Made by a program: the position numbers and the translations under genes | Shown here: in pieces, positions 1-64,000 of the stretch | How the letters are laid out: every line of letters starts with the position of its first letter | How positions within the stretch are numbered: position 1 is the first letter of the stretch | The notes under the pieces: model-generated | The model's database searches: none | The model's input: the letters and a program-made list of their open reading frames with translations, nothing else | Told to the model about the DNA's origin: nothing | Assembly (NCBI GenBank): GCA_003278195.1 | Contig: QCGE01000002.1 | Coordinates: forward strand, 62,001-126,000 | DNA length: 64,000 nucleotides | Reading direction: 5' to 3' | Source of the DNA: Prochlorococcus sp. AG-363-P08 | GTDB lineage: Bacteria > Cyanobacteriota > Cyanobacteriia > PCC-6307 > Cyanobiaceae

Positions 1-112
1 CCAGGGTGTCAGGCGAACCAAATTCTCATTAAGAGAATTGTTCTTTGGGCCGTGACTGTAAAAGATAGAGGTGAGAAATGTCACGCACAAAACCCTTTAT
101 TTCTTGTTTCTT

Positions 113-1225
113 TTAGCCAATCGATAGCTGTAGCCGGCTTTTAGAAGACTCTTGCAATGCATCACAAACTTTTTGGCTGTAAAGCCCTTCGTTCAATCCA
201 GGGATAATGGGAATTCCTTTTTGGATGCTATTTGCCCACCAGTCTTGGATTCTTGCTACTGGAGCGATTCGGCCATCACTCCAGGTGGTTTTAAAGGCAA
301 AATCCTTTTCTGGATTGATAATCTTCAGAGACCCCCCCTTTTCGGAGCTCCAGAGGCTGAACCCATGGACATAGTCTCTTTGATTATCGCTTCCTAGGAC
401 AAGAGTTCCTTCGCTGCCATATATCTCTATCCAGCAACCTCTTCCTTGTTGAGCTACTGATGAAAGAGTTACTTGTGCAGGGACATTTGATGCAGAGTGA
501 AGCCCTTTAAGGACTAATTGGGCTAGGCAGATATCCTCGCTGGTGACGGTTTTGCGCTTGCCTGTATCTGGATCTGTTCTCTTTTTGATTGATGTTTGCG
601 TGAACCCTGTTACAGAAATAGTTGGGCCAAAAAACCAATGCAAAATGTCAAATGCATGGGTCCCTAAGGCTCCTATTACTCCTCCTCCTTCTTCAGAGCT
701 TGAATACCAATTCCAGGGTCTATCTGGGTTGGCACGACTTCCCATAAGCCAGTCAAATTTTACTAGCCAAGGTTCTCCGATTGCTCCAGACTCAACAAGA
801 CGTTTGGCTTGCATGAATAGAGGAACTGCTCTGTATTCAAAGTCAACTGCCACAATTACATTTTTCTCTAAAGCTTTCCGTTGTAGGTAGGAAACCTGAT
901 CAGAACTTAATGCGACTGGTTTTTCTAGTAATAAATGTTTTCCAGCATCGATAGCAGTATTGGCTAAATCAAACCTGGGACCTGGTGGTGTTGCGATTAT
1001 GACTGCTTCTACTGCAGGTTCATTTAGCAGGTCATTCCAGTCTTCAAAACCTTTTAAATCATTGACATCACAGGCTTTATCTAATCTTTCTCGCCTTGGA
1101 TGCCAAAGGGCAATAGGTTTTAGCTTGTCGCTTTCTTTTAAAGCAGTTAGATGAACTGATTCACCGAATCCAAGCCCAGCTATTGCAACGCCTATGCTAT
1201 TTTTAGCTTTTTGTTTTTTTGTCAT
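113..1225 (-). CDS. Gfo/Idh/MocA-family NAD(P)-dependent oxidoreductase
   Basis: A 370-residue soluble dehydrogenase-like protein. The N-terminus has a Rossmann fold (IAGLGFGESVH at about residues 14-24), followed by the family motif EKPVAL near residue 100, where the Lys is normally catalytic, and a C-terminal alpha/beta domain. Known family members oxidise or reduce sugars, inositols or biliverdin; the substrate here cannot be read from sequence. It is the last gene of a six-gene minus-strand run with almost no spacing (it starts directly after the preceding stop), so it is probably co-transcribed with accD and pilD. The fold assignment is firm; the role is unknown. Confidence 0.85.
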   Translation of the reverse strand: MTKKQKAKNSIGVAIAGLGFGESVHLTALKESDKLKPIALWHPRRERLDKACDVNDLKGFEDWNDLLNEPAVEAVIIATPPGPRFDLANTAIDAGKHLLLEKPVALSSDQVSYLQRKALEKNVIVAVDFEYRAVPLFMQAKRLVESGAIGEPWLVKFDWLMGSRANPDRPWNWYSSSEEGGGVIGALGTHAFDILHWFFGPTISVTGFTQTSIKKRTDPDTGKRKTVTSEDICLAQLVLKGLHSASNVPAQVTLSSVAQQGRGCWIEIYGSEGTLVLGSDNQRDYVHGFSLWSSEKGGSLKIINPEKDFAFKTTWSDGRIAPVARIQDWWANSIQKGIPIIPGLNEGLYSQKVCDALQESSKSRLQLSIG

Positions 1226-1645
1226 TTAGAGTACCTCTTGTTGGCAAACATTTGTAATTAGGGTCTTAATCAATTTGTCTCCTTTTGGGCTAGACCAATT
1301 TGCCTGTAAATTTGGAATTCCATTTATAACTTTATCCTTATAAAGTTTCTTTTGACAATCGATTTCCATGAAATAATAAATTTCTTTTGCTCTGTGATTA
1401 TCCTTGACATCATTTGACTTAAACCTTGTCATAACAGTAACACTATCGTGTTTAGTTCTATGTAGAGTTGTCCTATCCCACCATTGTTGATTTATCTCAG
1501 AGGATCTAATTTCTTCCCAATTGGAAATTGATGCAACTGCAGCATTTATGCCAGCAAGATTAATATATATAAATAAAAGGAGAAAAACGAATTTCTTTAT
1601 TTCCTTTTTTAAGTTAAAGCCAACTTTCACTAACAAAAACCTCAC
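1226..1645 (-). CDS. Small secreted protein of unknown function
   Basis: A 139-residue protein starting at GTG. A lysine-rich N-terminus is followed by a hydrophobic segment (FVFLLLFIYINLAGINAAVAS, residues about 20-40) that looks like a signal peptide, so the mature domain is probably periplasmic or lumenal. The mature part has two Cys (in MEIDCQKK and TNVCQQ) that could form a disulfide. The layout (a W-rich start, Y-F-M-E-I-D-C, then a late Cys) recalls the surface-adhesin-E-like fold, but this is only a resemblance. It lies 3 nt after accD and directly before the oxidoreductase gene, in the same operon. Confidence 0.6.
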   Translation of the reverse strand: MRFLLVKVGFNLKKEIKKFVFLLLFIYINLAGINAAVASISNWEEIRSSEINQQWWDRTTLHRTKHDSVTVMTRFKSNDVKDNHRAKEIYYFMEIDCQKKLYKDKVINGIPNLQANWSSPKGDKLIKTLITNVCQQEVL

Positions 1646-1648
1646 TCA

Positions 1649-2539
1649 TTATTTTTTTTGCTTTTTAACTGGTTGGCTACAGTGAAGTCTTATGAGGGTG
1701 GCAAGCGTTTTTTTAAGCTGTGTTCTTGGAATAATCGAGTCTACAAAGCCATGCTCTTGTAGATACTCTGCTGTTTGAAAATTATCAGGGAGTTTTTCTC
1801 TCAAGGTTTGTTCAATCACCCTTCGACCTGCGAATCCAATTAGTGCTTTTGGTTCAGCAAGTATTAGGTCACCAAGCATTGCAAAACTTGCAGTTACCCC
1901 TCCAGTGGTTGGATGAGTTAATAATGGCATATATAACAACTCTGCTTCTCTATGTCTTTCAAGAGCACCGGATATTTTGGCCATTTGCATAAGGCTGAGC
2001 ATTCCCTCTTGCATGCGAGCTCCTCCAGAAGCACAGACTATTAAGAGAGGCAATTGATTAGTTGTTGCACGCTCAATCAATCTTGTGATTTTTTCCCCAA
2101 CTACTGAACCCATCGAACCTCCCATGAAGCGAAAATCCATAACAGCTAACGCCAAAGGGATCTCTTCAACCTTGCAGATACCTGTAATAACACCATCTTT
2201 TAGACCAGTATTTGCCTGACTTTCTCTGAGTCGATCCGCATAAGCTCTTCTGTCTTTGAATCCCAAAGGGTCCGTTGGGCTAAGTCCAAGGTCGATCGGT
2301 TTAAATGTGTCCTGATCAGCTATAAGAGCAATGCGTTCTTCGCTATTGATTCGATAGTGATAGCCGCAGCCATTGCAAACACTTGCATTTGCTAGGAGGT
2401 CTTTTCTGTATACGACTTGTCCACATTCTGGGCATTTCACCCAAAGTCCATCGCTTTCTTCAGTTTCTTGGCTCACCTTTCCTACAAACTGGCCTTTGCG
2501 GCGGTCTGCAAACCAATCAAAAAGTGACACGGATTTCAC
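1649..2539 (-). CDS. accD: Acetyl-CoA carboxylase carboxyltransferase subunit beta
   Basis: AccD, 296 residues, joins AccA to form the carboxyltransferase half of acetyl-CoA carboxylase, which moves CO2 from carboxybiotin to acetyl-CoA to give malonyl-CoA, the first step of fatty acid synthesis in the cytosol. Visible features are the N-terminal four-Cys zinc ribbon (CPECGQ ... CNGCGY, residues about 36-58), the crotonase-like carboxyltransferase core with SGGARMQEG, and the C-terminal EHGFVD motif. The start is GTG; a second in-frame GTG three codons later would give the more usual VSLFDWF beginning. It sits in a packed minus operon after the prepilin peptidase gene. Confidence 0.97.
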
Positions 2540-2553
2540 GATTGTTATCTCTA

Positions 2554-3372
2554 TTAAATACCCAATAGGCTATGCCAGCTATCCCACCACCAATCTGGTT
2601 CCAGGATCCATACCCCCCAAATGCCAAGAGAGATGAATGGTCCAAAGGCAAAAGGCTGCCTTGATTTGAGACGTCCAGACAATAGGCCTATTGCACTAAA
2701 CATTCCAGCAGCAAGAAAAGCGATTAATAGGCTTACTGCTATTCCATTCAGGCCAAGCCATGCTCCACCAAGGGCGGCAAATTTTGCATCACCAATTCCA
2801 AGAACAGTTTGCTTATAAATTTTTCGAGATAAATGACTTAAAGAACGCATCGCTAAAAAAGCAATAAGTGCAGAAATTATGAATTTGAAACCCAATAGTG
2901 TTAATTCACTAACACTAAGTAAGTATCCATAAATAGTGTTTACAAAGAATCCACAGATTATTCCAATTTTGCATAGGAAATCTGGCAAGATTAGATAATC
3001 TATATCAATAATACTAAGTAGAATGATAATGCTTGATAAGATAATACCCCCTCCTACTAATAGAATGTTTAATGGAGCATTACTTGCTTGAGTCACTTTT
3101 AATAAAGTGGACAAATATAAGCCACTGCAAAGGAGTTCTATTAATGGATATCTTGAAGGGATAGTGGAGCGACAATTTTCACACTTTAGTTTTTTTGGTA
3201 GCCAAACTAAAGGGATGATTTGAGGTCGGAAAACATTCTCACACTTAGGACATTTAGCTGATTTGAAATTAAGTCTTTTTTTTTTGAGGCAGATTATATC
3301 AAGGTGATTGATAAAATTCCCGTAAAAAGAACCCGCTATTGTAATCATTACAGCCAGTGAGATTAGATTCAT
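2554..3372 (-). CDS. pilD: Type IV prepilin peptidase / N-methyltransferase
   Basis: An integral membrane aspartyl protease (272 residues) that cleaves the leader of type IV pilins and methylates the new N-terminus. Visible are the first membrane segment, the cytosolic zinc-type loop with two Cys pairs (CPKC and CENC), then several transmembrane helices. The two catalytic aspartates of the A24 family are present in [10 protein letters not shown] and in GIGDAKF. It is the second gene of a six-gene operon upstream of accD. It implies pili or competence-like pseudopili in this cell; no pilin gene is in the window. Confidence 0.92.
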
Positions 3373-3375
3373 GAA

Positions 3376-3684
3376 TTAAGCTTTTGCTCTGGTTTTGTGT
3401 TTCAGCTTTCTTTTTCTAAATAAGAAGTCCTCTATCTTTAAATATTGTTCTTCTGGCAGGAGAGCTGTTGGTGCTATAAAGACAACCTTGCCATCAAGTT
3501 TATTTTGGTTTATCACCACTCCCTTTGGTTCTTCTGCATTAGAGGTATTGGCTAAATAGAGAAAATACACTTCTCTGGCAAGCTTTATCAGCTTGCTGCT
3601 GTCCTGTTGATCCCAACGCGGTGATTCCGCGAGGCTACTAGAAGCCTCTTTAATCTTAAATGAAAGTTTAGTTGAAATTGACAA
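3376..3684 (-). CDS. Conserved small hypothetical protein
   Basis: A 102-residue, soluble, mildly basic protein with no signal peptide and no motif that I recognise. The C-terminus ends in a strongly basic stretch (RKRKLKHKTRAKA) that could bind nucleic acid or acidic lipid. It is the first gene of the minus-strand operon that continues through pilD and accD (3 nt gap to pilD), so a promoter should lie in the short AT-rich gap between it and prk. Function is not assigned. Confidence 0.6.
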   Translation of the reverse strand: MSISTKLSFKIKEASSSLAESPRWDQQDSSKLIKLAREVYFLYLANTSNAEEPKGVVINQNKLDGKVVFIAPTALLPEEQYLKIEDFLFRKRKLKHKTRAKA

Positions 3685-3742
3685 TTAAATTTTTTTTATG
3701 ACTTATTTTAGTTGATTATTTGTGAAAAGCTAATCTAGAAAA

Positions 3743-4645
3743 TTAGGAGATACCTTTTTTTTCCTCAATCATCCTATGAATGATGGGAGTAAGGATTAGT
3801 TCCATAGCAAAGCCCATTTTGCCTCCATTTACAACTATGCTTGTTGGACTAGACATGAATGAGTCGTGAATCATTGAAAGGAGATAGTTGAAATCTATGC
3901 CCCATTTTTCCCTAGATCCTTTCCGGAAGTGAATTATCACAAAGCTTTCATCAGGAGTAGGAATATTTCTACATATGAAGGGGTTTGATGTGTCTACAGT
4001 TGGCACTCTTTGGAAATTTATATCTGTTCTACCAAATTGAGGTGTTATGTGATTTATATAATCAGGCATTCTTCTTAGAATTGTGTCAACAATTGCTTCG
4101 GCTGAATATCCTCTTTCAGCATTGTCTCTATGGATTTTTTGTATCCATTCGAGATTAGTTATTGGTACAACACCTACAAGAAGATCTGCATTAGAGGCGA
4201 CATCGTATTTTTCCCCCACTACACCTCCATGTAAGCCTTCGTAAAACAGCAGATCTGTACCTTTTGGAATTTGTTCCCATGGAGTGAATTGCCCAGGGCT
4301 TAGTTCTGTTCCGAGCCTTGCATTGTGTTCTGATGCTTCCTCAGGACTATGAAGGTAATAGCGCTTATCGCCCCCTCCAGTTTTTCCGTAAGTGCAAAAA
4401 AGCTCTTCGAGCTTGTCAAAAAGATTTGCTTCAGGTCCAAAATGAGAGAAATTCTCCCCTTTAGCCAAGGCTTCTGCCATGGCTTCTTTCATTGGTCCTC
4501 GTTCAAATCTGTGATAGCTGTCTCCTTCGACAACTGCTGGAACTATGTTTTCACGAGCGAAGATGTGCTCGAAAGCTCTTTTAACGGTACTGGTCCCTGC
4601 ACCTGATGAACCTGTAACTGCTACAACCGGGTGACGCTTCGACAT
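3743..4645 (-). CDS. prk: Phosphoribulokinase, class I (proteobacterial type)
   Basis: Phosphorylates ribulose 5-phosphate with ATP to give ribulose 1,5-bisphosphate for RuBisCO. At 300 residues it has the length and motifs of the class I, purple-bacterial enzyme: P-loop GSSGAGTST (residues about 12-20), EGDSYHRF, LLFYEGLHGG, NLEWIQKIHRD and RVPTVDTSNPF. The plant/beta-cyanobacterial class II enzyme has a Cys in its P-loop region for thioredoxin control; here that region has none. A class I PRK fits the alpha-cyanobacterial lineage, which also uses a proteobacterial-type RuBisCO. It is followed on the same strand by leuB after an AT-rich gap upstream of prk. Confidence 0.95.
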   Translation of the reverse strand: MSKRHPVVAVTGSSGAGTSTVKRAFEHIFARENIVPAVVEGDSYHRFERGPMKEAMAEALAKGENFSHFGPEANLFDKLEELFCTYGKTGGGDKRYYLHSPEEASEHNARLGTELSPGQFTPWEQIPKGTDLLFYEGLHGGVVGEKYDVASNADLLVGVVPITNLEWIQKIHRDNAERGYSAEAIVDTILRRMPDYINHITPQFGRTDINFQRVPTVDTSNPFICRNIPTPDESFVIIHFRKGSREKWGIDFNYLLSMIHDSFMSSPTSIVVNGGKMGFAMELILTPIIHRMIEEKKGIS

Positions 4646-4740
4646 CCTCGCTGGTATGAACTTCTTATAGATTTTCGCAGGTCGCCCGACAAATTCAGTT
4701 TTTTTTCTTAAACATCTGAGAATTTATAGGATTTTTCAAA

Positions 4741-5814
4741 TTAGAGGGCATTTAGTAATTCTTTCCCCATTTCTTCACAACCCAGTTTGGTAAAGCCTTC
4801 TTGGTGAAGGTCGTTGGTTCGGAATCCTTCTGCTAATACTTTGTCTACAGATTTTTCCAGGTCATCTGCAGCCTTTGGTTCGTTAAGACCGATTCTCAGC
4901 ATCATTGAGGCAGAAAGGACCATGGCCATTGGATTTGCCTTGTTCATTCCAGCAATGTCGGGAGCTGAACCATGAACTGGCTCAAAAAGTCCTGGACCTT
5001 GGCTCCCTAATGATGCAGAGGGGAGCATTCCTATAGAGCCAGTAAGCATTGCAGCCTCGTCGCTAAGAATGTCTCCAAATAGATTGCTGGTTAGAAGAAC
5101 GTCAAACTGCCGAGGATTCCTGATTAATTGCATAGCAGCATTGTCTACATATAGATGTTGTACTTCTACCTTTGGATGTTTTTCACTTAAAAGATCTACT
5201 CGCTCTCTCCAAAGCTGGCTTACATCAAGAACATTTGCTTTGTCTACGGAGCAAAGCTTTCCCTTTCGAGCATTGGCTAATTCAAAAGCCACTTCTGCTA
5301 TTCGGTCTATTTCACTAGTTGAATAAGACATTGTATTGAATCCTCTTTCATTGTCATTTGTTTTAATCCGTCCTTTTGGTTTGCCAAAATAAATCCCACC
5401 TGTTAATTCACGTACCACCAGCAGGTCGACTTCTTTTATGAATTCTGGCTTTAGACTGCTTGAACTTATTAGAGAGGGTCTAATAGAGACTGGTCTTAAG
5501 TTGGCAAATAGTTCCAGTCCTTCTCTTAGGGAAAGTAGTCCGCTTTCAGGCCTTTTCTCTCTTGGATAGTTGTCAAAGCGAGGATCTCCTATTGCTGCAA
5601 GAAGTATTGCATCACTTTTCTTGCAGTTTTCTAGTGTTTGTTGAGGTAGTGGTGAGCCTGTTTTGTCTATCGCAGCACCGCCAAAGAGCATTTCTTCAAG
5701 CCTAATTTCAAAACCATTCTTTTTAGCTACAGCTTCAAGAAGCATTTTTGCGACAGAAGTGATTTCAGGGCCAATCCCATCACCTGGTAGCAGAGCAATT
5801 TTATGTTGAAGCAT
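4741..5814 (-). CDS. leuB: 3-isopropylmalate dehydrogenase
   Basis: LeuB, 357 residues, oxidatively decarboxylates 3-isopropylmalate with NAD+ in leucine synthesis in the cytosol. Clear family markers are LLPGDGIGPEI at the N-terminus, the substrate-binding Arg region (LRPVSIRP), VVRELTGGIYFGKPKGR, the metal-binding aspartates in SNLFGDILSDEAAML, and the late PVHGSAPDIAG nucleotide-binding motif. The start is the ATG 9 residues before GDGIGPE. It lies between lpxD and prk on the minus strand. Confidence 0.97.
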   Translation of the reverse strand: MLQHKIALLPGDGIGPEITSVAKMLLEAVAKKNGFEIRLEEMLFGGAAIDKTGSPLPQQTLENCKKSDAILLAAIGDPRFDNYPREKRPESGLLSLREGLELFANLRPVSIRPSLISSSSLKPEFIKEVDLLVVRELTGGIYFGKPKGRIKTNDNERGFNTMSYSTSEIDRIAEVAFELANARKGKLCSVDKANVLDVSQLWRERVDLLSEKHPKVEVQHLYVDNAAMQLIRNPRQFDVLLTSNLFGDILSDEAAMLTGSIGMLPSASLGSQGPGLFEPVHGSAPDIAGMNKANPMAMVLSASMMLRIGLNEPKAADDLEKSVDKVLAEGFRTNDLHQEGFTKLGCEEMGKELLNAL

Positions 5815-5847
5815 TTAATTTAGTGGGTGAGAGAGTAGGAGATGAAA

Positions 5848-6891
5848 TTACAAAGAGAGTTCTTTCTTTAGATCCCTAAGGCTTTTTGCTATTTCAGGAA
5901 GTTTGTTGAATGTTGCACTACATCGAAGCCAGAGTCGATTTGGAATGGCTGGAAATCCACTTACAACTTCCCCTGGAGGTATGTCCTTATGAATCCCGCT
6001 TTTTGAGCTTGCTATGGCTCTATCTCCTACGACTGCTCGGTTTGCCACACCAACCTGACCAGCAAGAATTACTCCATCCCCAAGTTTTGCACCACCTGCG
6101 ATCCCCACTTGTGCAGCCAAAGCACAACTTTTTCCAGTTTTTACTCCATGGCCAATTTGCACAAGGTTATCGATCTTGGTTCCAGCTCCTATCTTGGTTT
6201 TACCTACGCAGGGCCTATCAATTGTTGAGCAAGAACCTATTTCTACTCCTTCTTCAAGTTCTACATACCCGGTCTGTGGCATTTTGCGCCATCCTTGAGT
6301 CGTTGGAACAAAACCAAAACCCTCTGAACCAATGACTGCATTGGAATTGATTACACACTTTTTTCCTGTGCAGGTGTTTGGGTGAATAACAGAATTGGCA
6401 TGAATTTCATTCTCTTCACCAATTAATACATCTTCGTAAATAACAACACCTGGGTGAATATGACTTCCAGCTCCTATTTTGCTTCTTGCCCCAATGGAAA
6501 CATTTGCCCCAATTGATACATCATTTCCAATAGAGACATCAGCGCTTATAACTGCTGTGGGATGAATCCCTTTTGTTGGCAATTTGGGTGGATGAAGTAG
6601 CTCGAGGGTCTCTGCGAATGCCAGTCTCGGATCTTTTACTATTGCCCAGGCAAGTTGCTTCTGTTCTGCTATTAAGCGAAGTTCATTATTAGCTGGAAGT
6701 AAAATAGCTCCAGCTTCACTGGTCAAGAGTTCTGAAGCTAATGAATTACCTTGCTCAAGAAAGCTGATTTGATTTTTTTCAGCTTGGTCAAGAGAAGCTC
6801 CCTTCAGAAGTTGAGGATCGCTCCCAAGGTCATATGAAAGAAGCTGTGAATCGCTTGTTTTGAGGACACTGATTAGATCGCTAAAACGCAT
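5848..6891 (-). CDS. lpxD: UDP-3-O-acylglucosamine N-acyltransferase
   Basis: LpxD, 347 residues, adds the second acyl chain in lipid A synthesis, using acyl-ACP and UDP-3-O-acylglucosamine. The N-terminal roughly 100 residues are the uridine-binding domain. They are followed by many hexapeptide repeats (I-G-x-x-x pattern, about residues 108-300) that form the left-handed beta helix. The catalytic His lies in [10 protein letters not shown]. The C-terminal helix region ends in a Leu/Lys-rich tail. It is the last gene of the compact run that starts at about 10.6 kb; proB ends 1 nt upstream of it. Confidence 0.96.
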
Positions 6892-6892
6892 G

Positions 6893-8035
6893 TCAAGTAA
6901 CCTTCCAAGGCGGATCGTAATTGTCTTGAGACGATTGACCAGTTTCTTTTCGAGTAATCACCATTACATCTCTATGCATTACAACAGGGGAACGTTCAAC
7001 AAGGGCATCTGAGTTCCTATTTTTTAAGAGTTCATTACTGCTTAAAGAGCAAAGCCCTCTAGCTAGTTCTTCGCCTTTTTGGTTTATTACTTTTACGGGT
7101 TGATTGGCTGTGAATTCTCCTTCAACTTTTTTGATTCCTACGAGCAAAAGAGAGGCCCCTTTATTGATCAGGGCATTGGATGCACCCTCATCAATATGGA
7201 GAGCGCCAATGGGCTTTAAGGCATGGGCAAGCCAACTTTTTTTGTTTGGTAGGGGCTTTGTACTTGGATGAAAAACAGTTCCTCCTCTTGTGCCGTTTAG
7301 TAGCTGATTTAAAAAATTTGGTTGTCGACCGTCTGCCAAGTGCACTGTGATTCCACTTTGAGTAGCTATTCGAGCAGCAGCTAGCTTTGTTGTGATTCCT
7401 CCAGTGCCCCAGGAACCTCCTTTTGAATCAGTTGTTTTTGACTCGAGACTGTTTAATTCACGCGCATTATGTACATCTGTGATAGGAAAAGCAGAAGGGT
7501 TTTTGCGGGGATCAGATGAATAAAGTCTATCTACATCAGTAAGAAGTATTAATTGGTCTGCGTTGACAGCTGTTGCAACTAGAGCGGAGAGTGTGTCGTT
7601 ATCACCAAAACGTAATTCTTCCTGCGAAAGAGTATCATTTTCATTGACTATTGGCATTACTCCCCATTCAAGAAGTTTTCTTAGTGTATTTGACGCATTT
7701 TGATACTTTTCCCTGGCTTCAAGATCTGATCTTGTAATAAGTATTTGAGCAACCAGTTTTTTATGTTTGGCCATTGCAGTTTGATATAGCGACATGAGAT
7801 GTCCTTGCCCAATTGCTGCTGCTGCCTGCAAAGAAACAACATCTTCAGGTCTTTGACTAAGCTCTAAACACTTAGATCCAAGTCCAACAGAACCGCTAGT
7901 TACAAGAATTATTTTCTCTCCTTTTTGTATATTTTCTGCTAGGCAGTCACAGTATGCATAAATCATTTCAGTAGTTGTTTTGTCTTTTGTCCCCCTAAGT
8001 AGACTGGTTCCTATTTTTACTACCCATAAGCTCAT
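6893..8035 (-). CDS. proB: Glutamate 5-kinase
   Basis: ProB, 380 residues, phosphorylates glutamate in the first step of proline synthesis. The N-terminal amino-acid kinase domain ([46 protein letters not shown]) runs to about residue 260. A C-terminal PUA domain follows (about 280-365), as in the full-length bacterial enzyme, where it takes part in oligomerisation and proline feedback. It sits in a tight minus-strand run (1 nt before lpxD, 4 nt after the YqeG-type gene). Confidence 0.96.
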
Positions 8036-8039
8036 TACT

Positions 8040-8540
8040 TTATGCTCCTAACCAGCTTGCAAGACTTCTTTCAAATATCTGTAATCTTTTCCTTTGCTTT
8101 GTTCCTCCACCCTCTCCTAGTGGATGTACTAAGACTGTGTATAGCCCTAGCCGGTTACCTACCAATATATCCGTAAAAATTCTGTCACCAATGATTGCAA
8201 TATTTGATGGAGAGAACTCAAACTGTTTTATGACCTTTATTAATTTATTTCTGCGAGGTTTCCCTGCTCCACAAGTGTAAGGAAGTTCTAATTGATCGGC
8301 AACAGAACCTATACGCTCTGCAGAAGGATTATTGCTAAAGATATGCAGATGAAAACTTTCTTTTGCTTTTAACATCCAGTCTTTTACATTCTCATCGAGA
8401 ATAAATCTTTTTCCAGATAAAAGTGTGCCATCTACATCAACTATTAGCGATTTAATTCCATTGTCTAGAAAGTGTTTAATAGGAAGGTCTGGGACAATTA
8501 ACCCTGGTTCCCACTGAGGCTTAAGCCAGTGTTGGCTCAT
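8040..8540 (-). CDS. YqeG-family HAD-IIIA phosphatase
   Basis: A 166-residue HAD-superfamily phosphatase. The first HAD motif is [10 protein letters not shown] (nucleophile Asp, then general acid Asp two residues later). The second-motif Ser/Asn lies in HIFSNNP, and the acidic motif is in [19 protein letters not shown]. Related bacterial and mitochondrial enzymes (PGPMT1/Gep4-like) dephosphorylate phosphatidylglycerophosphate, which would fit with a pgsA in this window at 16.2 kb, but the substrate is not proven by sequence. Its start overlaps the preceding stop by 1 nt, so it is translationally coupled to the DUF3727 gene. Confidence 0.85.
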
Positions 8541-9082
8541 CAGTTCAATGTCTCCCTTTCTTCCAATTCAGCTTCTATAAGTGGTTGAATTTTGTAAAAC
8601 TCTTCGCCTTCAACAAGGGTAGCTTGACCATCATTGAATTCAGCTACGATGAAGAATGGATCTAATGGGATATATAGACCATATTCATTGTCTTCGACTT
8701 TAAAGCTAACTAATAATTCGTAGGTTTCAGAATCATCATCTATTGAATCCTCTTCGAGTTCTTCCGGATCAGGCTCTTCTAGCTCACCAGTCACTGTGAG
8801 AGTAACGGCTGAGCGAACTAGTGATAGGTCATGTTCTTGCAAGACCACCTCTGCAACAGCAAGAATTGGTTCACTGCTTCCTATCGTGTCTATTAATTCG
8901 GGGTCATCATTGTCTTTTAATTTGAACAGAGATACTGGTGTGTCTACTGGGGTAAGAAGTGCATATTCTTTTTGTTGGAGAGGGACAATCTGCTCCAAGT
9001 AGCACAAAAGATCGGCTCCATTGCTGTCATTTACAAGGACTGTGGGGACCTCACCACTGTTCATAGGAGCTTGGGCTGACAT
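8540..9082 (-). CDS. DUF3727 / DUF1292-like acidic protein
   Basis: A 180-residue, very acidic protein (an Asp/Glu block in the middle around EEPDPEELEEDSIDDD) that matches the cyanobacterial DUF3727 family. Two beta-rich halves surround the acidic linker: an N-terminal one with LVNDSNGADLLCYLEQIVPL and a C-terminal one with EDNEYGLYIPLDPFFIVAEF. No catalytic residues are evident. It is encoded between ruvX and the YqeG-type phosphatase, with a 20 nt gap and a 1 nt overlap, so it is co-expressed with them. The biochemical role is unknown. Confidence 0.8.
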   Translation of the reverse strand: MSAQAPMNSGEVPTVLVNDSNGADLLCYLEQIVPLQQKEYALLTPVDTPVSLFKLKDNDDPELIDTIGSSEPILAVAEVVLQEHDLSLVRSAVTLTVTGELEEPDPEELEEDSIDDDSETYELLVSFKVEDNEYGLYIPLDPFFIVAEFNDGQATLVEGEEFYKIQPLIEAELEERETLN

Positions 9083-9102
9083 GAGTTCTCAAGTCTGTTT
9101 GA

Positions 9103-9588
9103 CTAGGATCCAACATTTCTTATCTTCTTGCTGATTAAAGGGGCCGCCAATTGGACCGGTTTTAATTCGGGACCTTCTCTGAGCCATTGCTCTAGTAATA
9201 AGACTGCAGCTGCACTATCCAGTTCACCACTGCGGTCTTTTCTAAGTTTATATATATCCGAGGCTGCCCAGCTACTGCTGTGTTCATTTACTAAGGCAAT
9301 AGGTAGTTCAAGGGCATGAGCAATCTTTTTTCCATATTTGCAACAGTAAACAGTCTGCTTGGTTGGATCGCCATTGAGATTTAGAGGTATCCCAACTATT
9401 AGCCCTTTTACAAGACGAGCTTTGCAGTGCTTCCTGAGGGTTTCGAAGTCATCCTCAAATTTTCCTCTATGAAGAGGAGGTAGCGCTTTAATCGTTATTC
9501 CTAGAGGATCACAACCAGCTATTCCTATTCTCTTATGACCCACATCAATGCTTAGTACAGAGCATGGCTTAGGTTTTTTTGTAATCAC
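9103..9588 (-). CDS. ruvX: Holliday-junction resolvase-like RuvX/YqgF nuclease
   Basis: A 161-residue RNase H-fold protein of the RuvX/YqgF family, which acts in 16S rRNA 5' end maturation and has been proposed to resolve Holliday junctions. The N-terminal motif IDVGHKRIGIAG carries the first catalytic Asp; GLIVGIPLNLNG and the late acidic residues (LVNEHSSS, DSAAAVLLLE) complete the site. The start is ATG with 1 nt overlap to the upstream gene. It is in the lpxD-proB operon. Confidence 0.9.
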   Translation of the reverse strand: MITKKPKPCSVLSIDVGHKRIGIAGCDPLGITIKALPPLHRGKFEDDFETLRKHCKARLVKGLIVGIPLNLNGDPTKQTVYCCKYGKKIAHALELPIALVNEHSSSWAASDIYKLRKDRSGELDSAAAVLLLEQWLREGPELKPVQLAAPLISKKIRNVGS

Positions 9589-10637
9589 TATCTTCTTTCT
9601 AATGTGGGAGTAGGAAGTTGAGGTTGTTGAGGTTGGAAACCACCTAGTATTGATTCCAATGATTTTGTTCCTTTAAGATGACGAGTCGACCCTTGACGGC
9701 GCCAAATACTTCTGCCAAGCAAAACTTCTTCCTTTGTTCTTTCCCATCCAAAGTTTTCTAAGAGTTTTGTTAATGATTCGTCTTCACTATGGGTTTCTAG
9801 TTGGAAATCATTTGTAGCGAGAGGGAGTTGGTTTTGTATAAAAGGAATTGCTTTTGTAATTCGGTCATCCCAGGCAACATCTCTTATTAGTTGAAATATT
9901 TTATAAGGGGTTTCTCCTGGAACATTCATGATTGCAGCTATTGCAGCTGAAGTGCCACCTGTAGTTGCCACCAAGATTCCACTGCCAGGCTTATTGTGGT
10001 CCATTAAATCTTTCGACTGTCTATCTGTAATTTGACGAAGATGTCCTGAAAGACTTGCTTGCTCAAGCGATAAAAGCATTGGTGCGGTTTTCCTAGTAAT
10101 TTTTTCCCAGCGAAGTTCGTTTGATAAATAGTATGGAAAATCTTTCTTTGAATCATTTAAAACTTTTGTAGTAGGTTTCCAGCTTTGAAGAAGTTTTAGA
10201 GGCTGAAATCCAAGCTCTCTTGCAATGGCTAATTGCTCTGTATTTGTAGCTCTGCATCGAACTATCCAACTTTTGGCTTGTGATTTCCCAATTTCAAATG
10301 CTTTTTGAAGAAGGGTCAAATATAAATTTCTTTGGGTGCATGACCTTGCTGCACTTGGAGTTTCTGGAAATGAGATAGACCAGCAAGTTCCTCTAAGGTT
10401 ATAGGGTTGAACTATTCCTATTCCAACTAAAACCTCTCTTTCGTGTGCGATTAAACAAAAAGGGTTTCGTGCTTCTAGAACGTTTGGGAATCTGACTTCT
10501 GCCCCAGCAAGAAAGCTTCTGAAAAATATTGATTGCAGCCAGGCAGAGTGATTAGAAAAATTGCTGGCATTGAGCATAGGAAAATGAGCCGCATTTAGCG
10601 GCTCTACGCGAAGGGGGCTGTTGTATGCCTCGATCAC
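9588..10637 (-). CDS. Acetyltransferase-like conserved hypothetical protein
   Basis: A 349-residue protein beginning at GTG. The middle part looks GNAT-like (EVLVGIGIVQPYNLRGTCWSISFPE; later TNTEQLAIARELGFQPLKLLQ), which suggests two divergent acetyltransferase-type halves, but I cannot see a clean acetyl-CoA pyrophosphate loop. The C-terminus is Pro/Gln-rich (GGFQPQQPQLPTP) and probably disordered. It is the first gene of the packed minus run that continues through ruvX, DUF3727, YqeG, proB and lpxD. The function is not established. Confidence 0.7.
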   Translation of the reverse strand: MIEAYNSPLRVEPLNAAHFPMLNASNFSNHSAWLQSIFFRSFLAGAEVRFPNVLEARNPFCLIAHEREVLVGIGIVQPYNLRGTCWSISFPETPSAARSCTQRNLYLTLLQKAFEIGKSQAKSWIVRCRATNTEQLAIARELGFQPLKLLQSWKPTTKVLNDSKKDFPYYLSNELRWEKITRKTAPMLLSLEQASLSGHLRQITDRQSKDLMDHNKPGSGILVATTGGTSAAIAAIMNVPGETPYKIFQLIRDVAWDDRITKAIPFIQNQLPLATNDFQLETHSEDESLTKLLENFGWERTKEEVLLGRSIWRRQGSTRHLKGTKSLESILGGFQPQQPQLPTPTLERR

Positions 10638-10700
10638 GTTTTCTTCAACGAGATTCCTTCTTTTAATCTATCTATTAATTTAGGTCATGCCTAGGTCAAT

Positions 10701-11870
10701 TTATGGGTTTGGTCTTACTAACACAATTGGAGTCTGTTCATTTGCATTCCCAGCAGGATTACTGCGAAGAGCTCTTAGAAGAATCTTTTCGTCACAATTA
10801 GGGCTTGAAGCAACAATTTTTACACGACCAAGATCATTGACATCCACTATTGCAATATTCACGCCTAGTGCTTTAAAGGCTTCTTTGCAGATCATCTCGG
10901 GATTTATAGGACCAAGAACAATTGTTTGATCGTAAGGAGGGGTTGTTCCTGTTATGTCATCTATAAGTCGAGCTTGTTTACCTGCTAAGCGGTAAAACAT
11001 TCCTTTGATTCCTATTAATTTCATGAAAGTTCCAATTAAAGAAGAAACTATTACGCGAGTTGGCCCAACTTGGTTTATCAGACATTGAAGGCCACAAGCT
11101 GTAGCTAAACTGCTAGTAGGGTGAAATGCTCTGCAAAATAGTTTCGCCGTTATACCAGGTTTGATATTTATTGGATGTTGGTATCTGCCCTGCATTACGG
11201 CTAAGGGCGTTTCGCCAATTGTAATAATGTCACCATCTTGCATCAATCCACTAGCGTAATAATGCAGCACTTCTAATGTCTCATCTAGAGTTCCTAGGAG
11301 ATGGGTTTTTATAGGTATTAATTTATAATTATCACTTTCTATAACCCTCACCTCAGATAGGTTTATAGGTACTTGCTTTTTTATTGAAACTACAAAGCCC
11401 TCTCGCAGCCTTAACCTTCCAAATGGTCCATAGTTAGTCCAGTCTACATCAATCCAAATGCCTTGTGGAAGATCAAGATTTTTGCTGGGATCTGATGTCC
11501 TAATAGTAGTCCTTACCCTCACAATGGTACTTTTCCTTGATTTAACAATGTATGCGGCCCAGTAGTCATCTTTTCTTTCTTCTTCGTCGGGGTGATTAGC
11601 GACTAATTCTGTTTTTACTGATAGTTCGTTTGACATCTTTAAGCCTAATAGAGTTGGCCTTACTTTTAGAGTTGGGACCATAACTTCCATCCTTTTATGA
11701 GGGTTACTTATTTCTAGTAAACCAATTACTTTTAATTCATTTCTATCTTTAGTTATTTCCCAATTCTTTGCCTTTATCTGTAAAGGTGAAGATGGCTTTA
11801 AACGGTGTTTTGCTTCTATGACTGTAAAAAGAAAAACAATCACCAACAAGAGAATCAGATGTGCTGTCAT
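10701..11870 (-). CDS. CofE-like F420-0:gamma-glutamyl ligase family protein
   Basis: A 389-residue protein. An N-terminal hydrophobic helix (LILLLVIVFLFTVIEA) should anchor it in the membrane. The C-terminal half matches the CofE/FbiB ligase fold: LPIxTH-like LIPIKTHLLG, GDIITIGETPLAVMQGR, and IVDVNDLGRVKIVA near the end. True CofE adds glutamate to coenzyme F420, yet cyanobacteria of this kind are not known to depend on F420, so the substrate may differ. It is followed on the same strand by the acyltransferase-like gene. Confidence 0.8.
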   Translation of the reverse strand: MTAHLILLLVIVFLFTVIEAKHRLKPSSPLQIKAKNWEITKDRNELKVIGLLEISNPHKRMEVMVPTLKVRPTLLGLKMSNELSVKTELVANHPDEEERKDDYWAAYIVKSRKSTIVRVRTTIRTSDPSKNLDLPQGIWIDVDWTNYGPFGRLRLREGFVVSIKKQVPINLSEVRVIESDNYKLIPIKTHLLGTLDETLEVLHYYASGLMQDGDIITIGETPLAVMQGRYQHPINIKPGITAKLFCRAFHPTSSLATACGLQCLINQVGPTRVIVSSLIGTFMKLIGIKGMFYRLAGKQARLIDDITGTTPPYDQTIVLGPINPEMICKEAFKALGVNIAIVDVNDLGRVKIVASSPNCDEKILLRALRSNPAGNANEQTPIVLVRPNP

Positions 11871-11974
11871 TTTAAAGTTATGAGAATGGGTTGGAAATAG
11901 TTGTCACGCCAGAGTGATATTGAAGTATTTATGTCATTGCTTTGTCGAATTAAATAGGCATAGGATTTCTTTTT

Positions 11975-12511
11975 TCACTCCACTGATGCCTCACTATTAT
12001 ATTCATTAAAACTTTTGATTTTGACTGAATACGATGGTTTGGCTAAACCTGTCGCTTGACTAATTGCTTCATTTATATCTTCTAAAGGAACTTGTCCAGA
12101 TTGATCAAGCTTTAAATCACCTTTTCCATCAATTACGACTATTTGTGGAATTTGCCCATTCCAGTAATAGGAGGCTTCTAACGGATCTTCATTTGATTGG
12201 TTTTGTATTTCATCTGTTGTTAGAGGGATAAGATCTATCTCTTCGCCCCAAATTAGTTTTAAAGCAGAAACTGAAGGCGCAAATGCTTTGCTATCAGCGC
12301 TATCATCTAAATAGAAAATAATTACACTCGTGCGCTTCCCTCGAAGCGCATCTTTAAGCGTTGTGGATGGAGGAACAAGAGATCCATTGCCTGCATAAAT
12401 AGGAAAGATATTCCCGTCATAACTATTTGTATTCCTTGCTGCATTGACTGGTTGGATGAAAATGAGTATTGCTATGAGAAGAGGAATGATTGTTTTAAGT
12501 AAGTTAACCAT
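11975..12511 (-). CDS. Thioredoxin-fold thylakoid protein (PSI accumulation factor-like)
   Basis: A 178-residue protein with an N-terminal signal or anchor (LLIAILIFIQPVNAA), then a thioredoxin-like domain: SVIIFYLDDSADSKAFAPSVSAL aligns with the WCxxC region of thioredoxin but has no cysteines, followed by the cis-Pro region IPQIVVIDGKG. The motif PIYAGNGSLVPP at the mature N-terminus is typical of the cyanobacterial thylakoid protein linked to photosystem I accumulation. It lacks redox cysteines, so it is likely a chaperone or assembly factor rather than an oxidoreductase. The family call is from memory of that motif. Confidence 0.7.
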   Translation of the reverse strand: MVNLLKTIIPLLIAILIFIQPVNAARNTNSYDGNIFPIYAGNGSLVPPSTTLKDALRGKRTSVIIFYLDDSADSKAFAPSVSALKLIWGEEIDLIPLTTDEIQNQSNEDPLEASYYWNGQIPQIVVIDGKGDLKLDQSGQVPLEDINEAISQATGLAKPSYSVKIKSFNEYNSEASVE

Positions 12512-12555
12512 TTACGTTTTTAGAGTGAGAGTTTGTCTGTGAGAGTCGTTTTTTG

Positions 12556-14211
12556 CTAGCCCCTGCCCAGGCTACGTCCCATACCTTGTGCAATGCCACG
12601 CCCTACAAGTCCAATAGCTCTACCTAATACCTGAGTTAGTAATACCACCATTAGATCTCCCAAGTGCTTTACGACTGATTGGATTTGAGGAGCCAAGGCA
12701 TCCCTTGCTTCTATTAATAGAGCAACTTGTTGCTGCCACCAGCCAAGTTGCCTTAGTTCTTCATCTCGTGGTTCAGTAATTGTCAATGGTTCAATTTTTC
12801 CTTGAATTATCCTGTATAAAAGTCTTTTGCTTTCATAGAGCCTGATTGGCCTTTGAACCAGGTTTTGCCACCTTGCTTGACTGTTTAATTGGTTTCGAAA
12901 ACGTTCTAGCTCTCTAGTTGAAATGAGAGAAGGGTTCAACATGTATCTACGTAGCTCTGGCCATTCGCCACAGGCTCCCAAAACTTCAGCACTAATTATT
13001 TCTGCAGTACGTATTAGCCAATTACTTATAAAGACTTCTAGGTGAATAAGTGCACGTGGGTCGTCTGATGGCAACAGTTGTCCTTCTATTAGTACTGGTT
13101 TATTTAAAAGTAAAGGCTCAAGCATCCTTTCTGAAGCTGGTATTTCATCATCAATTTGCTCTAGTTCTGTGAGCTCAAGCAGTTGCTCTGCAACAGGATT
13201 CATATCAGCACCTTTTGGGATTTGTAGATAATTCCCGGAAATTCTCCTAAGCGCTTGTTGACGTATCTCTAGTTGGAGCTCAGACCATGATTGCTTGAGA
13301 GGTTTATCTAAGTTGTTTTTATCTCTTAGACTTTTTATTACTTGGTCAAGTTGATTTAGAATTTCAAGTAAGAGTTCTCTTCGTCGAGGAGCATTTAAGG
13401 ATTCGATTGCCAAAATATTGCCAGTAGCGTTCCTAAGGTCTTGTTGGAAATGTTTTTTCATGCGCTCTTTAATTGCTAGCCAAACCCCTTTTGCATTCCT
13501 CTCTCTCAATGTGATGTTGGTGTTGTATCCATTTAAAACAAGCCTTTGTATTCCTTGATCAGAGACCAGATTGGATGTTCTTGTGAAGACCTGAAAAGGA
13601 CTTTCTTCTTTAAGGGGGCCCCATAACCATAAGACAAAAGCTTTTGCACTGGTTAACTCTCTTCTCCTACCTTTTAGGTATTGGACAGTAAATGGACTTC
13701 GATTTTTTTTCTTGTTAAGAAGAACATTTAATCTATGAAGGTCATTGTTTATTTGTTGAAGAGCACTGATAAGCAGCCATTGCCCAAGCCCCATAGGCAT
13801 TTGCTTCGGAAAAGCTACTGAAGTGGCGGGATCTTTTAGTCGAACGACTCTTCCACCATTAATTAGAGTGCTTATAGCTTCCTTCAAGGTTTTGAGGTCA
13901 GGAGCTTGTAGTAAGCCAGGGCACTCTAGTTGAAGTAACTCTGGTGCACTTATACGAACTTGAGCAGGAAGAACTAATAAAACAGGAGCTGGCTGCCAAT
14001 GTCTTTGTAGACGTTGGAGTTCTATTTGTATTGCGGGTAGAGCCTCAAGGCTATCAAGTGACCATATGACTAATGAAGGATGTTTTGTTAACTCATCAGC
14101 TTTGGTAAATACTTCTAATTCGAGATCTTTGTCAGCAAGTTGTATTGCCAAGGATTCACCAAGCAATTGCGATGCAATTAGGAGAATTTGGTTTGTTGTG
14201 CTGTTTGCCAA
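12556..14211 (-). CDS. DUF3685 protein with degenerate receiver-like N-terminus
   Basis: A 551-residue cyanobacterial DUF3685 protein. Residues about 7-125 have the length and strand pattern of a response-regulator receiver (NQILLIASQLLGESLA ... LVIWSLDS ... PVLLVLP), but the phospho-acceptor Asp position is Ser, so it would be a pseudo-receiver. The rest is long, helical and Leu/Gln-rich, with no enzymatic motif. It ends in a hydrophobic, Gly/Arg-rich amphipathic tail (VLGRAIGLVGRGIAQGMGRSLGRG pattern) that could contact membrane. It sits alone between hisA and the thioredoxin-fold gene. Confidence 0.75.
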   Translation of the reverse strand: MANSTTNQILLIASQLLGESLAIQLADKDLELEVFTKADELTKHPSLVIWSLDSLEALPAIQIELQRLQRHWQPAPVLLVLPAQVRISAPELLQLECPGLLQAPDLKTLKEAISTLINGGRVVRLKDPATSVAFPKQMPMGLGQWLLISALQQINNDLHRLNVLLNKKKNRSPFTVQYLKGRRRELTSAKAFVLWLWGPLKEESPFQVFTRTSNLVSDQGIQRLVLNGYNTNITLRERNAKGVWLAIKERMKKHFQQDLRNATGNILAIESLNAPRRRELLLEILNQLDQVIKSLRDKNNLDKPLKQSWSELQLEIRQQALRRISGNYLQIPKGADMNPVAEQLLELTELEQIDDEIPASERMLEPLLLNKPVLIEGQLLPSDDPRALIHLEVFISNWLIRTAEIISAEVLGACGEWPELRRYMLNPSLISTRELERFRNQLNSQARWQNLVQRPIRLYESKRLLYRIIQGKIEPLTITEPRDEELRQLGWWQQQVALLIEARDALAPQIQSVVKHLGDLMVVLLTQVLGRAIGLVGRGIAQGMGRSLGRG

Positions 14212-14417
14212 ATTTCCATGCGTAGTTGTTCTGATGCAAACTTAACGAGCATGTGAACAATTCTCCAGTCCATGAAGCCTTTTTGGATATAGATAAATAC
14301 TTTTTAGTGAATTTGCTAACTATCCAGGCAAGCATTCCCTGCTAGCTATCCATTTACGAATTGGTAAATCAATCTTTTACCAGGGAGAATTCAAAAGATC
14401 AATTGTTTGCTTTTTCC
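14212..14417. other. Gene-free spacer between hisA and DUF3685
   Basis: This 206-base AT-rich spacer holds the promoter and leader of the DUF3685 gene. I see no open reading frame with coding character, no strong hairpin followed by Ts and no tRNA-like fold in it. Confidence 0.4.
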
Positions 14418-15185
14418 TCAAGCCAAGAATTCTCTTGATTCAAGAGGGTCTTGTAAACGACCATCAGCAATTGCTTGGCTTGCTTCTTTGAGATTAAAGG
14501 CCCCGTCATAAAGAGCTCTTCCCACTATTACTCCAGTTATCCCAAAGGGCTCAAGTGTTAGTAGCGATAAGAGATCACTCATTTTTCCAACACCTCCAGA
14601 AGCTATTACAGGCACTTTCGAAATCATTGCTATTTCTCTCATGGCATCAAGGTTAGGGCCTTCAAGCGTTCCATCAGTTTCAATGTCAGTAGTGATAATT
14701 GCGGCAATTCCTGTTTGTTGAAACTCTTTTGCTAGATCAGTAGCTAACACTGAACTTTCCTTTAGCCAACCACGAGTTGCAACCTTTCCTTTTTTTGCAT
14801 CAATTCCTATCACTATCTGATTTGGATGAAGTTTAGCTAGATCTTTTACTAATTCAGGTTTCTCAATAGCGACAGTTCCAAGAATTACTTTGTCAACACC
14901 AAGCTTGAGCAAAGACTCAGCTCTTTGTTTAGAGCGAATTCCTCCTCCGACCTGTATTGGGATTTTTAAAGCATTTGCTATCGCCCTAATACAGTCATCG
15001 TTAATTGGTTGCCCACTCCTTGCTCCATCAAGATCAACAAGATGAAGCCTTTTTGCTCCTTGGGCCTCCCAAGATAAAGCTTGCGCTACAGGGTCTGTAT
15101 TGAACTGAGTAACTTTTTTGTAATTCCCTTGATTTAGACGAACGCATTTCCCCATAAGCAGATCAATGGCTGGGATGATTTCCAT
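14418..15185 (-). CDS. hisA: ProFAR isomerase
   Basis: HisA, 255 residues, a (beta/alpha)8 barrel that carries out the Amadori isomerisation of ProFAR to PRFAR in histidine synthesis. The catalytic Asp of the first strand is in IPAIDLLMGKCVRL, and the second catalytic Asp is in ITTDIETDGTLEGPN. The two phosphate-binding motifs are IQVGGGIRS and VIASGGVGK, and GVIVGRALYDG closes the barrel. The start is ATG. It is divergent from the epimerase gene at 15283, with about 97 nt shared between their promoters. Confidence 0.97.
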   Translation of the reverse strand: MEIIPAIDLLMGKCVRLNQGNYKKVTQFNTDPVAQALSWEAQGAKRLHLVDLDGARSGQPINDDCIRAIANALKIPIQVGGGIRSKQRAESLLKLGVDKVILGTVAIEKPELVKDLAKLHPNQIVIGIDAKKGKVATRGWLKESSVLATDLAKEFQQTGIAAIITTDIETDGTLEGPNLDAMREIAMISKVPVIASGGVGKMSDLLSLLTLEPFGITGVIVGRALYDGAFNLKEASQAIADGRLQDPLESREFLA

Positions 15186-15282
15186 ATGTCTTTTGAGATT
15201 GTTTCTTTACTTTGTATACATACTTGACCTTAGGTTGAACTGGTTACAGGCTTCAATGGTCACTATGTGCAACTGATAAACA

Positions 15283-16203
15283 GTGAAAATTTTGCTAATG
15301 GGTGGAACCCGCTTTGTTGGGAAGGCTCTTGTTCAAAGACTTCAGTTCCAAAATCACGACCTTACCTTGTTTACTAGAGGGAAGAATGCATTGCCTAGCA
15401 ACGTTGAGCATGTTCGCGGTGATCGAAAGAACGATGATGATTTGAATTTGCTTAAGGGAAGAGCTTTTGATGTGATCATTGACAGCTCAGGTCGAACGGT
15501 TGAAGACACTAGAAAGGTTGTAGAGAGAACGGGTGCCCCTAAATATCGCTTACTATATGTTAGCTCTGCTGGCGTTTACTCAAACAGTAATTATTTACCT
15601 GTTAATGAGGAAGATAATGTTGATCCATCAAGTAGACATATAGGTAAGGTTGAGACTGAATCTTGGTTGATTAAAGAAAAGATACCTTTTACGAGTTTTC
15701 GCCCTACATATATTTATGGCCCTGGAAACTATAACCCTATAGAACGTTGGTTCTTTGATCGTATAACTCATGAGCAACCTATTCCATTACCTGGTGATGG
15801 ACAAACCATTACACAATTAGGCCATGTTTTTGATTTAGCAAATGCAATGGCAAAAAGTTTAGATATCGAGAAGTCTAAAAACACTATTTATAATTGTTCG
15901 GGTCAGAAGGGCGTTACTTTTACAGGTTTAGTAGAGGCAATGTCCTTAGCTTGTGGAAGGGATCCAGCAGAATTAAAAATTATAAAATTTGACCCTTCTA
16001 TTTTGGATCCAAAAGCTAGGAAGTCATTTCCGATTCGAATAGAACATTTCCTAACTGACATCACTCGGATACAACAAGAACTTGATTGGTCCCCAAAATA
16101 TGATCTTCTCACGGGGTTGGTCGATAGTTATCAAAACGACTATATGAAATCACCAACTATTAGACCAGACTTCGAATCAGATAAGTTACTCATCGGAGTC
16201 TAA
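15283..16203 (+). CDS. NAD-dependent epimerase/dehydratase (CSP41-like extended SDR)
   Basis: A 306-residue extended short-chain dehydrogenase fold with the start GTG. The nucleotide motif is MGGTRFVGKAL; the strand VSSAGVY and the region PTYIYGPGNYNPIERW follow the family layout. The usual YxxxK catalytic pair is replaced by a V-E-T-E-S-W-L-I-K pattern, as in the plant/cyanobacterial CSP41 RNA-binding relatives, so an RNA or ribosome-linked role is as likely as a sugar-nucleotide reaction. It is convergent with pgsA; the two 3' ends overlap by 14 nt. Confidence 0.85.
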   Translation: MKILLMGGTRFVGKALVQRLQFQNHDLTLFTRGKNALPSNVEHVRGDRKNDDDLNLLKGRAFDVIIDSSGRTVEDTRKVVERTGAPKYRLLYVSSAGVYSNSNYLPVNEEDNVDPSSRHIGKVETESWLIKEKIPFTSFRPTYIYGPGNYNPIERWFFDRITHEQPIPLPGDGQTITQLGHVFDLANAMAKSLDIEKSKNTIYNCSGQKGVTFTGLVEAMSLACGRDPAELKIIKFDPSILDPKARKSFPIRIEHFLTDITRIQQELDWSPKYDLLTGLVDSYQNDYMKSPTIRPDFESDKLLIGV

Positions 16204-16744
16204 ATATGTAGAAGTATCCCGAGATATATGAGACAATAATCGATATCCAGAAAAATAAAATCCCTAAATCCGTAAACAACCTTAAAGTCGTTATTGAAGT
16301 TAAACTTGTTGGCCATAAAAGTAATAATAAGCTTGTAAATTGTAATATTGTTTTTGATTTCCCGAGCTTTGAAGCCGGTCCACCTTTTTTAGCACTTGAG
16401 CGCCATTGGGAAACAATAAGCTCCCTAGTTATTACTAACCAGACGCCCCACATTGGCAATAGAGATTCCTTGGCAAGCCAAATATAAGGAGCAATTAAAA
16501 TTATTTTGTCTGCAAGTGGATCTAAACGCGCTCCCCATTCGCTACCTCCACCGGATAACCTTGCTAGCCAACCATCAGCAATATCACTTAAGGCTCCAAT
16601 TAGTAACAGAAGCCACGCAGCACTTTGATTGCCGGCCATCAGGGCGATTAGAATAGGGAGGCTTAATATTGCTCTTGTTAATGTAAGGGCATTTGCAATA
16701 CCTCTTTTATTAGAGGAGCTCAGAAGGGCTTTTAAAATAGTCAA
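16190..16744 (-). CDS. pgsA: CDP-diacylglycerol-glycerol-3-phosphate 3-phosphatidyltransferase
   Basis: PgsA, 184 residues, makes phosphatidylglycerophosphate, the precursor of phosphatidylglycerol, an essential thylakoid lipid. The CDP-alcohol phosphotransferase signature is clear: DIADGWLAR then GARLDPLADK (the D-x2-DG-x2-AR-x8-G-x3-D-x3-D pattern). There are about five to six membrane segments. The last residues overlap the opposite-strand epimerase 3' end. A YqeG-type HAD phosphatase at 8.0 kb is a candidate for the next step. Confidence 0.93.
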   Translation of the reverse strand: MTILKALLSSSNKRGIANALTLTRAILSLPILIALMAGNQSAAWLLLLIGALSDIADGWLARLSGGGSEWGARLDPLADKIILIAPYIWLAKESLLPMWGVWLVITRELIVSQWRSSAKKGGPASKLGKSKTILQFTSLLLLLWPTSLTSITTLRLFTDLGILFFWISIIVSYISGYFYIFRLR

Positions 16745-16822
16745 CCTAGGATTTTGATGTTTTATTTATTGTGAAATTAATTATAGAATATTTTCGTAAA
16801 AGCATAATGTATTTTTCTTCAA

Positions 16823-18022
16823 TTAAAAAGCTTTTGCAAATGCACTTATTACTTTCCCTATTATCCGATTCAACCCTGCAAGTGCATTCTCAAACAAGCG
16901 TTCACTTGAATCTTTAATGCATTCTAAAGTGCCTTTGCAGGGGATTACTTCTTCTTGCTTTGAGGAGACTATAGCAATACTTCTTAACCAATTTTGATAG
17001 GATCTTTGACCAAAAATAATCTGAATGAGATGTTCAACATTTAAAATGTTCTTATTTAAGCTGTGGCCTCCTTCTTTCAATTGAATCATGTATGGGACAT
17101 TAGTACTGATAAGACCATAAGTAGAATTATCGCTTGAATTCTCTTTTAGATAAGGCTTATAACCAGGAATAATCAGTCTACTTTTAGAGGCATGGTCGGG
17201 AAGATATGCCGCTAATAGCTTTCTACTTCTTGCCAAATCTTTTATTTGTTTAAGTGTCAGGCTTTCTTTGCTCATTATTACCTCAAGTCTACCATTACTT
17301 CTTAATCCATAAAGCATTCTTATTCGAGGTAGATAATATCGTATTTTTTGCTGCATGCCTAGATTATATGCACCCTTGTAGGAGTCAGTTGGAGCATTTA
17401 TATCATTGTAAACACTGTGTAATCCTCCTATAAATGACTTGTATTTTCTTGCTCTTTTCTTGCTGAGTTCACCATATCCAAAGTTAACTATTCCATTATG
17501 TTGAATTCCTATATATGCGCGCTGTTTCGATGCTGCCCTGTTTCGACTCCTTATTACTTTTCCGCCAAACTTTAGATCACCTAGAGGGTTTATTATTTCA
17601 CCATTCTTCTGATTTCGCTCTTTCTCATACATTGGACCTGAAAAATAGGCCAGCGAAGATCTATCATTGAAAGCATATTCCTCTTTACTCCAACCGTTTA
17701 AAATATCAAATGTTACTTTTCTAGGGTTGAAATCAATAACATATATATCTTTTTCTGATGAATATATGAATATTTCTTTATTAGCTATTTTAGGACTTTG
17801 CATTTGCTTTTCAATTTTCGAATTAAGTCTATTTGATACTGAACTTACTTCTAGTCCCATAATTACTACACTTGGAACTATAAATATTGCAAGTAGTCTT
17901 TTCTTGAGAAGAATTTTCGACCTAATATAGGAATATGCTTTTTCTTTCGGAGAAACATTAGGGTCTTTCTCTTTAGATTTTGTGTCTTGAGTGTTTGCTG
18001 GAGGAATCTTCTTGCTAACCAT
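16823..18022 (-). CDS. Membrane-anchored protein of unknown function
   Basis: A 399-residue basic protein. A charged cytosolic N-terminus (about 40 residues) is followed by one transmembrane helix (LLAIFIVPSVVIMGLEV) and a long extracytoplasmic part. The middle (AYFSGPMYE ... FGGKVIRSRNRAASKQRAYIGIQHNGIVNFGYGEL) recalls the phosphodiester glycosidase (NAGPA-like) layout, but the match is loose. Two Cys (PCKGTLECIKD) near the C-terminus could pair. It is AT-rich relative to hisA or leuB. It is transcribed away from an unusually long upstream gap of nearly 500 nt. Confidence 0.6.
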   Translation of the reverse strand: MVSKKIPPANTQDTKSKEKDPNVSPKEKAYSYIRSKILLKKRLLAIFIVPSVVIMGLEVSSVSNRLNSKIEKQMQSPKIANKEIFIYSSEKDIYVIDFNPRKVTFDILNGWSKEEYAFNDRSSLAYFSGPMYEKERNQKNGEIINPLGDLKFGGKVIRSRNRAASKQRAYIGIQHNGIVNFGYGELSKKRARKYKSFIGGLHSVYNDINAPTDSYKGAYNLGMQQKIRYYLPRIRMLYGLRSNGRLEVIMSKESLTLKQIKDLARSRKLLAAYLPDHASKSRLIIPGYKPYLKENSSDNSTYGLISTNVPYMIQLKEGGHSLNKNILNVEHLIQIIFGQRSYQNWLRSIAIVSSKQEEVIPCKGTLECIKDSSERLFENALAGLNRIIGKVISAFAKAF

Positions 18023-18516
18023 CTCTTTTCTTCTATCTGAAGGTTATTTGGTCTTTGGTGTTGGCTGAATATACTTTATAATGGATTGATCTAATGAATT
18101 AGTATACATAATATTGCTCCGCTATATCTTCTGTTAATTACTTTCCTTCTCAAGGATAGATAAATAACAGGGGTGAAATTTCTCATCTGTCGAGTCTGGA
18201 ATACCAAGAAAAATCCTTAAGCTTTAAATTAAACGGATTCTCTTCTTGGCAGAGTTACAATAATTTGTGCTTGCACAAATGTCATTTGATATTTTGAATA
18301 AGAGTGTTAAATTCAAGACATATACTGATTTAGGTCTTTATGACTACTGCACTATTGCTTGTCTTGGTGGGCTCCCTGATTTCAATGTTGTTCATTGTTC
18401 AGAAGTTAGAGAGTAAATAAAATAACTCATGTAATTAATTATATTGATAGTTCAGCTACTATCAATAGGAATGACTTGTCAAGCTAAGTATTGAGTTGTT
18501 TTCTTATATGTTTACT
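18023..18516. other. Long spacer holding one tiny candidate gene
   Basis: This 494-base AT-rich stretch lies upstream of the membrane-anchored protein gene. Apart from the 26-codon candidate membrane peptide listed separately at 18340-18420, I see no coding sequence, no tRNA and no strong terminator. It has room for promoters of the genes on both sides and perhaps for a small RNA. Confidence 0.35.
18340..18420 (+). CDS. Candidate 26-residue single-span membrane peptide
   Basis: An ATG-started 26-codon frame with a classic small-membrane-protein layout. Residues 1-20 (MTTALLLVLVGSLISMLFIV) form one hydrophobic span, and then comes a short charged tail (QKLESK). The size and shape match the small photosystem or cytochrome b6f subunits, but it is not PsbM, PsbT, PetM, PetL, PetN or PsaM as I know them. 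No strong Shine-Dalgarno sequence is seen. It could be spurious; conservation would decide it. Confidence 0.4.
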   Translation: MTTALLLVLVGSLISMLFIVQKLESK

Positions 18517-18759
18517 TTATTGAGAATGTAGTGGTTTGTGTCGCCTAATCCCTTCTTCAATTAAAAAACTTGCCAGGCTGCTACAGCTGCGCTTTTCTTT
18601 TAATGCATAATGTTTTAGTTGACTCATTAGCCCTGCGGGGAGTGTCAGGTTTAACCTTTCTGACTCAGCTGACTCTGCTACCTCTGAAACACTGCAAGAC
18701 TCTATTTTTTTAGTTTGATACTGCTGAAGCTCCTCGATGAGATTGCTGATGATAGACAC
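18517..18759 (-). CDS. Small ribbon-helix-helix-like protein
   Basis: An 80-residue protein. The C-terminal half (RLNLTLPAGLMSQLKHYALKEKRSCSSLASFLIEEGIRRH) has the strand-helix-helix pattern of CopG/MetJ-type DNA-binding proteins, with an N-terminal helical arm. Such proteins bind DNA as dimers through the short strand, so this may be a small transcription factor or antitoxin-like protein. No toxin-like partner gene adjoins it. It is divergent from the PPC-glutaredoxin fusion gene across about 150 nt. Confidence 0.6.
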   Translation of the reverse strand: MSIISNLIEELQQYQTKKIESCSVSEVAESAESERLNLTLPAGLMSQLKHYALKEKRSCSSLASFLIEEGIRRHKPLHSQ

Positions 18760-18906
18760 GTCAATGAGTCGAACACGTTACAGTCTAGCGTCTGTTTGGC
18801 GCGCTGGCTCACTCTTGCTCTATGCCTAAAGGAATAGCTTCTATTAAACATGAGTACTTCTTATGTAGCCAAGAGACTAATGTTGTCAAGCTGACCAGCG
18901 GTTCTT

Positions 18907-19512
18907 ATGCGATCTCTACCGTTGAATCTCTCTCCAGGGAGCGATCTTCGACTTTCTATTGAAAAGGTGGCACAAGAACAGGGTGCCAACGGTTTCGTGT
19001 TGGGAGTGGTCGGGAATCTGTCTAGGGCTGCCTTTCAATGTCCCGGTAATTCAGAACCAACAGTTTTAGAAGGAAATTTAGAGATCATTACTCTTAATGG
19101 CACCCTTTCCCCTGATGGTGTTCATCTCCATTTGAGCCTTTCTGATGCTGCCTGTCAGGTATGGGGAGGTCATCTTGAACCAGGTACTCTTGTTTTAAAA
19201 GGCGCCGACATTTTGCTTGGCTTCTACCTTCAAGAAGGTAATCAAATATCTATTGATTCACTTAAAACAGCACGATTAGAGATAGCTGTAATGCCTGGTT
19301 GCCCATGGTCCAATCGTGCGTTAAGGCTTTTACAATCTTCTGAAATACCTTTTAAAAAGGAAATTGTAGATAATGATTCTTCTTTTCAGGTATTTCAGAA
19401 GAGATCAAATAATTCAACATTTCCTCAGATTTTTATCGACGGTAAATTTGTTGGTGGTTATGAATCACTGGCTGATTTAAATTCTTCTGGACAATTAGCT
19501 GAACTCAAGTGA
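18907..19512 (+). CDS. PPC (DUF296) domain fused to a glutaredoxin domain
   Basis: A 201-residue protein in two parts. Residues about 1-120 are a PPC/DUF296 domain, with the metal-site-like HLHLSLSD and VWGGHLEPG motifs at 73-93. Residues 121-201 are a glutaredoxin, with the active site CPWS at 132-135, TFPQ (cis-Pro) at 171-174 and the GSH-binding GGYES at 183-187. A monothiol-type or dithiol CxxS site can reduce glutathionylated proteins or bind a 2Fe-2S cluster. PPC domains in bacteria are poorly understood. Its stop overlaps the GTG start of the next gene, so the two are translationally coupled. Confidence 0.85.
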   Translation: MRSLPLNLSPGSDLRLSIEKVAQEQGANGFVLGVVGNLSRAAFQCPGNSEPTVLEGNLEIITLNGTLSPDGVHLHLSLSDAACQVWGGHLEPGTLVLKGADILLGFYLQEGNQISIDSLKTARLEIAVMPGCPWSNRALRLLQSSEIPFKKEIVDNDSSFQVFQKRSNNSTFPQIFIDGKFVGGYESLADLNSSGQLAELK

Positions 19513-19739
19513 ACTCTGGCCAAGAACCTAACCTTGATAATCTTTTCTGGAATCAGAAGCCTTTTTGGTGCAGGCCCTGGAGCATTATTCTTACAGGCTT
19601 AGTTATAATACTTCTAAGCCTTAAGTTGTTTTTTCCTTTCGCAACATTTTTCAGCTCTCTTTTCGTTTTCTTATGGTGGTGGCTATTTCTCAAAGTGGTT
19701 CCAGAGAATTATCAGAAAGAATTTGATAGTAAAAAATAA
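19509..19739 (+). CDS. Small membrane protein (DUF6737-like)
   Basis: A 76-residue protein starting at GTG, whose start overlaps the preceding stop (GTGA). A short soluble head (NLFWNQKPFWCRPWS) is followed by two hydrophobic spans (about residues 27-60) and a charged tail. The W-x-KP-x-WC-x-PW motif is characteristic of a cyanobacterial small membrane family that I associate with DUF6737. It is coupled to the PPC-glutaredoxin fusion, so a thylakoid- or membrane-linked redox role is possible but not shown. Confidence 0.7.
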   Translation: MNSGQEPNLDNLFWNQKPFWCRPWSIILTGLVIILLSLKLFFPFATFFSSLFVFLWWWLFLKVVPENYQKEFDSKK

Positions 19740-19868
19740 TTAATTTATTTGTTCGTCTCTTAAGCTACTCTTAGCTTTTATTGATTTCATATTGAGTAAT
19801 TTGCATCAAGTTATTTCAAATTTAATATTTTCAGCTAAATACTATTTTACTCGCCAATATAGAAGCAA

Positions 19869-20801
19869 TTGTTTACTTCTATATTGTCTCTTCTCATTGA
19901 TGATTCTAATACGGGATCTTTTCTTAAGATTAGAGCTTTGTTGCCTGCCCAGATACCACTATTAATGTCCTGGGCTAGAAGCGAGGGATTTACTCCTGGC
20001 AGAGGCGATGTCGCAATTTATAGACACACTGATAAACAAGGATTATGGGTTGGCTGGCTGGACCAAAGGCCTATTGGCTGTATTGCAGGAGTTAGATACA
20101 ACGCGGCATATGGATTTATTGGCTTATTCCTTGTTGTTCCTGAGGAACGTGGGAAAGGATATGGTCTTCAATTATGGCAACATGCTCTTAGGCATCTAGA
20201 TGATCTCCCTTGTATTGGGCTTGAAGCTGCCCCAGCTCGTATTGAGGATTATGCAAAATGGGATTTTTCAGTTTCTTCTACCACTACACGATGGGAATGG
20301 CTTGCTGATGGGAGTTCTTTAATTACGAACAATTTGGTTGAAAAAGAATTTGATGGCCTAAGGCTTGTAAAAGGCGATTTTATTCCACCTGATTCTGTTC
20401 AGGCTTATGACGCAATGAGAGAACCTAGTCCAAGGCCTCACTTTATTGCGGATTGGTTGAAGCATCCGGCAGGAACAGTTGTTGCACTGCTTGATGGCAA
20501 CGACGATTGTCATGGCTTTGGTCGAATTAGGCCTTGTCTCCTTAGAGATGGCGAAGGATGGCGTATTGGCCCTCTTTTGGCTGATACGCCTCGTTTAGCT
20601 GAGTTATTGGTTAAAAGTTTGCTTGATAGTCATCCAGGTGTAGTTCTTATAGATACTCCTGGGTTGAATCCTTTAGCAGATGAGCTCTTTAGAAAGCTCG
20701 GCTTTGAGGCCCTTTCAACTACTGTCCGTATGTATCGTGGTACCCAGCCACCTATATCAATGAATGATGTTTATGGTTTGGCATGTTTAGAACTTGGCTA
20801 G
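19869..20801 (+). CDS. GNAT-family N-acetyltransferase
   Basis: A 310-residue protein with an N-terminal GNAT fold: GLWVGWLDQRPIGCIAGVRY, then the acetyl-CoA loop VVPEERGKGYGLQLWQHAL at about residues 88-106. The C-terminal half resembles a second, degenerate acetyltransferase domain, as in the two-domain YitH/HolE-like group (DAMREPSPRPHF, GPLLADTPRLAELLV). The frame opens at a TTG; a later in-frame ATG just before SWARSEGF is a plausible true start. The substrate is unknown. It stands alone between short gaps. Confidence 0.85.
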   Translation: MFTSILSLLIDDSNTGSFLKIRALLPAQIPLLMSWARSEGFTPGRGDVAIYRHTDKQGLWVGWLDQRPIGCIAGVRYNAAYGFIGLFLVVPEERGKGYGLQLWQHALRHLDDLPCIGLEAAPARIEDYAKWDFSVSSTTTRWEWLADGSSLITNNLVEKEFDGLRLVKGDFIPPDSVQAYDAMREPSPRPHFIADWLKHPAGTVVALLDGNDDCHGFGRIRPCLLRDGEGWRIGPLLADTPRLAELLVKSLLDSHPGVVLIDTPGLNPLADELFRKLGFEALSTTVRMYRGTQPPISMNDVYGLACLELG

Positions 20802-20844
20802 AAAATTCTGATTGGTTTTTTCATCTTATTGAATATTTTGGAAG

Positions 20845-21039
20845 CTAATCTTTTTTGTCTCTTAGACTTTGTTTTTCCATAAGAAGTTCACATTCAAGTT
20901 GTTCTATTAATTTTGAAACTAAAGACTGGAATTCAGGTTGGCAACCTTTAAATGCGGCTTTATGTCTGATAGGTTCGTTTCGAGTTCTTAGATCGGTCAG
21001 CATCAATTGCAAAGCGTCAATTTTGGCATTTGTAATCAT
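20845..21039 (-). CDS. Small conserved hypothetical protein
   Basis: A 64-residue, soluble, helical and charged protein (LQLMLTDLRTRNEPIRHKAAFKG ... LIEQLECELLMEKQSL). Its pattern of heptad-like leucines suggests a short coiled coil. It lies between the convergent GNAT gene and the NAD(P)-binding gene, with a 32 nt gap to the latter's stop. No function can be assigned. Confidence 0.5.
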   Translation of the reverse strand: MITNAKIDALQLMLTDLRTRNEPIRHKAAFKGCQPEFQSLVSKLIEQLECELLMEKQSLRDKKD

Positions 21040-21071
21040 TGCCTTTCAGGTGAAATTCATTTATGAGACTA

Positions 21072-21752
21072 TTACGCCGATAGCGGAAATTCTTTAATGG
21101 CTTGACTCATCTTTATCTTAGGAATTTCTTTTGAGCTGGTGACTTCAATTATTCTGTTTATTGAGCTAGGAGTTTGAAGTGCTTCAATACACGACTTTGC
21201 TACTAATCTTCGTGGTATATAGGCGTCTTTTTGCAGATCAGGACCTGTAAATTTAATACCTTCTCTCTGAATATCATCTTCTCTTTCATTCAGTCCTCCA
21301 GGTCTGATGACAGTCCAATCCAGTCCACTCTTTTCAAGAACTTGTTCACCAATTCGTTTCCAGATAAGTATTAGTCCAAAAAGATTGAGGGGATGAATCC
21401 ACTGTCCTGCACAAAGGGAGCTGACTAGGACTACTCTTTTTACACCACTTCGCTTGCAACTTTCTATTTGTCTACTTACTCCAAGGGCATCTACTCGAGC
21501 TGGTCCAGTTAAATCAATAGATGGCCTTGCTCCGGTTGCTATTACAAGTGCGTCACAACCTTCTAGAGCAGCATCCAAAGCTTGTTTATCAGCAAGTGAA
21601 ACCACATATTTTTTGTATTTGCTCCTGTTTAGGGTACTGGGGAGCTCTGAGTTGGTACGAACAAGTAGCCGAACTTGCCATCCTTTTGAGATTGCTTCTT
21701 GGGCTATCCGATAGCCAGTTTTTCCAGATGCGCCACTAATGACAAGTTTCAC
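21072..21752 (-). CDS. NAD(P)-binding atypical SDR
   Basis: A 226-residue single-domain Rossmann protein with the NADP-binding motif VISGASGKTGYRIAQEA at the N-terminus and an Arg after the second strand (VRLLVRTNSE) that favours NADP. It has GCDALVIATGARPS, RVVLVSSLCAG and the substrate-side WTVIRPGGLNE motif of the atypical SDR5/Ycf39-HCF173-like group. In phototrophs such proteins often act in photosystem assembly or pigment delivery. It is transcribed on the minus strand before the 64-residue gene. Confidence 0.85.
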   Translation of the reverse strand: MKLVISGASGKTGYRIAQEAISKGWQVRLLVRTNSELPSTLNRSKYKKYVVSLADKQALDAALEGCDALVIATGARPSIDLTGPARVDALGVSRQIESCKRSGVKRVVLVSSLCAGQWIHPLNLFGLILIWKRIGEQVLEKSGLDWTVIRPGGLNEREDDIQREGIKFTGPDLQKDAYIPRRLVAKSCIEALQTPSSINRIIEVTSSKEIPKIKMSQAIKEFPLSA

Positions 21753-21902
21753 TTAAATACCTCTCTCTTGTTTTTGGTATAGCTAATAAAGACTATTCTT
21801 TGAAGAATATGTTTGGTTTTCATGATTTTTTAATTCATAAGTTGCTTTTCCAAGCATTCATAGAATTGCAATATCTTCAGGTTGATACAACGTAATCTTA
21901 AA

Positions 21903-22571
21903 TTAAGGTTTTATCCACAAAATAGGTTCATTTCTATTAGGGAAAAGAAGTTTGCATAAATCGCATGTCATTCCATTGCAACCTCTCGCTGTGCAGTGTT
22001 CTCTTCCGTAGAAAATAATTTGTAGATGTAATTTATTCCAAATACTTTTTGGAAAAAGTATTTTGAGATCTTTTTCCGTTTGAATTACACTTTTGCCATT
22101 AGTTAATTCCCATCGCTGAGCAAGTCGATGAATGTGAGTGTCCACTGGAAAGGTTGGAATTCCGTAAGCTTGTGCCATAACAACACTTGCTGTTTTATGC
22201 CCTACTCCAGGCAATGATTCAAGATCATCAAAATTATCTGGAACTTTTCCATTGTGCTTTTCAATAATGATTTGAGACAATCTATAAATGTTCCGAGATT
22301 TTGTTTTTGAAAGGCCAATTTGTTTGATTAGTTCAAGGATATTTGGTTGACCAAGGTCTTTCATGGAATATGGATCAGAGGCTAGTTTAAATAGCTTAGG
22401 AGATATTTCATTTACTTTTTTATCAGTACTTTGGGCGCTAAGAACTACAGCTATAAGAAGAGTAAAAATATTGATATGATCTAATGGAATCGGAGGTGAT
22501 GGATAGAGCTTATCAAGATAATCGCATATTAATTTGATACGCTCGCTTTTGTTTTTATTTTGGCTATTCAT
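21903..22571 (-). CDS. nth: Endonuclease III (bifunctional DNA glycosylase/AP lyase)
   Basis: A base-excision repair enzyme of 222 residues with the HhH-GPD fold: helix-hairpin-helix LPGVGHKTASVVMAQA, where the Lys is the Schiff-base nucleophile, and FPVDTHIHRLAQRW with the catalytic Asp. Four C-terminal Cys (CTARGCNGMTCDLC) should hold a 4Fe-4S cluster, but with C-x4-C-x4-C-x2-C spacing instead of the E. coli C-x6-C-x2-C-x5-C. It is downstream of the TVP38 gene by 3 nt, so likely co-transcribed with it. Confidence 0.93.
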   Translation of the reverse strand: MNSQNKNKSERIKLICDYLDKLYPSPPIPLDHINIFTLLIAVVLSAQSTDKKVNEISPKLFKLASDPYSMKDLGQPNILELIKQIGLSKTKSRNIYRLSQIIIEKHNGKVPDNFDDLESLPGVGHKTASVVMAQAYGIPTFPVDTHIHRLAQRWELTNGKSVIQTEKDLKILFPKSIWNKLHLQIIFYGREHCTARGCNGMTCDLCKLLFPNRNEPILWIKP

Positions 22572-22574
22572 TTT

Positions 22575-23243
22575 TTAGATCTTTACTCTGCTTTCTTTGC
22601 TTGCAGACTTTTTAATCTTATTAGTTATTAACCCTAATAATAAAACACCTATTGCTGAGATTATAAGTATTTTCTTTCCCCCTTCTAGTGCTCCAGACCC
22701 AAGTGCAACTATAGGAGGATTTGAGATGGCTATGCTTACTAATAATGCAGGCAGGAACATCCTCCAAGACGTTTTTGTTAAACCAATTCCATAAGAAACA
22801 AAATCAAATAGACCTGTCATAAGTAAGCCTGTTATTAGAAAGAAATTACTTTCTATATTTCTACTGCTAAATTTTTCTACTTTATTCATAAATTTTTTAC
22901 CTACTAGTCTTGTGACTAGCTTTCTTCCATAATACTTTGCTAAGAAGAAACATAGCGAGCAAGAAACTATATCTGCGCTGCAAATTAGGACTAGGCCTTT
23001 TTTAAACCCAAACAATCCACCTGACAAGAGGGAATAGGCAGTACTAGGTAATGCAGGAATTAAAACACTTGTGAACCTTAGGGTGAATATTGATAATTCA
23101 CTAAGAATACCTTCATCATTTAAGTTGCTTCTTAACTGTTCTAACCCAGTTGAATACACGCCAATAAATATACCTATTAATATTGCAAGTAAAAGAGCAC
23201 TGAAGAAATGCTCTTTCTTTAACCTTTGTATCCTGAAGCCCAT
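22575..23243 (-). CDS. TVP38/TMEM64 (VTT-domain) membrane protein
   Basis: A 222-residue membrane protein of the DedA/VTT superfamily with several hydrophobic spans. The conserved motif region PALPSTAYSLLSGGLFGFKKG (about residues 60-80) and the late GSGALEGGK match TVP38/TMEM64 proteins, which are lipid scramblase-like or small-ion transport-like. The ATG start follows an unbroken run of A residues (15 T on the plus strand, 23243-23257), without any Shine-Dalgarno. It precedes nth by 3 nt. Confidence 0.85.
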   Translation of the reverse strand: MGFRIQRLKKEHFFSALLLAILIGIFIGVYSTGLEQLRSNLNDEGILSELSIFTLRFTSVLIPALPSTAYSLLSGGLFGFKKGLVLICSADIVSCSLCFFLAKYYGRKLVTRLVGKKFMNKVEKFSSRNIESNFFLITGLLMTGLFDFVSYGIGLTKTSWRMFLPALLVSIAISNPPIVALGSGALEGGKKILIISAIGVLLLGLITNKIKKSASKESRVKI

Positions 23244-23659
23244 TTTTTTTTTTTTTTGATATCTTAATGGATAGTCTAGTTGTTCTTCAGCAAATCATTC
23301 AAATACAAACCCAACATAACTATTCCTTGTCCCAAATCTTACTTCTATAGACTACTAAGCTAAAAATTTTACTTTTCACCCTTTTATATTTTCAATTTTA
23401 GAAATAATTAGCTAATTATATTGAAATTAAAAAGTTTTTCATAAGAAAATCTCTCAATAGCCTCTGTAGGCCATGGGCTGAGCAACGCTGCTTGAAAGTG
23501 ATAAATGATACATCGACATGTCTCTTTTGAACTTTGTTGTTAGCCTCTCTTGTCTTATCTGCTTAAAGACTGCAAAGTGCGGCAGAATAAACCTATAAAA
23601 AGAGTAAGGTAAAAACTATTTTTTCAGATTAATGAGTTTTCGAATCAATAATTTTTATT
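23244..23659. other. Gene-free region upstream of the iron cluster
   Basis: This 416-base stretch lies between the divergent TVP38 gene and the ABC ATPase. It has the poly-T tract at its left end and AT-rich sequence in the middle. An 11-codon ATG frame at 23632-23667 overlaps the GTG start of the ATPase. A loose GATAAATGATAC element lies near 23502. I see no further gene, tRNA or clear terminator. It probably contains the promoter of the ABC ATPase. Confidence 0.35.
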
Positions 23660-24718
23660 GTGTCTGATAAATCCTTGCTAATAAAGGGGCTTTGGCATAA
23701 CTATGCAAAGCCTGAATGCGGTCAATGGACTTTAAAGGATATCGATTTCACCTTGCATTCAGGAGAACTTGTTGGAATGTTGGGTCCCTCAGGGTGCGGG
23801 AAGACAACTCTTTTGCGTTTAATAGCAGGGTTTGAAACTCCCAGTAAAGGTCATATCTATATAAATGGGGAGGAGATAGCAAGTTCTGCAAGCATTCAAC
23901 CTCCGGAAAGAAGACGCATAGGAATGGTTTTTCAGGACTACGCCCTCTTCCCACATTTGAGCGCTTGGAAAAATGTTTGTTTTGGATTAAAGCGAGGTCA
24001 GGATCAATCAAGGGCTCTTTGGTTGCTAGAACTCTTAGGTTTAGAAAACCTTAGGAACAGGTATCCACATGAACTTTCTGGTGGTCAAAGACAACGCTTG
24101 GCTTTGGCAAGAGCTCTTGCGCCTGGAACCTCGATAGTCTTATTAGATGAACCTTTCTCAAACTTAGATGTAGAGGTCAGATTAAGACTTAGAACTGAAC
24201 TTCCTGCAGTCCTTAAGTCTTGTGGTGCTAGCGGTATTCTTGTTACTCATGATCCACAAGAGGCCCTAGCTATCTGTGATCGGGTGGCTGTCTTAAGAGA
24301 TGGAGTTTTGCATCAATGCGCTGAACCTGGAGAGTTAATTCATCAACCAGCTACGCCTTTTGTTGGTCGATTTGTTCTACAGAGAAATGTTTTGGGTATA
24401 AATAAAAAAGGTAAAAATTATCTTACCCCATTAGGCTCTATCTCGATCCCATCAGACCCTAAGGCCATAAATGCAAATATGCTAATGATTGATGAATACT
24501 CGCTCACTATAAAGGAAGATATGCAAGGTCATGCAGTTATTCAAGGAAGAGAGTTTTTAGGAAGTGATTGGCTATTTAAAGTGAATTTAAATGGACAAAT
24601 ACTTAGGGTTAGGCAGCCGATTGACTTTTCATTGAAGCCAGGAGATCATTGCAGCCTAAGCTTTTTACCTAATAGTAAAGGGATTCTTTTTCCAGGATCA
24701 ATTCCGTGTTTACTTTGA
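23660..24718 (+). CDS. Iron-type ABC transporter ATPase (FbpC/FutC-like)
   Basis: The ATP-hydrolysing subunit of an importer, 352 residues, start GTG. Walker A is GPSGCGKTT, the Q-loop is VFQDYALFPH, the signature LSGGQRQRLALARAL, and Walker B VLLDEPFSNLD; the H-loop is ILVTHD. The C-terminal third (after about residue 235) is the regulatory TOBE-like part of the CysA/FbpC/PotA group. Its place beside two ferritins, a Fur box and a Crp regulator points to Fe(III). No permease or binding protein is adjacent, so it must act with subunits elsewhere. Confidence 0.9.
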   Translation: MSDKSLLIKGLWHNYAKPECGQWTLKDIDFTLHSGELVGMLGPSGCGKTTLLRLIAGFETPSKGHIYINGEEIASSASIQPPERRRIGMVFQDYALFPHLSAWKNVCFGLKRGQDQSRALWLLELLGLENLRNRYPHELSGGQRQRLALARALAPGTSIVLLDEPFSNLDVEVRLRLRTELPAVLKSCGASGILVTHDPQEALAICDRVAVLRDGVLHQCAEPGELIHQPATPFVGRFVLQRNVLGINKKGKNYLTPLGSISIPSDPKAINANMLMIDEYSLTIKEDMQGHAVIQGREFLGSDWLFKVNLNGQILRVRQPIDFSLKPGDHCSLSFLPNSKGILFPGSIPCLL

Positions 24719-24793
24719 AAATTTATTTTCTAATACCACTTTTAAAGTATGTTAGTTAGTTGACTAATTTATAAACTTTGGATTGTTTTTAAC

Positions 24794-24937
24794 TTAATTC
24801 CCGCATTGACATTTACCACCCTTCCAGTGAGAGCACTTTTTCTTTTTGCAGCCTTTCTTTTTGGTCTGCTTAACAGATCTCCTGGCAGGAAAATCGCCTG
24901 TTAACTCTAAACCTATTGTTGGGGCTGTATAAGCCAT
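24794..24937 (-). CDS. 47-residue Cys-rich small protein, Fur-box-linked
   Basis: An ATG-to-TAA frame of 48 codons, not previously called as an ORF because of its size. The N-terminus (MAYTAPTIGLELTGDFPARR) is neutral, and the C-terminal half is a basic Cys cluster: KKKGCKKKKCSHWKGGKCQCGN, with Cys at 30, 35, 43 and 45, and a His at 37. That looks like a small metal-binding or Fe-S-binding peptide. The Fur-like box at 24956-24974 lies 19 nt upstream of its ATG and covers the probable -10 element (TATAAT on the minus strand). It is encoded between the iron ABC ATPase and ferritin. The function is unknown. Confidence 0.7.
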   Translation of the reverse strand: MAYTAPTIGLELTGDFPARRSVKQTKKKGCKKKKCSHWKGGKCQCGN

Positions 24938-24955
24938 GCTTGCTTCGTTGAAGCT

Positions 24956-24974
24956 GATAATGATTCGCATTATA
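24956..24974. promoter_or_regulatory. Fur-box-like operator
   Basis: The 19 bases GATAATGATTCGCATTATA match the classical Fur consensus GATAATGATAATCATTATC at 15 of 19 positions, counted by eye. It overlaps the probable minus-strand -10 of the 47-residue Cys-rich gene and lies about 140 nt upstream of the ferritin start. It therefore probably represses the small gene when iron is ample. Experimental footprinting is absent; a chance match in AT-rich DNA is possible but less likely at this position. Confidence 0.65.
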
Positions 24975-25113
24975 TCTAATCGGAATCAGTGCTAGGCGAA
25001 AAAGTTTGCAATTATTGGAATCGTTGTATCATCCATCACATGGCAACTGAGATAGCCTTCCTTATCTTTGGAATCTATTAGCTGCCTTTTTGTCCGCGCT
25101 TTCTTTCTTTACC

Positions 25114-25692
25114 ATGTCGTCTACAACAAATACATACTCTCTGAAAGTTGCGACAGGACCAGCAGGGAGAGCAATGGCTCATCCAATGGATGAATCATTA
25201 GTAGAGTCACTTCAGCAACATTTAACTTTAGAGAGGTCGGCAAGTGCTTCATATTTTGCAAATGCAATATGGTTTGCTGAAAGAGAACTGAGAGGATTTT
25301 CTAAATACTTCAAGCAAGAATCTCAAACAGAACAGATTCATGCGGGAATATTCGCAGACTATTTAATTGCAAGGGGCCAGACAGTAAAGCTGGAGGCAAT
25401 TCAAGCCCCGCGACAAAATTGGGAATCAGTAGAAGAAGTTATGTCAATTGCTTTTCAAATGGAAGCGGACGTTACTTCATCTCTTCATCAGTTATATTCC
25501 ATGGCAGAAAGATCCTCTGACATGAGGACAACAGTGTTTTTAGACCCAACTATAGATGGACAGGTTAAATCTGAAAATGAATTCGCTCATCTTTTGGGGC
25601 GTGTAAAGATTGCAAATTCAGATCCTTCTGCAATTCTAATAATTGATGGAGAGTTGACTAACGGAATAAATAGTCCTGCCCAGATTGCTTAG
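25114..25692 (+). CDS. Ferritin with altered iron-site residues
   Basis: A 192-residue four-helix ferritin; the start is taken at ATG 25114 since the earlier in-frame TTG at 25090 adds an unlikely extension. Conserved ligands are E40, the E73-x-x-H76 pair and E117. In the last helix, the usual A-E-Q-x-x-E-E pattern is changed: G149, Q150, S153, E154, so two carboxylates are missing relative to the second ferritin at 26.9 kb. The N-terminal extension (about 25 residues) is rich in Ser/Thr. It stores iron or handles Fe2+/O2 in the cytosol; the modified site may change speed or gas reactivity. It is next to the Fur box and the iron ABC ATPase. Confidence 0.9.
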   Translation: MSSTTNTYSLKVATGPAGRAMAHPMDESLVESLQQHLTLERSASASYFANAIWFAERELRGFSKYFKQESQTEQIHAGIFADYLIARGQTVKLEAIQAPRQNWESVEEVMSIAFQMEADVTSSLHQLYSMAERSSDMRTTVFLDPTIDGQVKSENEFAHLLGRVKIANSDPSAILIIDGELTNGINSPAQIA

Positions 25693-25748
25693 TTGGAAAT
25701 TAACTGTATTATTTCTTTTCTGGTCTAAGTTTATTTTTATTAAAAGGT

Positions 25749-26027
25749 TTAAGTGCTTAATTTATATCTTCGGCTTAATTCAATTAGGAATTCAAGTGAA
25801 AGATTATCATGATATTTTTCCTTAATTAATTTCTCTGCGGTTAACAGCACTTCTTTGCGCCTTCTATCTAATTCCTTAAGCTCCAGGTCTAGCCTGGAAC
25901 ATAAATCGACATTTTTGGTGGTCTGAATAGATTTAATCACATATTCGCTTCTACACCTAATAGAGTAAACCTCTCTACATAGGCTCCCAACAAGCGAGTC
26001 TGAAGTTGAGGCTGAGATGTTATTCAT
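25749..26027 (-). CDS. Small helical hypothetical protein downstream of the Crp regulator
   Basis: A 92-residue, highly charged, helical protein (LCREVYSIRCRSEYVIKSIQTTKNVDLCSRLDLELKELDRRRKEV) with three Cys in its N-terminal half. It starts 7 nt after the Crp-family gene ends on the same strand, so it is probably in that operon. No family is recognised. It may be a partner or small effector of the regulator, but that is only inferred from position. Confidence 0.55.
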   Translation of the reverse strand: MNNISASTSDSLVGSLCREVYSIRCRSEYVIKSIQTTKNVDLCSRLDLELKELDRRRKEVLLTAEKLIKEKYHDNLSLEFLIELSRRYKLST

Positions 26028-26034
26028 TATTGTT

Positions 26035-26628
26035 TTAGGCAGCTAAAGGAGCCGACTCAACAAATGTTGGAGCAAGCCTTAAAGTTGGTTCTCCAGAAGG
26101 AACACTTAGTAAATCTGCTGAACGAAGTCGAGATATAAGGCGTGTAGAGGTGACTCTAGTGGAGCCAATTAACTCACCAATTCTTTCGTGAGTAAGCCTA
26201 AAGGGGAGATCACACCAATCTCCACACCTTCTTCCAAGTCTGTTTACTAAAAGTGCAAGTAAGGCTTGAAGGCGTTGTTCAGCGCTACCTAGATGCCTGA
26301 TGCGTAGCAACTGCAATGTCCATTCGTTTACAGCATCAAAACCTTGTACTTCATTTGCTTCTACGTCACTTTTAAATATCAGAGGAGTTAGTGCTTCTAC
26401 GCATACCCCTTCACTACAGAGGCGATCAGTTCTTAGCTGATCACCTCCTTGAAGGAAGGCTAATGTCATTCCTTCCGTTTCTTCGCAAGGGCAGTAAACA
26501 CGGGCAATACCCTCAATTACCTCTAGACAAGAAGTCCCCCCACGGGAAGCGGGGTCTATAAGTACTGATTGACCAGTTGGCATTCGTACAGAACTTATTG
26601 GGTCATCCGGGAGAAAACGAAAGCTCAT
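26035..26628 (-). CDS. Crp/Fnr-family transcription regulator
   Basis: About 197 residues from the ATG at 26626-26628; an in-frame TTG farther upstream would add 29 residues. The N-terminal two thirds are a compact beta-rich effector domain (QSVLIDPASRGGTSCLEVIEGIARVYC, EGMTLAFLQGGDQLRTDRL). The C-terminus has the winged helix with recognition part THERIGELIGSTRVTSTRLISRLRS. The cAMP-binding RxS motif is not evident, so it senses something else. It sits between two ferritin genes beside an iron transporter ATPase, which makes an iron- or redox-responsive role likely. Confidence 0.88.
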   Translation of the reverse strand: MSFRFLPDDPISSVRMPTGQSVLIDPASRGGTSCLEVIEGIARVYCPCEETEGMTLAFLQGGDQLRTDRLCSEGVCVEALTPLIFKSDVEANEVQGFDAVNEWTLQLLRIRHLGSAEQRLQALLALLVNRLGRRCGDWCDLPFRLTHERIGELIGSTRVTSTRLISRLRSADLLSVPSGEPTLRLAPTFVESAPLAA

Positions 26629-26896
26629 TTTTATAAAGAAACGAGGAGCTTGTTGAGAACTGATCGCAACCCTATACGCAAAGAGGGGGTATTTGCAAGC
26701 GATTCTCAATAGCAAGAGGCTTCTTGAGATGGATTTTCAATTTGATATACAAGTTGGTATCAAATAATTCCTTTGCATGACTTATTTATTACAGGATTTT
26801 GGATTGTTGGGGTATCGAAACATGGCTTTTTGAAACATCCTTGGGTTTTCTTTTGGGCTAAGTGAGCGAGAAGGCTTGCAATTCTGGAAATATGCC

Positions 26897-27421
26897 TTAT
26901 ATAGATTTTTCTTTTGGTTGCCCTTTTACTGCTAATAATGCTGTTCCATCTAGAAATTGCTGATCTAAAAGAAGTAGGGCGGCGCTATTGCCAGCGGCAA
27001 GCCGCAATCTTTTTCTAACAAACCTAGCCTCGGCTTCTTCTTGTAATTGCTCTGCGACGAACCAATCAAGCATTGCTGTAGCGCTTCTCTCTCCCTTTTG
27101 TTCGGCAATCGAGTAGATCCGATTAATTGAAGTTGTAACGCTTTGCTCCATTTCATAAACATGGTCAAAGAGGGATTGGGTTGACTCCCAACTCCTTTGT
27201 GGAGCCTCTAGACCAGGCAGCTCAACCTTTTCATCACAATCCACTAGATATGTGATAAGTCTGTCTGCATGCCCTCTTTCTTCTTGGCTTTTTGTCTGCA
27301 TATAAGAAGAGAACCCAGCTAAATCTTTTTCTCGAAGCCATATGGACATGGCTAAATAGGTATGTCCGGCTTGAAACTCACAAGACAGATGTTTGTTGAT
27401 TTCTTTTACTAGCTCCTGCAT
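26897..27421 (-). CDS. Ferritin
   Basis: A canonical prokaryotic ferritin of 174 residues from the ATG before QELVKEINKHL; an in-frame upstream extension of 25 codons is not needed. All expected ferroxidase and nearby ligands are visible: E15, E48-x-x-H51, E92 and the last-helix A-E-Q-L-Q-E-E block (E124, Q125, E128, E129). It oxidises Fe2+ and stores Fe3+ in a 24-mer. It is divergent from the peroxiredoxin-like gene and upstream of the Crp regulator, so the cluster holds two unlike ferritins. Confidence 0.93.
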   Translation of the reverse strand: MQELVKEINKHLSCEFQAGHTYLAMSIWLREKDLAGFSSYMQTKSQEERGHADRLITYLVDCDEKVELPGLEAPQRSWESTQSLFDHVYEMEQSVTTSINRIYSIAEQKGERSATAMLDWFVAEQLQEEAEARFVRKRLRLAAGNSAALLLLDQQFLDGTALLAVKGQPKEKSI

Positions 27422-27586
27422 TTTGGAATTGATCAAACTTTTTTTATAATAATCTAATTGTCTAAAGTAAAATAGAAAGCCATTCCTTTGATTCAATAAA
27501 GATATTTTTGATTACTCTAATTTTATAATCATAAGTTCCTACTATGGTATCTTCTTAATGAAAATATCCCTTTATGCAGGATAGAT

Positions 27587-28327
27587 ATGACTATGAATAA
27601 TGTAAGTTGTCCTCAACCTGTCTTGGATCTGATCCCAACCTTATCTTCTTTGAAGTCTGGAAGAAAGACACTTCTAATCTTGTTTGGACAGTTAGGAGAT
27701 TTTGACAGTATTGAATATGCTCAAATTATTAGTACAAGCTTACCCAGAATCAATTCTTCAGATATTCAGATTTTCGCTATTGGTATAGGAAACGATGAAT
27801 CAAGAAAAAGATTTTGTCGTTTCACAAATTTTCCAGAAGATCGTTTGATAACTGTTAATGACCCCACTCTGCATAGTTCTTTAGGTTTAAGTAAGGGACT
27901 TCAACTTTTCAAAAACCCTCTGCTAAACCTTCTTTTGATGTGTATAGGCCTGGGATCCCCTGGTACTATCCAAGAGGTATTTAGAGGGTATCTAGGGGAT
28001 AATAAATCTAAACAACTGCTTACAAATCAGGACACAGTAAATATCAGATTTCTTCCTTTTATAAAATCATCTCTTTTTACTTCAACTTTTGGAGATGGCT
28101 ATCTACGACCTTTTGAGCTCGCTAGCATTCGTCTAAATAATATGATTGAGATTTTAAGCAACTGGAAAATTTATATGCCAACAAATAAATATTTGACACA
28201 ACGTGGTGCTACTTATTTTATTGATATTGACAATACATTGCTTTATAAATATAAATCTCAAGCATTACTTGACTATTCACTCTCAAAACAAAATCCACTA
28301 GTTTTTCTTGAGCCATATATTCTTTGA
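27587..28327 (+). CDS. Peroxiredoxin-like (AhpC/TSA-type) protein without peroxidatic Cys
   Basis: A 246-residue protein with a thioredoxin-like fold of the PRXL2/AhpC-TSA type (TLLILFGQLGDFDSIEYAQ, IQIFAIGIGNDESRKRF). Where a peroxiredoxin has the reactive Cys, the segment reads LGDFDS. The later part (DTVNIRFLPFIKSSLFTSTFGDGYLRPFELASIRLNNMIEI) matches the picocyanobacterial version of this family. The start is ATG preceded by an AGGA motif. It is divergent from the second ferritin and may serve iron or oxidative stress, as a binding or scaffold protein rather than a peroxidase. Confidence 0.75.
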   Translation: MTMNNVSCPQPVLDLIPTLSSLKSGRKTLLILFGQLGDFDSIEYAQIISTSLPRINSSDIQIFAIGIGNDESRKRFCRFTNFPEDRLITVNDPTLHSSLGLSKGLQLFKNPLLNLLLMCIGLGSPGTIQEVFRGYLGDNKSKQLLTNQDTVNIRFLPFIKSSLFTSTFGDGYLRPFELASIRLNNMIEILSNWKIYMPTNKYLTQRGATYFIDIDNTLLYKYKSQALLDYSLSKQNPLVFLEPYIL

Positions 28328-28395
28328 CCTATTGCTGCCAAGAAAGCATCAAATCAATTCTCTAGTAGTAGAATTTCTCCACAGCTTACTTCTAT

Positions 28396-28611
28396 ATGAA
28401 TAATAGACCTTGCGCAAAATGTGGGAGTTTAAGTTTTCGTGCCGATAGAGCGCTTGCTGGCAGACTAGTTTGTAATATGTGTGGTACGCCTGTTGGGACA
28501 AGAGTCAGTCATGCAAGAAGGAAGTCACTAACTATCTTTGAGATTAACAACACAAAAAAGTTTCTGATGATTATTTCTATTGTGTTCATTTTAATATTAT
28601 TAATTTCTTGA
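28396..28611 (+). CDS. Small zinc-ribbon membrane protein
   Basis: A 71-residue protein. Two Cys pairs (CAKC at about 6-9 and CNMC at about 26-29) form a zinc ribbon, and the C-terminal 20 residues (FLMIISIVFILILLIS) form a single membrane span that leaves the ribbon in the cytosol. No family name is recognised. The layout (cytosolic zinc ribbon plus tail anchor) suggests a small regulatory or assembly protein. It follows the peroxiredoxin-like gene on the same strand. Confidence 0.6.
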   Translation: MNNRPCAKCGSLSFRADRALAGRLVCNMCGTPVGTRVSHARRKSLTIFEINNTKKFLMIISIVFILILLIS

Positions 28612-28642
28612 ATATAAACTGATATTAATTTGCTCGTAGTCT

Positions 28643-29437
28643 TTATACTCTAGGCAAAACTTGCCAGTAGTTGTTTTCTTTGAATACTTTTAAGGGTATG
28701 TCATATAAGTTACTTAACTTGTGACTAGTAAGCATTGATGAAGGAGAACCATCGCCAATAATTATTCCATTCTTAATGAAGACAACTCTTTCTATGTCAT
28801 TAGTTATCTCTTCAATTTTATGTGTTACCCAGAATAGAGTTGTAGAACTTTTGCTTAAGTACTTTTGCATTTTTATTAATTCATAATTAGCTTTTAGATC
28901 TAAATTACAACTAGGCTCATCCAAAACCAGTACTTTGGGGTTGTTCGCTAAAGCTCTTGCTATAAGAACAATTTTTCTCTGCCCATCTGAAAGTCTGTAT
29001 ATTTCTTTTCTGGCTATGTGACCAAGATTTAACTTTTCTATGAGCTCTTCAACTTCTCTTCTTAAACTTTTCTGGTAATTATTCTCTCTCCCTGAAAACC
29101 TCATTATTCCATAAAGACCAGTCTCAATTGCGGAAAATACATCTAGGTTTTGATCTATTCTCTTTTCAACTTCAGAGGAATATATACTTATATTCTTGCG
29201 TAACTCAACTAAGCTCATATTCTCTCTGCCAAAGAAAATCAGTTCTGAGTTTTCCTTTATAACAGGATAAAGATCTCTGGATATTAATTTAACAATAGAG
29301 GATTTGCCTGACCCATTTTGGCCAAGCATAACTGTATTTTCATTTGTTTTTAGACTTAAATTTAAACCATCAAAAATTTTCTTGCCGCATATCCAGGCTT
29401 CTATATTCTTTAGTTTTAACCAGTTCTGAGGTTTCAA
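28643..29437 (-). CDS. Orphan ABC transporter ATPase
   Basis: A 264-residue single ABC domain. Walker A is GQNGSGKSS; the signature is LSDGQRKIVLIARAL (Asp in place of the second Gly of LSGGQ); Walker B is VLVLDEPSCNLD and the H-loop FWVTHK. It has no transmembrane part and no adjacent permease. The N-terminal pattern with an unusual Lys/Asn/Ile-rich composition and AT-rich codons differs from the housekeeping neighbours. It may be a ModF/YbbA-like ATPase or serve a distant transporter. Confidence 0.85.
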   Translation of the reverse strand: MKPQNWLKLKNIEAWICGKKIFDGLNLSLKTNENTVMLGQNGSGKSSIVKLISRDLYPVIKENSELIFFGRENMSLVELRKNISIYSSEVEKRIDQNLDVFSAIETGLYGIMRFSGRENNYQKSLRREVEELIEKLNLGHIARKEIYRLSDGQRKIVLIARALANNPKVLVLDEPSCNLDLKANYELIKMQKYLSKSSTTLFWVTHKIEEITNDIERVVFIKNGIIIGDGSPSSMLTSHKLSNLYDIPLKVFKENNYWQVLPRV

Positions 29438-29467
29438 TACTTTTTATCTATGAATCTCAATTACATA

Positions 29468-29647
29468 TTAATGGGATATTAGATAGAAAACAGAACAAAG
29501 TTTTTGTTGTTTTTCACAGAGTAAATTATTTATGGATTGCGATACTGACTTCGAAATAATGGGATGGATTTTAATAGAGAGTTTGAGTTCGATTAGAAAC
29601 CATTCAGCTGATGCGACCAAAAACCATATAACTGCCAGCTTGACCAT
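29468..29647 (-). CDS. Possible small membrane protein
   Basis: A 59-codon frame from the ATG at 29645-29647 (a TTG 8 codons upstream also exists). The N-terminus VKLAVIWFLVASAEWFLIEL is one hydrophobic span followed by a Ser/Asn-rich tail with two Cys. Coding character is moderate. It lies between the orphan ABC ATPase and the Rieske oxygenase gene on the same strand, and it may be a real small membrane protein or noise. Confidence 0.4.
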   Translation of the reverse strand: MVKLAVIWFLVASAEWFLIELKLSIKIHPIISKSVSQSINNLLCEKQQKLCSVFYLISH

Positions 29648-29843
29648 AGGAAAATACCTAAGAATGCCCAATTCATCCAGGCTGGTCGATTGTTTGAGGG
29701 GGTCATAGAGTTATATAACTAATAATATAATTATTCTAGTGATAATTTACGTTATCCGGTTACTTTTTATTTCCTATGTGTTTGTATGTCTATAACATCA
29801 ACCTAATCATTTGTGGGAATTGATTTAATTAATTTAGTTGTGA

Positions 29844-31178
29844 TTAAAGAACAAGTACTATAAGGCCAATAGGAAAAAGGAGTCTTAAAAGTAAATTTAG
29901 AATTATTGACCTATTATTTGTATCAACTAATTTTGTATTTTCAGGAGGGTAGTCCATTGGCTTGTCTAAATAGATCGAGTTTGTATTCTCGGTTGTTGGA
30001 TGGAGTTCCCAGGGACGATCTTTGTTTAATGAGCTCTTATACCAATCCCAGTAATATTGAATCATTTTATCTTCACCTAGAAGTTTTACATTGTCTTTTT
30101 GTATATATCCCATTTGCTCGTTAAATGTTTGAGTCTTTAGTACTAAGTAATCTTCTGAAAATATACGATAATATATTCTATGTTGAAGTTGCTTGAATAG
30201 GACAAGGTTCGTAAGTAATTTGTTTTTTAAGAACTTCCTATAATGTCTAACAATTACTCTTGCTCTATTTTTTGCGAGGGGTATGTGATCTAGTACTTGA
30301 ATATAACGTGCAGTTTCTGGCGTGCCTTTATATATGCAAACTCTTCCTGGTGGAAGGAACTTGAGAGTAATAAATTCGCCAAGATCCTTAGATTTGTAGT
30401 TGTATTTGCTTTCTATGTGCCTACCATCCCGCTTTATCTTTTGGTTGAAACTTGTTATTACTTCTTTATTTACGTCCTTGTCAGGAATAGTGTCTCCATG
30501 AATCCAGAAGATATGGAGTATATCAAGGTGATTCTCAATTATTCTTGCCCAATCACATTTAAAGTCTACGCAAACCTCCTCATATGCATATTCATCTGTC
30601 TTGAATCCATAGTTTTCAGGATCCAAGTTGTCTAATGATGATTTTATTTCAAAATCTTGTAAATTTGTTTTAGCCCGACCTGTATAGTAGATATATAAAT
30701 ATCCATTTTTCTCTACACAAGGGTATTGATATAAGTGAATTTTTTTAGCGTAATTATTGTAATTTGAATCAACTATGTGTTGACAAGTGATTCTATCGAG
30801 ATTTGTGCAATCTCCATCTGCTGAAAAGCGACCTCCGTGGTAAGGACATACGATTTCACCTTCTTTCAATACCCCGCCCTGAAAGGATGCCCCTCTATGT
30901 GGGCACATGTCCTTTATGCATCTTGCACGTGAGTCCTTATCTCTATACAAGACTAAGGGCTCGTTATACATAGAGAAAAAATACAAATTCCCATCTTCTA
31001 AGGATTCTGTACTGCATATGGCATACCAACCCAGAAGACCACTTCCTAGTTGATTAGCAGGTTTTGTAGAGGTGTTCTCTTCTGTTATTCCAGATAAATT
31101 TCCTTCAATTGAATTATTTACAGAGTGGTCACTCTGCCAGTTAAGTGATTTTGTTGGTGCAATACTTTTTTCACTCAT
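29844..31178 (-). CDS. Rieske mononuclear-iron oxygenase, membrane-tailed
   Basis: A 444-residue oxygenase. The Rieske 2Fe-2S motif is C92-P-H94 with C111-x-x-H114; the catalytic iron motif is N216-x-x-D219-x-x-H222-x4-H227. The C-terminus ends in one hydrophobic span (residues about 426-444), and the N-terminal 45 residues are Ser/Asn-rich and likely disordered. The layout (Rieske, mononuclear iron, C-terminal tail in membrane) fits the PaO/Tic55/CAO-like group, which acts on chlorophyll-type or lipid substrates in thylakoids. The substrate is not known; a divergent chlorophyllide a oxygenase is one option. Confidence 0.85.
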   Translation of the reverse strand: MSEKSIAPTKSLNWQSDHSVNNSIEGNLSGITEENTSTKPANQLGSGLLGWYAICSTESLEDGNLYFFSMYNEPLVLYRDKDSRARCIKDMCPHRGASFQGGVLKEGEIVCPYHGGRFSADGDCTNLDRITCQHIVDSNYNNYAKKIHLYQYPCVEKNGYLYIYYTGRAKTNLQDFEIKSSLDNLDPENYGFKTDEYAYEEVCVDFKCDWARIIENHLDILHIFWIHGDTIPDKDVNKEVITSFNQKIKRDGRHIESKYNYKSKDLGEFITLKFLPPGRVCIYKGTPETARYIQVLDHIPLAKNRARVIVRHYRKFLKNKLLTNLVLFKQLQHRIYYRIFSEDYLVLKTQTFNEQMGYIQKDNVKLLGEDKMIQYYWDWYKSSLNKDRPWELHPTTENTNSIYLDKPMDYPPENTKLVDTNNRSIILNLLLRLLFPIGLIVLVL

Positions 31179-31521
31179 GGCATATTTTCACTATTTTTGT
31201 AGAGTGACAAAAGGCCTTTTAAAAACCATACTAATCGATTGTGCCGTTTATTCCCCTGCGGTTGTAAATCTCTAGGTTCTACTCCGTTTGTAATCACTGC
31301 CACTCTAAATCCATTAACAGGAAAGGGGACTCAGCTTGTTGTTACAAATTATTTTCATGCCTCCTTTCGACTCTTTTTTGACCTTCTCTAATGTATATGA
31401 GCTTTGAAGTCCCTGATGCCTTTTTCTCTATCTTATTGATAGTTTAAATATGCAATTTTTAATTGGTACAAACGAAAGTCGTCTTCCTGATCTTATGGCA
31501 CGAAGGTTTCAATAAGCAGTT
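31179..31521. other. Gene-free spacer before the ABC-2 operon
   Basis: This 343-base stretch separates the divergent Rieske oxygenase and ABC-2 exporter genes, so it must hold both promoters. No open frame with coding character, tRNA or strong hairpin terminator is visible. A short poly-A/poly-T bearing segment near the left end marks the oxygenase leader. Confidence 0.35.
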
Positions 31522-32502
31522 ATGGCGATCATCACAGTTAAGGATCTGCGTAAAAACTTCCGAGTTTCTGTTAAACGCCCTGGTTTGTCAGGCTCATTGA
31601 AGAATTTTTTTAATCGCAAAACGATCCTCGTGGAGGCGGTAAAAGGTGTCACCTTTAAAGTCTCCCAAGGAGAGATGGTTGGTTTTATAGGTCCAAATGG
31701 TGCAGGTAAGACAACTACCCTCAAAATGCTATGTGGATTAGTTCATCCATCTGGCGGTGAGCTTCTGGTCGCTGGTCACAAACCTCAGAGTCGCAATACA
31801 AGTTTTCTCAAAGACATCACTCTCGTAATGGGGCAAAAGCAGCAATTAATTTGGGATTTACCACCTTTAGACTCTTTTTACGTTAATGCAGCAGTTTATG
31901 GCCTGAATAAACAAGAAGCTTCTAAGCGTATAGATGAGTTGGCTGCAATGTTGGAGTTGAATGATGAACTGGTTAGACCTGTTAGAAAGCTTTCTCTTGG
32001 ACAGAGAATGAAAGCTGAATTATTAGCTGCATTATTACACCGACCTTCCATTCTTTTTCTGGACGAACCAACTCTTGGCCTAGATGTAAATGCTCAATCA
32101 AAGGTTAGAGAGTTTCTTTCTAAATACAATAAACGATATGGAGCTACCATCTTACTTACAAGTCATTATATGGCAGATATAACTTCTTTATGTTCCCGTG
32201 TATTGTTGATACATCAGGGTTCATTATTTCACGACGGATCTTTAGATGAGTTGACTTTAAAATTATCCCCATATCGAGCTGTAAGAATTGAGTTAAAGGA
32301 ACCTCAGCCAAAAGGTCTGTTTGTAAATTATGGTCAGTTAGAAGAATTTAATGGATGTCTTGTAAGATTATTAATACCTAGAGAGACTCTTACTGATTCT
32401 ATCACGTCTATATTAAATAATTTTCCTGTTAAGGATTTAGAAGTTTGTGACCCTCCTGTTGAGGAACTTATTGGGAATCTCTTTAAGAATCCAAATTATT
32501 AA
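31522..32502 (+). CDS. ABC-2-type exporter ATPase
   Basis: A 326-residue ATPase: Walker A GPNGAGKTT, Q-loop region VMGQKQQLIWDLPP, signature LSLGQRMKAELLAAL, Walker B ILFLDEPTLGLD and H-loop LTSHY. The C-terminal tail (about 90 residues) is the extra domain of the DrrA/NatA group. Two permease genes follow directly (2 and 9 nt gaps), so this is a complete ABC-2 exporter operon. The cargo could be a lipid, glycan or hydrophobic toxin; nothing in the sequence fixes it. Confidence 0.93.
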   Translation: MAIITVKDLRKNFRVSVKRPGLSGSLKNFFNRKTILVEAVKGVTFKVSQGEMVGFIGPNGAGKTTTLKMLCGLVHPSGGELLVAGHKPQSRNTSFLKDITLVMGQKQQLIWDLPPLDSFYVNAAVYGLNKQEASKRIDELAAMLELNDELVRPVRKLSLGQRMKAELLAALLHRPSILFLDEPTLGLDVNAQSKVREFLSKYNKRYGATILLTSHYMADITSLCSRVLLIHQGSLFHDGSLDELTLKLSPYRAVRIELKEPQPKGLFVNYGQLEEFNGCLVRLLIPRETLTDSITSILNNFPVKDLEVCDPPVEELIGNLFKNPNY

Positions 32503-32504
32503 TA

Positions 32505-33323
32505 ATGATCTATTTTAAAAAAGTGCTGAAAAAAATAATAAGCCCTTATCGAATTGCGGGCAGCCTATTCAGTTCTCAGTATGCACTTATGTTGGAATAT
32601 AGAGCTGAAATAGTTCTCTGGGCAATTTCAGGTGTTTTACCTCTTATCATGCTGGGTCTATGGACTGGAGCAGAGGCAAGAGTTTTAGCAGGAATCACAA
32701 AGGAGGATATAACCAGATACTTTATCTCTGCATTTATAGTTAGACAATTTACGGCCGTCTGGGTAATGGTTTCTTTTGAGGAGGACCATATTGAAGGGAA
32801 ATTATCACCATTTATTCTGCAACCAATATACCCATTTTGGCGTTACTTCTTTTCTCATGTAGCAGAGCAATTCACAAGAATTCCTTTTGTATTGGTAATT
32901 ATGATTTTTCTATTTATAGGATTTCCGCAGACCTTCTTTATCCCATCTAATAAAGAACTAATTGCAGCAATAATAGCTATTTTCTCTGCCTTCTGTGTTC
33001 GATTTATTCTACATTGGACTTTTGCTATGGTTAACTTCTGGACAGAAAGAGCGTCAGCAATAGAAAGGGTTTTGATGATCCCTTATTTATTCCTGTCTGG
33101 CTTAGTTGCTCCAATAGAGACATTTCCAGAAAGTGTTCGTGCTTTTGCACTTTTAACACCTTACCCATACTTGCTTTCTTTTCCTGCGAAAATTCTTTCA
33201 GGAGCAAATGTCAATCTTTTGCAAGGATTCCTCTGTCTGTTTTTGTGGGGATCTCTTTTTATGTTTATTAGCTTTTATGCCTGGAGAAATGGACTTAAAC
33301 AATACTCTTCAATGGGAGCATAG
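32505..33323 (+). CDS. ABC-2 exporter permease subunit 1
   Basis: A 272-residue membrane protein with about six hydrophobic spans. It matches the DUF990/ABC-2 permease type (MLEYRAEIVLWAISGVLPLIMLGLW, EDHIEGKLSPFILQPIYPFWRY, PYLFLSGLVAPIETFPESVRAFALLTPYPYLLSFP). The E-x-x-I-EG-LS-FI-QP segment is the cytosolic coupling part. It is the second gene of the three-gene exporter operon, starting 2 nt after the ATPase stop. Confidence 0.88.
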   Translation: MIYFKKVLKKIISPYRIAGSLFSSQYALMLEYRAEIVLWAISGVLPLIMLGLWTGAEARVLAGITKEDITRYFISAFIVRQFTAVWVMVSFEEDHIEGKLSPFILQPIYPFWRYFFSHVAEQFTRIPFVLVIMIFLFIGFPQTFFIPSNKELIAAIIAIFSAFCVRFILHWTFAMVNFWTERASAIERVLMIPYLFLSGLVAPIETFPESVRAFALLTPYPYLLSFPAKILSGANVNLLQGFLCLFLWGSLFMFISFYAWRNGLKQYSSMGA

Positions 33324-33332
33324 CTTTTTATT

Positions 33333-34133
33333 ATGTTCAAAACACTGCTAAGCACTCTTAATATTATCAGGAGTTTCTGGTCGACAGGTCTAGCAAGTGA
33401 ACTTGAGTATAAATTTAATTTTTATTTTGAAATCATAGCAGTCATAGGTAATTTAATAGGAAGCCTATTTGTATTATCTCTTTTTTATTCTCCCGGGGCA
33501 ACACTAGGTGGTTGGACTTGGTCTAATGCTTTGATTGTTTTAGGCATACATACTTTTTTAGATGGAATTACTATATCCATCTTACAGCCGAACTTGAGCC
33601 GCATAGTTAGGCATGTTCAGCTAGGTACACTTGACTTTGTGCTGCTAAAACCCATTGACGCTCAGTTATGGGTTTCATTAAGAATGTTCTCTCCTTGGGG
33701 AATCCCCTCAATGATTACAGGATTCCTCTTAATAATTTACTCACTAATCTCCTCAACTTATGCATTAAGAGTCTCTACGTTGATAGTCGGGATTTTAATG
33801 CTTACTTGTAGTTTTTTGATATTATATAGCCTTTGGTTTCTTATAGCTTCTACAAGTATATGGTTTGTGAAAGTATGGAATGCCACGGAAGTACTTCGTT
33901 CTTTATTAGTAGCAGGAAGATACCCAGTTAGTGCTTACTCAGCACCTTTACGAACTATTTTTACTTTTGTTCTTCCAGTGGCATTCCTTACTACTGTTCC
34001 AGCAGAGGCGATATTAGGAACTTCAACAGGAATAATGATACTAAGTTCAGTCTCAATATCTATAGTCTTCTTTGTAATAAGCAGGTACTTTTGGAGATAT
34101 GCTTTACGCTTTTATACATCTGCATCAAGCTAA
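33333..34133 (+). CDS. ABC-2 exporter permease subunit 2
   Basis: A 266-residue membrane protein with about six spans, homologous to but distinct from the preceding gene. The coupling segment here reads VRHVQLGTLDFVLLKPIDAQLWVSLR, and the last helices contain FVLPVAFLTTVPAEAILG. Two different permeases with a single ATPase gene imply a heterodimeric membrane part with a dimer of the ATPase. It ends the operon; a weak AT-rich inverted repeat (CTATAA...TTATAG) follows it. Confidence 0.88.
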   Translation: MFKTLLSTLNIIRSFWSTGLASELEYKFNFYFEIIAVIGNLIGSLFVLSLFYSPGATLGGWTWSNALIVLGIHTFLDGITISILQPNLSRIVRHVQLGTLDFVLLKPIDAQLWVSLRMFSPWGIPSMITGFLLIIYSLISSTYALRVSTLIVGILMLTCSFLILYSLWFLIASTSIWFVKVWNATEVLRSLLVAGRYPVSAYSAPLRTIFTFVLPVAFLTTVPAEAILGTSTGIMILSSVSISIVFFVISRYFWRYALRFYTSASS

Positions 34134-34218
34134 TATTCTATAAAAAATATGAATTTATTATAGAGTAATAAATAACAGCCCAAATAATTTATTTGCAGAT
34201 TATTGACTATCCCTATAA

Positions 34219-34518
34219 CTAGCTCCTTCCTAGCCATGAAGGGGCGCCAAGGAAGAATTCACCAAGATCATCTTCCTTTTTATGGAAGTCTTTTGGGTCA
34301 GGAGAACCAAGTGTTAGTCCCTCAAGCAAGTGTTGTATTGAGTCGCAGTTCTCATTTCCCTGCTGTTTAAGCCTTGCTTGATGAAGCCAGTTTGAAACTG
34401 TTTGATCAGTATCAGCAAATTTTTGTAGATATTTTCTTTCCTGGAGGCTGACTTCTTTGCTGTTAGAGATTCTCTCTAGTATTTCCTGAATTTTTTGTCG
34501 GGTTTCAGCTGAAAGCAT
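34219..34518 (-). CDS. Conserved small hypothetical protein
   Basis: A 99-residue soluble, acidic and helical protein (LSAETRQKIQEILERISNSKEVSLQERKYLQKFADTDQTVSNWLHQAR). The C-terminus ends in DDLGEFFLGAPSWLGRS, a motif that looks like a short partner-binding tail. No family function is known to me. It is divergent from the pentapeptide-repeat gene and convergent with the ABC-2 operon. Confidence 0.6.
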   Translation of the reverse strand: MLSAETRQKIQEILERISNSKEVSLQERKYLQKFADTDQTVSNWLHQARLKQQGNENCDSIQHLLEGLTLGSPDPKDFHKKEDDLGEFFLGAPSWLGRS

Positions 34519-34649
34519 TCTTTTAAGCGGTCTTTCACCTTGATAGCTAGATTTTTCTCTTATTAAAAGTCCTAGCTACACATTTTTTAAGTTGAAATTT
34601 GATTATTAACTCTATCCTTAAGGTGATTTTGAAACACCCTGACTCTCCC

Positions 34650-35111
34650 ATGAGGTCATTACTTCTGTTCTTCCTTCTCTTTCTGGTTGCCTTTCAACCC
34701 GTATCAGCTTCTATGGACTACTCAAAACAGTCATTAATTGGTGCGGATTTCTCTGATCAGGATCTTGCAGGGGTAACTTTTAACCTAACCAATCTTAAAC
34801 AAGCGAACTTTTCGGGCAGTGACCTTGAGGGGGCCAGTCTTTTTGGGGCAAAACTTCAAGAGGCGAATTTAAGCAATGCTAATTTGCGTGAAGCGACTCT
34901 AGATTCAGCAGTTCTAGAAGGGACTGACCTGAGAAATGCAGTTCTAGAAGACGCTTTTGCCTTTAATACTCGTTTTGAGAATGTGAAAATATCGGGAGCA
35001 GATTTTTCTAACGTTCCTTTTAGGTCAGATGTGTTGAAGCAACTTTGTTTGCAGGCTGAAGGGACTAATCCAGAAACTGGTAGGAAGACTTTAGAAACAT
35101 TAGGCTGTTAA
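34650..35111 (+). CDS. Secreted pentapeptide-repeat protein
   Basis: About 153 residues from the ATG at 34650, which places a signal peptide (LLLFFLLFLVAFQPVSAS) directly at the N-terminus; the longer frame starts at a TTG. Residues about 25-120 are consecutive A(D/N)LxX pentapeptide repeats (such as ADFSD, ANFSG, ASLFG, ANLSN, TDLRN), forming a right-handed beta helix. The C-terminus has two Cys (LKQLCLQAEG and LETLGC) that may cap it. Cyanobacterial members of this type are often lumenal. Its partner is unknown. Confidence 0.85.
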   Translation: MRSLLLFFLLFLVAFQPVSASMDYSKQSLIGADFSDQDLAGVTFNLTNLKQANFSGSDLEGASLFGAKLQEANLSNANLREATLDSAVLEGTDLRNAVLEDAFAFNTRFENVKISGADFSNVPFRSDVLKQLCLQAEGTNPETGRKTLETLGC

Positions 35112-35146
35112 TTATTCTATAAAGTGCCTTGAAAAGGATTTCTTAC

Positions 35147-35422
35147 ATGAATTTCCCTAGCTCAGAAGACTCATTGGGACTATTCGCAGGAGCCCTTACC
35201 ACAATAGCGTTTTTACCCCAAATTTTTAAAACATATAGGTCAAAGTCTGCTGATGATGTCTCTTTCTCGACTTTTATATTATTTGGAATAGGTGTTGCTA
35301 TTTGGGGGATTTATGGTTGGGAAATTCATGCTATACCAGTGATAATCTCCAATCTTATTACCTTTATATTGGCTAGTCTGATAATTCTTATGAAGGTTAT
35401 CTTTTCTAAAAGCTCTGATTAG
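35147..35422 (+). CDS. SemiSWEET-type PQ-loop sugar transporter
   Basis: About 91 residues from the ATG at 35147, preceded by AAAAGGA at a fit spacing; an upstream TTG start would add 6 residues. It has three membrane spans with the PQ motif in LTTIAFLPQIFKTYRSKSADDVS, the family hallmark. Such half-transporters dimerise and pass sugars by facilitated diffusion. The substrate in picocyanobacteria is not known. It follows the pentapeptide-repeat gene. Confidence 0.88.
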   Translation: MNFPSSEDSLGLFAGALTTIAFLPQIFKTYRSKSADDVSFSTFILFGIGVAIWGIYGWEIHAIPVIISNLITFILASLIILMKVIFSKSSD

Positions 35423-35427
35423 CTACT

Positions 35428-35895
35428 TCAGGAAGGGAAATCATAAGTCTTTGTCGTAAGTTCCTGCAGGAAATCTGATTTCAACATTTCTTTTGCATCT
35501 TGCCCTGAGATGCCTAATGCTGACCCACAAAGCCGTGATGCTTGACTTGCTGCTGTTTCGGCAATCTTTTCGTTGCTAACCTCTTTTATTTTGCTATCAC
35601 CCGAAACAATTAACTCTTTCCAAAGTCCTGGATTGAATAAAGGTTTAGAGTTTTCGTTTATTGACATCTTAAGAGCTGTTTCTTTGGAGACTCCCATAGC
35701 AACAGCATTGCAGAATTTATTTGAGTATCCTTTTGATATACTAATTTCTAGCTTTTCATTCTCTTCGGATAAGGTGATTTGTTCCGCATAGGCTAAATCT
35801 GCAGGCAATAAATTACTTACAAATAATGTAATTAAAATTGAAAGGATTATACCTGCAAAGTTTAGTTTTGGTCTCAGAAGTTTTCTTGAAATCAT
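35428..35895 (-). CDS. Secreted protein of unknown function
   Basis: A 155-residue protein. The N-terminus contains a long signal-like segment (FAGIILSILITLFVSNLLPADLAYA, about residues 13-37) with AYA-like cleavage. The mature domain has two Cys (KFCNAVAMG and RLCGSALG) that may form a disulfide; the alanine-rich repeats around them look helical and similar to one another. It is convergent with the SemiSWEET gene. No family function is recognised. Confidence 0.6.
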   Translation of the reverse strand: MISRKLLRPKLNFAGIILSILITLFVSNLLPADLAYAEQITLSEENEKLEISISKGYSNKFCNAVAMGVSKETALKMSINENSKPLFNPGLWKELIVSGDSKIKEVSNEKIAETAASQASRLCGSALGISGQDAKEMLKSDFLQELTTKTYDFPS

Positions 35896-35926
35896 CTTAG
35901 ATCAAATGTTTTTGATTTCTCGGAAA

Positions 35927-36011
35927 CGGAGGGGGTGGGATTCGAACCCACGGAGGCTCGCACCTCGCTGGTTTTCAAGACCAGAGCCATCAACCACTCG
36001 ACCACCCCTCC
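35927..36011 (-). tRNA. tRNA-Ser (anticodon TGA)
   Basis: The minus strand folds as a class II tRNA of 85 nt. The acceptor stem pairs GGAGGGG with CCCCTCC, followed by discriminator G. The anticodon stem CTGGT/ACCAG holds loop CTTGAAA with anticodon TGA. The long variable arm and the T stem GTGGG/CCCAC with TTCGAAT are present. CCA is not encoded. It reads UCA and other UCN Ser codons. Confidence 0.95.
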
Positions 36012-36320
36012 AGAAGCCGACCAACTTGTCGGCAAAGCGACTTTAGCAATCGATTTGAAAATTCCTTTCATAGGACCAGATGAAACTGCAAAATTGCCTG
36101 ACTTCCCTTCGGAGGGTTATGAATCTCTTTGCTACTTGAGATCCTCTATTTTTTAATAGTTCATTCTTCGCCTCTCTTTTCTGTAATCCATTGTGCAGTC
36201 TTGACTCCTCTGGAGATTCGCCTTCTACTTGTTGCGGAAGCTTTCTGAAACGCTGAAAGCTTCTTATAGATGTTCTACCTATGCAATAATTTCTTGATAT
36301 TGCAGCTCAGATTATCTGGC
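36012..36320. other. Spacer with a 9-bp hairpin
   Basis: This 309-base stretch lies between tRNA-Ser and the next gene. The only structure is an inverted repeat GAAGCTTTC (36237-36245) / GAAAGCTTC (36255-36263) with a 9-base loop, about 57 nt upstream of the next start codon; it is not followed by a T run and could be a leader hairpin. A frame across the tRNA is spurious. Confidence 0.4.
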
Positions 36321-36539
36321 ATGGCTCCATCTAATTCAAACAACACTGGAAGTTCTGGAAACAACTCACGTTTCTTGGGAGATCTTCCCCTAGAGGGCGG
36401 GATTGGTGAAAAAGAGCGAATCCGCTATATCTCTCACCTTATGTTTTTTGCAGGCTGTGGACTTCTTTCCTTTGGAGTATGGGCGCTCACAGGCTTTACT
36501 AGTTCCTCGGGCCAGACTGGACCATTCCCTTTTAGTTGA
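36321..36539 (+). CDS. Small conserved single-span membrane protein
   Basis: Seventy-two residues from the ATG at 36321; an earlier in-frame ATG at 36270 gives an unlikely extension. A Ser/Asn/Gly-rich head is followed by the motif LPLEGGIGEKERIRYISHL, one hydrophobic span (MFFAGCGLLSFGVWALTGF) and a Pro/Ser tail. The well-preserved motif just before the span suggests a real conserved small protein, perhaps thylakoid, but no name is known to me. A clear hairpin terminator lies downstream. Confidence 0.6.
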   Translation: MAPSNSNNTGSSGNNSRFLGDLPLEGGIGEKERIRYISHLMFFAGCGLLSFGVWALTGFTSSSGQTGPFPFS

Positions 36540-36565
36540 CTTTTAATTTAAAACTAAAACCAACA

Positions 36566-36613
36566 AAGTGATTAATTGATGCTAAATATCTATTAATCAC
36601 TTATTTATTTTTT
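36566..36613 (+). terminator. Hairpin terminator
   Basis: An 11-bp inverted repeat AAGTGATTAAT (36566-36576) / ATTAATCACTT (36592-36602) is followed by ATTTATTTTTT. It ends transcription after the 72-residue gene. The AT-rich stem is typical for a low-GC genome. Confidence 0.6.
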
Positions 36614-36667
36614 AATACATTGATAATGTGTATTATAAATTATATTAAATAATTTGATGAGATGATC

Positions 36668-36685
36668 AACCTGATTTACCAGGTT
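36668..36685. promoter_or_regulatory. Operator-like palindrome upstream of the transglycosylase
   Basis: A perfect 6-bp inverted repeat AACCTG / CAGGTT with a 6-base spacer lies 16 nt before the transglycosylase start codon. It could be a protein-binding site or a leader hairpin. No known regulator consensus is matched. Confidence 0.3.
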
Positions 36686-36701
36686 AACACCTTATTATTT
36701 T

Positions 36702-37727
36702 TTGATTAATTACTTTATCTATCCTAAATTGATTTCCCTAAGATTTTTTTTTGCATTTGCTTTAGTTCTAGGAACCGCTTCATGTACTAGTCGTCAAGAT
36801 TATCAATTTAAACCCAAACTTGAATTTAAAAATCAAACTAATAAGAGTATTGAAAAGCTAGTTTTGCCATATGATCCTTCCCTCCCAACAATGAAGGATG
36901 GCAGGCATTATCCTCTGGTCCCTCAAGACTCAATAGAATTAGCTAAACTTTTAACTAAGTTGGAGGAAATCTTAAGAGATCCTTATACGCAATTTGTAGA
37001 TTTCCCACGACTAGCGCATCAGCAACAAGTTATTTATAGAGTATTGTCTGAAGACAAAGAATTGTCAAAGCAAGTTTTAAATAACCTGAATGAGCGTTGG
37101 GTTCGCGTAGCTGAATTACATATAAGTGCAAGACGTGAGTTTTTGAATATGGGTTCCGCATCTCTCGGGCCCAGGTATATGCCTAAATGGAGAATTATTC
37201 CACCTGAACCTCTTGAGAAACTAGTTGAGCATTACAAAAAAGCGGAAGTTGCAACTGGCATTGAATGGGAAGTTCTTGCTGCTGTGAATTTGGTTGAAAC
37301 GGGTATGGGAAGGATTGATGGTGTTTCTGTTGCGAATGCGCAGGGGCCAATGCAATTTCTTCCTAGTACCTGGGCGGAAAAAGGTATAGGTATGGGAGGG
37401 GATATTCGTGACCCCCACGACTCTATTCAAGCTGCAGCACGTTATTTGGTTCGCAGAGGAGGGCTTGAAGATATTAAGAAGGGCTTGTGGGGATATAACA
37501 ACAGTGATTATTACGGCAGAGCTGTTCTTGCTTATGCAAATTTGATTAGAGAAGACCCAAATGTTTATAAGGCCCTTTATCACTGGGAAATACACTACAG
37601 ATCAGCCAATCAAGACTTATGGCTACCTGTGGGCTATTCGCAAAAAGGAGTTGTATCTATATCTAAGTACTTGAAACTCTTTCCAGCTAGTGCACCTCCA
37701 AGACCTACGCTGCAATTAATAGATTAA
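36702..37727 (+). CDS. Lytic murein transglycosylase (SLT domain)
   Basis: A 341-residue secreted enzyme that cleaves peptidoglycan glycan strands. The N-terminus has a signal-like span ending in GTASC, which may be a weak lipobox, so it may be a lipoprotein. The catalytic SLT domain is in the second half: WEVLAAVNLVETGMGRIDG has the Glu, followed by SVANAQGPMQFLPSTWAEKG and RYLVRRGGLEDIKKGLWGYNNSD. The start is TTG. It probably trims wall during growth; its coupling to the next gene (8 nt) suggests co-expression. Confidence 0.88.
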   Translation: MINYFIYPKLISLRFFFAFALVLGTASCTSRQDYQFKPKLEFKNQTNKSIEKLVLPYDPSLPTMKDGRHYPLVPQDSIELAKLLTKLEEILRDPYTQFVDFPRLAHQQQVIYRVLSEDKELSKQVLNNLNERWVRVAELHISARREFLNMGSASLGPRYMPKWRIIPPEPLEKLVEHYKKAEVATGIEWEVLAAVNLVETGMGRIDGVSVANAQGPMQFLPSTWAEKGIGMGGDIRDPHDSIQAAARYLVRRGGLEDIKKGLWGYNNSDYYGRAVLAYANLIREDPNVYKALYHWEIHYRSANQDLWLPVGYSQKGVVSISKYLKLFPASAPPRPTLQLID

Positions 37728-37735
37728 TTCAACTC

Positions 37736-39807
<2,072 letters not shown>

Positions 39808-39820
39808 CTAGAATAAACCT

Positions 39821-40720
39821 ATGGCCTTAATTCTCCCGCGTAGCTATCATAAAATTGCTTCGGTAGAGAGGAATAGGATCTCATGGATAGAACCTGATTT
39901 AGCTGAAAGACAAGATATAAGACCGTTAAGAATAGGGATATTAAATATTATGCCTTTAGGTAAACAGTATGAGTTTAACCTTCTTCACCCTCTTGGCTTA
40001 TCACCTTTACAAATAGAACCTATTTGGATAAGACTTAAAAGCCATGCTTACAAAACATGGGATTTAGATCACTTGGATGCACTTTATAAGACTTGGGAAG
40101 AAGCGATGAATCCAGTTGTACTTGATGGACTTATTATTACTGGTGCACCTGTTGAACATCTTCCTTTTGAGGAGGTTAACTATTGGCCAGAGTTAGTCTC
40201 AATTATTGAAGAGGCAAGAATTAGTTGTGCAAGTACATTGGGTTTGTGTTGGGCTGGATTTGCTCTTGCATATCTAGCTGGTGTTGAAAAAACAGCTTTT
40301 AGTGAAAAGTTATTTGGTATTTTTCCTATGAGAAGTCTTGTTCCTGGACACCCGCTTATGGGAACACAAGATGATCAATTCATATGTCCACAAAGTCGGT
40401 ACGCAGGATTGGATGATCAAGCAATGGAAGACGCCCAACGTCAAGGAAGACTTAGGTTGCTAGCGCATGGTGAAAAAGTCGGATATACAATTTTTGAAAG
40501 TACTGATCAAAGACAATTAATGCATCTTGGCCATCCTGAATACAATGCTGGAAGAATAGTTTCAGAGATGGAAAGGGATAAAGCACGTGGTGATGTTCCA
40601 CCTCCTCAGAATTTTGATCCAGATAATCCCCAAACTTCTTGGAGATCACATAGGAATTTGTTATTTCAGCAATGGCTTTGGTTCTGTTATCAAAGAGTTA
40701 GCCTTCTAGGTGATTTATAA
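39821..40720 (+). CDS. metA: Homoserine O-acetyltransferase (MetA type)
   Basis: A 299-residue MetA-family acyltransferase. The catalytic Cys is C143 in GLCWAG, the His is in MHLGHPEYN, and NIMPLGKQ is the N-terminal motif. Residue 112 is Glu (GAPVEHLPFEEV), the position that is Gly in succinyl-CoA enzymes and Glu in acetyl-CoA enzymes, so it should make O-acetylhomoserine. That fits its neighbour metY. The start is ATG. It is convergent with the APH-ATPase gene. Confidence 0.95.
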   Translation: MALILPRSYHKIASVERNRISWIEPDLAERQDIRPLRIGILNIMPLGKQYEFNLLHPLGLSPLQIEPIWIRLKSHAYKTWDLDHLDALYKTWEEAMNPVVLDGLIITGAPVEHLPFEEVNYWPELVSIIEEARISCASTLGLCWAGFALAYLAGVEKTAFSEKLFGIFPMRSLVPGHPLMGTQDDQFICPQSRYAGLDDQAMEDAQRQGRLRLLAHGEKVGYTIFESTDQRQLMHLGHPEYNAGRIVSEMERDKARGDVPPPQNFDPDNPQTSWRSHRNLLFQQWLWFCYQRVSLLGDL

Positions 40721-40735
40721 TTAATAGCAACTCTT

Positions 40736-42391
40736 TTACGAATGCATATTATTAGGCTTTATGAAAGTATTAATTTCATTGATTATTTGATTTAAAGACT
40801 TCGATTCGTCGAACTTCAGAGATTTCTGCTTCTCAACTTCTGATAAAGGCTGCAAATACTTTTTTTGCTTTTCTCGAACCTCGTAGTTCGCATCTGAAGC
40901 ATCATTACCATCAATGGCTCGTCTTTTAAGACGCTTGCGGGCATTTATTTCGTTACATATACATTCAATTATATGAAAACTGGAACCCATATTTGTGGCT
41001 ACTTTGTTCATGAGATCTCTTTCCTCTCTTTTTAGATAAGTAGCATCAACAATTGTTATATATCCAGTTGCAAGAGCTGATGCTGAGATCTTTGGTATCC
41101 ACTTATGAAATAACCATTTTGAAACCTCATGATTATAAGGGTCTCCTCTAAAGAATTTAGCACTATGACTTTTTTCTATAAGCCTACAATTTTTGGAAGC
41201 TTTTATTTTAGATTTTCTATCTATACAAAAACGTTTTCTTTCTATATCTGAGCGGATCAAGATTGCCGGTAAATTATTTGAAATAAATTTGCTAATATAA
41301 GACTTACCACTTCCACTAAGTCCATGCATGATTATTAGACAACCATTGCTCTTCGATTGAATTTCTAAAGCTTTATTTGTGTATTTATTTATTTTACTTA
41401 TAACTCTATTTTTTGAGTCTATATTTTCCTTGGTTTTATTAATGACTATTTGACTTAACTTTATAGCATTGACTTTTGCTCTTACCAAGGCTCTATAGGA
41501 TGAGTACCATCGCCAAAGATCAAGACCAGAATAATCACCTGTTTGTTCAAGCCATTTATTTAAGAATACAATAGCTTCAGAACTCTTATTTCTTACCTCG
41601 AGATCTGTTGTTAAAAATGCTATTTCACTAATTGGGTCAATACACCGTAAGCTCTTGTTGAAATCAATTGCGTCAAAAACCTCAAGATGAGAATTATCCT
41701 TGAGATATATGTTCTCGCAATGTAGATCACCATGACACTCTCGAATGCAACCAAGTTTTTTCCTTGCGATAAACCTTTTATTCAAAAGCTTCTCTTCTTT
41801 TTTAACCCATTCTAATATAGATGAAAGTAATTTCGAATTGTCACTATAAAAATTCTTAAGAACTCTGAGATTCTCATATACATGAAAGTTACCTGATAGA
41901 TCATTAGAATCATTATAAGGCTTTAGATTTAGATGAAATTTAGAAAGCCTAAATGCAAGCTCTAGAAAATAATTTTGGGAAATCATACCATCTTCAAGCA
42001 CTTTGCTTAGTAGCATATTGCTGGGAAATTCATTCATCATTACAGCCACTTCAACTATATTAGAAACTTTATTTGTATCGATTCTTTGATTGTCTAACGA
42101 TATAGTTGGTGTTTTTTCTGTGCCCAAAATTTCTACAACATCAATATAAAGACTTGGGGAAAGTCTCTTATTGATTCTTATCTCCTCCTTGCATAAGTTT
42201 ATTCTTTCTTTCAATGATTTTGCCTTATAGAATTCATAATCATGGGGCTTCTTGATTTTATATGCATATTTTCCTGTTAGAATTACCCAAGAGATGTGTG
42301 TTTCTACTATTTCGACACTGCTTACTTTGTGTGAATAGCAACTTGCCTTGACAAGATTAAGAATTAACTTTTTCTTGTCTGCTAATGTCAT
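40736..42391 (-). CDS. Aminoglycoside-phosphotransferase-like/P-loop kinase fusion
   Basis: A 551-residue protein with two parts. The N-terminal half is an APH/choline-kinase-like fold (HGDLHCENIYL is the catalytic-loop motif with Asp, and FDAIDFN the metal-binding one). The C-terminal half is a zeta-toxin/AAA-like P-loop kinase (Walker A HGLSGSGKSY at about 353-362; IRSDIERKR; IVDATYLKREER). This fusion is known in several bacteria as a bifunctional ATP-binding protein with no defined substrate. It is AT-rich and Lys/Ile/Asn-heavy. It is convergent with metA. Confidence 0.85.
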   Translation of the reverse strand: MTLADKKKLILNLVKASCYSHKVSSVEIVETHISWVILTGKYAYKIKKPHDYEFYKAKSLKERINLCKEEIRINKRLSPSLYIDVVEILGTEKTPTISLDNQRIDTNKVSNIVEVAVMMNEFPSNMLLSKVLEDGMISQNYFLELAFRLSKFHLNLKPYNDSNDLSGNFHVYENLRVLKNFYSDNSKLLSSILEWVKKEEKLLNKRFIARKKLGCIRECHGDLHCENIYLKDNSHLEVFDAIDFNKSLRCIDPISEIAFLTTDLEVRNKSSEAIVFLNKWLEQTGDYSGLDLWRWYSSYRALVRAKVNAIKLSQIVINKTKENIDSKNRVISKINKYTNKALEIQSKSNGCLIIMHGLSGSGKSYISKFISNNLPAILIRSDIERKRFCIDRKSKIKASKNCRLIEKSHSAKFFRGDPYNHEVSKWLFHKWIPKISASALATGYITIVDATYLKREERDLMNKVATNMGSSFHIIECICNEINARKRLKRRAIDGNDASDANYEVREKQKKYLQPLSEVEKQKSLKFDESKSLNQIINEINTFIKPNNMHS

Positions 42392-42494
42392 TAGCTATTC
42401 TAGCGAACTACAATCAATTTATAATATTATCTTATTAAAAGTGAATTTGATCACTTAAAGTAATCTCTAGTTGCAGTTCAATTATTTTTTCGTT

Positions 42495-43091
42495 ATGGCC
42501 ACTAAGTTGGATCCATCTCCTTGGAACCTTCTAAAGAGTTGGATGGATGATAATGAATCAAGAAAGTGGCAGAAACTTTTTGTTTCACAAATCGCATGGC
42601 GGCAACCATCAATCAAAATGTTTGGTCGTAATTATTTGATACCTAGAAAGACAGCCTTTTTAGCAAATGAAGGGATAAACTACAAATATAGTGGGATACT
42701 TAACACTGGGAATGGATGGCCTCATTGGTTTATCCCTTTGTTGGAACGTGTTTCTTTAGTTAGCGGTTGTCCATTTAACGCATGTTTATTGAACTTATAT
42801 CGAAATGGTGAGGACTCTATGGGCTGGCATTCTGATGACGAGCCTGAAGTTGATAGTTCAAAGCCTATTTCCTCTCTTTCCTTAGGTCATACAAGAAAAT
42901 TTATTTTTAGGCATCGATATGAAGCAAGAGAGTCTTCTTTTCAGCTTATGGATGGTGACCTGTTGATCATGTCACCCTTTTGTCAGTTGGATTGGAAACA
43001 TACCTTGCCTAAATCTCGTAAGAGATATCAAGTGAATGATGGCATTCGTATAAACTTAACCTTTAGGTCTCTATTAGACAGCAAACTATAA
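42495..43091 (+). CDS. AlkB-type 2-oxoglutarate/Fe(II) dioxygenase
   Basis: A 198-residue repair-type dioxygenase from the ATG at 42495; a TTG 8 codons upstream gives a slight extension. Iron ligands are the HxD in MGWHSDDEPEV and a later His in WKHTLPKS; the 2-oxoglutarate Arg is in RINLTFR at the C-terminus. The YxxNxYRxGxDSMxxHxD pattern (LLNLYRNGEDSMGWHSDDE) is typical of AlkB homologues that demethylate alkylated DNA or RNA bases. Confidence 0.9.
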   Translation: MATKLDPSPWNLLKSWMDDNESRKWQKLFVSQIAWRQPSIKMFGRNYLIPRKTAFLANEGINYKYSGILNTGNGWPHWFIPLLERVSLVSGCPFNACLLNLYRNGEDSMGWHSDDEPEVDSSKPISSLSLGHTRKFIFRHRYEARESSFQLMDGDLLIMSPFCQLDWKHTLPKSRKRYQVNDGIRINLTFRSLLDSKL

Positions 43092-43166
43092 GTAAACCCA
43101 CAGTACTTTTACTATCTGTTAATACTAATTAGACCTATTTTCTATAAAAGCAAAAAGGATCTGCTC

Positions 43167-43454
43167 TTAAGCACCCCCTTTATCTCCATCAGTTTGGTTG
43201 CTTTCTTCTTTAGCCTTAGCCTTTGCTTCAGCGTCGGCCTTGGCCTTTGCAGCTTCTGCAGCTTTTTGCCTAGCAGCTTCTTCTTGGGCTTTAGCTTCTG
43301 CTTCTTTCTTGGCCTTTGCTTCAGCGGCGTCCCTGGCTGCTTTTTCAGCAAGATAGTTCTTTGAGGTGACTCCATCAAAGAACTTCAGGAGCCCTACAAC
43401 GATGGGCACGTGGATAATTCCACCTGTAACCACTGTGAAATCCGAGTAGGCCAT
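43167..43454 (-). CDS. Membrane protein with Ala/Lys/Glu-rich helical tail
   Basis: A 95-residue protein. Residues about 5-25 (DFTVVTGGIIHVPIVVGLLKFF) may insert in membrane; residues 35-85 are an uninterrupted A/K/E helix (AEKAARDAAEAKAKKEAEAKA ...) ending in an acidic tail. It resembles small picocyanobacterial proteins that are described only as hypothetical. The tail could be a single long helix or a coiled coil. It precedes the aap amino-acid importer by about 180 nt. Confidence 0.6.
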   Translation of the reverse strand: MAYSDFTVVTGGIIHVPIVVGLLKFFDGVTSKNYLAEKAARDAAEAKAKKEAEAKAQEEAARQKAAEAAKAKADAEAKAKAKEESNQTDGDKGGA

Positions 43455-43631
43455 TGATTTATTAGCTTATTTAAAATGAGTGTACAGCTATTTTCCTTAT
43501 GCCATCTCTTGAAGAAGTACAAGTTGTTACTTCTTAGAACCCTATAAGTTGATTCGCATCGGTGGTATCTAGGTACTTTCTTCCTCTTCATGAACCTGAC
43601 TTCCTTTCCTTAATAAGCGTTAGCAGGATAT

Positions 43632-44372
43632 TTAACTCATTTGATTTAGGAATTTCCTACTACGTTCCTTTTTGGCATTCTCAAAGAACTCTTGTGGTGT
43701 AGAGGTCTCAATAATCTTTCCTTCATCCATAAAGATCACACGGTCAGCAACTTCTTTAGCAAAACCTATTTCATGAGTAACAACAACCATTGTCATGCCT
43801 CCATTAGCAAGAACTCTCATGGCATCCAAAACCTCTTTTACTCTTTCTGGGTCCAGTGCACTAGTCGGCTCGTCAAAAAGCATGATTTCCGGATCTAATG
43901 CCAGAGCCCTTGCTAAAGCAACACGTTGCTGTTGACCACCACTTAATTGGCTTGGATATTTGTAAGCTTGATCAGCTATACCCATTTGAGTAAGTAACTT
44001 GATAGCTCGTTGGTTTGCGTCATTAGTAGATCTATTTTGTACTTTTATTTGCGCTAAAGTTATATTTTTTATAATTGATAGATGAGGAAATAAGTTGAAT
44101 TGCTGAAAGACCATCCCAACTCTCTTTCGGATTTTGCTTATATCTTTTTCGTTTCTTTCCGTTGTAATTTTTATACCTAGCACTTCTATACTGCCTTGAT
44201 CAATGGATTCAAGACCATTTAATGTTCTTATAAGTGTACTTTTCCCCGAACCTGAAGGACCCATTAAGACCAATACTTCACCTGTAGAAACCTCTAGTGA
44301 AATATTATCAAGAGCAATCAGGTCCCTTCCAAATATCTTTGTTATATTATTTACCTTTATTGCTGGATTCAT
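43632..44372 (-). CDS. aapP: Amino-acid ABC importer ATPase
   Basis: AapP/GlnQ-type, 246 residues. Walker A is GPSGSGKST, signature [15 protein letters not shown], Walker [16 protein letters not shown]-loop VVVTHE. It powers uptake of polar or general L-amino acids. Its start overlaps the end of the permease gene by 4 nt. It is the last gene in aapJQMP order on the minus strand. Amino-acid uptake is common in low-light Prochlorococcus. Confidence 0.94.
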
Positions 44373-45388
44373 GTTTTGTTTAGGTAATTTATATTAGATT
44401 CAATTTTTCTGGCCAACAAGGCAATTATAGTACATATAACCCAATATAATAAAGCTATCCAAATATATACTTCAAGATACCTACCTATATATTCTGGATT
44501 AGCCAGAAGGCTTCTGCTTATCCCGAGTAATTCTACTAGACCCAATATCGCCATAAGGCTTGTGTTTTGTAGTAAACCAATGGCCTGATTAGTTAGTGAT
44601 GGTAAAGCCGTGCTTAATGCTTGAGGCAATATAACTAGTTTAATCATTTGTAGTTTACTCAGCCCAAGCGCTGCACATGCTTCCTTTTGTTCATTAGCTA
44701 TTGCTTGTAGGCCACCTCTTACATCCTCTGCTATATAGGAAGATGAAAACAAGGAAAATGCTAATATTGACCTGCCTACTCTACTGATCTCCATTTCCAT
44801 CGGTAGAAATAAAGGTATTAATAGTTGCCCAAAAAATAAAACAGTTATTAGTGGTAAGGAACGCATAAAATCAATATAAAAGCGGCATAATTTTCTGATT
44901 AGTCCATAGTTACTTTGACGTCCTAGTGCCAGAAGTATTCCTAGTGGTAGGGATATAATTGCACTAAAGATAGTCAATATTATTGTTAACATAAGTCCTC
45001 CCCACATTTCTGTGGAGATGCTTTTGATTCCATATCCACCACCAATTAAAAATAATCCAATTGGTGCCATTAAAACCCATCCAATTTGTAAAAATAATTT
45101 TGTTTTATTTCTATTAGGCCCTAGTAATGTAACTAATGTGAGTGTCAATATAAAAAGCATCCAAAGCAAAGGACGCCATATTTGTTCATTAGGATAGGTT
45201 CCAAAAAAATAAAGCGGGAGATTTTTTGTAACTACATTCCAATCTGAATATATCAATATCCAATTAATTAATTTAGATATTGAATATATGATTATAAATC
45301 CAATTGAAATAGATACAAATGAATCTGAAGCCGAAGAGAAAAGACCTTTTCTCAACCTTCTTGCTGCTATATAAAGAAAATTTCCCAT
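44369..45388 (-). CDS. aapM: Amino-acid ABC importer permease AapM
   Basis: A 339-residue inner-membrane protein with several spans. The EAA-like coupling motif is [36 protein letters not shown], and the last half carries the GxxG-LxxTSL segment [19 protein letters not shown] of the HisMQ permease group. The N-terminal extension relative to simple permeases fits AapM. It is paired with AapQ and translationally coupled to AapP. Confidence 0.92.
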
Positions 45389-45395
45389 ATTTTGC

Positions 45396-46298
45396 CTAGC
45401 TTATTATGTTCCCTTTTATTTGTACCTGCTTATTTAATTTCTCCATAACTCGCGTTATTAATAAGTTTAAAAGTAAGAAACTAGATAGTAAAATAACAAA
45501 ACCTTCAACAGCTCGTCCAGTCTGAGTGATTGTTGTATCGCTAACGGCATATATGTCAGCATAACCAACTGCTATAGCTAGAGTACTATTTTTTGCAAGG
45601 TTTAAATATTGACTAGTTAATGCAGGGATAATAGCTGGTAATGCCTGAGGCAAAATGACTTTAAGAAGCCCCTGCTTATCTTTTATTCCCAGGCTTTGGA
45701 AAGCCTCCCATTGCCCCTTCCCAACAGAATTTATACCACCTCTGATCACTTCTGCTATTGAAGCCCCTGTAAATACACTCAAACCAATAAGCAGTGCCAC
45801 AAACTCTGGGGTGGCATTTAGCCCTAAAATACTTATTTCTTGATTAGTGATTTTAATAAGGTCATTTAATGGACCAACTCCTGATTTAGGCAAGCTGAGA
45901 ACTCCTACAAAATACCAGAATAATAATTGTAAAAGTAATGGTATTTGTCTAATTAAGGCAACATATAATCTCGCTAATGTTTTCAGGAGAAGATTTCTGC
46001 TAAGTCTAGAGTACGCTGTCAAAGTACCAATAAATGTTGATAAAATTAGTCCTGCTAAAATTACTTTTAGACTATTTAACCACCCAATTATTAGAGCCCA
46101 GGCATAACTATTGGATGGTGAGTATGGCAATAAATATTCGGAAAGCGCAAACCCAGAAGGGCTAGTTAGCCATTTAAAGCTAAGTCCCATATCTGTTCTG
46201 ATTAGATTTACGTATAAATTATTTAATAAAATACTAAATAATAGAAATACAATTATTCCAATTGCACTCTGAGCAAATAATTTCGTATTGAATCTCAT
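45396..46298 (-). CDS. aapQ: Amino-acid ABC importer permease AapQ
   Basis: A 300-residue permease with about five to six spans. Coupling motif: AEVIRGGINSVGKGQWEAFQSLGIKDKQGLLKVILPQALPAIIPALTSQYLNLAKNSTLAIAVGY. It follows aapJ by 5 nt and precedes aapM by 7 nt. It forms a heterodimer with AapM in the membrane. Confidence 0.92.
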   Translation of the reverse strand: MRFNTKLFAQSAIGIIVFLLFSILLNNLYVNLIRTDMGLSFKWLTSPSGFALSEYLLPYSPSNSYAWALIIGWLNSLKVILAGLILSTFIGTLTAYSRLSRNLLLKTLARLYVALIRQIPLLLQLLFWYFVGVLSLPKSGVGPLNDLIKITNQEISILGLNATPEFVALLIGLSVFTGASIAEVIRGGINSVGKGQWEAFQSLGIKDKQGLLKVILPQALPAIIPALTSQYLNLAKNSTLAIAVGYADIYAVSDTTITQTGRAVEGFVILLSSFLLLNLLITRVMEKLNKQVQIKGNIIS

Positions 46299-46303
46299 TT
46301 AAC

Positions 46304-47416
46304 TTATTTCATTGGTGGGGCAATTAGTATCCCACCATTTTTGTAGTTATTATTTATTCCCCTTTTTATATTTAATTTGCTATTTGGTCCTAAATGACGG
46401 TTATAAATTTCAGAATAGTTACCAGTACTTCTTATGATTCTGACAACAAAGTCATTTTTGATTCCAAGTTTCTTTCCTAATTCTCCATCTACACCGAGTA
46501 TCCTTCGCATAGAGGTTAGCTTCTTATTGCTTTTAGCAATCTCCAGCTTTCTATCTACATTCTCACTAGTTATCCCATATTCTTCTGCAGTGAATAGTGC
46601 ATATATTACCCATCGCATTGCATCAGCTAATTTTTGATCAGTGCCAATAGAGGCAGGGGCAAGTGGCTCTTTGCTTAATACATTATCCAGAATAATGTGT
46701 TTACTAGGAGTTTTAAATGATGTTCTTATTGCTGCTAATTGAGATCTATCAGATGTCATTGCTTGACATCTACCTTGAAGATATCCAGCTGAAACCTGAT
46801 TTAAGTCCGCATATTTTATAGGTGTGTACTTAAGATTCCTTTCTTGGAATGAATCATTAAGATTTTGCTCAGTAGTAGTACCTGATCCTACGCAAATATT
46901 TGTACCATTTAAATCATCTATACTTGAATAATTACTTTTCTTTTTGACCATTAATCCCTGGCCATCAAAGAATACAACAGGAGCAAACTGAACTCCATTC
47001 CCACCTATAGAATCTCGACTGAGGTTGAAAGTAGTGTTTCTAGAGAGTAGATCTACTTCTCCAGTTTTTAATGCTGTAAATCGTTCAGTTGCTGTCAGAG
47101 GCCTATATTTCACCCTGTCTGCATCTCCAATAAAAGCTGCTGCAAATGCTCTGCATATGTCTACATCTAACCCTTCATACTTTCCATCTTTTTTTAGAAA
47201 ACTAAACCCTGGAATTTTTCCACTTACCCCGCAAATCAGTTCATTCCTCTTTTGAATAAGATCCAACCTAGATGTGTTAGTTTTTTCAAGGCTTGCACAT
47301 CCTGAAAATAAAATTGAGAGACCTAATATAAAAAATGATGAAGTATAGACGTTTTTAATATTAGGGCTGTAGCTCTTCAATCTAGAAACGTTTGATGATA
47401 TATAAGCAAAGTTCAT
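46304..47416 (-). CDS. aapJ: Amino-acid ABC importer binding protein (lipoprotein)
   Basis: A 370-residue solute-binding protein from the ATG at 47414-47416; a TTG 4 codons upstream is less likely. A lipobox LFSGC follows a hydrophobic segment, so it is membrane-tethered. The family body is clear: RNELICGVSGKIPGFSFLKKDGKYEGLDVDICRAFAAA, RYRPLTATERFTALKTGEVDLLSRNTT, and GRCQAMTSDRSQLAAIR. It captures amino acids for AapQMP. It is the first gene of the importer operon. Confidence 0.93.
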   Translation of the reverse strand: MNFAYISSNVSRLKSYSPNIKNVYTSSFFILGLSILFSGCASLEKTNTSRLDLIQKRNELICGVSGKIPGFSFLKKDGKYEGLDVDICRAFAAAFIGDADRVKYRPLTATERFTALKTGEVDLLSRNTTFNLSRDSIGGNGVQFAPVVFFDGQGLMVKKKSNYSSIDDLNGTNICVGSGTTTEQNLNDSFQERNLKYTPIKYADLNQVSAGYLQGRCQAMTSDRSQLAAIRTSFKTPSKHIILDNVLSKEPLAPASIGTDQKLADAMRWVIYALFTAEEYGITSENVDRKLEIAKSNKKLTSMRRILGVDGELGKKLGIKNDFVVRIIRSTGNYSEIYNRHLGPNSKLNIKRGINNNYKNGGILIAPPMK

Positions 47417-47428
47417 TTTTACAAGCAA

Positions 47429-47583
47429 TTTTAGGGATGATTCTTAATATAGCCTTTATTCTCTCTGCTGCACATAATTGCTTGTAATGATCCTCAAGAA
47501 ATTCAGGACCCTGGTTTTGCTTAATTAATTATTAGAAGAGGGTAGATAATAAACCAGATTTTATTCGAAAGATCTAATGATAT
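47429..47583. other. Spacer between aap operon and SulP
   Basis: This 155-base AT-rich spacer holds the aapJ promoter and the 3' side of the SulP gene. No additional gene or strong terminator is visible. Confidence 0.3.
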
Positions 47584-49161
47584 TTATGCATGAGAACTTT
47601 CTTGTCCACCAAGCCTGTCAAATAGATCTAAACTTTCCTCATTAAGTCCTATAACTTCAACTGTTGACCCTTTAGTAGAAAGTTTTCTTATAATTTTATC
47701 TAAGGCACCTACCCCACTTTGATCCCATATATGAGCCTTGCTCATGTCAATGACCACCTTTGCTGGATGGTTATATATATCAAAACCTTGCAGGAAGTAC
47801 ACCTGACTAACGAAAAACAATTGTCCACTAACTTCATAGCGAATCTCATCTTGGCTGACCGTAATCTTTTCTACACCAATAACCTTTGCTACCTTCCTGC
47901 TGAAAAGGATACCTGCAAGTGCAACCCCGCTAAGTACACCTAATGCAAGATTATGAGGTGTAGTTAACATCGTGACTGAAAATGTCATCAACATTACAGC
48001 GGTATCACTTCGAGGAATTTTGGAGATATTCTTTAAACCATTTGTGTCTGCAGTACTTATTGCAATTGTAATCATTACTGCAACAAGTGCTGCCATTGGA
48101 ATTTGTTGAAGGTTTTCTCTGAAAAGCAAAATCATCACCAGAAGACTTAAGCCAGATGAAAAGGTAGATAACCTTGTTCTTCCACCATTTTCAGCATTCA
48201 TTACTGATTGACCTACTAATGCACAACCAGCCATGCCACCAAATAATGACGATATAATGTTTGCTATTCCTTGGCCTCTAGCCTCTAAATTTTTATTGGA
48301 ATTACTATCTGTTATGTCATCAAGTATATTCTGAGTTAGAAAAGTTTCTATCAGTCCGACTAATGATATTGCCAATGCAGTAGGTAGAACTATTCCAAAT
48401 GTTGAAAGACTAAATGGCACCTTTCCATTTTCAAAAGAACCAAAAGGCAAGTTCAAAGTTGGAAGTCCTGTCGGTAAATTACCAAGATCTTTTACGGTAG
48501 GTATATCAAGGTTTAACCCTACACTTATTATAGTTAAAACTGTTATTGCTACTAGCTGAGAAGGAATCAGCTTAGTAAGTTTTGGTAAACCATAAATTAT
48601 TAATAGACCAATCAATACAAGAATCCAGACAATGAATACTTGCCCTCCATGGGGCAGTACTTCTTGCACACCAGCCTTAGATATCTTCTCTCCATAATGT
48701 ATGTTCATTCCCAATTGTGGAAGTTGAGCTTGAAAGATTAGTAACGCAAGAGCATTTACAAAACCGCTAAGAACACCTGCAGGAACAAATCTCATTTGAT
48801 AAGCAAGGCGTAAATATCCCCATAGAATTTGGAATACTCCTGTGAGTATTCCAGCGGCTAGAAGATATGAAAGTCCTAGACCTGGACCTTGTGCATTCCC
48901 TCTCGCGACTAGATCTGTCATCAGAAGGGCAGTAGAACCCGTTGCTGATGTGATCATTGCTATTCGACCGCCAAAAAAAGCTATAGATATAGAAAGAATG
49001 AAAGCTCCAAATAGACCCACCTGTGGATCAACGCCTGCAATACCAGAGAAAGCAATGGCCTCTGGGATCATTGCAAAAGCAACTACTAAGCCAGAGAGTA
49101 AATCTCTTCTTGGATTACCCCACCATTGGTCGATCAATCTTGGTTGGTGATTTGTTTGCAT
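47584..49161 (-). CDS. SulP-family anion transporter with STAS domain
   Basis: A 525-residue transporter with about 12-14 spans followed by a cytosolic STAS domain (about residues 420-525). Visible SulP features are [36 protein letters not shown] near the start and [28 protein letters not shown] in the middle; the STAS phospho-site-like Ser is in [11 protein letters not shown]. In marine cyanobacteria some SulP proteins act as Na+-dependent bicarbonate importers (BicA), others carry sulfate. Which of them this is cannot be told here. Confidence 0.9.
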
Positions 49162-49191
49162 TTAAGAAATTTTCCTATAGATGAAAGTATC

Positions 49192-50472
49192 TCAAAGTGG
49201 AGTCATTAGACCATTGGGGTCACATTCTGACTTCAGTCTTCTAAGACCTGTTAGCCATTCTCCATAGGCACACTTAAGTTCTTTCTCATGCCATGGAAGA
49301 TGTGGATGCATTTGGGCCATATGAATATGGGGGCAATATTCCTCAAGTTCCTCCCAGGTTCTTTTTAACCAAGCAAGACTTTTTTCACGTCCGGCTAAAT
49401 CCCCTTTTTCCCAGCTTGCAGTAATCCATGGTTTCCATATTGAGTCACGGTGTATAAAAGATGTTGAATGCTCTTTAACTCTGCTAGTTGACCCTCCAAG
49501 TTGCTGGGATGAAATACTGCAATTAGGATGAGGCCTTGAGTTAATTGCATCTCGAATTTTCTTAATTATCCTTTCGCTTTTGTTTTCCCATGTAGACCCA
49601 AGCAGGCCTAGTACTTCACTGTGATAAACAAGTTGTTTTTTATATTTTGCTTTTCTTTCTCCAAAAGGAGGAGTATTTATTAAGCCATTTATTTTATAAA
49701 CTCTACCTAAACCGTATTTATTTCTTAAAGATTCTATGAATTGAATAGTAGAGATTGGTTGATCCTTATTGTCTGCAAATAAACAGTAAAAATTTATCCC
49801 ATCAGCCCATTCCCATTGCAAACTACCATTATAGGACCATGTTTCTGAGTCTTGAATAAGATCAGCTAGATTCTTTTGATCAAGAATTCCTTTCCAGATA
49901 TAAATTTGGCTTGTTGGAAATGTCTTTAATTCAATACTAGTAACTATTCCTAGGAATGGAGCTGCTCCAAGAAGACCCCTCCAATATAACTTTTCATTTT
50001 CTGATGTAGATTTACTTGGTCTTTCAATACTAAATAAATCTCCATTTCCCCATATTCCATTTACTTTTTCTATTTGATCTATCGCTAAACCTTGTTGCCT
50101 ACTTAGTGGACTAATTCCACCTGTAAGTATATATCCCATTCCTGTTATACCAGAAAGCCCTATTGGGAACTCTCTTTTGAATTTATAGAGCTCTTCTAAA
50201 AGTGAAGCCATGCTTTGCCCAGCTCCTACTTCGATGAGTTCCTTTGTTGAATCATATTTAAGACCTTTGCAACTACTCCTTAGGTCGAGTGTCCAATGTC
50301 CGGTAGCAGCACACCTGCTGGATGTTCCACCACTGCAAATAAGTAGTGGTTTAGGGGCTATCTCTAGGGACCTTAGTTTTTTCTGTAAACTGCCATCAAC
50401 TCTTTCTAGGATTCCAGCAATGTTTGAATCCTCTGCTATGGAATTGGGAATGTTTTCAAGTGGATTAGCGAT
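49192..50472 (-). CDS. FAD-binding oxidoreductase with non-canonical start
   Basis: A PCMH-type flavin oxidoreductase. The only ATG start is at 50209-50211, but the same frame stays open for 89 codons farther, up to a stop at 50479-50481, and encodes the expected FAD-binding N-terminus: KPLLICSGGTSS (the PP-loop, around 50350) and LIEVGAGQSM. No ATG, GTG or TTG exists in that stretch, so the true start is probably ATC 50470-50472 or ATT 50449-50451; AAAAGG lies just upstream of the ATC. The C-terminal part has the typical GITGMGYILTGGISPLSRQQGLAIDQ region. The substrate is unknown. It is divergent from the sirohydrochlorin chelatase gene. Confidence 0.8.
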   Translation of the reverse strand: MANPLENIPNSIAEDSNIAGILERVDGSLQKKLRSLEIAPKPLLICSGGTSSRCAATGHWTLDLRSSCKGLKYDSTKELIEVGAGQSMASLLEELYKFKREFPIGLSGITGMGYILTGGISPLSRQQGLAIDQIEKVNGIWGNGDLFSIERPSKSTSENEKLYWRGLLGAAPFLGIVTSIELKTFPTSQIYIWKGILDQKNLADLIQDSETWSYNGSLQWEWADGINFYCLFADNKDQPISTIQFIESLRNKYGLGRVYKINGLINTPPFGERKAKYKKQLVYHSEVLGLLGSTWENKSERIIKKIRDAINSRPHPNCSISSQQLGGSTSRVKEHSTSFIHRDSIWKPWITASWEKGDLAGREKSLAWLKRTWEELEEYCPHIHMAQMHPHLPWHEKELKCAYGEWLTGLRRLKSECDPNGLMTPL

Positions 50473-50564
50473 GGCCTTTTAATTTTTATATTAAGGCTAA
50501 CAATATCTATGAGGGAGATTTATTATCTTTATATAGATCTGGTCTTGATAGGTTACAAAAAACC

Positions 50565-51620
50565 GTGCTTGCTGAATTTAAAGACAAAAATGATAGCCAT
50601 CTAGGATTATTAATCTGTGGACATGGCAGTCGTAATCGGTTTGCCGTAAATGAATTTGCTGAATTAGTTAACTCAATAAAGGCAAGACTTCCTGGTATAC
50701 CTGTTGAGCATGGCTATTTGGAATTTGCTAGACCCATTCTTCGGGATGGGCTTGATTCTTTGAGAAATCGTTCAGTCGAACGAGTCTTAGCAGTTCCTGC
50801 AATGTTATTTGCTGCTGCTCATGCAAAAAATGACATTCCTTCTGTGCTGAACACCTACTCAGCAGAGACTGGATTGCAAATCGACTATGGAAGAGAACTT
50901 GGTGTTGATCGTCTAATGATTTCAGCAGCAGGTTGTCGGTTGAGAGAGGCCCTTGAGAGGAGCTCCTCTGATATTCCTATCGACCAGACCCTGCTCGCAG
51001 TAGTTGGGAGGGGGTCGTCAGACCCAGATGCAAATGCAAATGTTTGCAAGGTTACGCGAATGCTCACCGAGGCTTTTGGCTTTGGCTGGGGAGAGACAAT
51101 TTATTCAGGAGTTACATTCCCACTTGTGGAGCCAGGTTTAAGGCATTTAGTACGTTTAGGTTATCGACGCATTCTTGTATTCCCATATTTTCTTTTTTCT
51201 GGAGTTTTGGTTAGTCGAATTAGGAAACATACAGAGAAAGTAGCTAATGATCATCCAAATGTTGATTTTGTTCCTGTTGGCTATTTAGGAAACCACCCTT
51301 TTGTAGTCGACACTTTTTTGGATCGTATTGACGAGGCCTTCAGGGGAGATGCATCAATGAATTGCTCTCTCTGTAAGTATCGAGACCAAGTTTTGGGCTT
51401 TGAAGCAGAGGTTGGCTTGGCGCAGACAAGTCACCACCATCACGTTGAAGGCTTGGCTGAATGTTGCACCCTTTGTGAAAAGGAATGTACTGGTGCTTGC
51501 CAGGAGAATGAAAACAGTTTCCTAGAGACTCCAGACAATCATTCTCATCACAAGGAACATTCTCATACCCATACTTTGTACCCCAACGCAGAACACCCTT
51601 TAGGACCTTCTAGTTTGTGA
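50565..51620 (+). CDS. Sirohydrochlorin chelatase (CbiX/SirB type) with Cys- and His-rich tail
   Basis: A 351-residue chelatase that inserts metal into sirohydrochlorin for siroheme or cobalamin. The two repeated CbiX halves are clear: LLICGHGSRN with VPAMLFAAAHAKNDIP, and LLAVVGRGSSD with LVFPYFLFSGVLV. After about residue 262 comes a metal-binding tail: C-x-x-C, four consecutive His, a CCTLCEKECTGAC cluster and an HSHHKEHSHTH run. The Cys group probably holds an Fe-S cluster, as in the long CbiX form. The start is GTG. Confidence 0.92.
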   Translation: MLAEFKDKNDSHLGLLICGHGSRNRFAVNEFAELVNSIKARLPGIPVEHGYLEFARPILRDGLDSLRNRSVERVLAVPAMLFAAAHAKNDIPSVLNTYSAETGLQIDYGRELGVDRLMISAAGCRLREALERSSSDIPIDQTLLAVVGRGSSDPDANANVCKVTRMLTEAFGFGWGETIYSGVTFPLVEPGLRHLVRLGYRRILVFPYFLFSGVLVSRIRKHTEKVANDHPNVDFVPVGYLGNHPFVVDTFLDRIDEAFRGDASMNCSLCKYRDQVLGFEAEVGLAQTSHHHHVEGLAECCTLCEKECTGACQENENSFLETPDNHSHHKEHSHTHTLYPNAEHPLGPSSL

Positions 51621-52034
51621 AGTTAAAATGGTTAATTTCTTAAGAAATACGGTTGATTCCAGTGAATCATTTGTCTCTATCTTTCTTGTGTCGCATGGGA
51701 CTACCTAATGATTAGTAGAGCTTATTGAAAATACTTTATAGTTTTTACAGAGGTCTTTCCACAGGTAAGCAAGGGTTTTTCCACCGCTTTTTGGCTTAAA
51801 AGCTCTTTTTTGCATTACTTCTGTGGGTTTTGGTTGAAGTTGCCAATGATGCTTGACATTAGGATGCTCTTCTGAATGTAGATAGGCGATCAGTAATGTT
51901 TTTGATTTAGATCCCTGTATTTAAATGAGTCTTGAGTCGTCTCAGCAATCGTATGGAAACAAAATTTCTTTTTGACGGAATGGTTAGTTAATTAGATCCT
52001 TGTCAACGAAACACCTCGTGATCAAATTGCTTGC
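51621..52034. other. Gene-poor spacer with one small candidate frame
   Basis: This 414-base stretch between the chelatase and DUF2811 genes has no large coding frame. One ATG frame of 36 codons on the minus strand is listed separately. A few TTTCCAC-like words are present but are part of that frame and not spaced like an origin. No strong terminator is seen. Confidence 0.35.
51705..51815 (-). CDS. Candidate 36-residue basic peptide
   Basis: An ATG-to-TAG frame of 37 codons in a long gap. The peptide is basic and Lys-rich at the start (MQKRAFKPKSGGKTLAYLWK), with two more Lys/Asn-rich stretches and one Cys. The composition (many Lys, a GGKT turn, then Leu-Trp) resembles real small picocyanobacterial proteins more than random translation. 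An AGAAG stretch lies just before the ATG. Conservation is needed to confirm it. Confidence 0.4.
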   Translation of the reverse strand: MQKRAFKPKSGGKTLAYLWKDLCKNYKVFSISSTNH

Positions 52035-52304
52035 ATGGATAGAAATCACCTAGAGCGCTGCGTTCAGATCGATAATGGACTCAATGCAGATTCCTCCCCA
52101 TCGGCTGGATATGTCAGTCTTGAGACTGAGATTCCAGAAGTCTTATATCTAGGGATGAAAGAGTTTCTAGTCTCTAACCCATCATGGGATCAGTATCGAG
52201 TTATGAGTTCTGCTTTGGCAAACTTCCTTTTTCAAAACGGTTGTGGTGATAGAGCAGTAACGGAATGCTATTTGAATGATCTGTTTAGTCGTTCAAAGGC
52301 TTAA
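52035..52304 (+). CDS. DUF2811 protein
   Basis: An 89-residue soluble protein matching DUF2811. The core is SLETEIPEVLYLGMKEFL, WDQYRVMSSALANFLFQNG and DRAVTECYLNDLF. The helix-loop-helix pattern suggests a small DNA- or partner-binding protein, with no known role. Its last 20 nt overlap the 3' end of the opposite-strand GMC oxidoreductase gene. Confidence 0.85.
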   Translation: MDRNHLERCVQIDNGLNADSSPSAGYVSLETEIPEVLYLGMKEFLVSNPSWDQYRVMSSALANFLFQNGCGDRAVTECYLNDLFSRSKA

Positions 52305-53937
52305 CAGCTTCCTGACAGGCCCTTCTAGTAATTGCCATCATTGTCAGTGTTGGACTTTGCCATCCTGAAGTTGGCCAGCAGGCACCATCAACTACTAGAA
52401 CATTTGGACATCTCCAAAGTCTGTTCCATGGGTCAACAACGCTTTCCTCTTCATTATTTCCCATGCGTGCGCCGCCTACTTCATGGATGTAATAACCAGG
52501 AGGAGGAGCTGAATCTCTTAGGGCTACAGCACCTTTTACTATTGGCTCGATAAATGGCATTTTTACAAGATCAGTTAATGGGAGAATTTCTCCTCCTGCA
52601 GCAGTAATTATCTTTTTTATTGTTTTTTGAATATTCTCTATCATTGCCCTTTCATTTTCTCTCCAGTAAAAGTCAATATGCGGTATTTGATAACCCCATC
52701 TATCAACTTTTCTTGAGAGAGTTACTCTATTGCTCTTAACAGGCAGAACTTCTCCATGCCCGATTAAAAAACCTGTAGTTGTTTTGGGTTTTCTTTTTAG
52801 ACATCTAGGGGGCTCAAACCTTTCAATTCCACCCCAAAGCCCATACCCTCTTATAAAGTTGTTTGAAAACACTTCTCTTGTTTGTGATCCTATAGGGATT
52901 AGAAAACTTCCAGCACCTGATAGTGATTGCAATTCATTGGTAGTCTTTTGTGAGGGAGTATTTGGTTGAGGGAAGGAAAAAAAACGGCAAGTAGAGACAT
53001 GATCCATCAAGTAGCAACCAAGCTCTCCAGATGGTTCTACAAAACCATTTTCACATTGACTATCTTGTGAATTAAGTAATAGCCTTAATGTCTGAATAGT
53101 AGAAGAGCAAATAACAATTAAGTCTCCATCAATTTCACTTCTGACCCCATTCTCCATGTTGATTAATGTTACTCCCGTAGCTTTTTCCTTATTTGAATTC
53201 ATATTAAATCTTTCGACCATATGATTACTTAGGATCTCAACATTTCCAGTCTTTAATGCTTTCTTTAGTGTACTTCCTAGGCTACTACTTTTTGGCCATT
53301 CACCATCAATAGATGATTTATGTGCTCCAAACCCTCGAGAGTGTATAACCTTATAACCAAGAGTAGAATTAACTGAGGATGCAAACTCCTTTTCACTATC
53401 AGTAAATGGGAATGGCTCTATATACTCACCATCAGGAAGTTGATCTATTCCATCTTTCTGTCCATGAACTTTAAGATTTTTTTCTAAAAAAGAATAGTGT
53501 CTTTCAAGATCTGAATATGAAATTGGCCATTCTGGTCCATAGCCATCTTTTTGAGAAGCTTTAAATTCATTGTCGGATAGCCTAAGAGTTATTCCTCCCC
53601 AAGTAAGACTTTTCCCTCCTACTTGTCTCCCTTGTGTCCAGTAAAAGGGATGATCCTTGGGATATGTATATTGATTTTCTTTTTCATTTGCGTATAGCAA
53701 AGGATTTGATTTCCAATAACCAGGATGTTGTGCTTGTATTTTGTGCTTCTCACTTAGTAGATTTGTTATTCGACGGAAACTATTGGCTGGCTCTGACCCC
53801 ATTGCTGAATTTGGAGACAAGTTTGGTCCTGCCTCTATTACAAGTACCTTTACTCCAAGCTCTGCCAATGTTAAAGCGGCTACACCGCCTGTAGCGCCTG
53901 ACCCTATAACAATTGCCTCAACTGTTCTTTTTGCCAT
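52285..53937 (-). CDS. GMC-family FAD oxidoreductase
   Basis: A 550-residue flavin enzyme. The FAD dinucleotide motif is VIGSGATGGVAALTLAELGVKVLVIEAG at the N-terminus; GRQVGGKSLTWGG and the C-terminal HEVGGARMGNNEEESVVDPWNRLWRCPNVLVVDGACWPTSGWQSPTLTMMAITRRA are typical GMC signatures, with active-site His/Asn equivalents there. It oxidises an alcohol or a sugar; the substrate is unknown. It is convergent with DUF2811 (20 nt overlap) and lies just before the possible tRNA-flanked segment. Confidence 0.9.
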   Translation of the reverse strand: MAKRTVEAIVIGSGATGGVAALTLAELGVKVLVIEAGPNLSPNSAMGSEPANSFRRITNLLSEKHKIQAQHPGYWKSNPLLYANEKENQYTYPKDHPFYWTQGRQVGGKSLTWGGITLRLSDNEFKASQKDGYGPEWPISYSDLERHYSFLEKNLKVHGQKDGIDQLPDGEYIEPFPFTDSEKEFASSVNSTLGYKVIHSRGFGAHKSSIDGEWPKSSSLGSTLKKALKTGNVEILSNHMVERFNMNSNKEKATGVTLINMENGVRSEIDGDLIVICSSTIQTLRLLLNSQDSQCENGFVEPSGELGCYLMDHVSTCRFFSFPQPNTPSQKTTNELQSLSGAGSFLIPIGSQTREVFSNNFIRGYGLWGGIERFEPPRCLKRKPKTTTGFLIGHGEVLPVKSNRVTLSRKVDRWGYQIPHIDFYWRENERAMIENIQKTIKKIITAAGGEILPLTDLVKMPFIEPIVKGAVALRDSAPPPGYYIHEVGGARMGNNEEESVVDPWNRLWRCPNVLVVDGACWPTSGWQSPTLTMMAITRRACQEAVKPLND

Positions 53938-54015
53938 TGAAACTATTATTGATTTATTGATTTATTGATTCTAAAGATTTGCATTAAAAAATCCTTTCAT
54001 AGCGGGCCTTTTAAT

Positions 54016-54060
54016 TGGTGTGAGGAGGGAGATTTGAACTCCCGACCTTCGGGTTATGAG
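54016..54060 (-). pseudogene. Partial tRNA-Met: 3' half of initiator tRNA
   Basis: On the minus strand, 34 nt (54027-54060) are identical to the 3' half of the intact tRNA-fMet at 56345-56422, from the anticodon loop (CTCATAA) to the T stem. After the identity the 3' end reads TCCTCAC-A-CCA, which looks like a real tRNA acceptor end with CCA, but no matching 5' half is found upstream. It has the expected look of a tRNA fragment left at the end of an integrated element. Confidence 0.75.
54027..54060. repeat. Direct repeat copy 1 (tRNA-fMet 3' half)
   Basis: Distal copy of a 34-base direct repeat; the other copy is at 56357-56390 within the intact tRNA-fMet. Both are in the same orientation, 2330 bp apart. 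Possible attR. Confidence 0.8.
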
Positions 54061-54227
54061 GGCACCAACCTCCGTTGCATACCCTTGGTATGACAGTCTT
54101 TTGAAACCAGTGGTAGACGGATCTGGGACATTTTAGGAATACATTTCATCAGGGCAATAAATCTAGGGAATCAAGTGATACCAGTCGTTTATAGAGAATT
54201 TCGTAATACCAATATCTTACCTCCTTA

Positions 54228-55985
54228 TTAATACGCAACAATCCATTCTTCCTGCTTATTTTTCTTCGGTGGTGATGGTAGATATACATTACGACTAAAA
54301 TCAATCACACTTATCTCAGAGGTATTGTGCATATGATGTGTGCCAGTTAGATCATTAAAGTAACTAGGACGAGCTTCTGACGAGAATCTTTCTTTGTATT
54401 CATCATGGTTTAATGCAATTATTTCATTTAATTGAAAACATTTTCCATATTTTTCATAAGAGTGAGTTTGGTTTACTCTATAAATTCTTTCTTCATGAAC
54501 CACAAGACCAGCATTTCTTGCTTTATTTGCATCAAAGATAACGGGATTACCTTCATTGATAGGCAACCAATTTGTCGTAAAAATATCTTCTGAATAAAAT
54601 ATATGTAGTTCTGAATTATGATCATCCATCCCAATTGAGCAGACATTAGTTAACATATACCAAGTGCCATCTCTTTTGATTAACATAGTGTCTACCGCAG
54701 AAATATTAGTCATTAATGTCATTAAAAATTCCCATTTTTTTGGGTAATCTATACACTTATAAAGTCTAATATCTTTATTTTTGGATGATTCGGGAATCAT
54801 GTAAATTTCACCACCTTCTTCAAAAATAAATGGAAAAGACAAATGGTAGTCTTCTTCTAATACTGTGCCAAGATAATTATATTCCTGGTTTTTTATCTCT
54901 ATTGCAGAAATTCTTCCTTTACAATCTATATATGAGTAATCCTCTACGAAGATCATAGTTTGGCCATTTTTCTTATTTACAAAGGGGTCTGCTAAAAAAT
55001 GATAAGGAGGATTTTTAATTTCTTTATATCTAAATAGAGCTGTATTAAGACATGAATTTGTGCTATAACCTATGCTCCATCTTTCAACAAGATATCTTCC
55101 TCTTTTGTTTATAGCCTTCAATAATCTTTTGCAATAACTAATTAGATAAACTTTGAGAAGATACTTTGTTCGTTGAAGTTTTTTTGTGTTGAGTTTATAG
55201 ATCTCTTGATTAGAAAAAATACATGGGTCGTTTTCTTGTTTTATTAAAGAGAAATTATTTAATGCTAGATTCTCTAAAAGTTTTAATATATAAATATTAG
55301 ACTTTTCAGATAAAAATGCTTGGTTTAAAAGCCAATACTCTTTTGTTTGAATAGATCCTCTAAAGAGAACTTTTCCTCCATCTAACTCCTCTGATAGGCG
55401 TTGAATTATGAATCCAGTAGCAAACTCTCGGTTGAAAACTTCCCAAAATCCAGGCGGACCTCCTCTGTTGATTCTATTATCTCCATGATGAAATGAAATA
55501 ATTCCGTGCTTTGTTAATTCTAAGATATCGCCGGAAATTATATCAGTTCCACACCTTAAGAAACAGTCTAGATTGCGCTCTTTGAGTTTATTTAAATCTG
55601 ATAAATTTATATTCCACTTTAATTTCTTTTGGCTGCAAAATTGCTTTGTGATCTCAATCTCTTCAATAGATAGTTCTTTAATACTTCTTTTAGTCGCAAA
55701 TCTTGGAAAAATCTTTCTTACTTTAGGGAGTTCAATTTTAAGTATAATGCTAATTGATATATATTCAATGATTTCTTTTATATTATTTTGCTGGAGTACC
55801 ATTGATAAAAGAGTCTTGAAAAACCCTTTTTGCTTTTGATGCTTTATGATTGCTTTTTGGGACTCATCTTTACATTTAATGACTATAGGCTTATGGAATA
55901 ATTCTGAAGTAATTATTTTTTCACACAACTGATAGTCATATGAAGAAATCATATCATTATCAATAAGAATTCCAATTCTTAGCAT
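54228..55985 (-). CDS. Formyltransferase-like domain fused to GIPC-transferase-like propeller
   Basis: A 585-residue protein. Residues about 1-270 resemble the methionyl-tRNA/sugar formyltransferase fold: IISFHHGDNRINRGGPPGFWEVFN at 162-185 holds the catalytic His-Asn-Asp-type region, followed by EELDGGKVLFRG. After about residue 310 comes a C-terminal repeat-rich domain (HFLADPFVNKKNGQTMIFVED, LSFPFIFEEGGEIYMIPESS, TWYMLTNVC, RNAGLVVHEERIYRVNQTHS) that resembles the propeller part of glucosamine inositolphosphorylceramide transferase. Such proteins modify cell-surface glycans or lipids. It is very rich in I, K, N and Y codons compared with its neighbours, which suggests transfer. Confidence 0.75.
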   Translation of the reverse strand: MLRIGILIDNDMISSYDYQLCEKIITSELFHKPIVIKCKDESQKAIIKHQKQKGFFKTLLSMVLQQNNIKEIIEYISISIILKIELPKVRKIFPRFATKRSIKELSIEEIEITKQFCSQKKLKWNINLSDLNKLKERNLDCFLRCGTDIISGDILELTKHGIISFHHGDNRINRGGPPGFWEVFNREFATGFIIQRLSEELDGGKVLFRGSIQTKEYWLLNQAFLSEKSNIYILKLLENLALNNFSLIKQENDPCIFSNQEIYKLNTKKLQRTKYLLKVYLISYCKRLLKAINKRGRYLVERWSIGYSTNSCLNTALFRYKEIKNPPYHFLADPFVNKKNGQTMIFVEDYSYIDCKGRISAIEIKNQEYNYLGTVLEEDYHLSFPFIFEEGGEIYMIPESSKNKDIRLYKCIDYPKKWEFLMTLMTNISAVDTMLIKRDGTWYMLTNVCSIGMDDHNSELHIFYSEDIFTTNWLPINEGNPVIFDANKARNAGLVVHEERIYRVNQTHSYEKYGKCFQLNEIIALNHDEYKERFSSEARPSYFNDLTGTHHMHNTSEISVIDFSRNVYLPSPPKKNKQEEWIVAY

Positions 55986-56073
55986 TACAACAAAATTGCT
56001 ACTACAAATTTCGCACTATCCCAACCATTTGTCAATTGTTCTTTGCATTTTTCCCTCAAAAATACTTTATGGC

Positions 56074-56244
56074 ATGTTGATAGCTGCAAATTTATCTAAT
56101 AAGATAATTAATGGTTTCATTTTTTATTTCATTCACAAGTATTTCCTGTTAATTTATTCCTTCGTTAAAAATTATGTAACAATAAAATTGCCTGATGAAG
56201 TTGCTGATAAATGGATAGAAGAATGCGGCAAACCTCAGAAGTAA
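56074..56244 (+). CDS. Possible small protein in the island
   Basis: A 56-codon frame from the ATG at 56074 (the frame is open from 55996, with TTG). It has one hydrophobic segment (IINGFIFYFIHKYFLLIYSFV), then a soluble tail VTIKLPDEVADKWIEEC, which resembles a short DNA-binding strand-helix. The evidence is only coding length and composition. It may be spurious. Confidence 0.3.
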   Translation: MLIAANLSNKIINGFIFYFIHKYFLLIYSFVKNYVTIKLPDEVADKWIEECGKPQK

Positions 56245-56312
56245 AGAATCTCTCTTTCAATCAATAAGTGAGGTGCAGCATATTCTCCTTACTGAAAACC
56301 CTGTCATGCCAA

Positions 56313-56344
56313 CAAAAAACCCCCGCCGGAGCAGGGGTTTCATT
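56313..56344 (-). terminator. Rho-independent terminator after tRNA-fMet
   Basis: On the minus strand, AAACCCCTGCTCCGGC is followed by GGGGGTTTTTT, forming a GC-rich hairpin with a T run just after the tRNA 3' end. It ends transcription of tRNA-fMet. Confidence 0.75.
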
Positions 56345-56422
<78 letters not shown>

Positions 56423-56470
56423 AGGATTCATTAATGATACATCTCTGCCAGAGACAAATAACTCCTCTAT

Positions 56471-57448
56471 CTAGGTTTCATTGAATTTAAGTTCGCCCTT
56501 TACTTCTAGTTGCACACCAGGAGCCACTAAAAGGACTTGTTCTTTTAGTTCTTCAAGTCCTCCGGGTGTAAGCCATTCGAATTGCTTAAGCAAATGGAGT
56601 GCAACTGCATGCTTTGCCCTTTTTGAGCCATCTTCGACTTTTATGGCCATTCCTATTCCCTCTCCAATCCTGCTAATGCATTGAATACCTTCAGCACCTC
56701 CTTTGCTTACCAATTGTCCATGACCTAATTTGATTAACTCAGTATCAAAACGCCCATTTCCAGAAATCATTATTGGTTGTGAGAGCATTGCCCTGCTGAC
56801 TTGTTCTAACTCAGCGTGTTGGGAGCCCCCAAGATGCGCGTAAAGAAGAGCCATCTGTGATAGTTGCAATAGCAATGTTGGAGCTCCGCAATCATCTCTT
56901 GCGGCAAAAAGCTCTTCCGATGGAAGGCCTAATAGTTCAGAGACTCTTCTAGTTATTTCTTTTTGCAAAGGGTGATTTCCTTGGAGATATGAGTCCAGGG
57001 GCCATCCCATCTTTTTGCTGGTAGCAAGAAAGGCTGCATGTTTCCCAGAGCAGTTGTGTTGAAGAGGACTATTGCCCGATGAAGGTACAGGGCAATGGAG
57101 GGAATTTACGTCTATTTCTGCATTCCAAAGTAACTTGAAGACTTCTCTGGAATGTGAAACTGTTCCAGCATGCGAGCCACAACAAATTGCTAATCCTTTT
57201 TCATCTGACTTGAATTTTTCTGCAGCTCCACTACTTATAAATGGCAGCACCTGAAAAGGTTTTAGAGATGATCGTATAAAAGTTTCGAAGTCTGCTCTCC
57301 CTGCTGACATTAATATTCTTCCCTTGTTATCACAAACAACAGCATGTACACGATGAATAGATTCAATGCTAGAACCTCGTTTTAAGAGAACTTGTAGTGG
57401 AGGTATTGTTGATTTTTTTGTTCTTCTTATGTCCGATGAGAAAGCCAT
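56471..57448 (-). CDS. L-asparaginase II family protein
   Basis: A 325-residue asparaginase of the COG4448 type. Features are the IHRVHAVVCDNKGRILMSAG N-terminus, the motif RSSLKPFQVLPFI, CCGSHAGTVSHSRE, HNCSGKHAAFL and the DDCGAPTLLLQL part, with a nucleophilic Ser/Thr in the first motif. It deaminates asparagine to aspartate in the cytosol. It follows the CGLD27 gene by 2 nt in a four-gene minus operon. Confidence 0.9.
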   Translation of the reverse strand: MAFSSDIRRTKKSTIPPLQVLLKRGSSIESIHRVHAVVCDNKGRILMSAGRADFETFIRSSLKPFQVLPFISSGAAEKFKSDEKGLAICCGSHAGTVSHSREVFKLLWNAEIDVNSLHCPVPSSGNSPLQHNCSGKHAAFLATSKKMGWPLDSYLQGNHPLQKEITRRVSELLGLPSEELFAARDDCGAPTLLLQLSQMALLYAHLGGSQHAELEQVSRAMLSQPIMISGNGRFDTELIKLGHGQLVSKGGAEGIQCISRIGEGIGMAIKVEDGSKRAKHAVALHLLKQFEWLTPGGLEELKEQVLLVAPGVQLEVKGELKFNET

Positions 57449-57450
57449 GA

Positions 57451-57960
57451 TTACGTATTATTCAAATTAGAGAATGCCATGCTGAAAATTAGTCCCATTA
57501 TAATGAGTGCCCAAGAGATCTTTATGGATCTAATTACTTTCTTTATCACAGGCTTTACTTCATGTTGAGCTACTAATAAGTCTTTTTCAATCCATTCCTT
57601 AGGCTTGCACCATGAATTCCCATCTTGCCATCCTGTCTCTTCATAAATAATTGTTTTATTTGTAAGTCTTTTTTGTATATATTTCCAACCCAATAATAAC
57701 CTGAGCAATAAAACTATAGGTATAAGAATGCTAATTGTAGAAGTATTTAAAGTCAATTTAATGAGATCTTTTTTTGCTATCAGGTTATTTGCTGAAATCG
57801 TAAATATTAAAGGAAAAGCAATAAGCCAACTTAAAAGTAATGCCCTGCTAAGACTTGTTTGATGGCCAAATGGTAATGAAAAAAACCAAGATTTAGTTAG
57901 CTCTTTGTATTCTTCTATTGGTATTTGTTCTTTTGGTACGGGGCAATTATCAGTAATCAT
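57451..57960 (-). CDS. CGLD27-family membrane protein (DUF1230)
   Basis: A 169-residue protein with two to four membrane spans. The family motif CPVPKEQIPIEEYKELTKSWFFSLPFG at the N-terminus and ETGWQDGNSWCKPKEWIEKDLLVAQHEVKPV in the middle are typical of this green-lineage/cyanobacterial family (Conserved in Green Lineage and Diatoms). Its role is in chloroplast/thylakoid biology, possibly under high light or iron stress. It overlaps rsfS by 4 nt (ATGA). Confidence 0.9.
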   Translation of the reverse strand: MITDNCPVPKEQIPIEEYKELTKSWFFSLPFGHQTSLSRALLLSWLIAFPLIFTISANNLIAKKDLIKLTLNTSTISILIPIVLLLRLLLGWKYIQKRLTNKTIIYEETGWQDGNSWCKPKEWIEKDLLVAQHEVKPVIKKVIRSIKISWALIIMGLIFSMAFSNLNNT

Positions 57961-58337
57961 TTTTTTGTACTTTCTGAGTTTAGGTTGCTAAAACAAATAC
58001 TTTCTCCGTTGCTCCAGAATGCCTCAAGTGCATAGTAATTACGTTCGCTTGTCTGAAGAATATGAACGATCAATTCTCCGTAATCAAGTAAAGCCCATTT
58101 CGCTTCATTAATACCTTCTCTTCGTAAAGGAAGACGATTTTCTTTTTTTTCAATATGATCCTCTACTGATTTTGCAATAGCTCTTACTTGCACATCAGAA
58201 AAACCTTCGGCAATTACTAGCCAATCTGCAAGAGATGAAACTTCTTCTACTCTTATTAGGCGTATGTCATTTGCTTTCCTGTCATCACATGCTTCCGCGG
58301 CTAAGACAGCGAGGCCCTGGCTTTCATCCATATACAT
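57957..58337 (-). CDS. rsfS: Ribosome silencing factor
   Basis: RsfS, 126 residues, binds ribosomal protein L14 and blocks joining of subunits in starvation. The motifs DWLVIAEGFSDVQVRAIAKSVEDHI and GINEAKWALLDYGELIVHILQTSERNYYALEAFWSNGE are family hallmarks. It overlaps the DUF3318 gene by 14 nt and the CGLD27 gene by 4 nt, so translation is coupled. Confidence 0.94.
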   Translation of the reverse strand: MYMDESQGLAVLAAEACDDRKANDIRLIRVEEVSSLADWLVIAEGFSDVQVRAIAKSVEDHIEKKENRLPLRREGINEAKWALLDYGELIVHILQTSERNYYALEAFWSNGESICFSNLNSESTKK

Positions 58338-58959
58338 TCTCGCTGCTTACTGATTGGCTTGAGCCTTCTTGCTCGGCCATTTCTGCTCGAGCTTTGCCAG
58401 CACTTTTTCTAAGTGCCTCTAGTCTGTCTTCATAGAAACTACGTTTTTTCTTTTTGCGTGTTTGCTCAACTAGTTCTTTAAGAGCACCGCCAAGACTTTT
58501 ATAGGCATTCGGAACGCTATATCCAAATCGACAGGCAAGATCAATTGCTCTTTCGTCAGCTGTTATGGCGTCTTGGAGGCGTTTCTCCGAATTGTTTTTC
58601 AAATAAAGCCTGTATCCAGCAAAGCCCGAAAGACCTAAGGCCATTAATAAAAGCAGACCATCTTGAACCCAGAGTTCACCTATTGCACCTCCTAGGCCTA
58701 TTGCTAGGGCAGCCATCTCCCATCCATCTCTGGGAATTGTATCGTTTTGAATACGTCCAACTTCATGCCAGAAAAGTAAGTTTCTGTGATCTATAGCTAG
58801 GTTTTCCCATTGATCAAGATCCACTTGGATCTCAACCTCGTCTCGACCAATCTCCTCGAGAGTGATTAATGGAGGATCTACTGCTGCGGCGGCCTCTACA
58901 AATACCCAGCTTTGATTTTCTGGCGGCAGCAACCCCTTCAGTCGCTGAAGTTCGCTCAT
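58324..58959 (-). CDS. DUF3318 membrane protein
   Basis: A 211-residue protein. Two hydrophobic spans sit in the middle (EMAALAIGLGGAIGELWVQDGLLLLMALGLSGFAGYRLYL), flanked by soluble arms; the N-terminal half has VEIQVDLDQWENLAIDHRNLLFWHEVGRIQNDTIPRDGWE, a family marker. It is the first gene of the minus operon DUF3318-rsfS-CGLD27-asparaginase. The function is unknown. Confidence 0.85.
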   Translation of the reverse strand: MSELQRLKGLLPPENQSWVFVEAAAAVDPPLITLEEIGRDEVEIQVDLDQWENLAIDHRNLLFWHEVGRIQNDTIPRDGWEMAALAIGLGGAIGELWVQDGLLLLMALGLSGFAGYRLYLKNNSEKRLQDAITADERAIDLACRFGYSVPNAYKSLGGALKELVEQTRKKKKRSFYEDRLEALRKSAGKARAEMAEQEGSSQSVSSENVYG

Positions 58960-59077
58960 AGTCTAGAAATCTCCCTTTAATAATAAAGTTAGCGAGTCAC
59001 AGCCTCTCAAGTATTCCTTTGTGTAGGGGATTATTCTGAGGCGTGGGAAGCTAGGCGGGTTTAGACCGTCAAAAAAT

Positions 59078-62000
59078 ATGCCAAGACGGACCGATATCCG
59101 TCGAATTCTTCTTCTAGGGTCTGGCCCAATTGTAATTGGGCAGGCCTGCGAGTTCGATTATTCAGGTACACAAGCATGTAAAGCTCTTAGATCTGAGGGA
59201 TTTGAAGTGGTTTTGGTTAATTCCAACCCTGCTTCGATAATGACTGATCCAGAAATGGCAGATAGGACATATCTGGAACCTCTGACTCCAGAGGTAGTTG
59301 CTCGGGTTATAGAACTTGAACGACCAGATGCACTCTTGCCCACTATGGGAGGTCAGACTGCTCTTAACCTTGCTGTTGCTTTAGAAGAGAATGGAACATT
59401 AGAAAAATTCGGTGTCGAATTAATTGGAGCTAATTTTTCGGCCATTCGAAAAGCCGAAGATCGCAGACTTTTTAAACAGGCGATGGAAAAAATAGGTGTG
59501 AAAGTTTGTCCTTCGGGCATAGCCTCCACCCTTAAGGAATCTGAAATTGTACGCTCGGAGATCAATAGCTTTCCTCTAATCATTAGACCAGCATTTACTC
59601 TTGGAGGGAGTGGAGGTGGAATTGCTTATAACCCCGAAGAATTCATAGAAATATGTAAAACCGGTTTAGATGCTAGTCCTGTTTCACAGATTCTTATAGA
59701 GAAATCACTTTTGGGATGGAAAGAATATGAGTTAGAAGTAATGAGAGACCTTGCAGATAATGTAGTTATTGTATGTAGTATCGAAAATATTGACCCTATG
59801 GGAGTTCATACTGGAGACTCAATAACTGTAGCTCCAGCGCAAACACTTACAGATCGTGAATATCAAAAATTGCGTGATCAATCTATAGCAATTATTCGAG
59901 AGATAGGAGTTGCTACAGGAGGTAGTAATATTCAATTTGCCATCAATCCTAATAATGGTGAAGTAATAGTTATTGAGATGAATCCTAGAGTTAGTCGGTC
60001 CTCGGCTTTAGCAAGTAAAGCAACTGGGTTCCCAATCGCAAAAATCGCAGCGAGACTTTCTGTTGGATATAACTTGGACGAAATAATTAATGACATTACT
60101 GGAAAGACTCCAGCCTGCTTTGAGCCGACAATAGATTATGTAGTAACTAAAGTTCCCCGCTTTGCATTCGAAAAGTTTAGAGGAAGTCCTGCAGTTTTAA
60201 CTACATCTATGAAATCAGTTGGTGAAGCTATGGCAATTGGCAGATGCTTTGAGGAGTCTTTTCAAAAGGCACTTAGATCTCTTGAAACTGGTCTGGCTGG
60301 ATGGGGTTGTGATAGAGACGAACCAGATTTAAGTCCTATAGAGATAGAGAGATTATTAAGGACACCTTCTCCAGAGAGAATAATGGCAGTAAGAACGGCA
60401 ATGTTGAGTGGAAGAACCGATTCGGATATATATAAACTTAGTAAAATTGATCCTTGGTTCTTGTCTAAACTTCGAAATATAATTGATCTTGAAATGTCAA
60501 TTCTGAAAGGTAAAAAATTAAAAGATATCACTCCTGAAAATCTTCTTATGCTTAAGAAACTAGGATATTCAGATGAGCAGATTGCATGGGCGACTAAAAC
60601 ACATCAACTAGATGTAAGAGCGTATAGGTATGCTAATGGAATTAGACCTATATATAAAACAGTTGACACATGTGCAGCTGAATTTCAATCAGCTACTCCT
60701 TATTATTATTCTACCTATGAGAGTCCTGTTAAGTATATAGATGATAGAGGCCAGATAACTTCTCTTGACAGCAAGACCGAGGTCGTTAGAGATGATAGAA
60801 AGAAAGTAATGATTTTAGGAGGAGGGCCAAATAGGATAGGTCAAGGTATTGAGTTTGATTATTGTTGCTGCCATGCTTCTTTTGCGGCACAGAAGCAAGG
60901 GTTTTCTACAATTATGGTTAATAGTAATCCTGAAACTGTCTCTACAGATTATGACACTAGTGACAGGTTGTATTTTGAGCCACTAACTCTAGAAGATGTT
61001 TTAAATGTCATCGAAACTGAGAAACCTTTGGGGGTAATTGTTCAGTTTGGAGGGCAAACACCATTGAAGTTAGCAATGCCACTTATTCATTGGTTGAAGA
61101 GTCCAGAAGGTAAAAAATCTGGAACGCGTATTTGGGGAACATCTCCTGAATCGATCGATAAAGCTGAGGATCGAGAACAATTTGAAGCCATTCTCCGTAA
61201 GTTAAATATTCTTCAGCCCCTTAATGGAATTGCTCGCAGCGACATTGATGCTAGATCTATTGCCTCAAAAATTGGTTATCCAGTAGTAGTTAGACCTTCT
61301 TATGTATTGGGTGGAAGAGCAATGGAGGTCGTTTTTGATGAGAAGGAATTAGATAAATATATGAAAGATGCTGTAAATGTAGAGCCAGATCATCCAGTTC
61401 TTATTGATCAATATTTAGAGAATGCTGTAGAAGTTGATGTAGACGCACTATGTGATCGAAATGGCCTGGTTGTTATTGTAGGATTAATGGAGCATATAGA
61501 GCCAGCAGGAATTCATTCAGGAGACTCCGCTTGTTGCCTTCCTTCTGTAACTTTAGGCAATAGATCTCTAAGAATTATTAGAAATTGGACGGAGAAATTA
61601 GCTTTAGCATTAAATGTTGAGGGACTTATTAACTTGCAATTTGCTGTTCAGAGAGACTCTGATGGTCAAGAAATAGTTTATATAATAGAAGCAAATCCAA
61701 GAGCATCAAGAACAGTTCCTTTTGTTGCTAAATCAACCGGAGTTGCTGTTGCTGCTATAGCTACACGTTTAATGGCAGGTGAAACACTTACTGAGATTGG
61801 TTTGATCAGTGAACCTGCCCCCCCCCTACAGTCAATAAAAGAAGCGGTTTTACCATTCAAACGTTTCCCAGGTGCCGATAATGTTCTTGGCCCAGAGATG
61901 CGATCAACTGGTGAGGTTATGGGTTCTGCTAACAGTTTTGGTATGGCATATGCAAAGTCAGAATTAGCCGCTGGCGATGCTTTACCTACTAGTGGAACTG

Positions 62001-62386
62001 TTTTTCTTTCTACTCATGATAGAGATAAGGAAGGGCTGGTCCCTGTGGCTAATAATTTAATAGAACTTGGCTTTAAGCTTATTGCGACATCTGGAACAGC
62101 TAAGGCATTGATTAATGCTGGAATTAAGGTGTTGCCAGTTTTAAAGGTTCATGAAGGGCGCCCAAATATTGAGGATTTAATTCGCTCTGGACAAGTTCAA
62201 TTAGTAATTAATACACCTATTGGTAGACAAGCAGCCCATGATGATAAGTATCTTAGGAGAGCAGCATTGGATTATTCAGTTCCCGCCGTTACTACTCTTG
62301 CAGGAGCAAGAGCAGCAGTTGAAGCAATTATTGCATTGCAAGCACAAAAACTATCCGTTGCTGCTCTACAAGATATTCATTCTTGA
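59078..62386 (+). CDS. carB: Carbamoyl phosphate synthase large subunit
   Basis: CarB, 1102 residues, complete. It makes carbamoyl phosphate from bicarbonate, ammonia (delivered by CarA) and two ATP, for arginine and pyrimidine synthesis. The two ATP-grasp halves are visible (first [24 protein letters not shown] and second [24 protein letters not shown]), each followed by [10 protein letters not shown]- or [12 protein letters not shown]-type motifs. The C-terminal MGS allosteric domain ([15 protein letters not shown]) ends near residue 1090. It is transcribed opposite to the DUF3318 operon. Confidence 0.98.
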
Positions 62387-62424
62387 CCCAAACTATTGTT
62401 TCTCTGAATTAATTCTTTCCCTCC

Positions 62425-63099
62425 ATGAATTTAACTAAAACTACATCAAATCTTCCTGCAGGAAATGATTGTAGAGAGTTATTTAGAGCAGCTTATGAAA
62501 ATAGATATACATGGAGTTCTGGATTTTGTGGATATCATGGAAGATGCTCTTTCCTTGAAGGGGAGAAGTTTGTGGAGGGCACTTTTAAATTAGGAGCGGA
62601 TTTTCAGTCTAAAGTCTATGGGATAGAAGATGAGATTTGCAGAAAGCTATTAGAATCACAATTATGGGAGGTCTCTATTCATAGGATACGTAGATCTTTT
62701 GAACAAGTACACGGCAAGAATACCTTCATTTCTGGGGATAATAATGATATTGGTATGGAGATTATTGTTGGTGGAAAAAGTTCTGGTGATAAATACCGAA
62801 TAAAAAATAATGTAGTGACTATGGTTCACCGACATATACATGGGACCTTGGTGACCATATACACAAAAAGTATTACACAAACATCTAAAGGTTATTTGAG
62901 TGAGTCATATAGTAGTCAGTACAGTGATCCAAATACAGGCTCACCCTTGGGTGGGCTCAGTCATTTTGTAGACACATTTATCCCTCTGGAGAATTCAGAC
63001 CATTGGGTCCTCAGTAAGAGGGATGTTCAAATAGAAGGGTATAAACATGTCTTGCCTACTAATAAGACATTTTCTTTTTGGGACATGAAGCCAAATTGA
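62425..63099 (+). CDS. DUF3386 protein
   Basis: A 224-residue soluble protein of the cyanobacterial DUF3386 family. Markers are ELFRAAYENRYTWSSGFCGYHGRCSF, IGMEIIVGGKSSGDKYRIKNNVVTMVHRHIHGTLVTIYTKS, and LSHFVDTFIPLENSDHWVLSKRDVQIEGYKHV. The beta-rich pattern is like a lipid-binding barrel but the ligand is not known. It lies 38 nt after carB, same strand. Confidence 0.88.
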   Translation: MNLTKTTSNLPAGNDCRELFRAAYENRYTWSSGFCGYHGRCSFLEGEKFVEGTFKLGADFQSKVYGIEDEICRKLLESQLWEVSIHRIRRSFEQVHGKNTFISGDNNDIGMEIIVGGKSSGDKYRIKNNVVTMVHRHIHGTLVTIYTKSITQTSKGYLSESYSSQYSDPNTGSPLGGLSHFVDTFIPLENSDHWVLSKRDVQIEGYKHVLPTNKTFSFWDMKPN

Positions 63100-63177
63100 T
63101 ATAGGCATTGCCCTTTTATCAGGGCTATGGGACCATCTAAAGATCCTTTAAAGTCAGCGCTCTTTGGCTAAATCGTT

Positions 63178-64000
63178 ATGTTGTTCGACTACCCCATTGC
63201 CAACCTTCCAATTGATATTGACCAAAAGATTGAACAAATTAATGCTCCGATAAGTTCATTTGCCTGGGGCTGGCCAACTGTGACATTGATAGCTTTTACA
63301 GGCCTTCTTTTTATGTTTGGCCTCCAATTTATGCCATTAAGAAGAATTCCTTACGGGATTCGGATGTTATTTAAACCTAATGAGGTCACAGTTGAAGGAG
63401 GAGATATTTCGCCTTTTCAAGCACTAATGACTTCCCTTTCTGCAACCATTGGAACTGGAAATATAGCTGGCGTGGCTGGTGCAATCGCAATTGGGGGTCC
63501 AGGAGCTGTGTTCTGGATGTGGATAATTGCTGTGTTTGGTATGGCAACTAAGTATGCGGAAACTGTTCTTGCTGTCCATTTTAGAGAAGTAGACCCACTA
63601 GGTAATCATGTGGGTGGACCAATGTATTACATCAAAAATGGACTTGGACCTAACTGGAGATGGCTTGGCAGCTTGTTTGCTTTGTTTGGAATGTTGGCAG
63701 GTTTTGGTATAGGAAATGGCGTTCAATGCTTTGAAGTTTCTAGTGCTTTGGAATTGGTTGGTATTCCCAAACTTTTGACAGGTGTTGTTCTAGCTTCTTT
63801 GGTTTTTGTTGTAATCATTGGTGGCGTAAAACGTATTGCTAAGGCTGCATCTGCAATTGTTCCTTCGATGGCTATTCTTTACATATTTGCATGTATTTTG
63901 ATTATAGTTAGTAACTTTACTTTGATCCCTGATGCTTTCTCTGCAATATTTTCGAATGCTTTCACTGGTAAGGCAGCAGCAACAGGAACATTTGCTCAAG
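63178..64000 (+). CDS. Sodium:alanine/glycine symporter (AGCS), partial
   Basis: A frame from ATG 63178 that runs off the window, about 274 residues. It is the N-terminal part of an alanine or glycine cation symporter: ALMTSLSATIGTGNIAGVAGAIAIGGPGAVFWMWIIAVFGMATKYAETVLAVHFRE, then GNHVGGPMYYIKNGLGPNW, the AGCS signatures. It imports small amino acids with Na+. It is the third gene of a plus-strand series from carB onward. Confidence 0.92.
   Translation, partial: MLFDYPIANLPIDIDQKIEQINAPISSFAWGWPTVTLIAFTGLLFMFGLQFMPLRRIPYGIRMLFKPNEVTVEGGDISPFQALMTSLSATIGTGNIAGVAGAIAIGGPGAVFWMWIIAVFGMATKYAETVLAVHFREVDPLGNHVGGPMYYIKNGLGPNWRWLGSLFALFGMLAGFGIGNGVQCFEVSSALELVGIPKLLTGVVLASLVFVVIIGGVKRIAKAASAIVPSMAILYIFACILIIVSNFTLIPDAFSAIFSNAFTGKAAATGTFAQ

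Follow-up and report, generated by a model that had tools for sequence, protein, structure and literature searches.

In the window, by which we mean the whole 64,000-nt stretch of Prochlorococcus sp. AG-363-P08 DNA that was analysed, an open reading frame (ORF) on the minus strand encodes an intact protein of 585 aa with an ATG start and free of internal stops, and stands between a GMC oxidoreductase gene and an asparaginase II gene. It is the sole clear gene of an insert of 2.33 kb bracketed by 37-nt direct repeats that are 97% identical to each other; the right repeat lies within an intact tRNA-Met, of which it forms the 3' part, and the left one matches tRNA-Met at 91% over a longer alignment. 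The insert has a GC content of 31.6%, the remainder of the window 38.3%; the ORF itself is at 30.1% against 38.0% for the window, with ORF-length stretches of equally low GC found at 3 of 623 positions, all of them starting in the ORF and ending in the insert. Two other ORFs of the insert, 88 and 82 aa long, had no Pfam match, and the 82-aa frame (55996-56244, plus strand) is possibly not a gene. The features are listed below.

54024-54060, no strand: left 37-nt repeat, a copy of the 3' part of tRNA-Met (97%)
54061-56353, no strand: insert between the repeats, 31.6% GC (from the repeats, the empty site in genome G017 and the GC content)
54228-55985, minus: fusion ORF, 585 aa, formyltransferase fold and GINT1_N propeller (ORF call, Pfam, AlphaFold)
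54228-55109, minus: C-terminal half, residues 293-585, with a GH43/GH130-like propeller from about residues 308-313 (Z 20.7 to 9fj8_A)
54390-55010, minus: PF24793 GINT1_N, residues 326-532 (E 1.9e-39)
55110-55985, minus: N-terminal formyltransferase-fold domain, residues 1-292 (profile E 2.7e-11; pLDDT 88.9; Z 16.2)
55380-55382, minus: Asp202, at the catalytic Asp place (ArnA D140; profile alignment; 80 of the 84 rows have Asp)
55461-55496, minus: signature SFHHGDNRINRG, residues 164-175, with Ser164 and His166 (alignment to 4iqf and ArnA)
56349-56421, minus: intact tRNA-Met (CAT), border of the insert (tRNA search)
56354-56390, no strand: right 37-nt repeat, inside the intact tRNA-Met (repeat and tRNA searches)

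The C-terminal part of the protein matched the Pfam family GINT1_N (PF24793) with a score of 136 bits, well above the curated cut-off of 27, and at E up to 1 no other Pfam family, and no formyltransferase, was matched; in PHROGs there was a weak match only (E 0.034). As a single sequence, the N-terminal half reached E 4.1e-5 with TIGR00460, which is far below the cut-off of that model, and gave a weak match to PDB entry 4iqf (E 4.7e-4). With a family profile of 71 rows, the match to the methionyl-tRNA formyltransferase 4iqf strengthened to E 2.7e-11, and ArnA was matched at E 1.3e-6. The AlphaFold model of the whole protein, built with the 71-row alignment, had a pLDDT of 90.5 and a pTM of 0.90, and the N-terminal half modelled alone had a pLDDT of 88.9. 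The best structural match of the N-terminal domain was Fmt 5uai_A (Z 16.2, rmsd 3.2, 202 residues aligned), and Z values from 16.2 to 13.2 to Fmt, the FDH hydrolase domain, ArnA, WbkC, FdtF/QdtF, and PurN, together with a Foldseek E of 3.9e-9 to WbkC, place the domain within the formyltransferase superfamily fold.

The C-terminal half has the GH43/GH130-type propeller fold, aligning over 235 residues (model residues 313-565) with the GH130 mannoside phosphorylase 9fj8_A at Z 20.7 and rmsd 2.9. The 50 matches listed span Z 17.9-20.7 over 225-248 residues, in the order GH130, GH159 (7zei, Z 20.4), GH62 (about 19-20), and GH43 (about 18-19), so that on the predicted model these four families appear close to tied as the nearest fold and are not told apart; the fold is common to all of them, but identity to the window protein is only 8-15%. 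Foldseek placed GH159 7zei at the top (E 1.4e-8), and its best matches also include trans-sialidases, GH117, and one kelch propeller. The domain matches and structure of the window protein are far past chance, and its two-domain architecture is practically certain. The earlier note had read the protein as a formyltransferase-type N-terminal half joined to a propeller-like C-terminal half; the first is borne out by the family profile and both by the predicted folds, which matched a formyltransferase and a propeller with no mismatch seen in either half.

The motif HHGDNRINRG occupies residues 166-175 of the protein and is contained in IISFHHGDNRINRGGPPGFWEV. In the profile alignment, His166 corresponds to H104 of ArnA, Asp202 to D140, and Ser164 to N102, the three ArnA positions being what we take to be its catalytic residues. 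In canonical formyltransferases, the catalytic Asn is thought to hold the formyl group. The combination Ser-His-Asp was found in 76 of the 80 loci that were kept as the best of 107 relatives, mostly within the signature SxHHGDNxxNRGGPxGFWE, the four exceptions reading SRD (L073), EIP (L096), TNG (L057), and SVA (L065); among four further alignment rows, S/H/D stands in three (the window protein, L003, and L004) and NNL in the fourth, L034. Over the alignment of 84 rows, S164 is kept in 81, D169 in 81, W181 in 83, E182 in 83, and D202 in 80. Because the two patterns used to find the relatives are themselves parts of the signature, some of its conservation comes from the search. The serine itself does not: of the two patterns, the one with an obligatory Ser is not matched by 76 of the 80 loci, and yet 74 of these carry Ser. 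As a control, all 22 ordinary formyltransferase-type loci in related genomes (21 distinct places, L017 and L163 being one), chosen by a motif pattern that permitted N, S, T, D, or G, keep Asn. When the profile was run over 98 genomes of the phylum, it found the window and, more weakly, nine other places; no stand-alone HHGDN N-terminal domain was found in these genomes, and all nine of the weaker places have the ordinary Asn motif.

The protein thus shares with the sugar N-formyltransferases and Fmt (WbkC, ArnA, FdtF/QdtF, WlaRD) the fold and the His and Asp places, but differs in having Ser in place of the Asn of their Asn-His-Asp triad, GDNxxN in place of SLLP, a GFWE that follows, and a fused GH43-like propeller. 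Because the exchange of Asn for Ser runs across the family while the 22 ordinary loci keep Asn, we regard these proteins as a distinct branch and not as standard sugar N-formyltransferases, and with the catalytic Asn replaced in nearly the whole family, "formyltransferase" is unsafe as a label of activity. Together with the replacement of the usual SLLP loop, the exchange may mean that formyl transfer has disappeared or been altered. Whether the N-terminal domain can still transfer a one-carbon group is, in our estimate, evenly balanced. If it does, a folate-bound one-carbon donor, likeliest N10-formyl-tetrahydrofolate, would serve to modify an amino-sugar residue. In relatives from Rhizobium and Caballeronia, the motif is absent and GINT1_N is retained (E 8.3e-41 and 7.7e-43); with the site lost, the N-terminal domain cannot act in this way in those cells.

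Within the propeller, D333, H381, E399, D432, R490, and H550 are each kept in 80-83 of the 84 rows and would form a putative active site. The propeller profile gave one chance-level match only against solved structures, with no alignment to a solved glycosidase. That the propeller is a transferase or trans-glycosidase, and not merely a binding module, is a possibility that we put a little below even. At E up to 0.01, GINT1_N was matched by 71 of 71 family members, GH43 by 21, and Formyl_trans_N by 14. The Pfam family takes its name from the N-terminal domain of the plant glucosamine inositolphosphorylceramide transferase 1. In plant GINT1, the catalytic domain is the C-terminal GT64. GT64 was not among the matches to the window protein (Pfam, E up to 1) or among the six families matched across the 71 members (E up to 0.01), and the proteins described here differ further from plant GINT1 in their prokaryotic surface-glycan neighbourhoods and in the formyltransferase-fold domain that precedes GINT1_N. 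The link to plant sphingolipid glycosylation made in the earlier note is therefore unsupported: it came from the family name, and GINT1_N is a shared module only.

These observations bear on an alternative in which the N-terminal half would serve as a pseudoenzyme, or as a scaffold that binds a sugar nucleotide or folate, and the propeller alone acts as a glycosyltransferase, a transglycosidase, or a phosphorylase-like enzyme. The replacement of the canonical Asn by Ser speaks for it, as do the several relatives that have the propeller without the motif and the cyanobacterial proteins in which GINT1_N stands alone. The latter (L022-L033) belong to one family (f32) found in 12 of 386 genomes scanned, with frames of 318-348 aa and profile matches near full length. 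In a tblastn search of the Rosetta-stone type, with nine N-terminal domains against 24 loci (L005-L008 and L022-L041, most of them stand-alone GINT1_N, with flanks of about 1.5 kb a side), only the fusion loci L034, L035, and L036 were matched, and no formyltransferase-like ORF was seen in the short flanks of the stand-alone genes. The conservation of the signature, on the other hand, although partly built by the search, is difficult to account for unless the site has a chemical function, and we consider the scaffold explanation rather doubtful.

The fusion is widespread. A scan of genome contigs matched 146 stretches, of which 107 encode relatives, and in the best 80 of these 107 loci the fusion recurs across 14 phylum groups as well as on a haloarchaeal plasmid, the carriers including marine picoplankton, soil bacteria, and a haloarchaeon. 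The protein of the haloarchaeal plasmid is 584 aa long, bears the signature FHHDDERKYRGVPPCFWE, and has matches to GINT1_N (E 1.8e-37) and Formyl_trans_N (E 0.005). Of the 84 alignment rows, 71 were used in alignment A3, 55 in A4, and 37 in A6. On a quick tree of 81 rows (without L106, L061, and L115), there were 30 changes of phylum label over the 14 groups, where the minimum possible is 13 and the mean after shuffling was 41.1; this intermixing of phyla in the sequence tree argues for what would be frequent horizontal transfer, with paralogy and misbinned contigs also able to raise such a count. The window protein pairs with L042 from a Prochlorococcus single-cell genome (43% identity, support 99), a protein that lacks its N-terminus at a contig end. 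Near-full-length matches occur in 3 of 197 genomes (the window's own and its relatives), namely the own genome, G020, and G066, and a fourth family member, with the site lost, was found in G442 from a second sample of genomes.

Other vehicles and roles were considered and rejected. In a scan of viral contigs, 15 stretches matched and none encoded a relative, and 50,697 phage records yielded two weak partial matches only; PADLOC, used to look for a role in phage defence, matched neither the window protein nor L042. Among 72,556 plasmid records, 81 matched and none covered at least 80% of the query. The window's own genome also contains part of another copy of the fusion (contig C5, 3277-3453), a truncated C-terminal fragment covering residues 533-575 at about 62% identity that lies between an FkbM-type methyltransferase ORF and a DXD glycosyltransferase ORF; it looks like a copy that has decayed within a different glycan region.

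Within the window, no glycan cluster was found beside the gene by ORF calls and Pfam, and L003 stands alone between housekeeping genes in the same manner. In other genomes, the neighbourhoods of the relatives are rich in polysaccharide genes. Among 125 adjacent ORFs (the complete immediate neighbours on either side, 150-699 aa, of the best 80 of 107 loci), Pfam identified group 1 glycosyltransferases in 23, GT2 in 6, and UDP-glucose/GDP-mannose dehydrogenases in 4. The Rhizobium relative lies near flippase, Wzz, export, sugar transferase, and aminotransferase genes, the Halorussus relative amid genes for GT2, GT4, a polysaccharide lyase, and an aminotransferase, and the Caballeronia relative near glycosyltransferase and asparagine synthase genes; all three records label the protein, or the relative without the motif, "hypothetical protein". 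L004 adjoins ORFs for a CDP-glycerol glycerophosphotransferase and a cytidylyltransferase. In 32 of the 73 loci with at least 3 neighbours, no neighbour received a glycosyltransferase label, in a count of low sensitivity made with few query proteins, which is a lower bound and had as its sole control the window's ORFs of at least 120 aa, with no match. A look at such neighbourhoods in other genomes had been suggested together with the idea of a glycan or lipid modification; the glycan role has gained from it, and we rate a role of the protein in surface glycans as quite probable, while nothing observed points to a lipid substrate.

The same neighbourhoods would suit an ordinary sugar N-formyltransferase that tolerates Ser for Asn and carries a non-catalytic, carbohydrate-binding propeller, comparable to the longer-chain FdtF/QdtF. 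ArnA and WbkC have a glycan setting, and the fold and the His and Asp positions of the window protein fit sugar formyltransferases. Set against this, the changes from Asn to Ser and from SLLP to GDNxxN are near-fixed across phyla and set the family apart from all 22 ordinary loci, and amino-sugar aminotransferases are seldom adjacent: a DegT aminotransferase, relevant because it would make the amino-sugar acceptor, was labelled in only 5 of 80 loci by the same low-sensitivity count. We think this explanation unlikely.

The reading that we lean towards is that of a two-domain enzyme of surface polysaccharides, moved between microbes as accessory cargo. The protein would presumably be cytoplasmic and act in surface-polysaccharide biosynthesis, and the propeller, with its near-invariant acidic, His, and Arg residues, would bind or transfer the same glycan that the N-terminal half modifies; with both halves working on one glycan, modification and glycan handling would be coupled in a single protein. 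We infer this chemistry, and a horizontally moving surface-glycan cargo is the best reading of the locus; the gene product probably helps to vary the microbial sugar coat.

The tRNA-Met site of the window was compared with same-tRNA stretches taken from seven relatives. In G017, the distance from the GMC oxidoreductase gene to tRNA-Met is only about 125 bp, which is an empty site. In G001, of the same genus, three tRNA remnants precede the intact tRNA, in G002 and G004 there is one each, and none was found at the site in G003, G029, or G013; the GMC gene lies outside the stretch in G003, G029, G013, and G004. The three successive 3' remnants of tRNA-Met in G001 (L152, 4011-6722) have small ORFs between them and apparently reflect repeated insertions at one site. 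Between two of the remnants lies a methyltransferase-like ORF (Methyltransf_24, E 1.9e-5, slightly below the cut-off), and in G003 a 428-aa ORF without a Pfam match adjoins the tRNA. With an empty site, remnants, and varied ORFs at tRNA-Met in relatives, the site looks like a hotspot. Of 16 of the 80 related loci scanned for tRNAs, only L064 had a tRNA and only L068 a tmRNA, neither adjoining the fusion gene, so on these 16 loci the tRNA insert is a trait of this site and not evidently one of the family.

According to the published account (PMC10872708), tRNA-Met is one of seven tRNAs used by tycheposons in Prochlorococcus, and these elements are 4-200 kb in size. Like tycheposons as described there and tRNA-borne islands, the insert lies at the 3' end of tRNA-Met and has tRNA-derived repeats; in contrast to them, it is just 2.33 kb long, and a tyrosine recombinase was not found in it. 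Because the size and the recombinase are lacking, we class the insert as tRNA-borne cargo and not as a tycheposon. The tyrosine recombinase family PF00589 had no match in the window's genome, which is 84% complete, and was matched in 5 of 5 other genomes. That the gene is horizontal cargo at tRNA-Met is very probable, and such a small tRNA-borne insert would serve to vary the cell surface. The insert could instead be the decayed remnant of a larger mobile element, its gene a passenger without present function in this strain, as its one clear gene, the lack of a recombinase found, and the truncated second copy elsewhere in the genome might suggest, but an ORF intact over 585 aa with the family's signature residues kept makes this very improbable.

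Returning to a two-domain surface-polysaccharide enzyme carried as cargo, a bolder and only tentative extension is that the Ser-His-Asp branch catalyses another kind of one-carbon or acyl transfer, with glycans as its target, and that the GH130/GH43-like propeller directly couples this step to the transfer of glycosyl groups; the branch would be spreading among bacteria and archaea as cargo that varies the cell surface, in some cases as minimal inserts of a single gene at tRNA-Met. In the open-access literature, outside which most subscription journals lie, we found no paper joining the glucosamine inositolphosphorylceramide transferase with a formyltransferase, and none joining formyltransferase, propeller, glycosyltransferase, and polysaccharide; among the matches listed for GINT1, none was visibly on prokaryotic proteins. 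The folds are known, and the open-access literature showed no description of the near-fixed Ser-His-Asp site and the fusion, which may have been published elsewhere. A formyltransferase fold in which the catalytic Asn has been exchanged through nearly the whole family offers a testable case, and its joining to a propeller that has hydrolases and phosphorylases among its relatives in fold would widen the known means of decorating surface glycans. Surface glycans matter for phage attachment and grazing, and the window's lineage illustrates that one glycan gene may occupy a tRNA site as exchangeable cargo. A GINT1_N relative without the HHGDN motif was also observed on a Rhizobium plasmid (L170, 2125-17009), where it adjoins NRPS/PKS and phosphopantetheinyl transferase genes and lies near exopolysaccharide genes.
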